Origin: Dysidea avara
Taxonomy: Eukaryota; Porifera; Demospongiae; Dictyoceratida; Dysideidae
Assembly: GCF_963678975.1 (NCBI RefSeq)
Contig: NC_089279.1
Span: 26,026,004 to 26,090,003 of the forward strand
DNA length: 64,000 bases
Reading direction: 5' to 3'
Part shown: piece after piece, positions 1 through 64,000 of the stretch
Numbering within the stretch: the stretch's first letter is position 1
Layout of the letters: every line of letters begins with the position of its first letter
Made by a program: the position numbers and the translations under genes
Notes under the pieces: model-generated
What the model saw: only the letters and a program-made list of their open reading frames with translations
What the model was told of the DNA's origin: nothing
The model's database searches: none

Positions 1-81
1 CCAACAATAGTTAACATATCAATAGGAGAATTCATATATTAATCTGTAATGACTATAGTAGCTATTATACTTTTTTGGCAG

Positions 82-1950
82 TTGGTGTTGTGTGCCCTAC
101 CAGACTGTGCCCCTGGAGTTGGTACTGCTGTACCTCCTGGACAATGTTGTCCTGTGTGTGGTGAGTAGTATTATGCTGGTGACGGTCACTGTATAGGTAT
201 ACTGGTCCATTGTAGTGTGTAAAATTGGTGACAGGATACTGTTCCCAGAAGAAACGTTTCCACAGGATTGCAACAATTGGTAATGACAACTGCATTTATC
301 TCTAATGTGTCCTCATGTGTATACACCCTAACTATAGCACATGTACTGAAACTGGTTTAGTGGCTTGTACTAAGATAGCTTGTACACCAGGTATGTCACT
401 GCTCTTAGTGTGTCACCATTACCCCATCTTGTAGAATGTAGGTCCAGTCATGGATTTTTTATCCTTTCTCAAACTTTTCAAACACACCTTAAGTAGCTAA
501 AGTCTTTGAGCAGGCTGTAGGACCAGGTGTCCTACAGACCTTCAGCACTTGTGCTGTAAAGCATTAATAAATAATAAATAAATGTCACAGCATAATTCAT
601 ACACAAAAGTGACTGTATTTATTCCGTCTATGTTTAACAGTTTAAGTGTTGGAACTAATAGTCCAAAAATTCTACCTTGGCTCAAACAAAAACTGACCAC
701 AGCCCCCAATAGTGAATAACATTAGAGTCATTTATAGATTTGAGGTTCGTTTTGTCTCGTTATAGGGAGTTTTTTAAAATAGTTGTTCCAATATTGAACA
801 AAGACGGGGTTAGAATAGGTAGTATTGGAACACTATTTTTGCTGTGTGTCCTATTGAGGGTCAGGTGTTTACAACATGTGGTACAGCATGTCCCCCAACA
901 TGTAGTGAACCAGGACCAGTGATATGTACTCTACAGTGTGTGGTTGGTTGTTAGAGTCCCTCTGGTACTGTACTTGATGAGAAGAACAATAAATGTGACA
1001 AGCCAGACCAGTGTGGTTAGTTGTACCGTGTAACCAGTCGTGTGCTTGTTATAAACTTTGTGGGATTCTTGCCAGTATCTTAATAAACAAAAGTAAAACT
1101 AATATGCAATTGGAAGAATACAAAACACAAAGAGTTACTTGATTTATATTTAGGCCACTCAAGGAGGTGATTGAATAGTAGTGTGCTGTGTGCCTGTATG
1201 TAATATATTCACAAATGGTTCAACTCATGAATCAGCTAGCTGTATCAGTATATGACCACATTAAGCTCTACTTGTTACAACTCTACAGAAGCAACTACAG
1301 ATCCTTGTGCAGCAGTGAAATGTCCTACAGGATCACAATGTGAAGTGTATGAACCAACTGGTGAAACATTCTGTAATTCATCCTGTGATCTTGACAATGG
1401 AGGATGTCCGGCGGGTCAGACCTGCTCACTTGAAGAGGTTGTGTGTGTTAGAGCTCCATGTCCACCTGTTGTCAAATGCAGTGAGTATTAAACATCATAG
1501 TAGCTGATGTACTGAATCATCAAAACCATTAGAGTGTGCCCCTGCCTGCACCCCTGAGTTGTGTAATGATCCTATGAATAAGTACAAACCATGTAGTCGG
1601 TGAGTATTATGACATACACTAATGAAGTAACTGATAGTGACTTGTTCATTATAGACCACCACCATTCACTGTACCACCTTGTCCTGACTCCTGTCTCACC
1701 ACTGTGTGTAATGCCTGCTACTACTCTGACACTGCTCTCTCCACCCCCTCACAATGTAGCAAGCTGTGCCCCTTCCCTCCTAGTCTAGAATGTCTGAGGA
1801 TATGGTCACGTTGTGTCAGACGTTACAGTAAGACCAGTAAAGTAAGTCATTACAAATATACCACATTACACTAGCCAAGTGTTGTTTGTACAGGATCAAG
1901 ATCCTGACAATTTCCGCTGCTTTGAGTACAACTGTCCATTTAAAGGATGA
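82..1950 (+). CDS. Secreted cysteine-rich protein gene with VWC, TIL and follistatin-like exons (3' part)
   Basis: The exons I can place are 82-160, 249-279, 338-390, about 859-1015, 1301-1480, 1533-1599, 1655-1841 and 1894-1950 (stop TGA). Joining 82-160, 249-279 and 338-390 is phase-consistent (1, then 2) and gives a VWC-type pattern: CCPVCG, then [27 protein letters not shown] spacing. Exon 1301-1480 has a follistatin-like run ([34 protein letters not shown]). The last exons stay open and cysteine-rich to the stop. Introns are 52 to 88 bp where the joins are clear (1481-1532, 1600-1654, 1842-1893). These families are extracellular, in matrix proteins or protease inhibitors. The 5' end lies outside the window. 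The join between exon 338-390 and the TIL exon is out of phase, and that interval contains a dispersed repeat, so an exon may be lost or unseen. Whether the locus is still functional is uncertain. Confidence 0.6.
505..592 (-). repeat. Short dispersed repeat with an (AATA)n-like tail
   Basis: The stretch with TGTCCTACAGACCTTCAGCA followed by AATAAATAATAAATAAA recurs inverted at 56524-56600. The sequence at 39574-39650 has a similar TTATTTATTTA start but a different body. It lies in the interval of the cysteine-rich gene where an exon join cannot be made. It resembles a short retroposon with a microsatellite tail, but no RNA polymerase III boxes were found. Confidence 0.4.
859..1015 (+). pseudogene. 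TIL (trypsin inhibitor-like) exon interrupted by a stop
   Basis: In one frame this reads [13 protein letters not shown], then CVVGC, then a TAG at 952-954, then [20 protein letters not shown], ending at a GT donor at 1016 in phase 1. The TIL family normally has Cys-x-Cys-Pro-x-Gly at the break. Here the x codon is TAG (one change from CAG) and the second Cys is Ser (AGT). The phase-1 end matches the next exon at 1301. The start is uncertain; candidate acceptors end at 858 and 864. This may be true decay of one exon, a natural null allele, or a base error. Confidence 0.55.
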
Positions 1951-2467
1951 GCTACTTGTAGCACATGTGACTAACAGCATAGTTCATTATTGTACAATGT
2001 ATTAGGCACATGAGACTATACAATAACTATATTGTCTTATTGTACAGTATATTAACAGTTGTATAAGACATATATAATGGACACTAAAGAGATTTATTAA
2101 AGCAGATAAACAACTTTCTGAGTTGTCACAATTATGCTCGAAGTGGAATATAGCATTAGAAATAATGCTATCATTATGGTACATGTACTAGGATTCTAGT
2201 CTATGTGCTGCAACTATGCCTCATTAGCCAATTTAAGTATATAGTCAGTGAGAAATGATTATATGAAGATCACTGCTTACATCACCTCACATAATAGGCA
2301 GTGGAAACGGTCCCTTTACTTTTCCTGGACAATGCTTGCAAGTGAAAATCGAGATACTCTAATGATAGAACAATCAGTCACTCTAATAGAATAGTCTCTT
2401 TTATATTTCTTTTTGTATGTGGTTATTTGCAACAACATAATGATTGAAGTTGTCTAAATGCTTTCTA
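1951..2467. other. 3' flank without a recognisable gene
   Basis: This AT-rich sequence lies downstream of the cysteine-rich gene. One copy of the CTCTAATAGA-type module is at about 2346-2397. No coding signal or splice pattern was seen. Confidence 0.5.
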
Positions 2468-2723
2468 TAGACCCTTTGCAGGTGAGCTGCTGCCATAGAA
2501 TTACCTGCCATTTTGGAGTACAACACGTTTTGCATCCCTGATGGTGTTAGTTTCTATAAGAATAAAACAGTACCCAGGAAGTAGAGCTGCATCTTCTGCA
2601 TTCTACGACAAAGGTTGACCAGGTTAAACCTATGCTCTCTCCTATGTTATCAGGGTTGCAAAACGGGTTGTACTCCAAGATGGTGGATGATGCTATGGCA
2701 GCAGTTCCCCTGCAAAGGGTCTA
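2468..2723. mobile_element. MITE with ~75-bp terminal inverted repeats and TA flanks
   Basis: The ends TAGACCCTTTGCAGG and CCTGCAAAGGGTCTA are inverted copies, and similarity continues inward for about 75 bp with several mismatches. TA sits directly outside both ends, which fits a Tc1/mariner-type TA duplication. No transposase ORF is present in 256 bp. Confidence 0.6.
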
Positions 2724-2735
2724 TAATGTGAAAAT

Positions 2736-2795
2736 TTTCCCTGGAGCAAGCCTCCAGACCTCCCTGAATACCATTCATATCTGTTGTATGCTTTA
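2736..2795. repeat. Fragment of a dispersed 'GCATGCCCCC' element core
   Basis: The pattern AATTTTCCCTGGAGCAAGCCTCCAGACC resembles the internal core seen in fuller form at 28140-28200 and 13900-14010. It is a degenerate copy, and no ends are visible. Confidence 0.3.
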
Positions 2796-3180
2796 GCCTC
2801 TGCTGTGTAAATTTCATTGGCAAAGTTGTCCTCCCTCTATTTGGCCTGCTCCTGCTTCACATGGCCACCCATCACATATATTAGTAGCTAATGAGTACAT
2901 GCAGTTGTGTGGTGTGCAACATAAACATACAGTATGCAAATTCACAGGTGAAATGATGTGATGCTTGCCAAAGAATGAATGGATTTTATTAGTCTCAGTA
3001 GGGAGTGATAGCAATTCCTAAGGAAAATAAAGGACTATGTTATCAGTACCGTAATTTACTTTATTTATGTGCAAAAATTTTCTTGATAAAAATTTTCGTG
3101 TAAAAATGTTTTCATATGATTTATTTGTGAGAGAGTAAAACCATCACTATGTTTGGGCAGATCTATAAAATATTTATGTT

Positions 3181-3360
3181 GGCAAATTATAACATTTGTA
3201 TGTGGAAATATCTCTATTTTAGCATCTAGATATTGCTCAAAAATTTCCTGGGGGGACATGCCCCCCAGGCCCCCCAGTTCCAGCACGCTTTGCAAACCTT
3301 CACACAAGAGATTAGTATCTAGCCCCCCCCCCTCCTTTGTAAATCCTAAATCCGCCCCTG
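3181..3360 (-). mobile_element. Terminal fragment of the CAGGGGCGG (5-bp TSD) element family
   Basis: Read on the minus strand from 3360, the sequence begins CAGGGGCGGATTTAGGATTT, then a G-run, then a core with GGGGGGCATGTCCCCCCAGG. This matches the left end of the element at 28047 over about 170 bp, including GATGCTAAAATA and TTTCCACATA. The other end is not visible, so it is truncated. Confidence 0.6.
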
Positions 3361-4036
3361 CAATGCACACAATTACAAACTCCTCAGACACATGTGACTA
3401 TACATGCAAAATGTACAGTACAAACATGGGGACCAAAGCTCCTCTTCACTTTTTAGACTTTACTTGATTAATATGCAGAAGACTACAAAGAAATTTTGTC
3501 TTAGCATAGTTATAATGATCACTAATAGTACAAATACTCAATAAATCCACCTTATAACTATTCAATAAATTATCACTGGATTTGTGCTAAAGGTTGTACA
3601 ACAAGGGCCCAGATCACTGGGATCAGTGTTGGGGGTGTACAAGATCAAGATACTCTAATAGAGCAGTCACCTAACTACTCTAATAGAACATTCGGCAGAT
3701 ACATAATAGTTGGCTCTGCTATGGGATTTATCAATATCTGTCTGCACCTGAAGATGTGTCTATACATACAATGAAGTGCGTTGGTCTTATCTAAAAGGCT
3801 TTCATTAATACATTGTAACTATACTTGTGGCAATATACTGAATTCAAGTATACACATGCCACTGAAAATGTTCTCAGATTCAATCTCGTATCATTCAAAT
3901 TCAAAATTTTCCAGTTTCAATTATTCTAATATGCACCTGTTGTTGTGCATTTGTGAGAGAGTGTTGGTTGTCTGAACTTGCATAACATTTTTATTAACAA
4001 ATGCTGCAGAGCTTATACCCAATCTAAAGGGAAGTA
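3361..4036. other. Intergenic AT-rich stretch
   Basis: No gene was recognised. A copy of the CTCTAATAGAGCAGTCA module lies at about 3641-3690. Confidence 0.45.
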
Positions 4037-4110
4037 TCTACTATATAAAGCTGAAATGCTGTCTGTCTGTCTGTCTGTGGTCCAGCTAACTCCCGAACAG
4101 TAGCACTAAT
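4037..4110 (+). mobile_element. Helitron-like 5' end
   Basis: After an A at 4036 the sequence begins TCTACTATATAAAGCTGAAA and continues into (GTCT)n. Many animal Helitrons start TC at an A|T site with this TCTAxxCTATATAAAG and GTCTGTCTGT form; this is family knowledge and was not searched. No matching hairpin plus CTRR end was found downstream, so it is probably a truncated copy. Confidence 0.4.
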
Positions 4111-4972
4111 TGACCCCAGATTTGCTGCACATTAATTGCCATCAAACTGGCACCAAGGAGTTTATAAATAGAAGTTTCTAGCATGTCCCCTTTGCTATAC
4201 AGCGATGAAAAATCGCTATTACTGCAATTTCATAAACGGGTATTTCGAGCCCAGCTACTTCCCACTACATGGAATGGCGATTGCATCCCTACGCCATTGA
4301 TCTTCGTTATAATACATACCCTTTAGTGGTAGTTACATGGCGAATTCTACCACTACGGTGTCACTAGGAATACATATAGTAGTGGGATGAAAAATATACA
4401 TATTACAATTCTAATCACATTGAGAGGTTCGCATAAATAATAAAATATTGACTAACTTCATTACTTCTAATGTGTAACATTACATCACTATCAGACATCA
4501 CCTCGGAAGAAGTAGTCAAAAAGACTCTGTTCCGTGCTGCCCTCCGCCGATTTCTATTCAAATAACTTTCTCTTTTTTGTCCTGTTGTGTATTGCTCTGT
4601 TATTTATTAGCTATCTTAGTTATTGTATTCGTGTGCATTTAATGTTACTGTATGTGTGGGGAGTATGTTTGCAGGCTTGTCCTTCTGTACGACGCTGTCA
4701 TTTGACAAAATTGATAATAATACTAATACTAATATTGAACATCATATCAGTTAGCCAGATAAGTAATTTATGTATTATGTCTCCGTATCTGATAGCAGCT
4801 CTTGTTAAGATGGAGCCAATGCAGTGAGCTCTGGTATTTATTAGCGTGTGTGAGTTTTGTGCAGTGGATCAAGCATTTTAGTAAACCTTGTATACTTTTT
4901 TAAAAACCTGAGAAGTATCATCTACATCAGATGGTAGATGATCAGTCTCCAGAGGGTCCATACATGATGTCC
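4111..4972. other. Intergenic stretch, possibly remaining Helitron body
   Basis: No recognisable protein is encoded. An open frame at 4534-4827 is hydrophobic and AT-driven, and I do not support it as a gene. Confidence 0.3.
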
Positions 4973-5350
4973 ACATCATACTAGTCTCGCGTGGCCAGAC
5001 CGCTTTTTTTCCTTTTTTGAGTGATGGTCGGCGGAAAAAAAGGGTCTGGTGAAACTCCAATAGCCGTTTGGTTCTGACTACTCCCCAGTTTCTGGGGATG
5101 TTGATTGGTGAAGATGACGAAGAAAGGCGTACTAACGAGGTGCGAATGACGCATTGCAGATCCTGGCACATAGTGTCGTCATCTTCGCGCACATGCTTGT
5201 CAGACTAGTCAGTAAAGACCGATAGCGCCACGAGGACGTTCACAGTGATACGAAGATGAGCCTTCAGGAGGTAATAATTTTGATTTACGTTGTCGTTTGT
5301 ATGATTATTGAAGTTTGTTTGTTTGAAAGGCCCAGGCTTCGTTTTTGAAA

Positions 5351-5701
5351 TGCTGCTGTATTTGTGCTTGTGATCTCAGCAAAAGCAAAGGGCAAAACTA
5401 TAGGAGAAAGCTTACATCGTGTAATGAAGAATTCTCTAAACTTCAAGAATGTTTTCTGTAGATTTGCAACGTGAATATTGATGATTGTAATGAATTTAGG
5501 GATGATTCTGTCGTCTGCTGTGGATGCTTACAAGTTTTGAAGAAACTGGTGAAAAATGAGAAGGAAACAACAGAATTGAAGCAGCAATTGTCAGTTTCGC
5601 TCCAGAGATTTGTGAGCAATGTTGGAAGCTCCCGTAAACGTACTGTGCCACCAGACTCACAGACTCCTAGACCGAAAAGATTAAGCAGTCGACCTAAATG
5701 A
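5351..5701 (+). pseudogene. ZAD-like C4 zinc-binding domain fragment in a transposon
   Basis: The frame reads CCCICACDLSKSKG, then CNEEFSKLQECFL, a TAG at about 5458-5460, then DDCNEFRDDSVVCCGCLQ and a basic tail RKRTVPPDSQTPRPKR before a stop at 5699-5701. The spacing C-x2-C ... C-x2-C in about 75 residues resembles ZAD-like or other DNA-binding modules at the N terminus of zinc-finger proteins. The same frame continues past the final TGA with plausible sequence (ITDPSKVSVCRSL), so at least two stops interrupt an older frame. It sits between the inverted arms of the element at 4982-6524. Confidence 0.4.
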
Positions 5702-5929
5702 ATCACAGATCCATCAAAAGTTTCAGTATGTCGAAGCCTTAATAATATTACCTCATATCAATTAATTACAGAAATATTACATTTGTAGTGTACTGTATAC
5801 TGCAAACTTTTATTGTCTGTTTGTATTTAAATGGCCACAAGGAAGTGAACTATCATTTCTTATTTCTTATTGTGTTCATGTAGCTGATGTATTGGCTTAA
5901 GCATTGCTTTGAATTGTTATACACAATAG

Positions 5930-6115
5930 GTGCTGATTGGAGACAAGCGGTATGATATGACACCAACTCGACTGTCACCAGTGAAAAGGATTGCAAGACG
6001 AAATTATGTTTCCTTCAGTAATACAGTCGTAAAGCTACATTCTGCCAAAATTATCAAATCACTGAGCTTGATTATCAGGAGAGAATTTAAAAATCAGGAT
6101 GGCATATATTACCGA
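5930..6115 (+). pseudogene. Possible downstream exon of the transposon-borne zinc-finger gene
   Basis: After an acceptor-like TTATACACAATAG, the frame reads VLIGDKRYDMTPTRLSPVK and stays basic (RIARRNYVSFSNTVVKL). It follows the zinc-binding fragment on the same strand. The assignment to that gene is inference; the frame later runs into the antisense helicase fragment. Confidence 0.25.
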
Positions 6116-6250
6116 TTTCCCATATCCAGTTGGGAGAGATACAAAGACGTCATGTCCCGATAAAAAGCTCTGGATTGCTTCTACTTGCTTCTCTTTTAAA
6201 CACAGGTTAATCTGACGCGACGCATCTTCTATCATCTCCTGAAGGCTCAT
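6059..6250 (-). pseudogene. Truncated RecQ-like DEAD/DEAH helicase fragment
   Basis: The 63-codon minus-strand frame starts MSLQEMIEDASRQ in the right inverted arm. It contains the Q-motif-like LKEKQVEAIQSFLSG and helicase motif I LPTGYGKS (Walker A), followed by VIYAIL, and then ends. A full RecQ core needs about 350 more residues with motifs Ia to VI, none of which are present, so it cannot be an active helicase. The start codon region is duplicated in the left arm at about 5255-5269. Confidence 0.6.
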
Positions 6251-6578
6251 CTTCGTATCACTTTGAACGTCTTCGTGGCGCTATCAGTCTTTACTGACTA
6301 GTCTGACAAGCATGTGCACGAAGATGACGACACTATGTGCCAGGATCTGCAATGCGTCATTTGCACCTCGTTAGTATGCCTTTCTTTGTCATCTTCACCA
6401 ATCAACATCCCCAAAAACTGTGGAGTAGTCAGAACCAAACAGCTATTGGAGTTTCGCCAGACCCTTTTTTTCCGCCGACCATCACTCAAAAAAGGAGAAA
6501 AAGCGGTCTGGCCACGCGAGACTAACATCATACAGCAGGTGTAGAAACAGGGGCTAGGGCCCATCCACATTAGCATTT

Positions 6579-7087
6579 CAGTGGCGGATCTAGGATTTTT
6601 AAAAGGGGGTTTCTGAAAGTTGGTATAGCTGAATAAGGTATCTGATGACATTCCTCCAGAAACTTGAGATTATAGAACTCTGAGATCGGATTCTAGGCTA
6701 CTTTTAGTTGGCAATTACAATAAATCCAATGCTTTAAACTGTAAATACTATAGCTAACTATAGGGCAAAGATGGTGACTATAAGCTGCAGCTTTGATTGC
6801 TCTAGATCTATTAGAATAGTTACTTGACTGCTCTATTAGAGTATCTCGATCATTTGTAATGCAGTGGTGGATGAAAAGTGAAGTGTTGCTGAGGATTTAA
6901 TATTTAATAGCTGTAAATGGTGTCAGTTAAGTGCAGCTGCATACGTGCTACTAAAACACAGTGGTATATAGTTGTTTGCTATGACAAATTATCAGTACAA
7001 CAATGTTTATGTATTTAGACTTCCACTGAGCTAAATTTAAAAGGAGGTTTCTGTCGAAACCCCAGAAACCATCTAGATCCGCCACTG
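6579..7087. mobile_element. CAGTGGCGGATCTAG MITE, ~509 bp
   Basis: The ends CAGTGGCGGATCTAGG and ATCTAGATCCGCCACTG are inverted. A second full copy of the same element lies at 19440-19938, with strong similarity throughout. The module CTCTATTAGAGTATCTCGAT lies inside at about 6795-6852. The flanks (CATTT and TCATTT) almost give a 5-bp duplication, offset by one base. No ORF is present. Confidence 0.75.
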
Positions 7088-7137
7088 TCATTTGAGGTGG
7101 CTTAGCCTCTCCACTTTTTAAGACCAAGACTCTGTTA

Positions 7138-7310
7138 CAGTATTAATAGAATAGTCAGCTACTCTAATAGAGTAGTCATGTACTCAAATTAAAATTTAGG
7201 AGTATTTTCAAAGTCAGTTGAATTTGCTACTAAATTCAACTTCAGAAGACAATTTTTCCTGTGGGGGTATGCCACAAGACCACCTAGATAGAGTATGCTC
7301 AGCATTTTAA
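7138..7310. repeat. Degenerate element core with the CTCTAATAGAG module
   Basis: Two copies of ACTCTAATAGA-type motifs (7138-7180) are followed by a GTGGGGGTATGCCAC core with a GACCACCTAG-like continuation, resembling the core at 28140. No ends are visible. Confidence 0.35.
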
Positions 7311-7470
7311 ATTCACCATTGTTGAAATTTGATTTTAATATGTACCAGGGGCATATGTAAGTACAAAATTGGGGTTAAGAAGGATGGTAACTGATTGATG
7401 CAACTTATAATTAATAGAACTGCATTCAATTAAAGTAATTTAATTAAGTAAGTAGTGTTGGCAGCACTAT

Positions 7471-7999
7471 ACCGTATGGAGGGAAACTTTGGCGTCATTA
7501 AAATTTGGCGATTGATCATGAATTCGCCAAATTTTCCCCATCCGAATATTTTGGTGGCGAAGAAAATAGCAAACCAAGCCTCGAACTAATCAATTTTCTA
7601 CTCAACCAAGGGATATTGGGCCAGGCATTACGCTAGAGCCAAGCCTGCCTCGACTACCTCACTAGGTAGCTAGTTACTGTACACGTGGTATCCTCAAACT
7701 TCACCTCGAAACGGGAATGACAAGTATAGCGAGTCCTACCATGTTAAGTACGATATTCACTATTCCAGATGGTGTAGATCTACTGTCTATATAGTATTAC
7801 CTTTTAGTTGGTAGCTGACTCCAGGCGGCGAATCGCTGAGAGGCGTGGCACTCTAGTTCTCGCTGCGATTATTAGTGATCTAATTAATTCAATACGGCGT
7901 GCGCTTTGCTAACAATTCGCCAAATTTTATTTCGCCAACAGTGATATTTTTGCTTGATTCGCCAAATTTTCCCCCCTCCAAAGTTTCCCTCCGTATGGT
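7471..7999. mobile_element. MITE with ACCGTATGGAGGGAAACTTTGG ends
   Basis: The left end ACCGTATGGAGGGAAAC and the right end GTTTCCCTCCGTATGGT are inverted with two mismatches, and TTCGCCAAATTTT motifs recur near both ends. No target duplication could be fixed and no transposase is present. Confidence 0.55.
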
Positions 8000-8816
8000 A
8001 CTTCATTTACTTTATACTATTGCTGACATTGATAATAATATGGACCAGGGATACATGCGTTGGGAATAGAGCAGAAAGAGTTAATAAATAAAGATATCCA
8101 TCTTAATTTTCAAGCAAGTGAACTTGACGTTACTTAGAAAGGCCCCTGATTGTTTGAACTTATGAGAGGGAGTTGTGGTAGACTGGATTAACTGTACAAC
8201 TGTATAGCTATAGCAATACATGATTTCTCATATGATCATTATGTAATGTAGGCTATTTGACAATGTATGGTTTAGAATCTTATGGTACAACTATGTAAGT
8301 GAAGTGTGCTCTTGTATTCTCATGCTTTAGTCAATTATATTAATAGCATCACAACAGAACAGTGACCATGAAGTCAAAATCTTTCCATGAAAAGGTTAGT
8401 GTTATAGACATGATACCAGTCCAGTATATATGCAGTATATATTAATGTGATTGACTTGCACTGAAACTATTATACATGTTCAGCTGAATCAAGTGATTTT
8501 TTCTCAAGCGAATTAACATTTCAGTCAGCCAACCAGATGATAAGTGCAGTGGTGACAGTAAAGTTGTCAACTACAGACATGTGTTGGCCATAAGTCAGGA
8601 AGTAGATTTTGAAATACTTTAGCAGGTCATGCAATTTAAGTAGTACTACAAATCAACAAAAACATGTATAATTGCATCCATGAGAAAATTATCAAATAAT
8701 TTTTGAGAGTTTAGCTCAACATGTGCATATTCCTTTCCTCATTTTTTAATTTACAAAGTGATACAGTTACAGATTGATACAGTATATCCTATAAACAATG
8801 GCAACTGAAATGGTAT
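8000..8816. other. Intergenic stretch
   Basis: I see nothing recognisable: no long frame, RNA gene or element end. Confidence 0.4.
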
Positions 8817-9132
8817 CAGGGGCGGATCCAGAGTCTGGAAAGAGGGGGGGGGGGGGGGGGGGGGCACCTTGCTGAAAAAAAGTTGAAGAGCAAAAAAAAA
8901 AAAAAAAAAAAGGTCACAACAATAATAGCTAGTTATCCTTTACCAAATATATTATATCACGTATGTTATGTAAAATAAAATCCTATTTATAGCTTCCTAA
9001 GTAAGCTACACTTCCCCAAGAACACTGTGACTGCTTTATTAGAGTGATTGACTGCTCTATTAGAGTATCTCGATCTTATATACATTTTTTTAAGGGAGGG
9101 GGGGCACGTGCCCCCCCCTGGATCCGCCCCTG
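8817..9132. mobile_element. CAGGGGCGGATCCAG MITE with 5-bp TSD GGTAT
   Basis: The ends CAGGGGCGGATCCAG and CTGGATCCGCCCCTG are perfect inverted repeats. GGTAT lies directly outside on both sides (8812-8816 and 9133-9137). The interior holds a long G-run, an A-run with GGTCACAACAATAATAGC, and the CTCTATTAGAGTATCTCGAT module near 9050. The same element, inverted, lies at 42894-43228. Confidence 0.8.
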
Positions 9133-9954
9133 GGTATATTAGCTATGCTACACCAATAAGGGACATACATTAACCAAGAAATTATAATTGGTTTGTACTT
9201 GGCTGTCTTTTTCCACCCTAGCTATATAACAAGATGACAGCTAAAGGCATATTTAGCTAATGTTTATAATTAACCTTTACAGTATTTTTATATCATGTAG
9301 TAGCTATCTAGATAGTGTATGCAAACTATTAATAGGATTTTGTTATGTATCTTCTTGTGACATATATCACGCATTTCAGTCATATACAATCTGCATGTCA
9401 CTTGTGTGTGTGCATGTACTTTGCTTTTCCTTTGTATGCTTTTACATGGTGTGGTGTTGGTTTGCACAAGCAGGTGGTGTTATACATCAGCAAAACTCCT
9501 CTTAAGCAAACCTTCAAAAGTAGCACTTGTTCGTTCATAGCTACCTGCCAATTTAAATCAGTTGATTGATTGTTTTATCACTGTAAACAAATATCATTTA
9601 CTATAATATTTTATTCTGCATTCAGTAAGTTATGAAGTAGCAATGGTATGGTCAAGAGTACATAATATTTATATGGGGGAGAGTGTCTAACTTGAATGCA
9701 TTCACCAAACACCCTGGGTAAAGTAACAGCTCAGCATTTTGTGAGAACAAAGGTTTTGCCCTCATCAACATAAATCAACACCAATCAACAGTTCTCTATT
9801 TCCAATGAAGGTGATGATTTGATGAAAGATGAACCTTGGTGAACTTTATCCAGGGTTTTTGTACAGGCCATACTTAGAGTTAGATACTCTCTCCATATAA
9901 ATATTTGTATTTGTATTTGTATTTGTATTTTAAGGATAAAGGCTTATGCCTGTA
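9133..9954. other. Intergenic stretch
   Basis: There is no recognisable gene. A short (TTTGTA)n tract lies at about 9902-9932, just before the LINE fragment. Confidence 0.4.
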
Positions 9955-10286
9955 CATCCATAAGGATAAAGGCTTATGCCAGACGACTTGGTAAACAGGC
10001 AGAAAATAAACTTAGACCTCTACTCCTTTCCCTTGAAGATGTTGATGATAAAGAATTTATTACATCTCGATCTTACCTCCTTAGACGTCACGAAGAGTAT
10101 AAAAATGTTTACATCTCAGCAGACATGACAAAGTATCAGAGAGCCAAACACAAGCAATTAGTTGAAGAATTGAAACGTAGAAAGGCTGCTAATGAACCAA
10201 ACTTGACAATTCGGAATGGAGTAATAGTTACCAAACATCCTTATCGTGGCAACCAAGGAAACAACTCTCAACCTTATAAATATTAT
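9955..10286 (+). mobile_element. LINE ORF1-like fragment
   Basis: The open frame reads ADMTKYQRAKHKQLVEELKR, then RKAANEPNLTIRNGVIVTK, a pattern I recognise from the C-terminal end of ORF1 proteins of non-LTR retrotransposons. It breaks off where the foldback element at 10287 begins. It has neither its own start nor its proper end. Confidence 0.5.
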
Positions 10287-10522
10287 CTAATCAAAAACAG
10301 CCAAGCTGTAAAAAAAGGTGCGGCCTCCAAAAAGGCCATGGTGAAAAAAGATGTGACTAGGAGGAGACAACGCAAATTCACCTGAATTGTCATAAATAAA
10401 ATTTTTGCCATTGACCTACCATCACAGCCATTTCTTGGCCACCACCTTGGATTTCACATCTTTTTTCACCATGGCCTTTTTGGGGGCCGCACCTTTTTTA
10501 CAGCTTGGCTGTTTTTGATTAG
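10287..10522. mobile_element. 236-bp foldback element (CTAATCAAAAACAGCC ends)
   Basis: The left half CTAATCAAAAACAGCCAAGC ... AAAAAGGCCATGGTGAAAAA is repeated inverted in the right half. It is inserted in the ORF1-like fragment. A second copy lies at 42019-42264, and there the central segment between the arms is in the opposite orientation relative to this copy. Confidence 0.65.
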
Positions 10523-10608
10523 ATTATACTTCCCTCTCAAGACATGGACTGCCATCAATAATAATATAAATAGCATATCAAGTGTATTCACTTTTCACTT
10601 GAAGTGTT

Positions 10609-11381
10609 AGGGGGTATCTCCAAACTGATTTTGGTACGCTTAATGTCATAATGATGTTAAGGGGGGAGGGGGGGGGTTCAGGCCATGACGTTATTAATTT
10701 TTATTAAAGCAGTTACAGTGTAAACACCCAGGAATAGAGAAAGTGATGTGATTAAGCAGCTATACTGCTTGTAGACTATGTTTTCAGGTAAAGAATATAA
10801 CGTTTTAATTTGTGCTTCTATTGCCAATGAATTGTTTTCATAGTGTGACGTTTGGGAAGGAGGGGGGGCCCGGGGGTAGGGACCCGCCGATTATGCTCAT
10901 AATGCTATGCTGCACTGCTCAAAAATTCACCTATTATGCTTAAATTAATGCTCAATATTTACCTATTATGCTCGATTATGCTCAATGTTCATGCCTCAGT
11001 TCATATGCTTTGCTACTAGTTTAACACTATATAGAAAGAAAAAAATGAGTGGCTGGAGCACAAATAATAAATTCTTGCTGCATGTAAGAGAAAAGATCGT
11101 TATACTCTAATAGAACAGTCAGTTTGATGATTGTTCTATTAGAGTTACTGACTGCTCTATTAGAGTATATCGATCTTATTTTGCAATTGTCATTTTCCAG
11201 CAAGAATTTACACTATCGTACAAATATTTAACCTATTATGCTGGCATTATGCTCAATGCTTTTAGGTACCTATTATGCTCAAAATTATGCCAGCATAATC
11301 GGCGGGTCCCTACCCGGGGGTCTGAAGTTAGCGTCATTATGACGTTAAGCATACCAAAATCAGTTTGGAGATGCCCCCTTA
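10609..11381. mobile_element. MITE with GGGGGCATCTCCAAACTG ends, split by a nested element
   Basis: The left sequence AGGGGGTATCTCCAAACTG ... GTCATAATGA and the right sequence TCATTATGACGTTAAGC ... GGAGATGCCCCCTT are inverted over about 50 bp. The 436-bp element at 10877-11312 sits inside it. Removing the insertion leaves a shorter host of about 330 bp. Confidence 0.65.
10877..11312. mobile_element. hAT-like MITE TAGGGACCCGCC, nested, 8-bp TSD CCCGGGGG
   Basis: The ends TAGGGACCCGCCGATTATGC and its inverse are perfect, with CCCGGGGG on both sides (10869-10876 and 11313-11320). The interior repeats CACCTATTATGCT and contains several CTCTAATAGA modules near 11100-11170. Related copies are the truncated one at 63794-64000 and a decayed one at about 41797-41905. 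The 8-bp duplication fits hAT-type transposition. Confidence 0.8.
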
Positions 11382-11476
11382 TCGTGCAGGGACTTTCCAA
11401 GGGATATCTCCTAAATGTAGGTCACATGATAATTGTCAGTCAGGTGGAACTTATTTATTTCCATTAATGCACCATG

Positions 11477-11665
11477 GAGCTTGTGTTGTGGCTTTCATTA
11501 ATCGATCATTATGCACATACCATGGTGCAACAAAGTTTGTAACAAATTGCTGGAATGTGGTTCGTGGTTTGCTGGTATGAGCTTGTGTTGTGGCTTTCAA
11601 CTTTTGTAACAGATTGCTTGAATGTATATATGCATGTGGTTCGTGGTTTGCCAATGATTGTGTAT
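11477..11665. repeat. Direct duplication of ~100 bp
   Basis: GAGCTTGTGTTGTGGCTTTC occurs at about 11478 and again at about 11579. It is followed each time by similar sequence containing TTTGTAACA-ATTGCT and GTGGTTCGTGGTTTG. Two unequal units are present; the function is unknown. Confidence 0.5.
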
Positions 11666-11729
11666 ATGAGTTGGGGTTGTTCCACACAGCTTGTACAATA
11701 TTCAGATGTCTGCATGATGACACAAGGTT

Positions 11730-12636
11730 AAGTAAGACCTGTAAAAGAACAAGCAGGCACTGAACTTAATCTTAAATTAAACACACATGCAACTAACCTG
11801 GAACATCGGTCGCAACACCAAAGATACTTGCTTGGGTATCCTCATGGCTTAGCTATGGAGTGACATGTGAAATTAATCGGCACTAAACAGTATCTACAAC
11901 ACAATTTTCTTTTCTGCAAGAACTTTTTAGCACCACGGAAAGGCACTACCATCTCCCCTACTAAAGCATTTCACAAGAGATGTGATATTAACTTGAGTAC
12001 AACCAATATGTGGTGTATGTTTGTGAACATGTGTGTGCTTGTATATGATGTAAGCGTGTGTTTGTATGTAGTGAAATAAAAATAATGGTATGATGTTTGT
12101 GCATAACCCTTAGCAAAGCATCTAGCTCTACAAGTGGCAAACCAAGTTGTCCTCAGGACACTATGGCAGTGGCCATAGCAGGTTTTATTCATTGATAAGT
12201 ACAGAATGATCGATATACTCCAATAGAACAGTCAAGCAATAAATACTCTAATAGAACAGTCATTGAACAATATAGCTGAATATTTACATCTCTGTCTGAA
12301 AACACTCCCAGATCCCAGATGCAATCTCAGAGTTGTTATTTCAAGATGGTGGCATTCCCCAAGATCACCTAGAAAAGCATGCTTTGCAAATAAGTACTTT
12401 ACACACATCTTAGGTAACCCAGACTATAGCGATTATTGCTTGGCATGACCAGTAATTTCCACTGGCCCTTGTCCTAATAAAAAATTAACAGCTACTATAG
12501 GAATGTATGTTATATGCTCACCACCTATTAGCAGATTTGTTTTTGGTTGCAACACTTCTACAAGGCAGAATTCATCATACACCCCCCATGGCTTGAACAT
12601 TGGGTCTGTAAATTATATAACTGACAAAAATTAGTG
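11730..12636. other. Intergenic stretch with element fragments
   Basis: No gene was recognised. Module copies lie at about 12205-12265, and a degenerate GGCATTCCCCAAGATCACCT core lies at about 12345-12390. Confidence 0.4.
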
Positions 12637-13485
12637 ATATCCCCCCCAAAAACACATTTGCTGTAAAAAAAGGCGTGTCCAAGAAACTACAAGTATCTGT
12701 AACCCCATGTAAAACAGACAAACTGTAGAAAAACATTCCATGAAATTAATGGGTAACTGAAAGAGCTGATATCTAGAGCAGCCAAGTATCAATAATGTTT
12801 CTACAACTGACTATGATTACCAAAGAATACCTTGGCTGTAAAACAGGCAAATAAAAGTAACTGGCAATTAAAACAGCTGATATCTGAAGCGGTCAAGAAT
12901 AAAAGTTAAGTTGATACAACTTACTACAATTATTAACTTGCAACATTGAATCTTAATCATTCAACTGTGTTCTATACATTCACCCTTGCTACATCCTAAA
13001 TTAATTCTTTATAACTCTAATTGGCTGGTAATTTGGCCGCCTTTTTCAATAGTCAGAGTAAAGAAAAAAAGGCGGCCAATTACCAGCCAATTAGAGTTAC
13101 AAAGAATTAATTTAGGATGTAGCAAGGGTGAATGTATAGAACACAGTTGAATGATTAAGATTCAATGTTGCAAGTTAATAATTGTAGTAAGTTGTATCAA
13201 CTTAACTTTTATTCTTGGCCGCTTCAGATATCAGCTGTTTTAATTGCCAGTTACTTTTATTTGCCTGTTTTACAGCCAAGGTATTCTTTGGTAATCATAG
13301 TCAGTTGTAGAAACATTATTGATACTTGGCTGCTCTAGATATTAGCTCTTTCAGTTACCCATTAATTTCATGGAGTGTTTTTCTACAGCTTATCTGTTTT
13401 ACATGGGGTTACAGATACTTGTAGTTTCTTGGACGTGCCTTTTTTTACAGCAAAGGTGTTTTTATTTGGGGGGGGGGGGGGATAT
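12637..13485. mobile_element. Near-perfect 849-bp palindrome (foldback element)
   Basis: The left arm 12637-13055 and the right arm 13076-13485 are inverted copies of about 410 bp, with only scattered single differences (for example GCGGTCAAG against CTTGGCCGC, and one A missing in the inner arm). The loop is about 20 bases. No ORF is present. Transcription through it would give a very long dsRNA hairpin. Confidence 0.8.
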
Positions 13486-13814
13486 GTAGTTACATCTAAA
13501 GAGGATAGTTGTCAAACTAGCTATGTTGAGTTAGCTAATTAGTTAAGTTAGCATATTTCCTGTTATACAAAAAGTATCAGGCCTTGTAGAGTATATATAG
13601 AGGTATTAAAATAAATCTAGCTAGCTATATTGTGGAAAGTACTAGGGATAATGGATAATGGTAATGATCCACCTGCCTGCACTCTATATTTGGAATTTTC
13701 TGATGAAAAACCAAAATAGTGACTTTATTTCAAAAATATCTTTTGTACAAGATTCCAGTTGGTGCCAGACTCCTGGACAGTATGTACACCAGGATGAACA
13801 TTATTACAGAATTG

Positions 13815-14647
13815 CAGGGCGATAGCCAGACTTTTATCTGGGTAGGTTCTTTTAGAAGACCTTTTATATCACATGATTCAGATTATATTATGGTGTGCAC
13901 ACCCAGCATGCAGAAACTAGGGGGTCTGGGGGCATGCCTCCCCCCCAGGAATATTTTTGAAAATAGATACTGAAAGGTTGAATTTAGTGGCATTTCAGAC
14001 AATAAAAATAGCAAATTTTAGGTAAACTCAAGACCAGCTGTATGGATGACATTTGGAAAAAACATCTCTACCGCTACTGTAATTATACCATCTGCACATG
14101 CATGTATAATATATTGGAATGTCACAGTGAATAAGAATGGGAAAGATTGAGTACTCTGTCAGGGGCAGTGGAGCTGAAGTCTTAAACAATGAAATTTCAG
14201 TACACATTTTCATTGCATGGAGTTGAACATAGATGCTATTCATGGGCTCTGCATGGAGGGACTTGTCCAACAAAATTTTTATATTGTAATAAAAGCTCAA
14301 GTTTAGACAATCTCAATGATTATTTATGTTTTTGTGAGTAGTTACATACAGAAAATGCAATTGTGACTGTTCTATCAGAGTGATTGTTCTATTAGAGTGG
14401 TTGATTGCTGTATTAGAGTATCTCGATCTTGCATTGACATTTAATGCAAGCACTGAATGAGCTATTTGGAGCACTTAATTTAGCTTCTTATTAGTAGTAT
14501 TTCGTAAACTGTAGCTAATGGAGTTTTGCTACTGAAAATTTGGACTTGTATATGGACCTTTTTGGACCATTTTACTGAAATTGTGGACCTTTTTTCCAAG
14601 AGGTAGGTTCTTCAGAATCCCCTGAACTCCCCCTGGCTACGGGCCTG
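13815..14647. mobile_element. CAGGGCGATAGCCAG element with 5-bp TSD AATTG
   Basis: The left end CAGGGCGATAGCCAGAC and the right end CTGGCTACGGGCCTG are inverted. AATTG flanks both sides (13810-13814 and 14648-14652). The interior has the GGGGGCATGCC core (13925-13950) and CTCTATTAGAGT modules at 14360-14428. It is related to the element at 28047. No transposase is visible. Confidence 0.7.
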
Positions 14648-14825
14648 AATTGTAATCATTGAAAAGAATATCATTGCTTGCTTTTAAGGAAGTTATTGTG
14701 ATACAGAGTATGTATAGCCTTTCAGCTATAAAGCTACATTGACACTTGTAGTTATAGAATGATTTATAATTTTTAAAAAGCTGTATAGTTCTACATAAAC
14801 ATGTTCTGAAGTGTTATACTGTAGG

Positions 14826-15833
14826 GCTCAGGTGGTGAGTGGAGTCCCCCAGGGGTCTGTTTTAGAGCCCTTGTTGTTTATATTATATGTTAATGACATC
14901 CCAGACCTTATTGAAAGTAATATAAGAATGTTTGCTGATGATACAAAAATTTATTCTGTTATTCAGAGCTTTGACGATCACCTTAGGCTGCAAAGTGATG
15001 TTGACCGATTGTTGCAGTGGTCTCACACATGGTTGCTTCGGTTCAATATAGCTAAATGTAAGCTGATGCGGATTGGTAACTCTGCTCCGTTCACCTACTC
15101 TATGCTGGACAGTTCCACCAACTTACCCTTTGAAATCACAGAAGTGCAAGAAGAAAAAGATCTTGGTATTGGTGCACTGAAGACTTGAAACCATCTCTAC
15201 AGTGTCGTAAGGCTGCAGCAAAAGCTATGCAAGTTCTTGGTTTGCTAAGAAGGTCCTTCAAACTTTTTTCTGTTGACTTGTTGACTTTTTTGTACAAAAT
15301 GTATGTCAGACCTCACTTGGAGTATTGCATCCAGGTCTGGAGCCCTTACTTGGCGAAAGATATTGATCTCCTAGAGAAAGTACAGAGACGTGCCACCAAG
15401 TTATTACCTAGTTTATTTGATTTACCATACGAAACTCATCTAGAGACTTGGTTTATATTCACTGTATTGTAGACGTCAAAGGGGAGATCTAATTGAGACC
15501 TACAAGATATTGAATGGTTACTATGACATCAACCCTACCTCATTTTTCACTTTGAGTAATACGGATACCACCAGAGGTCACCACCGTAAACTCTTTAAAT
15601 TTCGATCTCGGCTGCTAGTGAGGCATAATTTTTTTCACCAACAGAGTAATTAATTTGTGGAATTCTCTTCCAGCAGATGTTATTTCTGCACCAACCGTGG
15701 CATTGTTTAAGAAGAATCTTGATGATTTATGGAGAACAACAAGATATGGGCACTCTCAAAGGCCTGCGGCCTAGCTTGACAGTCTTGTACTGCCAAGCAA
15801 TTTTTGTCCATTAATAATAATAATAATAAAATA
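14826..15833 (+). mobile_element. CR1/L2-like LINE 3' fragment: reverse transcriptase end plus C-terminal region
   Basis: The frame shows RT motifs SGVPQGSVLEPLLF and the catalytic FADDTK, then CKLMRIGNS, KPSLQCRKAAAKAM, YVRPHLEYCIQVWSPYL and KVQRRATKL. Coding is broken by frameshifts near 15178 and 15450 and by a later stop. The end LWRTTRYGHSQRPAA is followed by a (TAA)n tail at about 15812-15830. It is 5'-truncated, as is usual for LINEs. The clade is inferred from the motif style and tail. Confidence 0.75.
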
Positions 15834-16780
15834 TAAGAAAGCAATATTTTTTTCTGTTTCAACAACAATTCAATAACATAGTTCTGTCATTGCACTTCAC
15901 AATAGCTGCTGTCTGCTGCAGCTATAATATTATAATATTTTATAGTTTGTATGTATACTTTAAGGGATGGTGCTTTATTTAGTTAATAGTTTCATGCATC
16001 TCTGACTCTTTATGATCTGCAGTTATGAATGCAATAACTATGTGTGGCAGTGTAGTTAGACACTGAATTTAACAATTAATTGTCTGTTATTTATAGAAAA
16101 CTGAAGCAGAAAGTAATGGGTGCATTCCAATGTTTGGGTGCATTTGGTACAATCACAAGCTTTACGCATTGTCACCTCAACATATAGCTTGGTAAAGATA
16201 GATCTATCACATTACCAGTACAGTTTCACAGGCTGTGATTCTAAATCAAAGCTTTATTGGGAAGAGTAAAAATTTGCATAGGATGCATGAAAATATTACA
16301 ATGATGCAACTAATGTATTTACTTACAGGCTCTCCATCTTTCTGCTATGAATATTATACCACATCACACTATTAGGCATTCCATCCCACCAAAACTTTAC
16401 ATCAAAATAAAAAAAAATTAGGAATATATATAGTACCAAGAGTTCATAATTTATATATTTAGGTATATCTATTATGAACTTTTGATGGTATGTAGTTAAA
16501 CCCCAGGGAATAGAAGTTAAATCCCAGTAGGTAAGTATCAAAGACAAGATGATTTACAAATTCAGTTGGATCACAAAGCCATAGTAGCTATATCCTAAAA
16601 AAGCAAAGCAAAAAGCACAGCAATAATTAAACGTACAAATGCACAGCCAATATAACCAACTTGAAGGTGTATTCTAACAAATATAATTGTTATTATATAT
16701 CATCGCCTCTATTTCAGCAATTGTCCCAATTGTTTGTGAGCTATGTGATTCAAAGTGTGGGATAGAAGCCATGCAGTTAC
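15834..16780. other. Intergenic stretch
   Basis: No gene or element ends were recognised. Confidence 0.4.
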
Positions 16781-16795
16781 ACCACACCTACACTC

Positions 16796-16876
16796 ATAGG
16801 ATATCTTTGTTATCAACACCTCGGCCTTGGCTTCGCCTTAGCCTTGGGTTGATAACAACGATATCCTACTCATAGT
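16796..16876. repeat. Imperfect hairpin with GATATC...GTTATCAAC arms
   Basis: AGGATATCTTTGTTATCAAC is inverted as GTTGATAACAACGATATCCT around a CTTGGCTTCGCCTTAGCC loop. It may be a very short MITE. Confidence 0.5.
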
Positions 16877-16993
16877 GGGGTTTAACTCTAACTTCACTAC
16901 ATACTGTGTTATGCATGGCATGTGTGCACAGTAAATTATTGCAAATTACAATTAGAATGTCCCTTTATTACATAAAATATATAGAAGCTGCAA

Positions 16994-17070
16994 ACACCAT
17001 GTGGTTGGTTGTACTTGTATGGGCATAGGTGATAAGTTTGCCCATACAAGTACAACCAACCACATGGTGT
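16994..17070. other. Perfect 32-bp stem, 13-nt loop
   Basis: Positions 16994-17025 and 17039-17070 are exact inverted copies (ACACCATGTGGTTGGTTGTA at the outer end). The loop sequence TAGGTGATAAGTT recurs directly outside the right arm. It could be a small-RNA hairpin or a recent inverted duplication. Confidence 0.6.
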
Positions 17071-19430
17071 GCCTACACTCATAGGTGATAAGTTTGCCCC
17101 TGCTAAAAAATAAGTTTTAAAAAATTTAGTCAAAAAGTTGCAGAGTAGATTGGCATTATTTTTAGCATAAATTTTAGGCTGTTTTCATGTCTTCAAATTG
17201 AAAAAAAATCCTAGGGTGTACCTCCAGACCCCCCTGAAATTCTACTTTTATATATTACAGTCATACAACAATAGTCATGCTGTATGTGCCCCCTTGTAGG
17301 TCAGGTCTAGAATCGCCAATGTGTATGAGTGTAGTTTCTGACTTTCATGCATGAGTGACTTTGAGAAAGCTAATACAAAAACTTCATTTTACTCAGTTAG
17401 AATCTTCAAACTTAGGCTTCATGCAAATACTGTAGTGCACACTTAGTCAGATTTTGCACATTTATAGCTTTAGTATGCGATGTGAATAATTGATGTTGCA
17501 ATCTAGACATATTTAAAATTGCTCATTGAAGTATATTTAATTTAATTTGGGGTAATGTATGGACCTTTCTATAATGTACATATAGATTGTTCTTAAAGTC
17601 TGTTAAAGACTGTAAGCATACGGATATAGTGAATTCCACAGCCATAGCTAAGCATCAGTGCTAGAGGAGTGGCCGGTATGATTCATCTGTTGAAACTAGC
17701 TGTATCCTAAGATGGAAGGGGTTGAAGTAAGTACTTTTGTGCTGCAACTATTATAGTACCATGATTAGTGAGGTCTGCCAGGAAAAATTTTGAAACGTAA
17801 GTGTGCTCAGATTGAATCTGGAAGCAATTTTAGAGAAAATGATTGAGATTTGGAAGTAATTAGCAATCTGAAGGGACAAAATTAATTAAGAACTATGTGT
17901 ATAATTAATTACTTACATGCAAGCTTTGTTTTCAGTATCAGATTTTAAGTGAACTGTATAAGAAAATTAAAATTAGTTGGATTGTAAGGCATTTTTAAAT
18001 CAAAGAGTGGACCATAAAATGCGTGGAAGAAAATGGCTATCTCAAGATGGGATACTTTTTCCTGTAGAAATTTGTAAAAGAGTTAGCTAGGTCTGATGTA
18101 AGTGTAGCTAGCTATTCTGTGGTGCAGGCTATAAGTTTTACAACAAGCCCAATCACCATTTTCAGTTAGATCAGTAAGTCATTTGCAACTAGCCCTTTCT
18201 TAGTAGCCGCGTGCCAGACGGTTTGTGTGGGGGCAGCAAATAAATGATGATGATAACGTCATGAAAGTATGACAACATACAACAGAAAATGGGGGCCCAG
18301 ACTCAGGGGTACCAAGTTGTAGGGCCCTGGCAAGGCATAAAAACTCGGCATTAGCAGTTACAATCAAAAAAAATAGCCTCCACATGCCAAGTCAAAGCAT
18401 ATTATTTCAAAATTTTCCTTGAGGGAGCATGCACTCAGACTCCTTAGCTTGACATGTTTAGCACATGCAGTTGAAAGAGATAATTTCTGACTTAAATATC
18501 ACATCAGATCAATAAATATATTTGACTACTCGAAATATCTAGTCAGTTTTTTTTTGTTAATTGAGTGTAATTACATTAGTCTAATAATTGAAGCATGGTA
18601 CGTATACTGTATAGCATTAACTAAGATGGAGCATTACTTATGACATGTGGTCTTCTGAAATAGTTACCTGAATACATTTATTTCATCACCAGACACACTA
18701 GACATCACCATCCGTTTCACTTAATTGTGCCACCAACAAACACCACCACCTACATGACAAGTTATTTTCCAAGAACCATCCGGAAATGGAATTCACTGCA
18801 ACCGCAACTAATTGAACTGAACACTTTAGGTACATTTTCAAACTTGACTGAACAGCACTTATAATTTGTAATTGCTTGGGCTTAATCAGCTTTGCTGTCT
18901 GCCCTTTTCCCACAAATAATAATACAACCAGATAGTCAACACCTGCAAATGCTGTACCACCGATACTTTAAAGTGTTTGTGAATCAGTTGAGTCAGAAGC
19001 AGACCCTCTCAATTAGGTCAATATATAAACTTGCCTCGGTAAAAGATTTTTCCTGGCTATGCCACTGTAACAATCACTGCATGAGACAGCTATTAATATT
19101 AATATATTATTATTATTATCCTATTCCATTTTCCTGGAGGTTCCACTGAAAAAATGCAATTTCAGCAATGACAGCGGCTAGCCAAGCTGCAAGTTTTGAC
19201 TCAGAAAGCATTCCATTTTGTAAAATAGACCCCATCCTGGATTCAACTCACTACTCAGGCTGAGATATCTGGCATTAGTCCACTACTCTTGAACATAGAT
19301 GTTTACACAATATAGCCTCCTTGAGGTATCTGAATGTTTGCTCCTCACAAAATTCCTTTAAATTCTGCTTACATTGAGTTGATTCACCTTGTTGTCACCA
19401 TACTTGTTTCCTTTGTAGTGTAGCTATACA
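17071..19430. other. Long stretch without a gene; element core fragments
   Basis: Degenerate copies of the AATTTTCC-GGGxGCATGC core occur at about 17200-17250 and 18410-18475. I see no coding exon with splice support. Confidence 0.4.
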
Positions 19431-19439
19431 TACTGATTT

Positions 19440-19938
19440 CAATGGCGGATCTAGGATTTTTAAAAGGGGGTTTCTGAAAGTTGGCATAGTTGAATAAGAC
19501 ATCTGATGACATTTCTCCAGAAAATTTCGAGGTTTTAGAAGCTCTGAGATCGGATTTTAGGCTATTTTTAGTTACCATTTACAATAAATCCAATGCTTTA
19601 AACTTTAAATAGTATAGCTAACAATAGGGCAAATATGGCGACTGCAAGCTGTAGCTTTGATTGTTCTATTAGAGTAGTTACATGACTGCTCTATTAGAGT
19701 ATCTCAATCGTCTTTAATGCAGTGGGAGATGAGAAGTGAAGTTTTGCTGAGGGTTTAATAAATATAAATGGTGTTAGTTTAGTGCAACTGTATGCATGCT
19801 ACTGAAACACAGTGGTATATAGTTGTTTGCTACGACAAATTGTCAGTACAACAATTTTATATATTTAGACTGCTACTGAGCTAAATTTAATAGGGGGCTT
19901 CTGTCGAAACCCCAGAAACCCATCTAGATCCGCCACTG
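19440..19938. mobile_element. Second copy of the 500-bp CAGTGGCGGATCTAG MITE, 5-bp TSD GATTT
   Basis: It starts CAATGGCGGATCTAGG and ends ATCTAGATCCGCCACTG, with GATTT at 19435-19439 and 19939-19943. It is similar along its whole length to 6579-7087, including TCTGAGATCGGATT and the module at about 19660-19712. Confidence 0.75.
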
Positions 19939-19943
19939 GATTT

Positions 19944-21503
19944 AAGCCGATTAAAAAGGCTAGGCCCCAGACTGCTGGCACATTCTAAAGTAACAGTAAG
20001 CAAAAACAACTCACATACTAGTAAAAACAAGTCATGCATTAGGTTCCCTATACCATAGATAATATATATACCTTACCTATGCCTATATTATATAGCTACT
20101 TTAGTGCATCTTGCTCATGCAGCTATAACTACTGTTTGTATCATTATGTATTTTTAACATAGCACTATAAAGCTTTTACTACTACTTGATACATCCGAAG
20201 ATGAACGCATTGAGTCATCTATTCCCACAATTAGTACTTCGTTACTAATGACAACCAACAAGAACCCACAATCGATCCTTAGATTCGTTTTATCTTTCTT
20301 GGCTGCGGGGTACGTTTGATTACCTGCTGGAAGTGCCACCGATAACTTGTACAGCAATGGTAAGCCGCAAGCTTCAATTCAAGAAAGCATTCCATTCCGT
20401 AGTTTAGTCCATCATTTCGTTCCGTTCTGTAGAATAGATCCCCCGTTCTTAGTTGTAAAAATAGTTTTTTTTAGCCACCGTGTAGTAAGCTTGTCAAACC
20501 AGAGGTACGTCATATATGCATCTATAGCTATTAGTTCATAAGAATTATTATTATTATTATTACTAGGCCCGGGGCACATACAACCAAGTACAACCACCAA
20601 TGGGGCAATCTACAAATGGGGCATGTACAACAGTGCATACACAGGAGATGCACAACACTGTAGGAGTATACAAGCCAGGTGAACCAGATAAAGGAAGATA
20701 GCCAAGCCAGCCAGAGCCTAGTAAGCTAGGTAAAGGAAAAATACAAGAAAACATTTTAAACATACCACACTCTTTACAATACATTAGTACAAACAGACAA
20801 CCAAACCAACCAGAGCCTAGCAAGCCAGAGAAAATATAAAATACAAGACATATGTACATTACAATACAAACAAACATACCTGTCCTTGTGCAGCTGGCAT
20901 GTCAAACCTATTCAGGTGCCCTGCGGCCATCGAACACCGAACGCATCCACTGGCAGCTGGCATGGCGACTTGAGGCTTTGTGTGCCAGCTGGCAACACTT
21001 TCAAACATAATTGAACAGTTGTTCACTCGTCTAAATAGCCATTTGAATCTGCTCGATTGGTAGTGAGTATATCACGTGTTGTTTTGATTGGCATTAAATA
21101 GAATTGTCGTACGTTTCTATCACCTCCACGGAAACTTTCACCCATTATACGATTATCTCTTCATACAACATGGATTCTATTCCCGGTTAGTGCGAAGCCT
21201 CAGGCCATGTAGTTTTCTCAAACATTATTTATTATTTATTTATTAATTATTTATTTATTTATTTATTCATTCATTATTAATGACGTAATTTTAACCGCGT
21301 TTCGTATTATTCTTAGTACTTGGTTGTATAATTAGCATTACTGTGCAGGAATCAATGACAGATTATAACGCGCAGGTGTTATGCATATAAGTATCTAAGT
21401 CAATACAAAACTCATTAAGTGTGAGAGAATCAACTACAGGTGGGGGAAAACTATTCCATAAATGCGTGTATATGTTTGTATGACGTACTTTTGGCTTCAC
21501 AAG
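19944..21503. other. Stretch without a supported gene
   Basis: At about 20690-20840 a segment with CCAGAGCCTAG(C/T)AAGC and CAAACCAACCAG occurs twice in similar form. An ATG followed five codons later by a GTTAGT donor-like site lies at about 21171. Neither supports a gene call. A TATTTATT-rich tract lies at 21220-21280. Confidence 0.35.
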
Positions 21504-21699
21504 CTTACTTAAGGGTTTCCACGAAATTTTCAAATTAATTTGCTAACTGTTGTTATGTGTTGGACTAACTCTCACTTGAATACAGCTACAGTGGTGGTAA
21601 ATTCTATTGCCTCCTTGAGGTGGAAATCGATCGAATTGTCTACAAATTACGAGATTACGAGCTGCAACTCCCGGAAACAATGATCTATATTATCGCAAT

Positions 21700-22099
21700 T
21701 AGGGCTGGGCGGTATTGGAGTTTCGCTTCACGATATATCGTGCAGAAATATATCACGATATTACTACTTATCGCGGTTATTAAAGATGACTGCTATATTA
21801 GAGTAGCTGACTGCTTTATTAGGGTATCTCGATCCTAGCTGACTGTTCTATTAGAGTATCTCGATCTTTGTAAAAAAAATTGACTAGTTAGTACTAGGTC
21901 CTTGTTTGCAGTAGTATCACGTGATTATTTGAGGTGCATTATAACAACCTTAAGGGCTTAATAAGCTGTCACAAACACTAAAAATCGTAATAATATCGAT
22001 ATCGTGATATTATCGTTTCACCGAAATCTACGCGATACAGATATCGTTTCATTGCAATACCGCGGTATTACTATAATACCGAGAAACCGCCCAGCCCTA
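21700..22099. mobile_element. hAT-like MITE TAGGGCTGGGCGG, 8-bp TSD ATCGCAAT
   Basis: The ends TAGGGCTGGGCGG and CCGCCCAGCCCTA are inverted. ATCGCAAT flanks both sides (21692-21699 and 22100-22107). The uninterrupted site survives in the other arm of the palindrome as the inverse of ATCACAAT near 24117. The interior has ATATCG/CGATAT runs and the CTCTATTAGAGTATCTCGAT module. Ends of this kind belong to widespread hAT non-autonomous families. The element at 62100 is related. Confidence 0.85.
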
Positions 22100-22480
22100 A
22101 TCGCAATACTGCACTTCAACCTTCCTCTGTGAGCAAACCTTCGCCAAAAAGTATCGGTGATTTGATTGATGAAGAACGATTGCTGTAGTTGCATCATTGA
22201 GACAGGATTATATTTTGGGGTCCAAAAATGGATTTTCGTCCACAAAGACCAAACGAATGATTGCCAAAACTTCCTCACACCACAGTAGTAGTCACCCATC
22301 AACAAAGAAGTCACGTACCAAGTATGGATAAATTCTGAAGATGCTAACCATCTGGGCGAGCCCATGCAGTATTGGGCAAAAATCACCCAAAATGGCACCC
22401 TTTTCTCATCACTTGCTCTCTCAACTACTCAAAACCAGGATTCTTGGCGTATAACAGTGTTAACATCTAAAACATATAAC

Positions 22481-22801
22481 CAGGGCCGCCCACGGGGGGG
22501 GGGCAACTGGGGCATTTTTCCCCGGGCCCCAGCCTAAAAGGGGCCCCAGGAGGCCCCACGAAGGGCCCCCTGAATACCTGTTTAAAAGATCGATATACTC
22601 TAATAGAGCAGTCACAGTATTCTTCTGAGGAGCAGTGTAGCAAGCTTATAGATAAGGAGATATGGTTGGTGATGGGTAGTTATTGTCATTGCCAGCAGGT
22701 TGTGACCTTTTTTTTTTTTTTGGTCTTCACCTTACAACTTGAGTCAAGGGCCCCACTTTAACTCTTTGCCCTGGGCCCCTTAATTTCTCTGGGCAGCCCT
22801 G
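22481..22801. mobile_element. hAT-like MITE CAGGGCCGCCCA, 8-bp TSD CATATARC
   Basis: The ends CAGGGCCGCCCACG and GGGCAGCCCTG are inverted. The flanks are CATATAAC (22473-22480) and CATATAGC (22802-22809). The empty site is readable in the right palindrome arm near 23755. The interior contains the TACTCTAATAGAGCAGTCA module and TTTTTTTTGGTCTTCA. Confidence 0.75.
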
Positions 22802-22873
22802 CATATAGCTAGCAACAAGGATTTGTTGTTAGAAACCATAAAAATAAAATAATAGGCATCTATCCTAATAACT

Positions 22874-23520
22874 TGAGAAAGTCACTTGAGAAAGTCCAAC
22901 GAAGAGCCACTAAATTCATATTATCAAACTATCAATCAGATTATATAAAACAAGGCTAATACAAACTGGTATGTTGCCACTAATGTACATTTACGAAATT
23001 GCCGACATATTATTCTTCATCAAATCCATTAAAAATCCATCAGACAAATTTGACATCTTGAACTATACCAACTTTACTACAAGTTCAACAAGATCTGCTG
23101 GCACAAAGTTATACCCCAAGACAGCTCATATCAACCCTATCATGAACTCATATTTTTATCGTTTACCAAGATTATGGAACTCTTTACCAATAATTGACCT
23201 ATCTCAATCCCTAGATGTAATCAAACCAAAGTTGAAAGCATTTTTATGAAATCATTTTTTAGCTAACTTTGATAATACCCCTTGTACTTTTCATTACCTG
23301 TGTCCTTGTACCCGCTGCTCCAAGACTCCTGCACCAACCAATTATAATTTGTAATTATTATATATGTATGCATGTATAGTTTTTGTAGTTAAGTAATTAG
23401 TGCTCTAGGCTACCAGTGCAGGGCACTGGTAGTCCTTCAGAATTGTATGTCTCTGTAATCACTATAGCCTCTACTGTATGTAATTCCAATTCTGTAAAGC
23501 AATTATTAAATTAAAATTAA
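22874..23520 (+). mobile_element. LINE 3' fragment (second type)
   Basis: LEKVQRRATKFILSNYQ is followed, with a frame break near 22960, by MLPLMYIYEIADILFF, RSAGTKLYP, YRLPRLWNSLP and DVIKPKLKAFL. This is the C-terminal region of a CR1-like reverse transcriptase protein, different in sequence from the copies at 14826 and 24510. It lies between the arms of the palindrome. Confidence 0.6.
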
Positions 23521-24509
23521 ATTAAACTACAGGCTCACATGATCGAGTATGGCTATTGCTACTAATAGCACAATAGACCAAAATCATGTCGTTGTATGTA
23601 CGCTTAGGGTGTTTAAACCACTACATCAGACATCAAGTGTGATATCGAGTATAAATCACAATAAGAACGAAAATCACGTGAGCATGGATTTATTAGGATA
23701 GACGATTAGTTTATGATTGTAACAGTTTTCTAACAACAAATCCTTGTCGCTAGTTATATGTTCTAGATGTTAACACTGTTATACGCCAATAATTCTGGTT
23801 TTGAGTAGTTGAGAAAACAAGTGATGAGAAAAGGGTGCCATTTTGGGTGATTTTTTGCCCAATACTGGGCTCGCCCAGATGGTTAGCATATTCAGAATTT
23901 AACCATACTTGGTACGTGACTTCTTTGTTGATGGATGACTACTACTGTGGTGTGAGGAAGTTTTGGTAATCATTCGTTTGGTCTTTGTGGACGAAAACTC
24001 GATTTTTAACCCCAAAATCCTGTCTAAATGATGCAGCTACGGCAATCGCGCTTCACCAATCAAACTACCAATACTTTTTGGTGAAGGTTTGCTCACAGTG
24101 GAAGGTTGAAGTGCAGTATTGTGATAAAAAGGATCATCGTTTCCGGGAGTTACAGCTCGTAATCTCGTGATTTGCAGACATTTTGATCGATTTCCACCTC
24201 AAGGAATTGATAGAATTTATCGCCGCTGCAGCTGTATTCAAGTGAGAGTCAGTCCAACGTGTAACAACAGTTAGCAGGTTATTTTAAAGATATTCATTTT
24301 TTACGTTGGAAACCCTATAAGTTACTATAGCTCATTCATTGTCGTTTAAACAAAGAATGCACGTCCCATATTTCGTCACTTTACGACTGAAAATATTAGG
24401 CATTGTTGCATAACTATAAATCGTTTTACTCCCGTTTTTTTCGTGAATTCGTACTTGTTTTTCGTTTGTCAACAGTTGTGCACAGTGATTACTAAGAAAT
24501 AGTGACTTC

Positions 24510-24970
24510 GACTATTAACGCTGCAAAATGTAAGGTTATGCAATTCGGTAACTTGATTCCTGTATCATACACCATGAGAGACTGCACTTTGAATGTGTCA
24601 ACTGACTTGGAAATAGTGAATGAAGAAAAGGATCTTGGTGTGTGAAGTACAAGTGACTTGAAGCCATCTTTGCATTGTCAAAAAGCTGCAGTTAAGGCCT
24701 CACAGGTTCTTGGCCTTATTAGAAGAGCCTTTAAGATAAATTCTGTTGAAATGTTTATTTTTTTATATAAGATGTACGTTCGGCCTCATCTGGAATATTG
24801 TGTACAGGCTTGGAGTCCCTACTTAGCCAAGGATATTGATAGTCTTGAAAAAGTACAGAGACGAGCAACAAAATGTGTACCAGGACTTGCCCATCTATGA
24901 AAGTCGTCTAGAAAAACTTAATCTTTGTTCTCTATTTTGTAGACGCCAAAGTGAAACATACATATCAGAC
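24510..24970 (+). mobile_element. CR1/L2-like LINE fragment, internal piece
   Basis: It reads AAKCKVMQFGN, EEKDLGV, a stop, then KPSLHCQKAAVKASQVLG, YVRPHLEYCVQAWSPYLAKD and KVQRRATK, with a frameshift before CRRQSETY. It is close in sequence to 15040-15490 and lacks both the RT catalytic part and the 3' tail. Confidence 0.7.
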
Positions 24971-25118
24971 AATTCAGTGTATTTTAATGTCATTCAGCTG
25001 CAGTATGAAAATGTACTGTTTGTTCAATTAGAATTTTAAAAATAAAACTGATTCTAAAAAAAACCTGTTAATTTTAGCAACTTTTATATGCTCACCTGTA
25101 TAGCACATATATCATATA

Positions 25119-25157
25119 GGGGGTGGGTGGGTGGGAGGGTGCGGAGGGGAGGGGCGG
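25119..25157 (+). other. G-run cluster with G-quadruplex potential
   Basis: At least five runs of three or more G separated by one base (GGGTGGGTGGGTGGGAGGG) are followed by further GGGG runs. No gene start is recognised nearby. Confidence 0.5.
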
Positions 25158-25488
25158 TGCACGCACAAGAAGTGGTTGACAGTGAAAAAACAGTCTATAA
25201 GTATCATACAACTGTTTAAATATATACGTTCTTTGATATTGTATATGCATTAGTTTGCCAGTGATAGGTATAAACGGCGAAAAGAATGTAATGAATTGTC
25301 CGCCCACGCCCACGCCCAATTTGCGCCTTCGTTAAAATGGCCTTGCTCAAAGACGATTAAATGTCTATGACATAGTTTTCTGTATAAATACTTTGGTTTG
25401 TTTATCATGCTGTAATATTGTGCTGCTGTGTTATGCTATAATAATATTAATGCTTATATTATTTAATGATGTTTGTTTCTATTACTTT

Positions 25489-25547
25489 AGTGCACGGTGG
25501 GAGGTGGAAGCGTCCATGATGACGATTGGGCAATGTGCAAATAAGGT
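25489..25547 (+). other. Weak exon candidate
   Basis: An acceptor-like TTACTTTAG precedes, and an AATAAG|GTGAGT donor follows, a 59-base segment open in one frame (ARWEVEASMMTIGQCANK). There is no homology and no neighbouring exon, so this is tentative. Confidence 0.15.
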
Positions 25548-26176
25548 GAGTGTATGCTTTGTAAAAAGAAGCCCACGTAGCTGTGCAGGGCTCATCTTCT
25601 GTACAGATCAGCTTCTGTATAGTCTTTCATTATTTTATTTTTCCCGAGGGGTAGCCAACTCCCACGCAAAACACAGAAATGGTGTACCAGAGGGATTGCC
25701 AATGCCCACGCAAAGCACCCAAATGGTGTGTACGAGACTCCCAATCTTTATGTATTTTTAAAAGCATTTAGTGAGATTGCTAACTAGTAACTACCTGTAC
25801 AGTTGTTGATCTACATCTTGTTCTAATTATTCATGATCGATCATTGTCTACTTTCTCCATTATTTTTACATGATTTTGGATTTAGGATTTGGTTTCTAAT
25901 ATATTTGTGTATTTCTGATTGGATTTCTCACATAGCATACAAGAGTCCCAAGGCATTAAGGCATTGGCTACCCCTCGCTTTTTACCAAAAGCCAGTTCAT
26001 CTCTAGTTGACAAAGATAGTGTGACCATCTAATTATGATATTATTTCAATCTAAATTAAATTCTTGATCACAGATACACATTTCCCTTGTTGCTATATGT
26101 GGCGCACCACAAAATTAACCAATGTAAACAACCATTACCATACCTTGTAGTGTTTTATTTTTATGTGAATATGCAT
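25548..26176. other. Intergenic stretch
   Basis: The only structure is two partial copies of a CCCACGCAAA(A/G)CAC...AAATGGTGTG segment at about 25660-25730. Confidence 0.35.
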
Positions 26177-26198
26177 TGAAGTGTGTGTGTAGTGTGTG

Positions 26199-26274
<76 letters not shown>

Positions 26275-26400
26275 TGTGTGTGTAGTGTGTGTGTGTGTAG
26301 TGTGTGTGTAGTGTGTAGTGTGTGTGCGTGTGTGTGTGTGTGTGTGTGTGAGTGTGTGTGTTTGTGTAGTGTGTGTGTAGTGTGTGTGTGTGTGTGTTTG

Positions 26401-26456
<56 letters not shown>

Positions 26457-26489
26457 TGTGTGTGTGTTTGTAGTGTGTGTGTGTGTGTG

Positions 26490-26536
<47 letters not shown>

Positions 26537-26556
26537 TGTGTGTGTGTAGTGTGTGC
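26177..26556. repeat. Long (TG)n microsatellite, ~380 bp
   Basis: This is an almost continuous GT repeat with interspersed TAG and TTTG variants. Open frames across it on the minus strand (His-Thr repeats) are artefacts. Confidence 0.95.
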
Positions 26557-27261
26557 ATGATAAAGATTTTTTAAATTCACTAATTTAAATGTGACTGTTT
26601 TTTCCACAGGTTTATATGTTGGAGAACTGCATGCAAACAACTAACTTGAAATTTTTATAATGACCATTTTTAAAAAATATTTATTTGATTACATGTACAA
26701 AATACAAAGATGTATCACGTGATCAAAACAGCTATTAGCATGATGTACAAGGACTATTGACCATTGAAAAGTTGATGAATTAAACATTCAAGAACGGAAT
26801 GCTTCTCCATTGCAACTCGCCCACGCAATATAGCGCGCGCGTCACTAATAATCAGTGCTCAGCCGGGATATGCGACTATTGGATTGAGATGGTGATTTTT
26901 ATAAAATTATTTGTACCGTGTAAAACGTTCTTCACGAACGGTATAGCTAGCTGAAGTATTCAAGAAAGGATAGATATAGCCTGGTATAACCTGGAATCGT
27001 TAAAAAGTTCGCGCCTGGATTGTTGGGGTGAGCCAATATTTTCATTGCCAATGGTTCTATGTGTAATGTTAAACCCCCTACTTTGTACCATGAAGAAGGC
27101 CGTATTAAGCTGTTACATTTTACGTGAAAGTAGATGTCATGCTGGCCATTGCTGCTAGAACCTGGAAAAGGTTAAAAAGTTATCTGGCGCTCCATAACAG
27201 AGCCTTGAAAACCTGCTTCCAGTGTAAACGCGTGTATCTTGTCAATAATTTTTTTTAAATT
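26557..27261. other. Intergenic stretch
   Basis: No gene was recognised. The only notable point is a short GCGCGCGC patch at about 26833. Confidence 0.4.
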
Positions 27262-27617
27262 AAAAGTCGCTTAATTGTTGGATATGACAAAATACTTAAT
27301 CGATACTATGATATAGAGCCATCCACTTTCTTTACCTTAAACATCCAATCTTCCACCAGGGGCCACTCTCTTAAGTTATTCAAGGAAAGATTAAGATTGC
27401 TTATTAGGCATAACTTTTTTTCAAACAGGATTGTAAATGTTTGGAACTCTCTACCAGACACCATCATTTCAGCACCTACAGTAGCAACATTCAAAGAGCG
27501 ACTTGATGATTATTGGAAGAAATCAAGATATGGGCGCTCACAAAGGCTGCGTCCTAGCCTGGCAATATTCATTGCCTAGGCATCTCAGCCCATTACATGA
27601 TAATAATAATAATAACA
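27262..27617 (+). mobile_element. CR1/L2-like LINE 3' end with (ATA)n tail
   Basis: The frame includes RGHSLKLFKERLRLLIRHNF, RIVNVWNSLP, APTVATFKERLDDYWKK and SRYGRSQRLRPS, followed by a stop and TAATAATAATAATAA. It matches the end of the LINE at 14826-15833 (RHNFF, SQRP). Confidence 0.75.
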
Positions 27618-27739
27618 GTGGAAACCCTAACACAGACTTCCATTGTAGCTTTAATGATATTTGAGAACAGGCCAGTGGAACAGACAACCACTGTGACTGG
27701 AGTTCCCCTTAGCGTGTTTCCCCACCTCACCAACGTGTC

Positions 27740-28023
27740 TAGTCTGGCGCCGCCCGCCCCTTCGCAAAAAGTAAGGGTCTGGAGAAATACAAATACCTAA
27801 TCATTTCAAAAGGAATTCAAATAGACAGCGCACGTAATGCTTGTTACGTCAGATGATTGCACTTCAATTCGAACAAAAGCATTGTGTTGCCAAGGCGATT
27901 TCTGTATGAACGTCATTGGCATGCACTAATTGGCTAGCGCCGAATCTGGGCGCTAGAAATGATTTAGTATCTGTATTTCACCAGACCCTTACTTTATGCG
28001 AAGGGGCGGGCGGCGCCAGACTA
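27740..28023. mobile_element. 284-bp MITE TAGTCTGGCGCC with 9-bp TSD CAACGTGTC
   Basis: The ends TAGTCTGGCGCCGCCCGCCC and its inverse extend about 43 bp (CCTTCGCAAAAAGTAAGGGT). CAACGTGTC lies at 27731-27739 and 28024-28032. The TAGTCT start and 9-bp duplication match the gene-carrying element at 4982-6524. Confidence 0.85.
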
Positions 28024-28046
28024 CAACGTGTCAAGCAGACTCGTAT

Positions 28047-28904
28047 CAAGGGCGGATCTAGGATTTGTAAAAGGGGGGGGCTAACTCAAAGTTGGGTAGA
28101 GGTGTGCAAAGCACACTTCCAGGCATGCGAAGCATGCTGGAACTAGGGGGGTCTGGGGGCATGCCCCCCCCAGGAAAATTTTGAAAAATAGATGCTAAAA
28201 TACTGCAATTTGGAGACATTTCCACATAAAATTCATAATATTTTCTGCCTGTAGATATTTTATATACTGCCTTTAGATTATAGGTATGGCTCTCTAAAGC
28301 ATTTTGCTAATGGAAAAGTTTGGTAGGTACAGACAACCAAGTACATGATGCACCCCTCTCACAATTGCACAATACTGAATAGGTGCATGTTAGAATTATT
28401 AAGAATGTTGAAAGTGGAAAATTTTGAAATTTGAACAATACAAGATTGAATCTGAGAGCATTTTCAATGGAAATTGTGTACTTGAATTAAGTATTGCCAT
28501 ACATATTAATTACACTAGTAGATGAAAGAAACCCTTTAAACAGACCAATGCATTGTATGTATAGGTGCTGGCAGATTTGGAAAAATTTCATAACTGAACC
28601 AACTACATGTTTCCAGTGAATGTTCTATTAGAGTAGTTAGCTGACTGCTCTATTAGAGTATCTCGATCTTGTACACCTCCAATGCTGATCCGGGTCCTTG
28701 TTACATAAACTTTAGCATAAATCCACTGATAATACCTTGGAAAGATGTTTATAAGGTGGTTTTATGAGTATTTGTATTATTAGTGATCATATAATTATGC
28801 TAAGACAGAATTTCATTATAATACTCAGCATATTGATCAAGTAAAGCCTAAATATGAAGGGGGGCTTCAGCCCCCAAAGCCCCCCCCCCCTGGATCCGCC
28901 CCTG
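28047..28904. mobile_element. 858-bp CAGGGGCGGATC element, 5-bp TSD CGTAY, abutting the NLR gene
   Basis: The left end CAAGGGCGGATCTAGG and the right end TGGATCCGCCCCTG are inverted. The flanks are CGTAT (28042-28046) and CGTAC (28905-28909). The interior includes the GGGGGCATGCCCCCCCCAGG core and the module at 28617-28670. No transposase frame is present. Confidence 0.75.
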
Positions 28905-28929
28905 CGTACTGAGCTAGCCGTATATGACC

Positions 28930-28950
28930 GCGCATATATATATATAACCG
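28930..28950 (+). promoter_or_regulatory. TATA-like element of the NLR gene
   Basis: GCATATATATATATAACCGC lies about 75 bp before the ATG at 29018 and 26 bp after the upstream transposon. It is the only TATA-like match in the gap. The role is inferred from position. Confidence 0.3.
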
Positions 28951-29017
28951 CGAATCTATACAATTAGTTATAACGGTGTCGTTTAGAGCTCGGTTTAGAG
29001 ACTTCAGTGTTTGCACG

Positions 29018-29187
29018 ATGGAAGAGCAACAACTATTAGAGCTTATCATTGGAAAGTTCTACGGGGTGATTGATGAAATAGCTTATGATTGTGAAACTAT
29101 TCTCAAAAGACTTCGTGATAGTGGCTTGATAAACGAACAGAATCTTCAGAGCATTGAAAACAAAACAGACGCCATTGATAAAAACAG
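29018..29187 (+). CDS. Exon 1 of the NLR gene: N-terminal CARD half
   Basis: It encodes MEEQQLLELIIGKFYG through LINEQNLQSIENKTDAIDKN and ends phase 2 at AG|GTAACT. Joined to exon 2 it continues R-FLVNALWKRI and DDQFHKLLTVF, completing a six-helix CARD pattern (LI-E--L--I followed by D----L---L--R). An upstream in-frame GTG would add residues but is not expected as a eukaryotic start. Confidence 0.75.
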
Positions 29188-32100
29188 GTAACTTATGATT
29201 TATAGCTATCGTAGCTACGCAAGGCGGCCGAAAATTTAGTAAAATTGACGAATTCACACTTCATCTGATTCGATGAAAATATAAAATTTTGATGAAAATC
29301 ATGCAAGCTAGGCATATAATTTTATGGCGATTTTAAATTTGTCAGTGCTTAAACCGATTCGTCAATCAGTTTTTCTGACCTCAAAATTCATGTCCTTTCG
29401 GCGCCGGTACAGTACGATCTCAGTATACACTTGTAAGTAGCGTAATACCTCCCTCGTATGTCAGTATTTGCACTCAGGCTATATGGCTCATGATCAGTAT
29501 ACGGCGTAGCCCAACGTCACTGAAAACTTTTTCCCGGGTTAGCGGATGCCGGATGGACTGCCCTTGCCACCACCCCCAGCACTCTATAATTGGCGTGTGC
29601 GCTGGCCGCCAACTAAGAGACAGAAGATTGGATGAAGTAGTCCCTGTGCCCACCAGCATATCGTAGTGAGATGGACCTGCACGGATGCACACTGTTGCCA
29701 GCGCAACAGAGAAAAGGACAGTGTGCATGTACCTTATCCAGGCCTTCGTCCAGACCAGAACAGACAAACGACACTTATCGTTTGCAGAGCCTGTTGCCGA
29801 CACTGCATGCATGAAAACGAATGTATAGCTATAGCTACGTTCGTACAGCCCCGTAATGCCAAGATCAATTTGCTAAATATACTTAGGCGCTGCATGATCA
29901 CAGTAGCCATTCCCTTCGCCGGCAGTATAGCTAACTACTGTAGTTCATAAAGATAATATGCATAGCTGCGCCAACATTGCCAGAAGGGATGGTAGATAAT
30001 CCATGCAAGACTGTAGAATGCTTGAGAATTGCAGTTCTGGCATTCTTGAGTGGATAAACAACACGATGGGGTGCATGATGTAACAATGTTGATCACCAAA
30101 ACTGAGCATTGCATCATTTAGGTTGTTTTTTAAACAATGCAATCATCACCACAGCTGAATTGCTGTAAACCACATGGGAAAACATTTGTGGCTTTCACAA
30201 CTATAGAGTTTTCATAAACAGGGGCGTCACTATTCAGTGGACTGGACTACTCGGACTGGATCCCTGTACTGGACTGGATCCCTGTACTGGACTAGTAATG
30301 GATTGGCATATTTTTGGCTTTTACACATTCTATGATTGGATTTACTGAGCCTCACTATATAATAGTTAAGAGCTCTTAGAAAAGCTGCATGCAACCCGCT
30401 AGTATAAATTCTGAATAATTTATGAGCAGATGTGTATATAACTGACAGCACTTCCTGGTGTTTGTAGTGCTGCAGGGTATGTGTCCTTGCAATTGACTGG
30501 TGATCAACTTGTCAGTATGTGAAGAATAACAATAGCAATTAGTCTTGTGCAGCCTGTATTTCAGTGCAGAGGCTAATCAATTAGAGATTATAAGCACCCT
30601 AACTGAAAAAAATAGTAACCTGGCACCATGTGAGACTCAATAGCTTGCTATATATACTCAAGCTTGCACTCTAAGAATGTCTCCAAGGATGTCATCACTA
30701 GTTAATACTGCTGTCACATTCCCTGTAATATTACTATACACCAGGGTAAGGAGTGAAGTGCTCTATAGTGGAATAACAAGCAGTAGCGAAATTATTAAAA
30801 GACAGTTTTTGCATATTCCATTGCTCATATTCAGCATTTAGTAGTAGGCTGCAGCTTTTCTAAGGGCCCTTAACTAGTGAGACTCAGTAAATCCAATCAT
30901 AGAATGTGCAAAGACCAGTCCAATGTAGTGTTCCAGTCCAGTATAGTCCAGCCAACTGAGCCATAAACAGTGACCATTTTCCTACTAACATTTTGTTGTT
31001 AGTGGTTTGCTTTGCAGCTGGAAAAAAATAGCTGCAGGGCCATGAAACTTCAGCTGCTTGTTGATTTGTATAACTATACTATGCAACTTATTCTTGGTCT
31101 TGAATTGGCTATTAGCTATTATACAGTAATGTAAAGAGCTAACTTACTCAACATAGCAATTTTCGTAGTCTTTTTCAATTGTGCGCAATTAAAAGTTTCA
31201 TTTTCTTGCATAGGAGCCTTTGATTTTTGCCTCAAGAACATATTGTCTAGTAACTGCTTTAGCTTAGAAGGACATAAACAGATTCCACACAAGTGCATGC
31301 ATACATGCACACACATACGTTTAAATTGATATTTAATAAAAAAGTCATCATAATTATTCATGCAGCCCTGTTGGTCATATATAGTGCTGTACACTAAATC
31401 ATTTATCTCCTTGTTTGAGCCTCATTCTTACCGTCACTAACAAGCTAAACAGCTACATTACATGAATTATGACTGTGCATCTAAAGTAACACAAATACAA
31501 AACTTTCTGCTAACTTAAGGGTCAATGAATACTATGTATATATAAGTTGTACATTATCAAGACACACGATAGCGTTTCGTGCAGCCAAATGCAGTCAGTG
31601 CAGGTGCCAAACAAACAAATTGTATTTTACGTGAAACTAAGAAAATGTTTTTTTTCACAATCTGTAGCTTGACAGTTTCTTAAACAGAGATTATCCAATT
31701 TTGTTGCACTTTCTAATCCAAATTTTAGCTCCACTTAGCCATCACTGATTTGCTGTATTGTAAGGCTGGCTTCTGGTTAACACACTACTATTGTGGGAAC
31801 ATACAAACCCTACTGATTTTATTTACCACACTTTACAGTAATTATTGTGTTACTACAGGTTTTTGGTGAATGCGCTATGGAAGAGAATACGTACTGATGA
31901 TCAGTTTCACAAGTTGCTGACGGTGTTTTCTTTGGAGGATGGTATTAGTGAAGTAGCTGAAAGTATGAAAGTAGTCTATTGTGTTTTAAAAAATGAGGAA
32001 AAGATAATGGAGGTTTTTAATTATAATGAACTCCTTACGTGTTTAAGAGAAAAAAAGTTTTTCACAAAGCGTGAAGAAATTGCTCTGTCAAAACAGAAAA

Positions 32101-34952
32101 AAGAAATCAAAGAGATCATAGAGATATTAAAGGACAAAGATCTAGATCTATTTAAAACCTTTTTATTGTGCTGTAAAAAGTTGAAACCAGATGTTTTAGT
32201 CACCACAATGGCCAGTTTAAGCGATAAAGGCCCAAGTTGTATATTTAGACAATACTTACAAAAGCGATGTACCAATGTCTCATTCACACAAATTTCAGAA
32301 GTGGATTTTAATCTTCCATTATCAGATGATATTAACATAGCACTAATACAAATCAGTGAAGAAGATCACCAAAAAAAGTCCAATTTCCTTGACCGCTACA
32401 GTGTACTGCTTAAGCAACAAGCTAACTATACTAGGGAACGTCTTAACTCATATTCTGACATTGTTGTTGAGAACTGTAGAGTAATTCTCATACAAGGATA
32501 TCCTGGAAGTGGCAAGACATTCTTGACTAAACAAATGTGTATGAAATGGGCTCAAGGTGAATTACTTAATAGATTTAATCATGTTATCTTTTTGGAACTA
32601 AGAGACAAAGAAGTAGCTACTGCAGAAACCTTTGATAAAATAATTCAATTGTATATGGGCCCTTTAGCTAAAGGAATTATTAAACAAATTTATGAAAGAA
32701 ATGGAAAGGGGATTTTAATTATTCTAGAGGGATGGGATGAGCTACCAGAAGGCAAAAGACACAGCAGTATATTCACACGTCTTATATCTGGCGACCTTCT
32801 TCCTGAAGTTGTGATTGTGATCACAAGTCGTCCGTCTGCCATTAAAAGTTTACAATATAAACATATTCAGCGTAGGATTGAACTTCTTGGATTTACTGAG
32901 GAGCAAGTAGAAAAAAACATAACATTTTACTTTCAAAAATTCACAAATGCTTCAGAACTAGTAAAGAAATTTTATTCTGAATTAAAACGCCTTCCACTTC
33001 TGAAATGTTCCATATTTGTGCCTATAAATCTCTGCATTGCTCTATACATTTTCAACACAAGTGATTATGAATTACCAAATACTTTTACAGATACACATAA
33101 AGAGTTAGTGCTGAATCAGTTAAGAAGGCATCAAGCTAGAAAGCCTGATAGTGAATCTATAAACACATTAGAAAATTTACCTGAAGAAGTTGATGATATG
33201 TTACTTAGATTAGGTAAAATGGCTTATGAACAATTGCAAAATAATCTAACTCTGGTATTCAGTGAAAAAATGATAAAAAAATACTGCTTTGATTCAAAAA
33301 ATGTGAACCTTGATAGTTTTGATGGGATGGGACTACTACAAGTAAGCAATCATAGACATTTTGTGTCTGTTATCAAAACATATGAATTCATTCATCGCAC
33401 TCTTCAGGAGCTACTTGCAGCTTGGTATTTGTCTCAACAAGGTGAATCAGCTCAGAAAAAGCAATTACAAAGACTGTTTAATAAGAATGAATTTGAAATG
33501 GTCTTGATATTCTACGGAGGTTTAACAAAGTTTAAATATGTTCCCTTAAAAGACTGCCTTGTAAAAACTTACTTGCTGCATATTAAAATGGCAAGCAACA
33601 GTGGTTTCAGTTGGTTCTTGAAGAATATAATACAAAATAAGTTTATTAGATTCCCTGGCGTGGGGGAAATAATTGACAAATATTGGTGTGGAAAACAATA
33701 TTCACATGATTTATCTTGCTGTATTTCTACAGAGTTTCAGACTACACTAATAGCAGCAGTTTTTGAAACACAAAATCCTCAGTTGTGTAAAGATATGTGT
33801 GAAAGCTACCTCTTTAATGGTGAAGTTTGCTGGTTCACTATTCCAGAATCTGCTGCTACACCTCATTTTCTTTCTGCATTATCCTATTGTATAGTACACA
33901 GTGGAAAGGAGTGGATGATTCAGTGTAGGAGTTTTGATGAAAATGGAGCCAATAACATATTAAAGTATTTGACTTGTTGTACAGGCAACAATTGCAGCAG
34001 CACTGATGGTTACATTTGTGTATTTGATACTGATTGTAGTCAGAGTCCAATCAATGGCATTCCAAAACTTGTTCATAATCATCACCACCTTCAGTGGTTA
34101 ATACTGTCAAACAGCAAACATGCAGATGATCAATTTGTAGCTGAAGTTACAGAAGCCCTTGAAAACAATACCTGTTTAAAAATGCTTCATTTAGTTGGTT
34201 GTAGTGTAACTAGTAATGGTCTCAGAGCTATCGCTATCATGCTAATGAAAAATAAAACCTTACAATGGATAGGCTTGGACAAGAACACATTGACACTAAC
34301 AGAAGGAGATATAATAATGTTATTGGAAATAATAGAAAACTATAACGATACAGTTTTTATGTTATTCATTGACACCCCTTTCTACACATCAGATAAAATT
34401 CAAGAAAAATTACAAAACCTTAATTTTACTAGACAGCAAAGAAAAGTACAAAATTTGAACCTCACTCTTTTAGATTGTTTCAAGTTCCATGAAACCTGCC
34501 AGCGAATAATTTCTAATGTGTCTTTTATGCAAAATCAGGTAAGTTTATAGCTCCCAATATAATAATGCATGCGCTTTCAAGAAGAACACAGTGAATTATA
34601 ATTATTTTTAATTTTAAATATTCAGGCACACCCAAGTATCACCTTTAAAGATGTACAGTCAAAACGGCCAGAAACTGTTTACTTTGGGGAGTATCCAGCT
34701 AGAATAGTGTGCCCTGAATGTGACAAAGAGATGACAACAAAGATAAAATACAAAGCTGGCTTGTTGACATGGGTTTTGGTGATGGTGCTTGGCTCTACAT
34801 GGTTAAGACTGTAAGTGATGTGATTTGTGCTATGTACTGTTATTTTCACTTACAGGTTTATGTGGTGGCCTCTCCGTTTGAAGCTGTGCAAAGATGTGTA
34901 CCATTTTTGTTCCTACTGTAATGCTCATGTTGGGGTTTACAACAGAATGTGA
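29018..34952 (+). CDS. NLR-like receptor: CARD(s)-NACHT-LRR-LITAF, four exons
   Basis: The exons are 29018-29187, 31859-34538, 34626-34810 and 34856-34952. The joins are phase 2, 0 and 2, all with GT-AG, and total 3132 nt (1043 residues plus TGA). The ATG has A at -3 and G at +4. A CARD-like helical domain (about 1-92) is split by intron 1; a second death-fold segment with LKDKDLDLFKTFL lies at about 107-165. NACHT starts near 265: Walker A GYPGSGKT (270-277), Walker B LIILEGWDE (343-351) and sensor TSRP (379-382); HRTLQELLAAWYLS marks the winged-helix part downstream. Ribonuclease-inhibitor-like LRRs (LQWLIL, LKMLHL, LQWIGL) lie at about 798-870. A LITAF domain ends the protein. NACHT proteins are NTP-driven cytosolic sensors and CARDs recruit partners. 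I infer an innate-immune sensor; the ligand is unknown. The NACHT signature residues are intact. Confidence 0.85.
30010..30215. repeat. Dispersed repeat, copy 1 (also 35255-35440 and 37605-37795)
   Basis: It shares TTCTTGAGTGGATAAACAAC, TGATGTAACAATGTTGATCA and AGCATTGCATCATTTA with the copy at 37605, and more loosely with the copy at 35255. The three copies lie within 8 kb, in and after the NLR gene. The type is unknown. Confidence 0.55.
30226..30972. mobile_element. Foldback element in NLR intron 1
   Basis: GTCACTATTCAGTGGACTGG on the left and TAGTCCAGCCAACTGAGCC...CAGTGAC on the right are inverted. Similarity continues inward, for example ACATTCTATGATTGGATTTA with its inverse near 30890 and AGAAAAGCTGC with GCAGCTTTTCT. 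The arms are about 170 bp and diverged. Confidence 0.55.
34626..34952 (+). CDS. Exons 3-4 of the NLR gene: LITAF domain
   Basis: The two exons (34626-34810 and 34856-34952) encode ARIVCPECDKEM, KYKAGLLTWVLVMVLGS, then LKLCKDVYHFCSYCNAHVG and a final VYNRM. This is the LITAF layout: a CPxC knuckle (residues about 979 and 982), a hydrophobic membrane-associating stretch, and a second HxCxxC knuckle (about 1030 and 1033) with the typical GxYxR-like end. LITAF-family proteins coordinate zinc and sit on the cytosolic face of late endosomes and lysosomes. The acceptor TTTTAAATATTCAG follows the CAG|GTAAGT donor of exon 2 by 87 bp and keeps phase 0. There is no independent ATG or promoter signal at its front, which supports fusion and argues against a separate gene. 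Confidence 0.8.
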
Positions 34953-35254
34953 ACATAATTGTTAAGCATTGCAACCATACAGAAACTTATACTGCGGTGT
35001 TTTTGCCTTTCTTATAATTATTGTCATTTAATTTTGTGATTGTTGCAAAAGCTGGTCTCATAGGACAGACAGGAGACTTGGCATGCCTTAAGCCCTGCTT
35101 CATTTGTAATCTTAGTGATTCTTTGTGCAACATTAATTTTACTAATTTTTAGTATGCAAAGATCTGAGGCAGTAATTATGCACTACACAAGTTGTATATT
35201 CATGTAACAATCAATCAATCTATACAGTATGATAACAGTACTACTTTACTGTAT

Positions 35255-35440
35255 TATAAAAACTGCAGTGCTGGCATTATTGAGTGGATAAACAGCTTTA
35301 TGGGAATGATTCAATGATGGTTACCAAAGCTGAGCTGATTATTATACACATCTGTACCAGGGTGTTATCAAATACAACAGTAGAGTGACACATGTCTTAG
35401 TTACTGTTAGCAACATGGGATGAAACTTTTCTGGTATTCA
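35255..35440. repeat. Dispersed repeat, copy 2
   Basis: AACTGCAGTGCTGGCATTAT, TGAGTGGATAAACAGC and ACCAAAGCTGAGC match the copies at 30010 and 37605. It is the most diverged of the three. Confidence 0.45.
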
Positions 35441-37604
35441 CAGTACTCTGATACAGTAGTTGGCAGGAAAGCACACACCTTCATGATCTCTAACTGCAAA
35501 TCTGATATTGACTGATAACTATTATTTTAACACTTCACAATCCTAGCTTAATTTTACTTGCATACAGAAGAGAATGAATTTCTGAATTCCCTATTAAAAT
35601 TTGTAGCTATGCATATTCAAACAGTAGCAGTAATGAAGGAAATTGAACTTAAAATTTCTGCAGTACTGTATGTATTTATGTGTGTGTGTGTGTGTGTGTA
35701 TAATCATGCAGAATTATTTTGGAACAAACCTACACAGAGGCATAGGTCATAATAACTAAAACAAATACTCAATATTCTGCTCACATGATGGCCACTGAAT
35801 CCAACTACTGGTCTTGGACTGTCTGCAAGATAGAAAAACAAGAGCTGCAGCATTTAATAAAGGTTACTAACTACTTTATGGAGTAATCCATGATGTTTAT
35901 AGTCATGAAACGTTTTCGTAAGACTAGTACCTCACAAGAACGACTTGATACAAAGTTGTTGGCAAGTTAGAGATCAAACGTGTCCCCATATCAACCTATA
36001 GGCTTTGCCTCTATTGCTACTATCGAAGTGAAAAGCAGGTGCTAGCTTGACAAACCTGGGTTTATAAGCCACTACAACACAAACCCAACACAGACAAAGC
36101 TGACCCCTTGTATCTACTAATAATTATTATACTTCTCTGTGCTTTCAGCCAAAAATGAAAAAGGAAACAAAGACAATATTCCTCAAGGTATGACCACTTT
36201 TATTCCCCCAGTATTATGTCATTAGATAGTGTAAACTGTAAACAAATTTAAAGGTAGTTTTAAATACAGTATAGTGTAAACAAAGTGAAATAGCTTGTTT
36301 AAACTTCTCCTCTAACAATAGGATGGCTGACAACTCTTCTTGCAGGCCTTCCTAAGGTATTAAAAATTTAAAATGGCACACCACTACAGTACCTTATTTC
36401 ATCATCCTCTGTATATACTATGGTGCAAACAGCTAGCTTAGCTCTTCCAAAGCTAGAAGGTAATGGGCTTCACCATATTCATCACATACAATACCAGTAC
36501 ATACACTCATTCTTGACTAGACTCCTGCCATTTCAGCTATTGAATTTCCAACAACCCACATTAGTTTGGTACTATGGTTATGTGATAAGCACGTGACCCA
36601 GTCTGACAAAATCAGTCTTATAGCCCAAAAATACATATCTTAAACTTCAAATAATATGGCAGGCCATAAGGTTGATTTTGTCAAGACTGGGCCACATATG
36701 CTGGTGAAACACTTATGTAGTCATGTTGTAACAAAGAGATCAGCACTGGGCAGGTAGCATAGTGGACCATTGACACTGTCAATTAATCTCATTCACATTG
36801 TAACAGTTTCTTCTATTCTTCTCCTTATGCATGCACACAAACACACAGAATGTCTGATATTGAATAAATAAATGAACTCATACAAGAAGATAAATGACAA
36901 CCTCACTTTAAGAACCCTTTTCCCTTACTCCCTTAACTATGATGACCTGGTAATGGAGGAATTCCTGAAAAACAAAATGGAGGAATTCCTGAAAAATGTT
37001 CCTCGCATAACAATACCATAAACCTACTAACCCATAAAGAATGACGACTAGAACCAGATATAGAACAAAACACTTCAAGCTCTTTCATAAGACAAGGAAC
37101 ATTGTCCCCTAGCTATGAATGTCAAGAGGAAGTCCAGTAAGGACAGACTTAAAGCTCTCCATAACTTTTTAAAAGCATCAGGTAGAGGCTGTCCCTACTT
37201 TAAACCCATAGCAAAAACAAGACCTGCACATGCAGCATCTGCTAGAAGTTACTTTTATGAACAGAGTAATCAATGACATTGTGAATCTTTTCTCATAAAA
37301 CTTCAAAAGAATGATTTGATGCATGAAAAATGCTGCTGGCATTTTAGAGGTCAAAACAAAGCTTATGACAAAAACTGGCATAATTAAAATAATAGTAAAT
37401 GTAATAATAGTAAATGTATCTATCTACGTAGCTGACATGTTCATTTTTGCACTGCAGTGTACATGTCTAATATCTACAAAATTTCTATATAAAACAACAC
37501 TATAGGTAGTTGCAAGTGCATATTGGTAATTCCTAGCAATGAAGGAGTCAGTTATTATAGTGACCTACAATGTTATTGTTTGTTTACGCTGTGATGTCTA
37601 AATA

Positions 37605-37795
37605 AGAACTGCAGCTCTGGAATTCTTGAATGGATAAACAACATGATGGAGTGATGTAACAATGTTGATCACAAAAGCTGAGTATTGCATCATTTATGTG
37701 TGTTTATTACAGCAGTACACATCTTAGTTGTTGTAAACAACTATAAAAGTTAAGGTAAACCGTTTGTGGTTTTAACAGAGTTTTTGTCAACAGGG
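37605..37795. repeat. Dispersed repeat, copy 3
   Basis: GAACTGCAGCTCTGGAATTC through GTTTTTGTCAACAG parallels 30010-30215 along most of its length. Confidence 0.55.
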
Positions 37796-39291
37796 AGTGT
37801 TTCCCACCAAATGTTTGTGTTGATATACTTGTTTCTAAGGCCACATATGCATGTACAGAACCACTCTTTCACACCGTACTTCAAAGGAAAGAGAAGGTGT
37901 ATAAAGCTAAGTATAGCACTGACTTCAGCATAATTAATGCATGTAGCATGCCCATATATTTGCTTCACATGCACTCTGATGCACATCTCATATTTACAGT
38001 ATTATAGAGTTGTTGAGAATTAAGCCACATGCTACTGGGTAATATGATTTCATGCAAGTAATGCCTGCACATCTGAATGAGACTTGTTGAATGCAATATT
38101 GGCTACAAAGCAAATCTGCATCAAAAATTCTTGATTTGTGAGTTTATTTTTGTCGTTTTTACAATACAAATATTAAATTTAACGTACGTACCTATACAAA
38201 TTCAAGGAGAGTATCCTACGGCGTAATGTCAAGTCATTCCATATTGTCACCATTGTATAATATACATCACAATGAATGATACAAGTCATAAAACACTAAA
38301 TGAATTGGACATTCACTTTGTAAGTCATACAATGAGGTCTGCTAGTAGGCAAAACTAGTACATTGCATAAAATTATGTTGAAGAGTCTCTTTGCATATAC
38401 TTTCAATTCAGCAAATTGGATGCTTTTAAAGTTATACTGCATATCAAAATAGTGTTTTCAGGTAAAACCAAATAGACATGTCTGATTATCAGAACACATA
38501 GCTCTGTAGGGGCATAAGGAGGCATCACCAAGGGGCAAGGGTTTCATGAACCCCACCCCCTCTTGAAAGTTAGTTTCCAATGGTTTTAACAGGAATACAT
38601 TTGGCAGCACAAAAGTGATATAGAGTAACGGTATGCATTACACCACAAAAATTATATAATAAACCTTACATTAATCTCTAAGGGAAAGATCTACAGAATG
38701 ATGGGAAGTGAGTCCTCGTAAAATTGTTTTAAGATCTGTATAGTACACTAATGGGTATAATCATAAAAATATGCTTTAGCAGATATATTAACAAAGAAAC
38801 TTATTGTTGGAAATGTGATGTTCTAAGAGTGTTAAATTTCACCTCAATAATAATAATAGAGCAGGCAGGAATTTTCTTTATAATAATTAGCTATGAACAT
38901 TCAAATGTGAAACAGAGTATATAACTATATAGCACGCTCTACAGTTTCTATCATGCATGAGAGCCTTCCTGTGTTTTATCATGTACGTGGGTGTACAAGA
39001 TGTATCCTTGACACTTAATTGTGGTTAAAAAATCAAAATCATAATGTTTTGTTATTCCACTTTTGTCAGTGCACAGATTCACGTTTGTAAGTGTAGGCCG
39101 AGAACACTAGCTACGGGTGAATCTGAATCAATCTATGTGCCAAGTTTGCTACAAAATTACAAAATTTATGTGCAAACATACATAAAAAAGAACACTGCAA
39201 GACATTTTAGTGTATACTTACAAGACACTTGTATCAGGATCTTATATTTTCCATTTGATAGGCAGTGCAGCTGGTTTGTGCAGTTTTCACA

Positions 39292-39567
39292 CAGAAGGGG
39301 CTGATCCAGACTTATGGAAAGGTGGGGTCAAATTGAACTGAGGCATTACATTGTAAGGTGAGACCCAAAAAAGGTCACAGCCAGCTGACAATAGCTGCCC
39401 ACCTCACCAATTACGCATTTATCACTGATTAAGTACATTAAAAATCCTTACATAGCTCGGTACACACTGCTCTAATACTGAGACTGCTTTATTAGAGTAT
39501 CTCGATCTTGATATACTAAAAAATTTTGGAGGAGGGTCAAGAGCCCCCCTTGATCCCCTCCCCCCCT
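39292..39567. mobile_element. Diverged CAGGGGCGG-type MITE
   Basis: It starts CAGAAGGGGCTGATCCAGAC and ends in CCCCCCTTGATCCCCTCC. Inside are AAAAAAGGTCACAGC and TTATTAGAGTATCTCGATCT, as in the element at 8817. The right end is eroded, so no duplication can be read. Confidence 0.5.
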
Positions 39568-39664
39568 GTATCTTATTTATTTATTTAAAACATTACGGTG
39601 TAGACAGTAAACACACCAAAGGCCTGAAGGTAACATGCACCAACAGCCTTGTACATTACCCTAT

Positions 39665-39665
39665 G

Positions 39666-39696
<31 letters not shown>

Positions 39697-39715
39697 CATA
39701 CATACATACATACAG
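39665..39715. repeat. (CATA)n microsatellite
   Basis: This is about twelve copies of ACAT/CATA. Confidence 0.95.
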
Positions 39716-39814
39716 TTGTTAAGGAGAGTTTAGATTGAAGGTGGGTGGCTGTGACTGATGAATTCATGAGAAAGGAGTTAAGCAACATGTACAGTTACTC
39801 TTATCGTAGAAGTT

Positions 39815-40250
39815 AATAACTTAATGATCATTGGTGGTAACTGGAGTCATTACATATGATTCTGTGCTGCCGGACCTTTCAATTGTGCCAAAGAGACTCT
39901 TGTTGACATAAATGTTGTTTCCTCTTAGCTTGACAAGCTTCTTGTCAGTGCCATTCTGAGCTAATTGCTACCTTGTTCTCTGATAGACTGATTCAATTGC
40001 TCTTTCTTCTCTGGTCATGACAGGTTTGATTAGAATTTGTTTTGGTACTGAAGATCTTTTAGACAAGACAAACGTTGCATCAAAGGTGCGAAGAAATTTA
40101 ATTAATATAAGTCTGGGTTTTGGGTTGGAGGTGTTGTATTTTCCCAGTTGATGGAAATCCCTAATTGATGACTTGGAGAAAGTAGGATTAATATTATTAA
40201 GTACATTTTGCATGGCTTTCATGTCATGCTTTAGTCTAGTGGCTCTTGAA
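39815..40250 (-). mobile_element. LINE ORF1-like fragment (minus strand)
   Basis: The frame reads NINPTFSKSSIRDFHQLGKY, then KPRLILIKFLRTFDATFVL, KPVMTREERAIES, a TAG, then LVKLRGNNIYVNKSLFG in the same frame. The RDF-x-LG and RPRxIxIKF pattern is typical of RRM-type ORF1 proteins of non-LTR retrotransposons. It has one internal stop and no reverse transcriptase nearby. Confidence 0.55.
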
Positions 40251-41409
40251 CTGTTTGGTTGGGATTCTTTGATTCATACATGACCACATTAAACAGTTCA
40301 TCAGATTTTTCCTTGGGAGGTTCAACAAGACTGGAGAAAGGAGTATGAAGGTGATTATGATTACCTATTGGAGTTTCAGAAGTTGTGATGGAGTGGTTAG
40401 TTTCTATTAAATTCGCAGTTGTCTGCCCCTGTCACACAGAGAGAAAATTATCGTGTGTCGTGCGGCTCAAGAAGCCGGCGCGCGCCACACAGTGGTTTAT
40501 TGACAGAAATAAAGAAAACATCATTTTCACACCTTTGTATCTCGATGATCCCTTATCCGATTGGAATCAAATTTGCTGCAGAGTTACCCACCAGTTAGAG
40601 GAGGCCAGATTCCAAATTTGTAGGAAATTGCTCCAGCCATTTCCGATATACAAGCAGCCAAATTTTGATTTTTTCTTGGTTTTTTTTCTTTCTTTATCTT
40701 TTCACACACTTTGCAAAAATTGCTATAAAACACAAACGCGTAATCCGATCGCCTTGAAATTTGGCACATATAAAGGGCGAATCCAAGTATCAAATTTGGT
40801 ACATATCCAATGAATGGTTCAGGATTTAGGACCAATTATTCGCCTAAGCTTATAACAAGATCAATTTGTTGTCATGCCTACAGGGTAAACCGCTTCATGG
40901 AATGAGTTGAAAATTGGTTTGTGGATAGATCAACCATTGTAGGAGTGCCTTTTGGTGGTTTGAAAGCAATCGAAATGACGATCATGGAGATATGACATGA
41001 AAATTAAGGTGTAACAATTTTGCAATCAAGATTCGTGAATAAAAATACCAATAATTTTCACTCCTACCAGGCAAACCGCTTAGAGCATTGAGCTGAAAAT
41101 CAGTAATACGCATCATAGAAAGTCCTTGCAGTAGTACAGAAGAATCGGATTACAAACCACTGAGTTACGATTCAAAAGCCAACTCCGTGTAGTAAATGCA
41201 AGATCGAGATGCTCTAATAGAACTGCCAGCTTTCTAAATGGTGACTGTCATATTGTGTTTGTTCTTGTTTTTCTCTTTGTGTTTGTATTCATTCATTACT
41301 ACTACTACTACTACCACAAAAAAAATAGAACAGTCACCCTAATAGAGCATTCAGCTACGTTATGACTTCCTTCATTATAGAATTTTCTATTATATTGCAA
41401 GTTATTCTG

Positions 41410-41770
41410 TATAGGGAGTTCAGCTGCAAACAGTTGATCTTATAGACATGCAGTTCAGCTACAAGTAATTACCCTGTAGAGAGTTCAGCTACAAATAATT
41501 ATATCGCTGTAGCGATTCAGAACATTACAAGTCACACTGAAGAGAGTTCAACTGTAAACAAGTCATGCACCCTGTAGAGAGTTCAGCTACAAACAAGTCA
41601 CTCTCTAGAGAGTTCAGCTACAAAGAAGGCACTGTGGAGAGAGTTCAGCTACAAAGAAACTACCCAGTAGAGAGTTCATCTATATAAACAAGTCACCCTA
41701 TAGAGATCAGCTGCAAACATGCAAGTAACTCTGTAGAGAGCTCAGCTATAAACAAGTCACTTTATACATC
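41410..41770. repeat. Left tandem array of the Foldback-like element
   Basis: The unit is close to GTAGAGAGTTCAGCTACAAA plus CAAGTCACCCT, about 30 bp, in roughly a dozen diverged copies. It is the inverse of the unit in the right array. Confidence 0.7.
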
Positions 41771-42018
41771 CTCTCAAGCTAACTTAATTGTAGGCATGAG
41801 GCTATTATGCTCCAAAAATTGAGCATTATGCTTTTGAGCAGTGCTCAAACAATCACCTATTATGCTTTTGAGAATTGTCCCAAATTATGCCACCACAATT
41901 GGCCAGGTTATTGCTGTATCAGACCATTTTCATTCTTCAAATAGTCTTGAATTCCCTAGCTGGTTGCTATATTTGAGCATTTCATTTCAATGTGACTGCT
42001 TTTATTAGAGTAAATAAT

Positions 42019-42264
42019 ATCTAATCCAAAACAGCCAAGCTGTAAAAAAAGTGTGCGGCCCTCAAAAAGGCTATGGTGAAAAAAAATGTGAAATCCAAGG
42101 TGGCGGCCAAGAAATGGCTGTAATGGTAGGTTAATGGTAAAAATTTTAATAATGACAATTCAGGTGAATTTTGTGCCAATTTCCTTGGATTTCACATCTT
42201 TCTTCACTATAGCCTTTTTGAGGGCCGCACACTTTTTTTACAGCATGGCTGTTTTGGATTAGAT
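42019..42264. mobile_element. 246-bp foldback element, second copy
   Basis: ATCTAATCCAAAACAGCCAA and TTGGATTAGAT ends; AAAAAGGCTATGGTGAAAAA is inverted at 42200. It matches 10287-10522 with the centre in the opposite orientation. It lies near the middle of the 4.9-kb element. Confidence 0.65.
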
Positions 42265-42469
42265 TTCATTTCTTTTTGTATTTGTATACCCCAAAGCCAG
42301 CCTATGGCCGGCTTTGGGACTTTTTTTAACCTATCTTTTTTTTCTTTACCACAGGAAGAAGAAAAGATGAAGTAGATGCACTTTAAATATTTTATCAGTA
42401 AATGTACAAATTATATATATAATACATATATTGATTACAGAAATCTCCATGGTGGTTTCTTTATAACTG

Positions 42470-44605
42470 AACACTCTACAAGGTGACTTCTTCTAGATGC
42501 TCTCTCTACAGGGTGAATTGTTTGTAGCTGAACGATCTACAAGGTAACTTCTTCTAGCTGACCTTTTTACAGGGTGAATTGTTTGTAGCTGAATTCAGTA
42601 CAGGTGATTTGTTTGCAGCTGAGCTCTTTACAGAATGGTTTCTTTGTAGCTGAACTCTCTAAAAGGTAACTGATCTTTCTACAGGACAATTTGTTTGTGA
42701 CAGAATTTTATACAGGGTGATTTCTTTGCAGCTGAACTCTCTACATGGTGGTTTCTTTGTAGCTGAACTCTCTACAAGGTAATTTCTTCTGATCTCTCTA
42801 CGGGGAGATTTGTTTGTAGCTGAACTATCGACAAGGTGACTTCTTCTAGCTGATCTCTCTACGGGTGATTTGTTCGTAGCTGAATTCTGTACACAGTGGC
42901 GGATCCAGGATGGGGCATTTGGGGCAAATGCCCCCCCCCCCCTTCAAGAAATTACATACAAGATCGAGATACTCTAATAGAGCAGTCAATTACTCTAATA
43001 AAGCAGTCACAATGTTCATGAGGCAGTGTAGCTTACCTATGAAGCTATAAATAGGATTTTATTTTACATAACAGACGTGATATAGTTGGTAAGGATAACT
43101 AGCTATTATTGTTGTGACCTTTTTTTTTTTTTTTTTGGTCTTCAACTGGTTTTCAGCAAGTTTTTTTGGTCTTCAACTGTTTTTCAGAAAGGTGCCCCCC
43201 CTCTTTCCAAACTCTGGATCCGCCCCTGGTACAGGTGATTTGTTTGCAGCTGAGCTCTTTAAAAAATGGTTTCTTTGTAGCTGAACTCTCTACAAGGTAA
43301 CTTCTTCTAACTGATCTTTCTACAGGGTGATTTGTTTGTAGCTGAACTATCTACAAGGTAATTTCTTCTAGCTGATCTCTCTACAGGGTGATTTGTTCGT
43401 AGCTGAATTCTGTACAGGTGATTTGTTTGCAGCTGAGCTCTTTACAGAATGGTTTCTTTGTAGCTAAACTCTCTACAAGGTAACTTTTCTAGCTGATGTC
43501 TCTACAAGGTGACTAGTTTGTAGCTGAACTCTCTACATGGTGGTTTCTTTGTAACTGAACTTTCTACAAGGTGACTTCTTCTAACTGATCTTTCTACAGG
43601 GTGATTTGTTTGTAGCTGAACTCTCTACAAGGTAACTTCTTCTAGCTGATCTCTCTACAGGGTGATTTGTTTGTAGCTGAGCTATCTACAAGATAGCTTC
43701 TTCTAGCTGATCTCTCTACAGGGTGATTTGTTTGTAGCTGAGCTATCTACAAGATAGCTTCTTCTAGCTGATCTCTCTACAGGGTGATTTGTTTGTAGCT
43801 GAATTATGTATAGGTGATTTATTTGCAGCTGAACTCTTTACAGAATGGTTTCTTTGTAGCTGAACTCTCTACAAGGTAACTTCTTCTAGCTGATGTCTTT
43901 ACAGGGTCACTAGTTTGTAGCTGAATTCTCTACATGGTGGTTTCTTTGTAACTGAACTCTCTACAAGGTAACTTCTTCTAGCTGATCTTTCTACAGGGTG
44001 ATTTGTTTGTAGCTGAACTCTCTACAAGTGATTTGTTTGCAGCTGAGCTCTTTAATGAATGGTTTCTTTGTAGCTGAACTCTATACAAGGTACCTTCTTC
44101 TAGCTGATCTTTCTACAGGGCGATTTGTTTGAAGCTGAACTCTCTACAAGGTAACTTCTTCTAGCTGATGTCTCTACAAGGTCACTAGTTTGTAGCTGAG
44201 CTCTCTACATGGTGGTTTCTTTGTAACTGAACTCTCTACAAGATGACTTCTTCTAGCTGATCTTTCTACAGGGTGATTTGTTTAAAGCTGAACTCTCTAC
44301 AAGGTAACTTCTTCAAGCTAATCTCTCCACAGGGAGATTTGTTTGTAGCTGAATTCTCTGCAAGGTAACTTCTTCTATTGATCTCTCTACAGGGCGATTT
44401 GTTTGTAGCTGAACTCTTTACATGGTGGTTTCTTTTTAGCTGAACTCTACAAGGTGATTTCTTATAGCTGAACTATCTCTTTCCATAGTTGCATGAACTC
44501 CCTACAAGCTAACTTCTTCTAGCTGATCTCTCTACAGGGTGACTTGTGTGTAGCTGATCTCTATACAGATTTCTTGTTTCTAGCTAATCTCTTGAATTCT
44601 CTTCA
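42470..44605. repeat. Right tandem array, ~61-bp unit of two ~30-bp halves
   Basis: Repeats of TAGCTGAACTCTCTACAAGG and TAACTTCTTC alternate with TAGCTGATCTCTCTACAGGG and TGATTTGTTTG. The array spans about 2.1 kb and is interrupted by the MITE at 42894-43228. Open frames are short and not protein-like. Confidence 0.9.
42894..43228. mobile_element. CAGTGGCGGATCCAG MITE in the tandem array, 5-bp TSD GTACA
   Basis: The ends CAGTGGCGGATCCAGG and CTCTGGATCCGCCCCTG are inverted. GTACA lies at 42889-42893 and 43229-43233. Array units without the insertion read CTGAATTCTGTACAGGTGAT (for example near 43405), giving the exact empty site. The interior is the inverse of 8817-9132. Confidence 0.9.
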
Positions 44606-45482
44606 GGGTGACTGCTCTATTAGAGTATCTCGATCTCGCACTTGCTACACCAAGTTGGATTTCGTGTTATAACTCCGTGGCTTTAAGTCTGATTCTTCTA
44701 CACCATTGATGAGCTTTTCTAAGATGATTACTCCATCTGTACAACGATTTTCAAAACATTACCCCAAGCGGTTTATCTGGTAGGCGTGGCAAGCAGTCGT
44801 TTTTTTATTAACTAATCTCGATTGCGTAATTGTTACACACTGTTGGTTTTTTCGTTGTATCTTGCTGGTTTTTAGCTCGATTTCTTTCAAACCACAAAAG
44901 GTGTGAGGTTCAATAGTTAACCTATTCACCCACCGATTTTCAGCTTCTTCCCATACGCGGTTTGAATAATCACTCATAACTCTTTGCCTGTTTATCGTAT
45001 TCCAGCCAAAGGTGGTACCGAGATGCGCCTTTATACCCCCCTTCTGTGTGCCACATTTCAAGGCAATCGGATATGGCGTTCGCGTTTTATAGCAGTTTTT
45101 GTAAGTGTGCGAAAAGAGGAAGAAAAATAAGAAGAAAACAAAAACGAAGAAACTGAGCCAATTTGTGAAGTCGCATATCTCGGGAACGCGTGAAGCTACT
45201 TCGCTCAAATTTGGAATGTGGAGTGCTGAAGTTGGAGGGCATGTACACAACAAATATCGTCTTGTTTCATCAAGGAAGCACAGAGCTACGGAGGTGCGAA
45301 AATTGCGTTTTCTTTCTTCCTGTCAATATACTCATGGGTGTTACGCGCCGGCTTCTTGGGCCGCACGACACACTACCGTGTGTCTTGATGTACTCTTGGT
45401 ATGGTTTACAATTAATACAGTATGTAGCAGTCCAGAGACAAATATAATAGTCAGACACTGGACATTTGCTATACAAATAGCA

Positions 45483-46558
45483 GGGTAGCTAAGTAGAATT
45501 CTAGGAAAACAGGAACAGGACGGGAACGGAAAGCGGAAATGGGATTGGAAAGCAGAAAATTCCTGATAAAGGTCATCATGCCATTATAAAGGTTGGATTT
45601 TATAGCACAATGCTTCTTTGCAGCATTGTTGAATTCTTCTGCTAAATGATTGAAACACTCTAATAGAGCAGTCAGCTGTAGTAAAAATACTCTAATAGAG
45701 TAGTCAAAAAATGTTTTGTTACCGGTACCCACATTGATGGCCTGTGAATTGATGGGCTATAGCTGTCATAGATTAGGCATTTAGACTAGCTAAGTCATCA
45801 ACATTGAAAGTTAGCTATACTCCCATGAAACCATAAAATTTATACCAATACTTATAGCATAGAATTATAAGTTTACAAAAGGATTCTAATTAACTGACAG
45901 TACCTGCATATAGATGAGAGAAGTTGTACCTGCAACCTCAGGAAAATGTCACATGATGGGCATGTGGCAGCAGAATGCATGGCTCCAATGAGGAGACTAA
46001 GGACTATATGAGCAGTCATGCATGGGGCTCTTGGAGCCACTTTAGCTTGACAGGCATACCAGTGCTGCATACATACTCCAATCATATGACTTCTTATCTG
46101 GAAGCAGTATATAGGTGCAGTTTTCGAAGCCTATAATAGGCACTTCCAGTTAACTAGAGTACTTTGTGAATCTCAGTTTTCATATCAGTATTATTTTAAT
46201 GTTTAATAATAGTTGAATATTTTAAAATTTTATGGTTTCAAAGTAGTAGCTAGCTTTCAATGTTGATGACTTAGCTAGTCTATATACCTAATCTATGACA
46301 GCTATAGCACATCAATTCACAGGCCGTCAATGTGGGTCCCTGGTGGGATAGTTTACAAAACATTTTTTGACTGTTCTATTAGAGTATTTTAATGCAACTG
46401 ATTAGTGTTTCGATTGTTTTAGTGAAAGGATTCAAACAATGCCACAAAGAGACATTGTGCTGTAAAATTCGACCTGTCCAACCTGTATGATTTGACCTTT
46501 ATCAGGCGTTTTCCGTGAGTCATTTCCGTTCCCGTTTACCTCGAATTCTACTTACCCC
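45483..46558. mobile_element. 1076-bp element with ~350-bp inverted arms, 8-bp TSD AAATAGCA
   Basis: The ends GGGTAGCTAAGTAGAATTC and GAATTCTACTTACCCC are inverted, flanked by AAATAGCA at 45475-45482 and 46559-46566. The arms share, for example, TTTTTTGACT(A/G)(C/T)TCTATTAGAG, CATTGATG/CATCAATG-type segments and ATTTCCGTTCCCGTT. The spacer of about 370 bp has no ORF of note. The superfamily is not assigned. Confidence 0.75.
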
Positions 46559-46566
46559 AAATAGCA

Positions 46567-47179
46567 TAAATGTCAGACCATAATGTCCTAGCCATCAAAG
46601 GAGCCTAAAGAATATCTGTCCTTTGGTTGTTAGAAGATCTACATTGTTACATCCCAAGGGGGGTGACCATGAATGTACTTGGCCAATTAGCACCAGCCAT
46701 ATAACCCACAACACAGTGACCATGCACTGTTTCCATATACAAGCTATGCCAATTCACTGTTAAAAATCATGTTTACAGCTAAAGTATCCTGCCATGCTCT
46801 ACCATGTCCATTCAAAACTACAAATGGTAGGACACTATGGTGGGTCAACTACAAAACATTATATTTGTCACTGTTAGAGAGAGACAGAGTAGATAGTGAT
46901 CTCATGTTTAACTCTCCACTGTGACATATATAAATTTGTATATACAGAAAAGTGAGAAATGCGATATATGCATTGGAGTGCCGTACTTAAATTTTTCAGT
47001 TTTCATAAAATGTATCAACCATGCAATATATGTTACACATTATTTTTATACATACAAAAATGACTCCAGTTAGTCTATATTTACTTTATATAGCTACATT
47101 AACTGTATGTATGTATGTACAATACTTGGGGAACACACTGGTTGAACATTTAGAATTTGAATGGCTACCGGGTGGTCAA
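46567..47179. other. Intergenic stretch
   Basis: Nothing was recognised between the element at 45483 and the 3' end of the glycosyltransferase gene. Confidence 0.4.
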
Positions 47180-48441
47180 CTATTGGATGATTGACAGGAG
47201 CCATTCATTAGCAGTCTTACTGTTCTGTAAAGTTGCGTTCCAGTTATCCCGCAGCTTCCAGGTGTTGTCTTTAGTCATTTGGATTTTTTTATTATTCCCG
47301 GACTTGTGGAAATAAGGATGCCATACATAGGTGATTTCCTTTAAATCATCAGTGCAGTGACGACAAATCACACTATTTGGCAGCAGTGTAACTTGCAGTG
47401 ATACAGGGTTACTAGTGATTCCTTGATAATATTGATATGCCTCAGTATTTAACGGCTTAAACTTTATCTCCATATAATAGAATACATAATTCACAGCCAG
47501 CTGATCATCAGTAGTCTCAGTCTTTATCTTCATCATACGCCAGAAATACTCTGCATATCAAAAAAGCATTAACTACACATTATTTCTGTTATTGCAGTAC
47601 TAGAAATGACATTGGTCATTTCATAACTAATTATAGTTTTTGGCTATATAATCAGAGGATTAGATCCTGTAAAAATTTTAAGTAACAGATAGCCAATCTA
47701 CCTTCAAAAAATGTAGGCTGATTTTTGTTTCTCGTTTCTAGTACTGCATAGCATAGTACAGCTAGGTGGTGTATATATCGTGTATGTAGGCTTACCTGTG
47801 GCAGGGGTGGCTTTAAATAAAGCTACACCCATACACAATGATGTGTTCCACATTCTATGCAAAGTACCTGGATAGAAACCAGTTGATGCTATGATATCAC
47901 TGTTGTCAAAGTAGTCTAGCAGTGACTGTATATCCTTCAGAATCAAGGCATCACTGTCCATAATTAACACATTGTATTTCCAGCTGTTTAGTAATCTGAT
48001 CACTGTCAACCTTGTTATCCATACAGCAGAAAAATGTCTAGATCTAAAATCAGGTTGCATAATGGAATATCGTGGAATATAAACTGACTGAAAACCTTTA
48101 TTTGTTAATGTTTGATGGGTAGCAATATCAAGTGACATTACCAAGAGATTCTTTACTGGTAAAGATGCTTGTAAAACAGCATAAACAAGCCAGTTGGCTA
48201 GTGCACCCAGGTATTTTTCACTACATACTACAAGTGTAATTTGTGGTCCTGACAGCCGAGTTGCTTGTCGAAGATCTCGCACCCAACTGGAGTTAGCTGT
48301 CACGGGCAGAGTATGTGAAGGAAATATAGTTAACCAGTCGGCACCTTGATTAGCTATCACTGATGGAATGTTTGCAATTGAATTTTCAATTGGACTCATT
48401 TGTAAAGCTGTAGTCGAGGCTTCATCTTGGCTCATCACCAC
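47180..48441 (-). CDS. Nucleotide-diphospho-sugar glycosyltransferase (DxD), last two exons
   Basis: Exon 48441-47796 ends phase 1 at ACAG|GTAAG. Exon 47550-47180 begins after TTTTTTGATATGCAG in the matching phase and ends with TAG. The intron is 245 bp. Together they encode 338 residues. Visible features are LVVCSEKYLGALANWLVYAV at the nucleotide-binding end, QSVYIPRYS, RLLNSWKYNVLIMDSDALIL with the DxD-type DSD (about residues 162-164 of the visible part), then LHRMWNTSLCMGVALFKATP and a conserved-looking EYFWRMMKIKTETTDDQLAV in exon 2. This fits the Nucleotid_trans/GT77-like family, Golgi type II enzymes using Mn-bound nucleotide sugars. The signal-anchor exon is missing: an acceptor (CATTCACAG) precedes the first visible exon, and I could not find the upstream exon. 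Confidence 0.8.
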
Positions 48442-48852
48442 CTGTGAATGAACAAGCAGTGCATGATAATCCATCAGCTAGATCTGGAGTTTTTAGCTTT
48501 ATATAATACACAATAATGATGTCGCACTATTTTCTGTTACTAGCTTGATTTTTGTTTATGCAAATGAAAGTTTCTTATTGCGATACATATACAAACAATT
48601 ATATATAATGGTACAATTTCAAATTATAGGGTAAAAATAATTATAAAAATATAAAAGGACGGGAATAGACATCATTAAAAACAAAAGAAACAAGAGTCAA
48701 CCAAGTCAGCATGTTACACTGTTACAGAACTGCAATTGAGCATGTCAAAACCTGTCTATCACACACATATGCACATGCCCGCACACATACTATTCACAAA
48801 TGACGTTTCTTATTAAATATACCTAACAGATAACTTGCATTATTATTATAAG
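48442..48852. other. Probable upstream intron of the glycosyltransferase gene
   Basis: AT-rich sequence without recognisable exons lies on the 5' side of the visible gene. Confidence 0.35.
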
Positions 48853-48930
48853 TACTAGTGGTACCCGCGCAAAATGCGCGTGATACTAAGACTATTGTTA
48901 TGTCCTATTGTGTGAATTTGTACATTACTA
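48853..48930 (-). mobile_element. Helitron-like 3' end
   Basis: On the minus strand a GC-rich hairpin CGCGCATTTTGCGCG is followed after ten bases by CTAG and then T, as at Helitron 3' ends (stem-loop, about ten bases, CTRR, insertion before T). No 5' TC end was found to the right, so the element length is unknown. Confidence 0.45.
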
Positions 48931-50654
48931 ATGATCAAGGGTAATCACATCATTACATACCAACAAAGACATGATTACGCTAGCTACTGATGTGCATGCA
49001 TAATTTCCTCAATTATGTGTGGCACTAACATCTAGTTATAATGTTGGTGGAGTTAGGGAATTTCTGCACATCCGTGCAGTACTCATGCAGAACACAGTTC
49101 TCATGAAGGTGGTGTATCAAGATGTGTCCCAATACAACCATGCACATACATGAAAAAGATTAGTTTTGAGCAGTAGGGATGTACTCAACTTCATTTTGAT
49201 GATGTTGCATGAACTAACATAAAGTGTATGAGTGTGGTATGAGGATCAATTTACCAATAGTTGATGCATCACCACAACGAGCTATGTTCTAATTCAACTT
49301 GCTTTTGTCGCATACATTTTGTATATTTACGTAGTCAATTTGAGTAACTGAATTGTAGCTCCATTTCTACATCCTAGTCATGGTACTATGTTTACTTATT
49401 GCACGACAAAGTGTGCATGCATTACAGTATTGAGTATGGGTATTCAAGTTTATCAGCTGTACTGAGCAAGGTCAACACAACCGTGTGGACTTGGATAGAG
49501 AAGAGTTGTATTTTGTTGCTTTCCGAATCAAGGTGCATTACCAAGATGAATCCTTCATATGAAGAGTGGTTAATCTAGAGAGATTGACTGATTGAAAATT
49601 GATTGTTCGTAGAGAGGTTGTGTGTGTTCTATTAGGGTAGATATCGCGATTAGGGTAGTTCAAGGGAGATAAAGTAATAGAGCTTCTAGAAGTTTCAGCT
49701 CTCCCTGTGGAGTTACCAAGGAGCGAAAATGTGTCTGTGTCTCCCTGCACATTGAAGACTGCAACAGCAACTTCATGATATGTGACCAGATTTGCAAAAA
49801 GGTCTTCCACACACATCCAATTCTATGAACTCAGAAGACCATAACTCAGCACTCAAGAAACACATTAACCTGAAACTTTATCCATCCACTAAGCTATGTT
49901 GATGCTCACTTTAGACTAAATTTCAAGTCAATAGCCTTTTCCACTCAAAAGTTATGAGTCATCAAAGTTGATAAATCAGATGTGTGCGGAAGACTCCTTT
50001 TCGCAAATACGGTCACATATTGTCCACGATTCGTAGCCTGGTAAGGTAGATGTATGTACAATTAGAGTAGTTGAACGTAATCTTCCGTTCTTCCTCTCTC
50101 ATAATGGCGAATCTTCCTGTTAGGCAGCCTGATTGGAGTGATCATAGCTCGTTAAATTGCCACACCCATTACGACTGTTTCCTTCTCCCTTGCAGTGGTG
50201 TTGCTGGTAATCCTCCTTAATAAGTCTATCTGTAGTCACTGATCTGCTTGTATTCGTGTCGCAGTCGGCAAATACTTCATCCAGTGCACAGTGATGTGGG
50301 CCTCAGGACGTCCATCCTTGTAGTGGACAGCACAGCAGGGTGCAGAGTGTGTATTCCCGGTGAGTCTTCCCTCTGTAGACTGTCAAGTAGCCTGATCATA
50401 GCTCATAGACTTGCCACACCCACTACGAAACTCTCCTTTTATACTGGTGGGTGTGATACAAAAAATCTTTATTAGTGGCCGGATGATAGCATACACACCA
50501 GATCACATGATCAAATTTGCTGATGTGATTGGTTAAATCATGAAAAAGTGATTGATCCTATTTCATTGTAAGCTTTTAGACCAATACGTCATCTGATTTT
50601 CTATTGGCAACGCGTGTATACTGGAACGCCGTACACGCGTATCGTAAACTTATA
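48931..50654. other. Stretch without a supported gene, possibly Helitron body
   Basis: Two similar segments, CCTGATTGGAGTGATCATAG...CCACACCCATTACGA and CCTGATCATAGCTCATAG...CCACACCCACTACGA, lie at about 50130 and 50390. An open minus frame at 49538-49816 has no recognisable domain. Confidence 0.35.
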
Positions 50655-51115
50655 ATGGCCATTGACAGTGAGAAGTATCTCGCAACCAAGGTTAGCACGT
50701 AATGACAGACACGAAAGCCACCTTATGACACATTGTTTTGGATGGGTAGTTGGTCTAGCGAGTTTGAAGCTAATCGGGGGAAAAACCAGGGAGGAGTTTT
50801 TGTTTAAAAATTTTACTGCCTCGATTTTCCGTTTCTATTTCTGTGGTCCACAGGGGGAGAGAAACGTCTGGTGTAAGCTGGGATGGGGAAGACTGGTAAC
50901 ATAATAAAGGTCTCCAGAAAGTTTTGGACACATTCGTGTCTTCTTCGGGTAGCTACGGTGGTTTAAAGGATATTTCCCGTAGTTCAACGAATCGCCACCA
51001 ATCCCGGATCAAAAGATGCGCCTCAAATTTTAGAATTGAATGGTACCGATCCTATTGGAATCCGACCAAGAACGACGGGGCAGTGCCGGAAAAGAGTTAT
51101 AGAATTATTATATAG
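50655..51115 (+). CDS. Tentative small two-exon gene
   Basis: ATGGCCATTGACAGTGAGAA (MAIDSEKYLATK) runs to an AAG|GTTAGC donor at about 50691. A possible second exon after GTCTCCAG (about 50924) reads in phase 0: VLDTFVSSSGSYGGLKDISR, then a basic, Arg/Ser-rich stretch, then a stop at 51113-51115. No homology was recognised and the acceptor lacks a good pyrimidine tract. It could be chance. Confidence 0.25.
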
Positions 51116-51219
51116 ATAATATTAGAGGCGCTTAAAGTGATAATAAGCTACGTACACCTCACGTGTAATTCGTGTTAGAAAATAATTGAAGAACTGTGCA
51201 GCTGCAGAGAGTTAACTTA

Positions 51220-51411
51220 TGTCTCAGTCTCACTACCAGAAAACTCTGTCAGAATTAATTCGTAGTCGTGGTAGACCTATTTCAAAGAGTCCAGTTAGTG
51301 AAGGAGCTTCTAGCAGTTCCCAGAGGAGGTAGCTTTGTTCTAGCCCTGGCTCTAGACCTAATAACGAACCTTTGATGGAGGAAGCTGAATCAGAGCAGTC
51401 CCACTTCCCAT
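51220..51411 (+). pseudogene. Short Ser/Arg-rich frame broken by TAG
   Basis: It starts MSQSHYQKTLSELIRSRGR and runs to SSSSQRR, then a TAG at about 51331, then the same frame continues to LMEEAESEQSHFP and TAA. The continuity across the stop suggests a decayed or misread coding exon. The product is unknown. Confidence 0.3.
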
Positions 51412-51606
51412 AAGACTATGGATCTGCAAACTAATGCAGAATGTAGCTAAATACTCAGGGGGGAAGACGTTAATTTATTAATTCATCCCACATACAAGTA
51501 ATTTATAACTTCTAGGGGGTATATTTAACAACATGAAATTAGTTCACGTAACAGCCCCTTATTAATTGTGTTTTGTGATGTCATCAGTCCTATCACATCA
51601 TTAACA

Positions 51607-52876
51607 TGGTGCCATCACAGATTTGACTTTTGGTGACCTCTATGGCCACTTTTGCACAGAAAATCAACCATTTCTGTCTTGAGGAAATTTCATGATTGAA
51701 GTGTTAAAACATGGTACCAAAGTAAAGGTCTTGTACACAGTCAAAAATAAGTAGCTAGTGAATACTGTGGCAAATAGTGAATGTCACTGGAAATTCTTAG
51801 TGACAGTCACTAAAAATGTACAGTATTGGCCATAGTATTCACTACTTCTTTTTAACTGAAAACAACTTTGTTTTTAATTGAAGTTAATGCGTAGTTCCAT
51901 TTTAGGCCAACATAATAAGATTCCTTGTTTCCCGTCACTTTGAAACCAATCAACTAGTGAGGGCGGGCGGTTATTATTATTAATAACTAAAATTTTATTA
52001 TTTTGTACTTTTAATTAACAACTACTGTCAAACCTTAAAATGATACTTACAAAAAACTGCGGTAAAACACAAGTTAGTTTATCTACAATACAATACAATA
52101 CACTGAAAAGTAATAATTTACAGCCAGTTTCAAATACATCTCTATAACATACCTTACATCTCCAGAGCGTCTATCTTGTTCCCTACAAACGTTTTTAGTA
52201 ACCTCGCTCTCTTTAATTCCTCTGTTACTTCAATATGGTATTGTCCAGCCTTTATACAAGAAAAGAACTCACTGAATGTCACGTTTTCTTCGTGGAAATC
52301 CACAATAGTCCATGGAACTATCACCCTTCCTAATACAATTGTAACTTGCACGCTTATGTACATTTGTACAGTTTCTTGTGTAAACAATAATAGTCTTACT
52401 AAACGACATAGCCACGTGGCAAATAATATTCTCGAACATATAGCAGAAATCACCGTAAGAACACAGAAATATTTCGTATTTCTAAATACTAATTACAATA
52501 ATAATTACCAATGCGGAAAGCAAAGTGGTATGCGGGCGGGTGATGGGAAACAAGGAATTAATAAATGCTGGCCTTAAAGTTATGAATGGTTTTAGTAGCT
52601 ATAAAATTATTTGAGTTTATCTGCCCTTAGGGTATAAATTATACCCATGGGGAGGTAAATTATCTCAAAATTCATGGGTAATATAAATGATCATAACTTT
52701 GGAATGATATCACCTATGAACTTCAAATAAAAACTAAGTTGTCTAGTTCAACAAGATCTATATTTTGGTACCACGTTTTAACAAGTTAATTAATGCCTTA
52801 GGGAGATTAAGACAGAAATCATCAAATTTCTGGGCGAAAATGACCATAAAGTTTGCCAAAGGTCAAATCTGCGATG
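51607..52876. mobile_element. Decayed foldback element (~340-bp arms) enclosing an ORF
   Basis: The left arm (51607-51943) and right arm (52536-52876) are inverted: GGTGCCATCACAGATTTGAC with its inverse near 52860, GTTTTAACA-GGTACCAAA with its inverse near 52775, and ATTCCTTGTTTCCC with GGGAAACAAGGAAT. The left arm contains a small extra palindromic insert at about 51753-51865. No target duplication was identified. Confidence 0.6.
52154..52480 (-). CDS. Unrecognised ORF inside the foldback element
   Basis: About 105 codons read on the minus strand: a hydrophobic start (VLTVISAICSRILFATWLCR), then VTIVLGRVIVPWTIVDFHEE, FFSCIKAGQYHIEVTEEL, and a basic end before TAG. A possible acceptor lies at about 52484. 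It looks more protein-like than its antisense frame, but I recognise no family. It may be a transposon or captured gene fragment. Confidence 0.3.
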   Translation of the reverse strand, partial: NTKYFCVLTVISAICSRILFATWLCRLVRLLLFTQETVQMYISVQVTIVLGRVIVPWTIVDFHEENVTFSEFFSCIKAGQYHIEVTEELKRARLLKTFVGNKIDALEM

Positions 52877-53612
52877 GCACTATATCAAAAATTTATGCCA
52901 TGAGGAGTACTACTTATGTGGAAATCTTCATGCTTTTATGAAAAGTGTACAATTTTTGTGTTGTGCCACTGCAGGCTAACAATGAAGTGATGTGATGGCT
53001 ATATAATGGTGATGTGAGGAATCATTGATAAATGATGCAGAAAGTGTACATACAAAAAAACCCAAAATAAATAAATGGCACTTGGACACATACCACCAAA
53101 CAGGATCACAAAAGGGACTTGCATGGGCATGGCAAGGAAGGTGTGCTTACAGAAATAAACCATCTACAAAGTACAGTTAATGAGAATAATAATTTGACAA
53201 TCACATGTACAATATAATTAACAAGGGGTAAGTAACTTGGCTGAGTCCACCCACTCTTTACATGATCTAGCAAAGAAAATTCTCTGAGAGGATGAAATAC
53301 TATTACAATAATGTAAAACCTGAACACACCAGCAGGGCTTAGTGCTTAGCACGTACTCTACATATAGCCGCACCAGCATGTGATAACTAAACTGAACGTT
53401 AACTGGTGTTAATTACGTAATTATATACAATCCATTTTCATGGGTATTGCGAGACAGTACCAATTATGGGTTCATTATTTACACCTGCAGATTTGGGAAA
53501 TGTCACCTTGCAAAATGGTAATTATGAGTCAACCACATAGCCGGTTGGATGATAATTTACAAGTGTAAATTTTTTATCATTTAATGGGAACAGTTTTGCC
53601 AATAGACTGCTT
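52877..53612. other. Intergenic stretch
   Basis: No gene or element end was recognised. Confidence 0.4.
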
Positions 53613-54430
53613 AGCGTAAGTGACCTATTATCGAACGGTATCTGTTATCGAACATAAAAATCACGTGACGTATTCGGAAGTTTACAATTTTATTTCGCAT
53701 ACTCGTAAGGTGTTTATATGGAGAATTCCAATAGTGCAGCCTATTCTTAATGAGCTTTCCATCCTTTAGAGTTTATGTGTGGACATCACAGCAGCCTTGG
53801 TACTCATCACCACTGACGAAGAAATGAAGAAAAAGAACACAGGAATCGCCGTGAAAGAAGTACAACTCGAGCGTGACTTTGGCGGCGGAATTGGGCTGAC
53901 TGCTTGTCATTTACCTGAGTAAAAGATGTATCCATGAAGACTGTACAGAAGGGGTTGTTGTAAACAAGGATGATAAGACTGTGTTATTGGTCGTAATGTG
54001 CTGATTTTTCACTGTACGCATTATACACTAAATGATTCGCTGTTGTAACTCACAAGTGCATGCTTGTATCAAAACTATACTTCAGTTACAGTGTCATGGT
54101 ACTTCAGATAACACATTGATATAATAATTAAGAGTGTGTAGGGTGCACTGAAGTCACCACAGTAGAAAAGGTGCAAAACATTCGATAATTGATTAACGCA
54201 AATTAATGGGCATTCAATAATAGGTATCGGTGTTCGATAATTCATATTTTACGGAATGCAGGAATCCACTCATAACACGGACACTAATCGGATACTATTA
54301 CTCAAACTTACGTGAGGTATTCTACAAGAAAGGCACTGCCTCCTAGTGAAAAGTCGAGGTTGATACTACTTTCCTGGAGATATTAATGAAGTAAAGTATA
54401 AACTTTGTTCGATAATCAGTCACTTACGCT
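53613..54430. mobile_element. 818-bp element with AGCGTAAGTGAC ends
   Basis: AGCGTAAGTGACCTATTATC on the left and GATAATCAGTCACTTACGCT on the right are inverted, with TCGAACGG and TTCGATAA motifs repeated inside both ends. No duplication is readable and no transposase is present. Confidence 0.55.
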
Positions 54431-54450
54431 ACTTAGACTGTAAAAACATT

Positions 54451-54502
54451 TAGTCTGGTGTAGCCAGACCCTCGTGAGGGTCAGCTAGGCTATGCCAGAC
54501 TA
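54451..54502. mobile_element. 52-bp palindrome with TAGTCTGG ends
   Basis: TAGTCTGGTGTAGCCAGACC and its approximate inverse TAGGCTATGCCAGACTA enclose CCTCGTGAGGG. The terminal TAGTCTGG equals that of the element at 27740, so it may be a minimal derivative. The flanks do not show a duplication. Confidence 0.4.
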
Positions 54503-54914
54503 AAAAGGAACATCAGTCCACAAAACCGTTTTCACTGCATGTCTGCCCATGCTTTTCTACCATTCTTAGAGCAATTATCAAAATCTGTACCAAAATAATT
54601 TACATATGAACATGGCGTCTCATAATAGGAGGCCAGAGTGCATGTCTCATAATTCCAATTAGCATGTGCTACAAAGAATACATCATAGAGTCTACTCCAT
54701 GCTAGCTAGTACATTTTTTCAGTTTTTTTGAAAATTTAGGATAGTAACTATACATGATTGCACCTTTACCTACAAGTAGTACAAGATACCAGACTCAGGT
54801 CACAGCAATACTTCCAAATTAAGTGTCTCATACTGTATATAAAGCACTAATAATAATAATAATTAAAAAAAACATATCCCCCGAGTACTCTACGTAGCTA
54901 TATTCTTACCATTG

Positions 54915-55216
54915 TACGGTTGTAACCGACGCCCATTAAACCTATTACACCAAAAGCACTTGCTACTGCTAGTAGCAGGCCGCATCGGAAGAGACCTCTT
55001 AGAGTATTCATTCGTGGTATCGGCTATTTTCCTTGACTTCACGATGAGCAACACTGGTAAAAAGCCGGCTTGTGCGTATTTTTTTTCATACCAGATAATG
55101 TAGCCATACCACTTCATACTGAAGCCGTACGCATTACATACCAGGCATGCAAGCATGTCACACAGATATGCGTACACTAATTTAAAGTTGACATACCTGA
55201 GTCTATGGTGATTCAT
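54915..55216 (-). CDS. Tentative exon pair, unknown protein
   Basis: On the minus strand ATGAATCACCATAGACTCAG meets a GTATGT donor, and a possible next exon after GCGTACGGCTTCAG reads MKWYGYIIWYEKKYAQAGF, LPVLLIVKSRKIAD, then CFWCNRFNGRRLQPYN with a GTAAGA donor at about 54910. The 78-bp intron preserves phase. No family was recognised and downstream exons were not found. Confidence 0.25.
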
Positions 55217-55270
55217 TTTTCTGATGCTTATTACTCATAGTAGCGCCTCTTATTCGGAGCACTGTAATGG

Positions 55271-55310
55271 GTGCCACCATAGATAGCCGTATATTATCTA
55301 TGGTGCCACC
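55271..55310. repeat. 16-bp perfect-arm hairpin
   Basis: GGTGCCACCATAGATA and TATCTATGGTGCCACC are inverted around a short centre. The function is unknown. Confidence 0.55.
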
Positions 55311-55497
55311 AAGGACGTATGGCAGTCTCGGACGAAGGATAACGAAAGGACGACTCTCGGACGAGTTACAACTGTCTACCGAATACTTCGAGGGGGAAAT
55401 TTTTCGCTGATTTCGCGGTTTTGGGGGTTAGCTATATACCAACGAAATATTTATCTTGCTCAGCCTCGAAAAATTTGGCCCCTCGAAATATTTATGC

Positions 55498-56014
55498 CAG
55501 CGTTGAAACCGGGTCGGGTCATCCGGGTCACATTTTCTCCGGGTCATCCGGGTCTGACCCAGTTTACAATTTATCCGGGTCTGACCCGGATTGGATCACG
55601 TGAGAAACGAAATTGCTCGTTTGACGACGTGGAACTTATAAACTCTATCGCGTAGCTCTTTCGTGAGCCACGCCCACTTATCGCATTACCAACATACGCT
55701 CAGCTACGCCCATTTGCTAGTAAGTGCAGTATGCAGCACGAAACTGAGGATATCTATGGTGAGGGGTAGCTATTGTCAGTAGGTGAAGACCTTTTTTTTT
55801 TTTTTTTTTTGGTCTTCAACCTACAGCTAGGCTGAAGTTGCAATATTTACTCAACACGAATCGAACGCTCAAAATGTAGACTCATTTGCTCGCTCGAGAC
55901 TAGCCGAAATACGTCTCGGCTTTAATTAATCCGGGTCAATTCGGGTCACATCCGGATTGCTATCCGGGTCAGTGGGTCATCCGGGTCAGCGGTAGTGACC
56001 CGGTTTCAACGTTG
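55498..56014. mobile_element. hAT-like MITE CAGCGTTGAAACCGG, 8-bp TSD ATTTATGC
   Basis: The ends CAGCGTTGAAACCGGGTC and GACCCGGTTTCAACGTTG are inverted. ATTTATGC lies at 55490-55497 and 56015-56022. The interior has many TCCGGGTC/GACCCGG subrepeats and a TTTTTTTTGGTCTTCAACC segment shared with the elements at 22481 and 42894. Confidence 0.8.
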
Positions 56015-56022
56015 ATTTATGC

Positions 56023-57137
56023 TCCAAGACTTTACAGCATATACAAGGGCGAAGTGACACAAGGAAGGAGATACAAAAAGAAAAGGGTGTATGCTGATGG
56101 TCTGGTAGCAACCTGTGCTGCCAGCCATAACATTAATTACAATTAATTACTTAACTACTTACAAAACAGAAAACAAAAGCTTTACTTACAGAAAAAAGAA
56201 AGGGAAAAAAAAAGGTAACTACTTAAATTACAATAATCCATATTTGTCAGAGGCATGCAATGGAACTCCACCCGACTACGGAAATAATGACTCAATATTT
56301 ACTACCTACTCAGGTACAAGTTGTGTACAGTATAGTGAAGAATGGACATAAAAGCAGTATAACTACAGTTTACCAACATTACCATGAAACAATTCACAGC
56401 ATATACGTATATGTATGGTATACAGTAAATGACTTGTATTGATCTCCATGATGATATTTGTGTACACAGTCAACACATGATTAAAGATCACATGCAATCG
56501 ACACTATTACAGAACAAGGGGAATTTATTTATTTATTAAAGCACAAGTGCTGAAGGTCTACAGGGTTCAGTGCATGGTCCTACAGCCTAGCTGCTTAAGA
56601 TGTTAAGTAGTGTATGTTAGAAAAGATGACAAGAGAATAGTCCTATGTTCAGTAAGATATCACACTGGAAATTAGTTGGAAATTACCACAATTTCAGCAG
56701 GTAACACCCCTGCATTCATACAGATTTGTAATAAATATGTTGATGGTATCAAGATGCCAATGTTTCTTCAACTTGTGCTCTACATATTCAAACACCAGTC
56801 CTCATTGATACATTATTTGTCAGGCATGTAACTATATTGATTACCAAGTATACTTGTGAGTAGAAGTATTTTGTGAATATGTTTTGTATTTGCTGCATAA
56901 AACAATACATGGTAACATTAAAGCATGTCATGTACTTTTTCACACTAAACTAACTAAAGCCAGTGTCCAAATGTAACACACAGCACAAATACATCATGTA
57001 CTATCCTGCAGGCTTTCAAATTATATGTGCACACACCTGTATATACAGTTTATGTATGCATCATATGTTACTTTAGGATGGGACAGGTATATATAAGAGA
57101 GGGATATTTCTTGTATCTTTATATGTGACTGTTTCAT
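56023..57137. other. Stretch without a supported gene
   Basis: It includes the inverted partner (56524-56600) of the repeat at 505-592 (ATTTATTTATTAAAGCACAA...CCTACAGCC). A basic short frame GEVTQGRRYKKKRVYADGL at about 56050-56100 is too short to assign. Confidence 0.35.
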
Positions 57138-57608
57138 GGGAAAACTGGTCTTATTGCCTATTTAAAAGTATTGAGAAATGTCGGTTTACACTGAAGTATT
57201 TAGAGCGTTGCAGCTCGCCAATGGTTGAAGCTATTGGTGCCAAATTTTCATACGTTTCACACCAATTTCTTACCTTCCAGATCATCTACTGTACAAGTAC
57301 CCAACAGCTAAGTTTCCTGCCATTTTAGATAGCTTTTAACTCAAGGTTAATCGTATCAGGCATGTTCCAATATAGAGGTTATTTTTAAAAAGAAAGAGAA
57401 CTGTGTAGGGATGAATTAGGCCAAATTATGGACCTCAAAATACAAGGAAGTCCACTGGGCTTGGGAAAGCAGCTATGCAGCAAAAGCAGACCACTCAAGC
57501 CTGGCTGAGCCGATTTTGACAGTAACAATTTGATAGTGTATTCATGTAGCTTTGTGTTCATGGTGAAAAATCAAACCTGCCGCCATAGGCAATAAGACCA
57601 CTTTTCCC
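57138..57608. mobile_element. 471-bp MITE with GGGAAAACTGGTCTTATTGC ends
   Basis: GGGAAAACTGGTCTTATTGC on the left and GCAATAAGACCACTTTTCCC on the right are inverted with one difference. No clear duplication or ORF is present. Confidence 0.6.
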
Positions 57609-58983
57609 CACATATTTCTTCAATCATACAATCAAGGCAAATTATGTGTTTGCCAAGTTGCAATACTCTTATGGTGAGCTCTTACAACATTCTACACAAC
57701 TTTGTAGTTCCTTTGGTATTGTAGACCAGCTTTTTTCACACAAATGCAGCACGCATACTGACTGTTCACCATAGCTGTTGTTTTTAGGGTGTAACACCTC
57801 CTGTGCCCAAGTGCCAACATAAAATGTTGACAATTGTAGGTCTATCATTACTCACTATTAATAGTGTAGCTTACAAAACTGTAGCTAATATCAAGTACAG
57901 TACTAACAAGACACCCTTAGAAAAACCATGGTCAAGGTGTATCGACAAGGCCCTAGTTTAGCGACATGTTAAATAGTGCCGACACAAGAAAGCAACCAGA
58001 AAATACTGACTGAACTGTGTAACAATGCGTGTTTGCTTCAGTGTACATAATTTTTGTAAATTGTAAATTTTCAGTTGTGTACATACCAGAATTTGCAGAG
58101 GACCATGAAATAAACTCCACCAAAGTTGATAATTCTACATGCATTCTCATAAGTTTATGAAAATGACTGAAGTTTCTAGACAATAAACACTATATATATA
58201 TATACACTACTTTTAACAACCCTCCCATATTCACTAATCATGGAAAAACTATTTATGAAGCACACGCTAAACTTCCTGGCTTATTTTGAGCATAACACAT
58301 CAGTTTGGTGATCAACAACTAAAGCATGCATGCTAGAAAATGCAAGATCTTTACACCTTCTCATATGGAATGGCATCCATGGAGTAAAAGATGGCCTGGT
58401 TTGAAAATGAGATCAAAATATCCCTTAGAAGTCCACTGTAGTCCATTTTACAAGCATTGTTACATTTTGCCCCATTCCCTATGTATGTATAGCAAAACAG
58501 TATTTATCAAATGTACAATAAGCACCAATGAATCTATACTCATTGCAAAGAACAACTGGACAATTATTTTGAGGTGAACAATGCTTTCCAAATTGTTTTT
58601 CTTGGTGTGCGTTCTCTATTATGAATCCCACTATTGTTACGTTGCTCATGATATATTGAAAATGACCTAAGTGATATAATAGGATGTGTTGTGTGTGTGT
58701 TGAGTAGAGTCAACAATGGCCTAGTAATGGTAAAAATGTTGAGTGGCTTCTGTTGCCAGGGTTTCTGTTGGTAAACATCAGGTTTCTGCTGTCATGTTGC
58801 ATGCTGGCTTCTGTTGGTGCTGCTGCTAAAATATCTGACCACATACTACCAGCAGTTCATAATAATATTTGTACTAGGTTGATATTCATGTGCATGATAC
58901 ATCTTTAATTCTTGCATGGACTATAAATATGCATAGTTTTGAATTAATTGCATGTATTTATTTCTACAGGTGAATTGACAGTG
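57609..58983. other. Intergenic stretch
   Basis: No gene was recognised. A short direct repeat (GGCTTCTGTTG, GGTTTCTGTTGG, GGTTTCTGCTG) lies at about 58744-58820, and an (AT)n tract at about 58191-58203. Confidence 0.4.
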
Positions 58984-59271
58984 CAGGGCTGTAGGCAGGA
59001 GAATCCCCTCTTTAACAGAGTTCCACAAGTTTAGTAAAAATGCCCACAATTTCAGTTTAAAAGTCCAACCTAAATTTTTTGTGACTGAAATGTCACCAAA
59101 TTCAACTTTAGTATTTTGTTTCAAAAATATTCCTTGGGGAGCATGCCCCCAGCTGAACCCACTAGCTTCAACATGCTTTGCACACCCAGACATTACACTG
59201 ACCACACAAAAGCTTAAGGTACACTTTCATCTAATGATCCTATTCAGATAAAAGTCTGGCTACTGCAGGAT
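58984..59271 (-). mobile_element. Internally deleted copy of the CAGGGCGATAGCCAG family
   Basis: Read on the minus strand, the start GCAGTAGCCAGACTTTTATC matches the start of 13815-14647. The core CCTTGGGGAGCATGCCCCCAG and the end CTGCCTACAGCCCTG are present. It is much shorter than the copy at 13815. Confidence 0.55.
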
Positions 59272-59817
59272 GGTGGAATGGTCATCAAGGTTAACACTAT
59301 TTTACAATATGCACCACTACTCTCCATCCCTTGCTATCCTTAACACCTACGTATATAGTTGTTATCCAAGAACTGTTAAAGACTGGAAAAATTTACTGAA
59401 ACTTTAAATTATGAATTTACTTACTTTACCATATTATTGTAATTACTTAGCAAATTGTATGTATATGATTGTACCATGTGGGGTTTTTCCCCTAGGGCAA
59501 ACCAGCTGAACTGACTAACTTGTACCTACAGCATCTTAAATCTTAAGGCAACTCAGCCAGCTGTGTGCTATCAAAGTAATAATCAGCTAGTTCTAGTAAT
59601 GGTTTATAGCATCTACGTATGAGCAGAATATGGCAGATTTCAGCATGATCATCTGTCCGGAATGGGAATTCCCCAGACACTCTACACATAACTGTGAACA
59701 TCATCCCAATTATTTTGACCAGTGGACATCAAAATTTGGCATCCGTGATTTTACCAGGCCCATGCTGTAACGACTGTGTTGTTAGCTGCTTCACACACAC
59801 ACCCACACAGGGGTGGC

Positions 59818-60153
59818 GGAGAGGGGGGCTGTAGCCCTGTCAAAAAGATTATGGAGGGGCTTAGCCCCCCTAAAGTTATCTATAGCTTTCATTGATAGCC
59901 TAGCTCAATAGCATCAATAATTCGAGATACTCTAATAGAGCAGTCACAGTTTTTAGAGGAGCATTGTAGCAAGCTATGTTTGTAGTTCTAAACAAGGAGA
60001 TATAGTTGGTGGAGTCAGCTATTGTCAGCACCTACAGGTAGTTATATACCTTTTTATTGATTTTTGGTCTTTGACTAACTAGGCCAATGTGCCGCCATGG
60101 CATCACCAAGCTACCCCAGCCCCCCCTAAATGAAGGTCTCTCCGCTGCCCCTG
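59818..60153. mobile_element. CAGGGGTGGCGGAGAG MITE
   Basis: The ends CAGGGGTGGCGGAGAGG and CTCTCCGCTGCCCCTG are inverted. Inside are the TACTCTAATAGAGCAGTCA module (59930-59950) and ATTTTTGGTCTTTGAC. The flanks are CA-rich, so the duplication is ambiguous. Confidence 0.65.
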
Positions 60154-60163
60154 CACACCATAG

Positions 60164-60488
60164 CAGAAAGGGGGGGCTACGGGGCTGAAGCCCCTCCTCA
60201 GTCTGCGGCTGAAAACTGCAATAAAGATCAAGATATTCCAATAGAGCAGTCACTCCAATAAAGCAGTCACAGTCTTAGAGCAGTGTGTAGCAAGCTATGT
60301 AAGGATTTTATGTAGTTTATTAGTTATAAATGCGTAGCTGGTGAGGTGGACAGCTATTGTCAGCTGTCTGTGACCTTTTTTTTTTTTTTTGGTCTCACCT
60401 TACCAAACCAGAGACAATGTAGATCATTTCCATAAGTCTGGGTCAGCCCAGCCCCCCCTCATATCAACTACTTTCTCTGCCCCTGCTG
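60164..60488. mobile_element. Related MITE adjacent to the previous one
   Basis: AGAAAGGGGGGGCTACGGGG and AGCCCCCCCT...CTTTCTCTGCCCCTG ends surround the same interior order: module at 60225-60268, GCAGTG(T)GTAGCAAGCTATG, AGCTATTGTCAGC and TTTTTTTTGGTC. Two similar copies lie 10 bp apart in the same orientation. Confidence 0.6.
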
Positions 60489-60756
60489 CACACACATAAA
60501 CACACACATGATCACTTCTTATGATAAGACAGTTTTAGTAGTGCCAACACCATCCATCTTCTTCCTTGTGATATACTAGTGGTAAAGATATTCTCAACAA
60601 CATCAGAAAACTAACCTGCTGGTAGTTTGGTATGCTAATAGCAGTTGAATCATAATAAAGATGGCAACCTGTAATACAGAATAAACACTTAAAATTAGGA
60701 AACAGTTGTGTGTAGTACATGGAGAGGTAGTCACTAGAAGATTTAGCAGTGTCACT

Positions 60757-60831
60757 CTCGCCTACACCTGCAGATATACTAGTGAACATTTAATCCCTAT
60801 GTTCACTAGTATATCTGCAGGTGTAGGCGAC
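60757..60831. other. Perfect 32-bp stem, 9-nt loop
   Basis: Positions 60758-60789 and 60799-60830 are exact inverted copies (TCGCCTACACCTGCAGATAT at the outer end) around TTAATCCCT-type loop bases. It may be a small-RNA precursor or a recent inverted duplication. Confidence 0.6.
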
Positions 60832-60974
60832 CTCACTTGTTTCCCTACCAGCTTAAAATTCCTAATTTTTCCTTATACTTGTTTGTTTACTTTTTTGTAA
60901 CATTGTTATGACTGGTGAACCCGTACATACCGCATCAAAAGAAAGGATAGCGACAGAGTTAATGTTTCATCTGA

Positions 60975-61280
60975 ATATACGTGCCCCAGCTATCAATTAC
61001 TGACTCAAAAGTGAAGTGGCCATTCCACTTTGCTTTTAATTAAACCAATTACACAGTGCTACAAACAAACAGTAGAAGCACCTCTGCAATTAATCCACTC
61101 ACCATGAAAAATGCAGATGATTCGTGCACCTCAACTATCAATTATATACTGAATTGAAAGTGAAGTGGCCATTACACTTCACTTTCACCTATGTTAAACC
61201 TGTTGCAAATGAAGAACAGCATTACAAGCACCTCTGTAATCAATCCAGAGATCACGGAAAATACGGACGATCTCCGTTTA
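60975..61280. repeat. Diverged tandem duplication, ~150-bp unit
   Basis: GTGAAGTGGCCATT-CACTT, AAGCACCTCTG-AAT-AATCCA and AAAAT-C-GA(C/T)GAT occur in the same order in two neighbouring units starting at about 60980 and 61121. The unit also includes a small inverted GAAGTGG/CACTTC motif. Confidence 0.55.
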
Positions 61281-62091
61281 CAAATGGGAAACTGTGCCGC
61301 GAATTGACACCTTGGGCTGTCAGCAAAAATAAATGGGACACAAAGGAGGACAAAGGTAAGTCCATGATGCATGTATTTTATGTACTGCGGTATGCCAAGA
61401 GGCACATCTAGGACGAAGCGACGTCGAACAGTGAAAAAAATCAAGCCCATAGCTTTAGCTGTTATTGAGTTATGTTTGTCTGAAGGTATCAGACATGCAG
61501 GCAGGAAGTTATTCAGTCAGTAGAAAATTCTATTGAATAATTGTTAAAAAATTTTTGTAGCTACACATTTAGGGTTGTACTGAAAGCACTTTTGAACTTG
61601 GATATACCTAACCAATGCTGTCAAGGCACCAGGATGGTATGAAGCTGGTTTTTCGGTGATATCTTTGGCCAGAAAAACTCAAACCTCCATTATCCTTAAT
61701 ATACAGTACTACTGTACTGTATGATACAACATACTGTAGTTCTGTTAACCATTATAACCATGTAGGCCAATATATTGGCTTGTATGCATGGCCGCTATCT
61801 AAGCTAAGTAGTTTCAAGTAATTTTACTCATGATGCAATAAGATGATTAAGATGACACCTAGGGATTACAGTACCTATGGTGAAAGAGTGGAGACTAAAA
61901 CTTGTCATGAAATATGGACACTAGTTTGGTTACGTACATTGTCAGTAGGTCAATCTTCTCTTCTTAGATTTAAACGATAATCGATCCACCATAGTTTAAT
62001 TTAAGCTAATAAAGCTGCACAATGTACACTCATTGAGACCATTGTTAATCAGGACATCTCTTATAACAACAGCATGGTCTCAAAATATGAG
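61281..62091. other. Intergenic stretch
   Basis: A GGACAAAG|GTAAGT donor-like site lies at about 61354 after a short open frame. No gene is supported. Confidence 0.35.
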
Positions 62092-62099
62092 GTCCTAAT

Positions 62100-62523
62100 T
62101 ATGGCTGAGCGATACTGCCATTTTAGTATCACGATCGATACTGAAGCCATTATTCACGATACTGAATAGTTCACGATATACTTATGAATAAGTGCTGCTA
62201 CATACTGTATTGCTCAGCATTCCGCAAGGAAGTCCTTATAGGTGATAGTAAACTAGCCACTATCATTCTTGTTTACACTAACAATTATTGTAACACATGC
62301 TTTGAGGTTATGTTGTGGTGTTCACACCTCTCTGCAGGGGAAACCAGGTGGGTGGACTTTATCACTTACAAGGATTCTTAGCCTAGTACACTATAACAAA
62401 TGGATTTTTAATGACAGTAATGTACAGGCATGGTATCACGATAGTTAATAACAAAATATCGCTATATCGATACTTTCAAAATATCGCGATATATCGATAA
62501 AGCGGTAGTATCGCTCAGCCCTA
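62100..62523. mobile_element. hAT-like MITE TATGGCTGAGCG, 8-bp TSD GTCCTAAT
   Basis: The ends TATGGCTGAGCGATACTG and AGTATCGCTCAGCCCTA are inverted. GTCCTAAT lies at 62092-62099 and 62524-62531. The interior has ATCGATA/TATCGCGATA runs as in 21700-22099, so it belongs to the same broader family. Confidence 0.85.
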
Positions 62524-63000
62524 GTCCTAATAGCGGTTTAGTGTGGAGAAGTTTCTATTGTTTTTTGTGTTTAAGAATGGACAAGCATATATTTATGATG
62601 GTTAGTGTGTTACACTACATGTGATAATCAAATGTATCCCATTATGTAGAACCTGGCTGTCACTTATATTATTATGTAATATATTGAAAGTTTTGTACTA
62701 TTAGGATAGGATAACTCATAATAAAAATGCGAAAAGTAAATACTAATTTAGTGGCCACCTCATAAAGTGTGTCATGCAGATAAGGAAGCATGATTTTTAA
62801 TGATATTATAGAGTGACTGCATCGGTTAAAAAAAAAAAAACTACAATTCAAAACATACAATATTAGCTATCTGTACAACAAACAAAACAATGCCAGCAGC
62901 TACCAGCAACAAAAAGGAAACAAGGAATACTAGAACACAATACAAAACCAATTAACAGGATGCACTTTTGTGTAACAATCTATTACTGTTTCACTCCTGA

Positions 63001-63130
63001 GGGGTATGACAAGATTCAGAATCTTGTTGCTCGTGTCAGGAATCTTGCTAGGAATCTTGGAATGTTGCTAAGAATCAAGGAATCTTTCCAAGAACCTTCG
63101 AAATCTTGGAATCTAGAATATTTGAAGTCA
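63001..63130. repeat. Degenerate AATCTTG-type short repeat
   Basis: GGAATCTTG, GAATCAAGGAATCTT, AATCTTGGAATCTAG and similar decamers occur about nine times in 130 bp, partly as inverted pairs (CAAGATTC/GAATCTTG). Confidence 0.55.
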
Positions 63131-63316
63131 TGAATTTCTCTGTAAATCATAGTAAAATTCCGTATTTTGCTAGAGTGCAAAGCACACTAAGGTACAGTTA
63201 ATGATTTTAAAACACTTTGTAACTTACAGCCAACCCACATGACTTGCCCCCCCCCCCCCCCCTCCATTTTTGAGTACTGTTCTCCACCCCTGTATATTGT
63301 ATATTACCGTTAACAC

Positions 63317-63654
63317 TAGTGCTGAAACGAATAGCAATTTTTACTATTTGAATAGTTGAGAACAAAGTGATCGAATATTCAATTATTGTTTAAGCTTACT
63401 GTTCTATTGAATAAGTACTAAAACCTTTTGTTAGAGAGCAAGGTAAAGCCTAAGAGCTATTTCAATCTTTTCTAAAATAGAATTTTTACAACATACGTAA
63501 ATACATCACTTCATTCACAATCTTAAGTTTCTAGGCTGACTTTTCCATCTGAATACAGTGTACAAAGTGCTAACGATTAATCGAATAGTGTGTTAACAAA
63601 TCGAATAGTGTCATACCGACCGAATAGTCAAATAAGTTATCCGTTTCAGCACTA
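63317..63654. mobile_element. hAT-like MITE TAGTGCTGAAACG, 8-bp TSD GTTAACAC
   Basis: The ends TAGTGCTGAAACGAATAGC and CCGTTTCAGCACTA are inverted. GTTAACAC lies at 63309-63316 and 63655-63662. The interior has repeated CGAATAGT and AATAGT. Ends of this type are known from hAT non-autonomous elements of several animals. Confidence 0.85.
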
Positions 63655-63793
63655 GTTAACACTATACATCATTGACTGTCAGTGCATGTGGTTTAACCCA
63701 CATTATATACATTAGCATGTGTTACTCCGTAGGGTCACCTGTCACTAGCAGCCACCTGTATATCCCACAGATGAGAATCTACATGTCTGTGAC

Positions 63794-64000
63794 TAGGGAC
63801 CCGCCGATTATGCTCACCTATTATGCTATGCTGCACTGCTCAAAAATTTACCTATTATGCTTAAATTTATGCTCAATACTTACCTATTATGCTCAAATTG
63901 TACCCAATTATTTATGCCTCAGTTCTCATGCTCTGCTTAGTTTATGGATAAATAATAAGTGGTTGAAGCACAAACTTACTTGTCAAAATGCATATTACAG
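63794..64000 (+). mobile_element. TAGGGACCCGCC MITE, truncated by the window end
   Basis: It starts TAGGGACCCGCCGATTATGC and follows the left half of 10877-11312 (TATGCTGCACTGCTCAAAAA, then CACCTATTATGC-type repeats). The right end is outside the window. Confidence 0.8.

What the first reader, a model, noticed from the sequence alone, without database searches (positions are those of the whole stretch)
29018..34952. An NLR with a C-terminal LITAF domain: CARD(-CARD)-NACHT-LRR-LITAF in one gene
Seen: four exons joined in phases 2, 0 and 2 give one 1043-residue frame with an intact Walker A, Walker B and sensor motif, followed without a new start by both LITAF cysteine knuckles and the hydrophobic segment between them. 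Known: LITAF domains bind zinc and attach proteins to late endosome/lysosome membranes; NLRs sense cytosolic signals and CARDs recruit signalling partners. I do not recall an NLR ending in LITAF. Inference: the domain could tether the sensor to endolysosomal membranes, placing it where phagocytosed microbes or membrane damage appear, or couple it to trafficking.
Basis: partly seen in the sequence, partly recalled or inferred. Interest (0 to 1): 0.88.

Follow-up and report, generated by a model that had tools for sequence, protein, structure and literature searches.

The report
Sponge immune sensors with membrane anchor
In a marine sponge, a whole family of NOD2-like immune sensor genes ends in a LITAF domain, a zinc-stabilised tail that in other proteins sits in membranes, so these sensors are probably fixed to a cell membrane instead of floating free in the cell.

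Summary
Confirmed. The four-exon gene at 29018-34952 encodes 1043 residues with strong NACHT and LITAF domains. It is not a one-off: in this genome (Dysidea avara) 28 of 37 LITAF loci lie downstream, same strand, of a close relative of this NLR exon, mostly in an array on C6. A phase-0 splice donor ends the NLR exon in 20 of 20 copies tested (one decayed copy left out lacks it). The zinc cysteines are kept in 25 of 25 aligned copies, and both parts are under purifying selection with matching divergence. Of seven D. avara RefSeq relatives listed, four carry NACHT and LITAF in one chain and three lack LITAF. The body is NOD2-like. Best reading: a NOD2-like sensor tethered to cytosolic membrane faces by a LITAF anchor, perhaps released by alternative splicing. 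Endolysosomal targeting is not supported: the PPxY/PTAP arm that steers LITAF to endosomes is absent. LITAF is named once, in a figure legend, in a 2026 D. avara NLR paper; my searches found no account of the family or its mechanism.

The parts
29018..29187 (+). Exon 1: start codon and first half of CARD 1 (residues 1-57, last codon split, phase 2)
   Evidence: Splice reconstruction; N-termini of the same type in RefSeq relatives P0007, P0010, P0019, P0027, P0030 and in locus L033; not found by tblastn in the other loci
31859..34538 (+). Exon 2: rest of CARD 1, CARD 2, NACHT, winged helix, LRR (residues 57-950), ends CAG|GTAAGT in phase 0
   Evidence: phase-0 donor at or near the homologous place in 20 of 20 copies tested
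31986..32192 (+). CARD 2 (residues 100-168)
   Evidence: Pfam CARD 20.2 bits, below the 23.9 cut-off here; over the cut-off in P0027 and P0030, 2 of 7 relatives scanned
32478..32933 (+). NACHT domain (residues 264-415)
   Evidence: Pfam E 5.9e-20
32496..32519 (+). Walker A GYPGSGKT (residues 270-277)
   Evidence: Sequence; G, P, G, G, K and T invariant in 53 aligned relatives
32712..32741 (+). Walker B region ILIILEGWDE (residues 342-351)
   Evidence: Sequence; GWDEL invariant in 53 aligned relatives
33786..34538 (+). LRR region, ribonuclease-inhibitor type (about residues 700-950, edges approximate)
34539..34625 (+). Intron 2, 87 bases; in-frame stop 9 bases after the donor if not spliced
34626..34810 (+). 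Exon 3: linker and first half of the LITAF domain with CPEC knuckle (residues 951-1012)
34811..34855 (+). Intron 3, 45 bases, phase 2, inside the LITAF domain; phase 2 in 26 of 28 NLR-linked copies parsed and in the stand-alone LITAF locus at C13:16.46 Mb
34856..34952 (+). Exon 4: end of hydrophobic segment, KDVYHFCSYC knuckle, stop
34692..34943 (+). LITAF domain footprint (residues 973-1041, spliced)
   Evidence: Pfam E 3.2e-18; own-genome PF10601 hit at the same bases

Best explanation
The gene encodes a NOD2-like NLR (CARD-CARD-NACHT-winged helix-LRR) with a C-terminal LITAF domain added by splicing on two extra exons. Shown by sequence: the fusion, its recurrence in at least 28 loci of one genome, conserved exon phases, conserved zinc cysteines and hydrophobic segment, and purifying selection. 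Inferred: the LITAF domain inserts a hydrophobic helix in-plane into the cytosolic face of a membrane (PE-rich membranes by analogy), so the sensor rests there with CARDs, NACHT and LRR in the cytosol. When the NACHT domains oligomerise, CARDs cluster on that membrane and recruit a CARD partner, doing by domain fusion what S-acylation does for NOD2. Alternative acceptor use or failure of the exon 2-3 splice would give a soluble form. The membrane is more likely plasma or general cytosol-facing membrane than specifically endolysosome.
For: Spliced frame and Pfam. 28 of 37 LITAF loci paired with an NLR exon, same strand. Phase-0 donor in 20 of 20 copies tested, best or tied-best of all phases in 19, set by hand in L033. 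RefSeq P0007, P0009, P0027 and P0030 contain NACHT and LITAF in one chain; compared by eye, their exon 3-4 sequences equal those I predicted for L041, L035, L022 and L018, and the exon 2-3 join equals my prediction in the two copies where I held both sides, L041 and L035. dN/dS median 0.22 for exon 2 and 0.32 for LITAF over 87 of 105 pairs (filter: exon-2 dS under 1.5, LITAF dS defined and over 0.05); Mantel r 0.82, 0 of 5000 permutations as high, n=15. CxxC...CxxC in 25 of 25 aligned copies with a hydrophobic 19-mer of mean 1.74-3.03. NOD2 is the best PDB relative by sequence (5irm, E 9e-16) and first by Foldseek. LITAF is a zinc-binding monotopic membrane protein (PMC5095921 abstract; PMC5142333 abstract); AtGILP needs its LITAF domain for the plasma membrane (PMC3079718 abstract and one section). 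NOD2 needs membrane attachment by S-acylation (PMC12005342, start of abstract in listing).
Against: No RNA reads, localisation or binding data. The window's own CARD and LRR score below Pfam cut-offs, and only 2 of 7 relatives scanned pass the CARD cut-off. The hydrophobic segment of the window copy is the weakest of 25 (1.74) and has an arginine in it. The LITAF part of the model has low confidence (pLDDT 40-75 by ten-residue block). Of seven D. avara-named RefSeq entries among the 120 proteins listed, three (P0002, P0010, P0019, all isoform X2) show no LITAF. L049, a decayed copy, shows no donor near the end of the NLR match. No bioinformatic result shows which membrane, or any membrane.
Confidence: 0.7

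Rival explanations
1. The LITAF tail is an integrated decoy or adaptor: it baits microbial factors that target host LITAF/ESCRT trafficking, or recruits trafficking partners, and membrane attachment is secondary.
For: Plant NLRs carry integrated decoys (recalled, not searched here). D. avara has nine LITAF loci without an NLR partner that could be the guarded host protein, one with the same intron phase and position. LITAF evolves a little faster than the NLR exon (median dN/dS 0.32 against 0.22).
Against: All four zinc cysteines and a hydrophobic segment are kept in 25 of 25 aligned copies, as an anchor needs; average selection is purifying, not diversifying. The partner-binding motifs described for LITAF lie in the proline-rich arm, and are absent in the five proteins checked.
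Confidence: 0.12
2. LITAF is an output domain: ring assembly of the NLR clusters LITAF wedges that bend or break the membrane, so the receptor is its own executioner.
For: LITAF and CDIP1 are described as membrane-curvature proteins (PMC8353527, start of abstract in listing) and CDIP1 as pro-apoptotic (PMC11203953 and PMC7865452, starts of abstracts in listing). NACHT and Walker motifs are intact, so oligomerisation is plausible.
Against: The N-terminal CARDs already supply a canonical output. That LITAF permeabilises membranes is not known to me (recall; not searched).
Confidence: 0.08
3. Two neighbouring genes: an NLR and a stand-alone LITAF gene, duplicated together, with no real fusion transcript.
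For: Some copies have introns of about 5-8 kb between NLR and LITAF exons, enough for a promoter; 19 of 29 parsed LITAF exon-3 rows have an in-frame Met upstream of the CxxC; three RefSeq entries lack LITAF.
Against: Intron of 87 bases and no in-frame Met in the window copy; phase-0 donor in 20 of 20 copies tested, with the in-frame stop only after the donor; RefSeq single-chain models at four loci.
Confidence: 0.04

Closest known systems
NOD2 (rabbit 5irm/5irn; NLRC class)
   Same: NACHT, winged helix and LRR; best PDB hit of the paralogue P0007 by sequence, E 9e-16, and Foldseek rank 1; two N-terminal CARDs (recalled for NOD2)
   Different: No LITAF; NOD2 reaches membranes by S-acylation (PMC12005342, abstract start); ligand unknown here
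RefSeq 'protein NLRC3-like' of Dysidea avara (P0007, P0009, P0027, P0030)
   Same: Same family, NACHT and LITAF in one chain
   Different: Paralogues on C6 and C9, 61-66% identical over residues 220-720; the name does not mention LITAF
LITAF / CDIP1
   Same: Two CxxC knuckles around a hydrophobic segment
   Different: The proline-rich arm, conserved across eukaryotes except apicomplexans (PMC5142333, section read), is replaced by an NLR
Arabidopsis GILP
   Same: LITAF domain as membrane anchor tied to pathogen-induced cell death (PMC3079718, abstract and one section)
   Different: Proposed as an anchor for partners, not fused to an NLR
Membrane-bound NLRs of Amphimedon and D. avara
   Same: NLR architectures with predicted transmembrane domains (PMC12909245, section read)
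   Different: The text there speaks of transmembrane domains; LITAF is a monotopic, non-spanning anchor
Sponge-like NLR group B (P0032-P0053, source species not given)
   Same: 45-49% identical over residues 220-720
   Different: 20 of 22 end where the D. avara exon has its donor: no sign of LITAF

Membership tests
NLR (bona fide, NACHT + LRR) | NACHT domain with Walker A and B | tested here: met
   Pfam E 5.9e-20; motif residues invariant in 53 relatives
NLR (bona fide, NACHT + LRR) | C-terminal LRR | tested here: met
   Window LRR_6 only E 0.12; met through relatives: P0029 LRR_6 26.4 bits over cut-off 23.4, P0007 to RNase inhibitor E 3.4e-6, fold match through the LRR
NLRC / NOD2-like | N-terminal CARD(s) | tested here: inconclusive
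   Window 20.2 bits in two stretches, below cut-off 23.9; 2 of 7 relatives over the cut-off (P0027 28.3, P0030 28.7, two stretches each), 4 below, 1 without a listed match
NLRC / NOD2-like | NOD2-type winged helix (PF17779) | tested here: met
   25.8 bits over cut-off 23.1 in the window; among 7 relatives, 6 match below the cut-off and 1 has no listed match
LITAF domain | Two CxxC pairs around a hydrophobic segment | tested here: met
   PF10601 66.1 bits, cut-off 23.8; 25 of 25 aligned copies (L032, L046, L049 dropped before the count)
LITAF/CDIP1 protein family | N-terminal proline-rich arm with PPxY / P(S/T)AP | tested here: not met
   No such motif in the five proteins checked; so it carries the domain but is not filed as a LITAF/CDIP1 family member
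LITAF domain | Zinc binding and monotopic membrane insertion | not testable with these tools
   Needs biochemistry and microscopy

The most novel reading that the evidence does not exclude
NLR-LITAF is a lineage-specific class of membrane-resident inflammasome with a splice switch: including the LITAF exons gives a resting sensor on a membrane, skipping or mis-splicing them gives a soluble one, and on activation NACHT ring assembly packs many LITAF wedges on one patch of membrane, bending or breaking it while CARDs signal.
Probability: 0.12. Interest if true: 0.9.

Novelty: new variant of a known kind. Interest (0 to 1): 0.62.

Why it matters
[quoted passage not shown] Here evolution appears to have built the membrane address into the receptor, in a tandemly expanded family of one of the earliest-branching animal groups, and RefSeq isoforms suggest the anchor can be spliced out. 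It gives a direct test: swap, remove or mutate a 93-residue tail and see whether sensing needs the membrane. It also departs from the pattern that LITAF domains are tied to a proline-rich arm across eukaryotes.

Tried and rejected
Chance join or separate LITAF gene: rejected as above. The 'no start codon in exon 3' argument is sound for the window copy but not general: 19 of 29 parsed rows do have an in-frame Met upstream of the CxxC, so I do not lean on it for the family.

Limits of the splice tests. In one search I looked for phase-0 donors near the end of the NLR match and listed the best donors of any phase beside them; the phase-0 one was best or tied-best in 19 of 20, and L033 was set by hand. 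Two held copies were not: L032 shows the same donor as L031 and L049 shows none. The exon-3 parser assumed a phase-0 acceptor, so that phase is not an independent result; the phase of intron 3 was left free. It took a non-standard donor in L038. L051 was re-parsed by hand; L046 and L049 did not give phase 2.

Rows dropped: for selection and Mantel tests I kept 15 of the 22 copies with NLR sequence in hand and left out L032, L036, L042, L045, L046, L048 and L049 (stops, frameshifts or large missing parts); L038 and L039, held only in part, were kept there and left out of the tree and of the domain identities (13 copies). L032, L046 and L049 were dropped before the count of 25 aligned LITAF copies.

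Single origin of the fusion: not resolved. The tree of 48 rows puts the D. avara LITAF copies other than L051 together with group A at 100/100, but the C13 copy (L051, with LITAF) sits on a long branch in an unresolved fork with groups B and C. One gain in this clade, or an older gain with losses, both remain open. The LITAF label needs 8 changes on that tree, mostly because group A rows, whose downstream exons I could not see, are mixed among the LITAF copies.

Spread to other species: the protein search over LITAF words found nothing with the window query and only P0007 and P0009 with the P0007 query, although P0027 and P0030 also have LITAF, so that search is not sensitive and its silence means nothing. 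Of the nine group A rows in the tree (contigs of jgi or ena, no species given), seven end in or near the read-through 'VS' of a GTAAGT-type donor, which hints at the same structure; their LITAF exons were not seen, and some may be D. avara copies.

The PDB sequence search with the LITAF tail alone gave no hit. Rfam and tRNA scans of the window gave nothing. The LITAF part of the fold was not searched on its own, so its structural match is untested.
Full report
What was checked. Pfam finds NACHT (E 5.9e-20), LITAF (E 3.2e-18) and the NOD2 winged helix (E 1.1e-5). CARD scores below its cut-off and LRR only E 0.12. A tblastn of the protein against the 64-kb window finds no second copy; the only other match is a 25-residue one at E 0.8.

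Where it is. The window is C8:26026004-26090003 of a 550.8-Mb assembly in 108 contigs. The protein search names paralogues as Dysidea avara; two contig lengths given there equal those of C3 and C9 in this assembly, while that of the C6 paralogues differs slightly (40518090 against 40516720). So the organism is D. avara, a demosponge.

It is a family. A six-frame search with the LITAF profile gives 54 matches, which I group by position into 37 loci. I fetched about 10 kb around each of the 20 loci on C6: 20 of 20 have a relative of this NLR exon upstream on the same strand. A search with the window's NLR exon adds seven partners, on C3, C5, C13:13.69 Mb and four on C9, at gaps of about 1.0 to 5.7 kb. 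With the window that makes 28 of 37 LITAF loci. The other nine (eight on C13, one on C12) have no such partner. Every row at 47% identity or more belongs to one of these LITAF-linked loci; the next best by E-value, on C12:18.49 Mb at 39%, has no LITAF match near it. Nineteen LITAF loci lie within C6:27.13-27.86 Mb. These searches score only their best candidates, so counts are lower bounds.

The gene structure is conserved. At the end of the NLR exon, 20 of 20 copies tested have a phase-0 GT donor at or near the same place, best or tied-best of all phases in 19 (L033 set by hand). Of two held copies not in that test, L032 has the donor and the decayed L049 does not. The LITAF exon pair was parsed in 29 rows, 28 of them NLR-linked and one stand-alone. 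The parser assumed a phase-0 acceptor; the phase of the intron inside the LITAF domain was free, and is 2 in 26 of 28 NLR-linked rows (one re-parsed by hand) and in the stand-alone locus at C13:16.46 Mb, whose exon begins PPQVTVVTQPATVVVP. The donor of the fused domain was therefore probably an ordinary LITAF gene of this kind (inference). Introns between NLR and LITAF range from 87 bases in the window to 7.9 kb in the copies measured.

Selection. For 15 of 22 held copies, dN/dS has a median of 0.22 for the NLR exon and 0.32 for LITAF over 87 of 105 pairs (exon-2 dS under 1.5, LITAF dS defined and over 0.05); protein distances of the two parts correlate (Mantel r 0.82, 0 of 5000 permutations as high). 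One close pair, L037-L050, has a LITAF dN/dS of 0.73 on few changes. Mean pairwise identity among 13 copies is 0.69 for NACHT, 0.58 for the LITAF domain, 0.52 for the C-terminal LRR and 0.49-0.50 for the CARD parts. All 25 aligned family members keep both CxxC pairs and a hydrophobic stretch; L042 is altered just after the second pair.

Independent gene models. Of seven D. avara-named RefSeq entries among the 120 proteins listed (208 found), P0007 (1052 residues), P0009, P0027 and P0030 carry PF05729 and PF10601 in one chain. Compared by eye, their LITAF exons equal my predictions for L041, L035, L022 and L018, and the exon 2-3 join equals my prediction in L041 and L035, where I held both sides. 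P0002, P0010 and P0019, all labelled isoform X2, show no LITAF; P0002 is also cut short within the LRR region. By my reading, P0019 uses an AG two bases downstream of the in-frame acceptor and runs out of frame. Such models usually rest on RNA-seq (recalled), but I could not see that support. If real, the anchor is optional.

How it probably works. LITAF and CDIP1 are described as monotopic membrane proteins, LITAF with zinc and with both ends cytosolic (PMC5095921, abstract). LITAF has an in-plane helical anchor and binds PE head groups (PMC5142333, abstract). NOD2 is nominally soluble but is brought to plasma membrane and endosomes by S-acylation, and membrane attachment is needed for its function (PMC12005342, start of abstract in listing). 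I infer that NLR-LITAF proteins have this membrane address built in.

Evolution. Of 22 relatives in group B (P0032-P0053, 45-49% identical over residues 220-720, source species not given), 20 end where the D. avara exon has its donor. This fits LITAF exons captured downstream of an older NLR, but the tree does not settle whether that happened once.

What is known. The full-text searches LITAF+NACHT+sponge (2 papers), NLR+'LITAF domain' (2), LITAF+NACHT (12, 11 listed) and 'LITAF domain' with fusion terms (245, 8 listed), judged by titles and abstract starts, gave one relevant paper: PMC12909245 on D. avara NLRs. Its main text holds the word Litaf once, in the legend of Figure 2A among NLR domain abbreviations; sections 3.3, 4.2 and 4.4 were read and do not discuss it; the rest was seen only as abstract and passages. 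Figures and supplements were not available, so the number and type of genes drawn there is unknown. It does say that transmembrane domains occur in D. avara NLRs, suggesting membrane-bound forms. PMC5142333 states that the proline-rich arm plus LITAF layout holds across eukaryotes except apicomplexans, so an NLR in place of the arm is a real departure. I rate this a new variant of a known kind, not wholly unreported.

Noticed in passing
G000:C6:27219329-27233413: One NLR-LITAF copy has its NLR exon split: the first 294 residues lie about 7 kb away from the rest on the same strand, as if an insertion had entered the exon.
   Followed up: no
L036, L046, L048, L049 (C6): Several cluster copies carry premature stops or frameshifts in the NLR exon (one stop in L036 and L046, many in L049), so the array contains decaying copies.
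   Followed up: partly
L037 and L050, exon 3: The linker between LRR and LITAF is about 41 residues longer than in the window and repeats a serine/threonine-rich SPSS-type unit, which most other aligned copies have once.
   Followed up: no
L031 and L032 (C6:27.33 and 27.29 Mb): Two loci encode identical predicted LITAF tails, but the NLR exon of L032 is found only in pieces: probably a recent duplicate.
   Followed up: no
G000:C13:18155299-18217534: Six LITAF matches in 62 kb without an NLR partner; each domain is one open stretch without stops, not split as in the NLR-linked copies.
   Followed up: no
window 47707-48477 (-): Open frame matching nucleotide-diphospho-sugar transferase (PF03407, E 2.6e-13), on the opposite strand from the NLR.
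   Followed up: partly
window 14799-15185 (+): Reverse transcriptase fragment (PF00078, E 2.3e-11), probably a retroelement remnant.
   Followed up: partly
window 43230-44592 and 26181-26555: A 1.3-kb tandem array of about 61-base units and a 375-base GT microsatellite.
   Followed up: no
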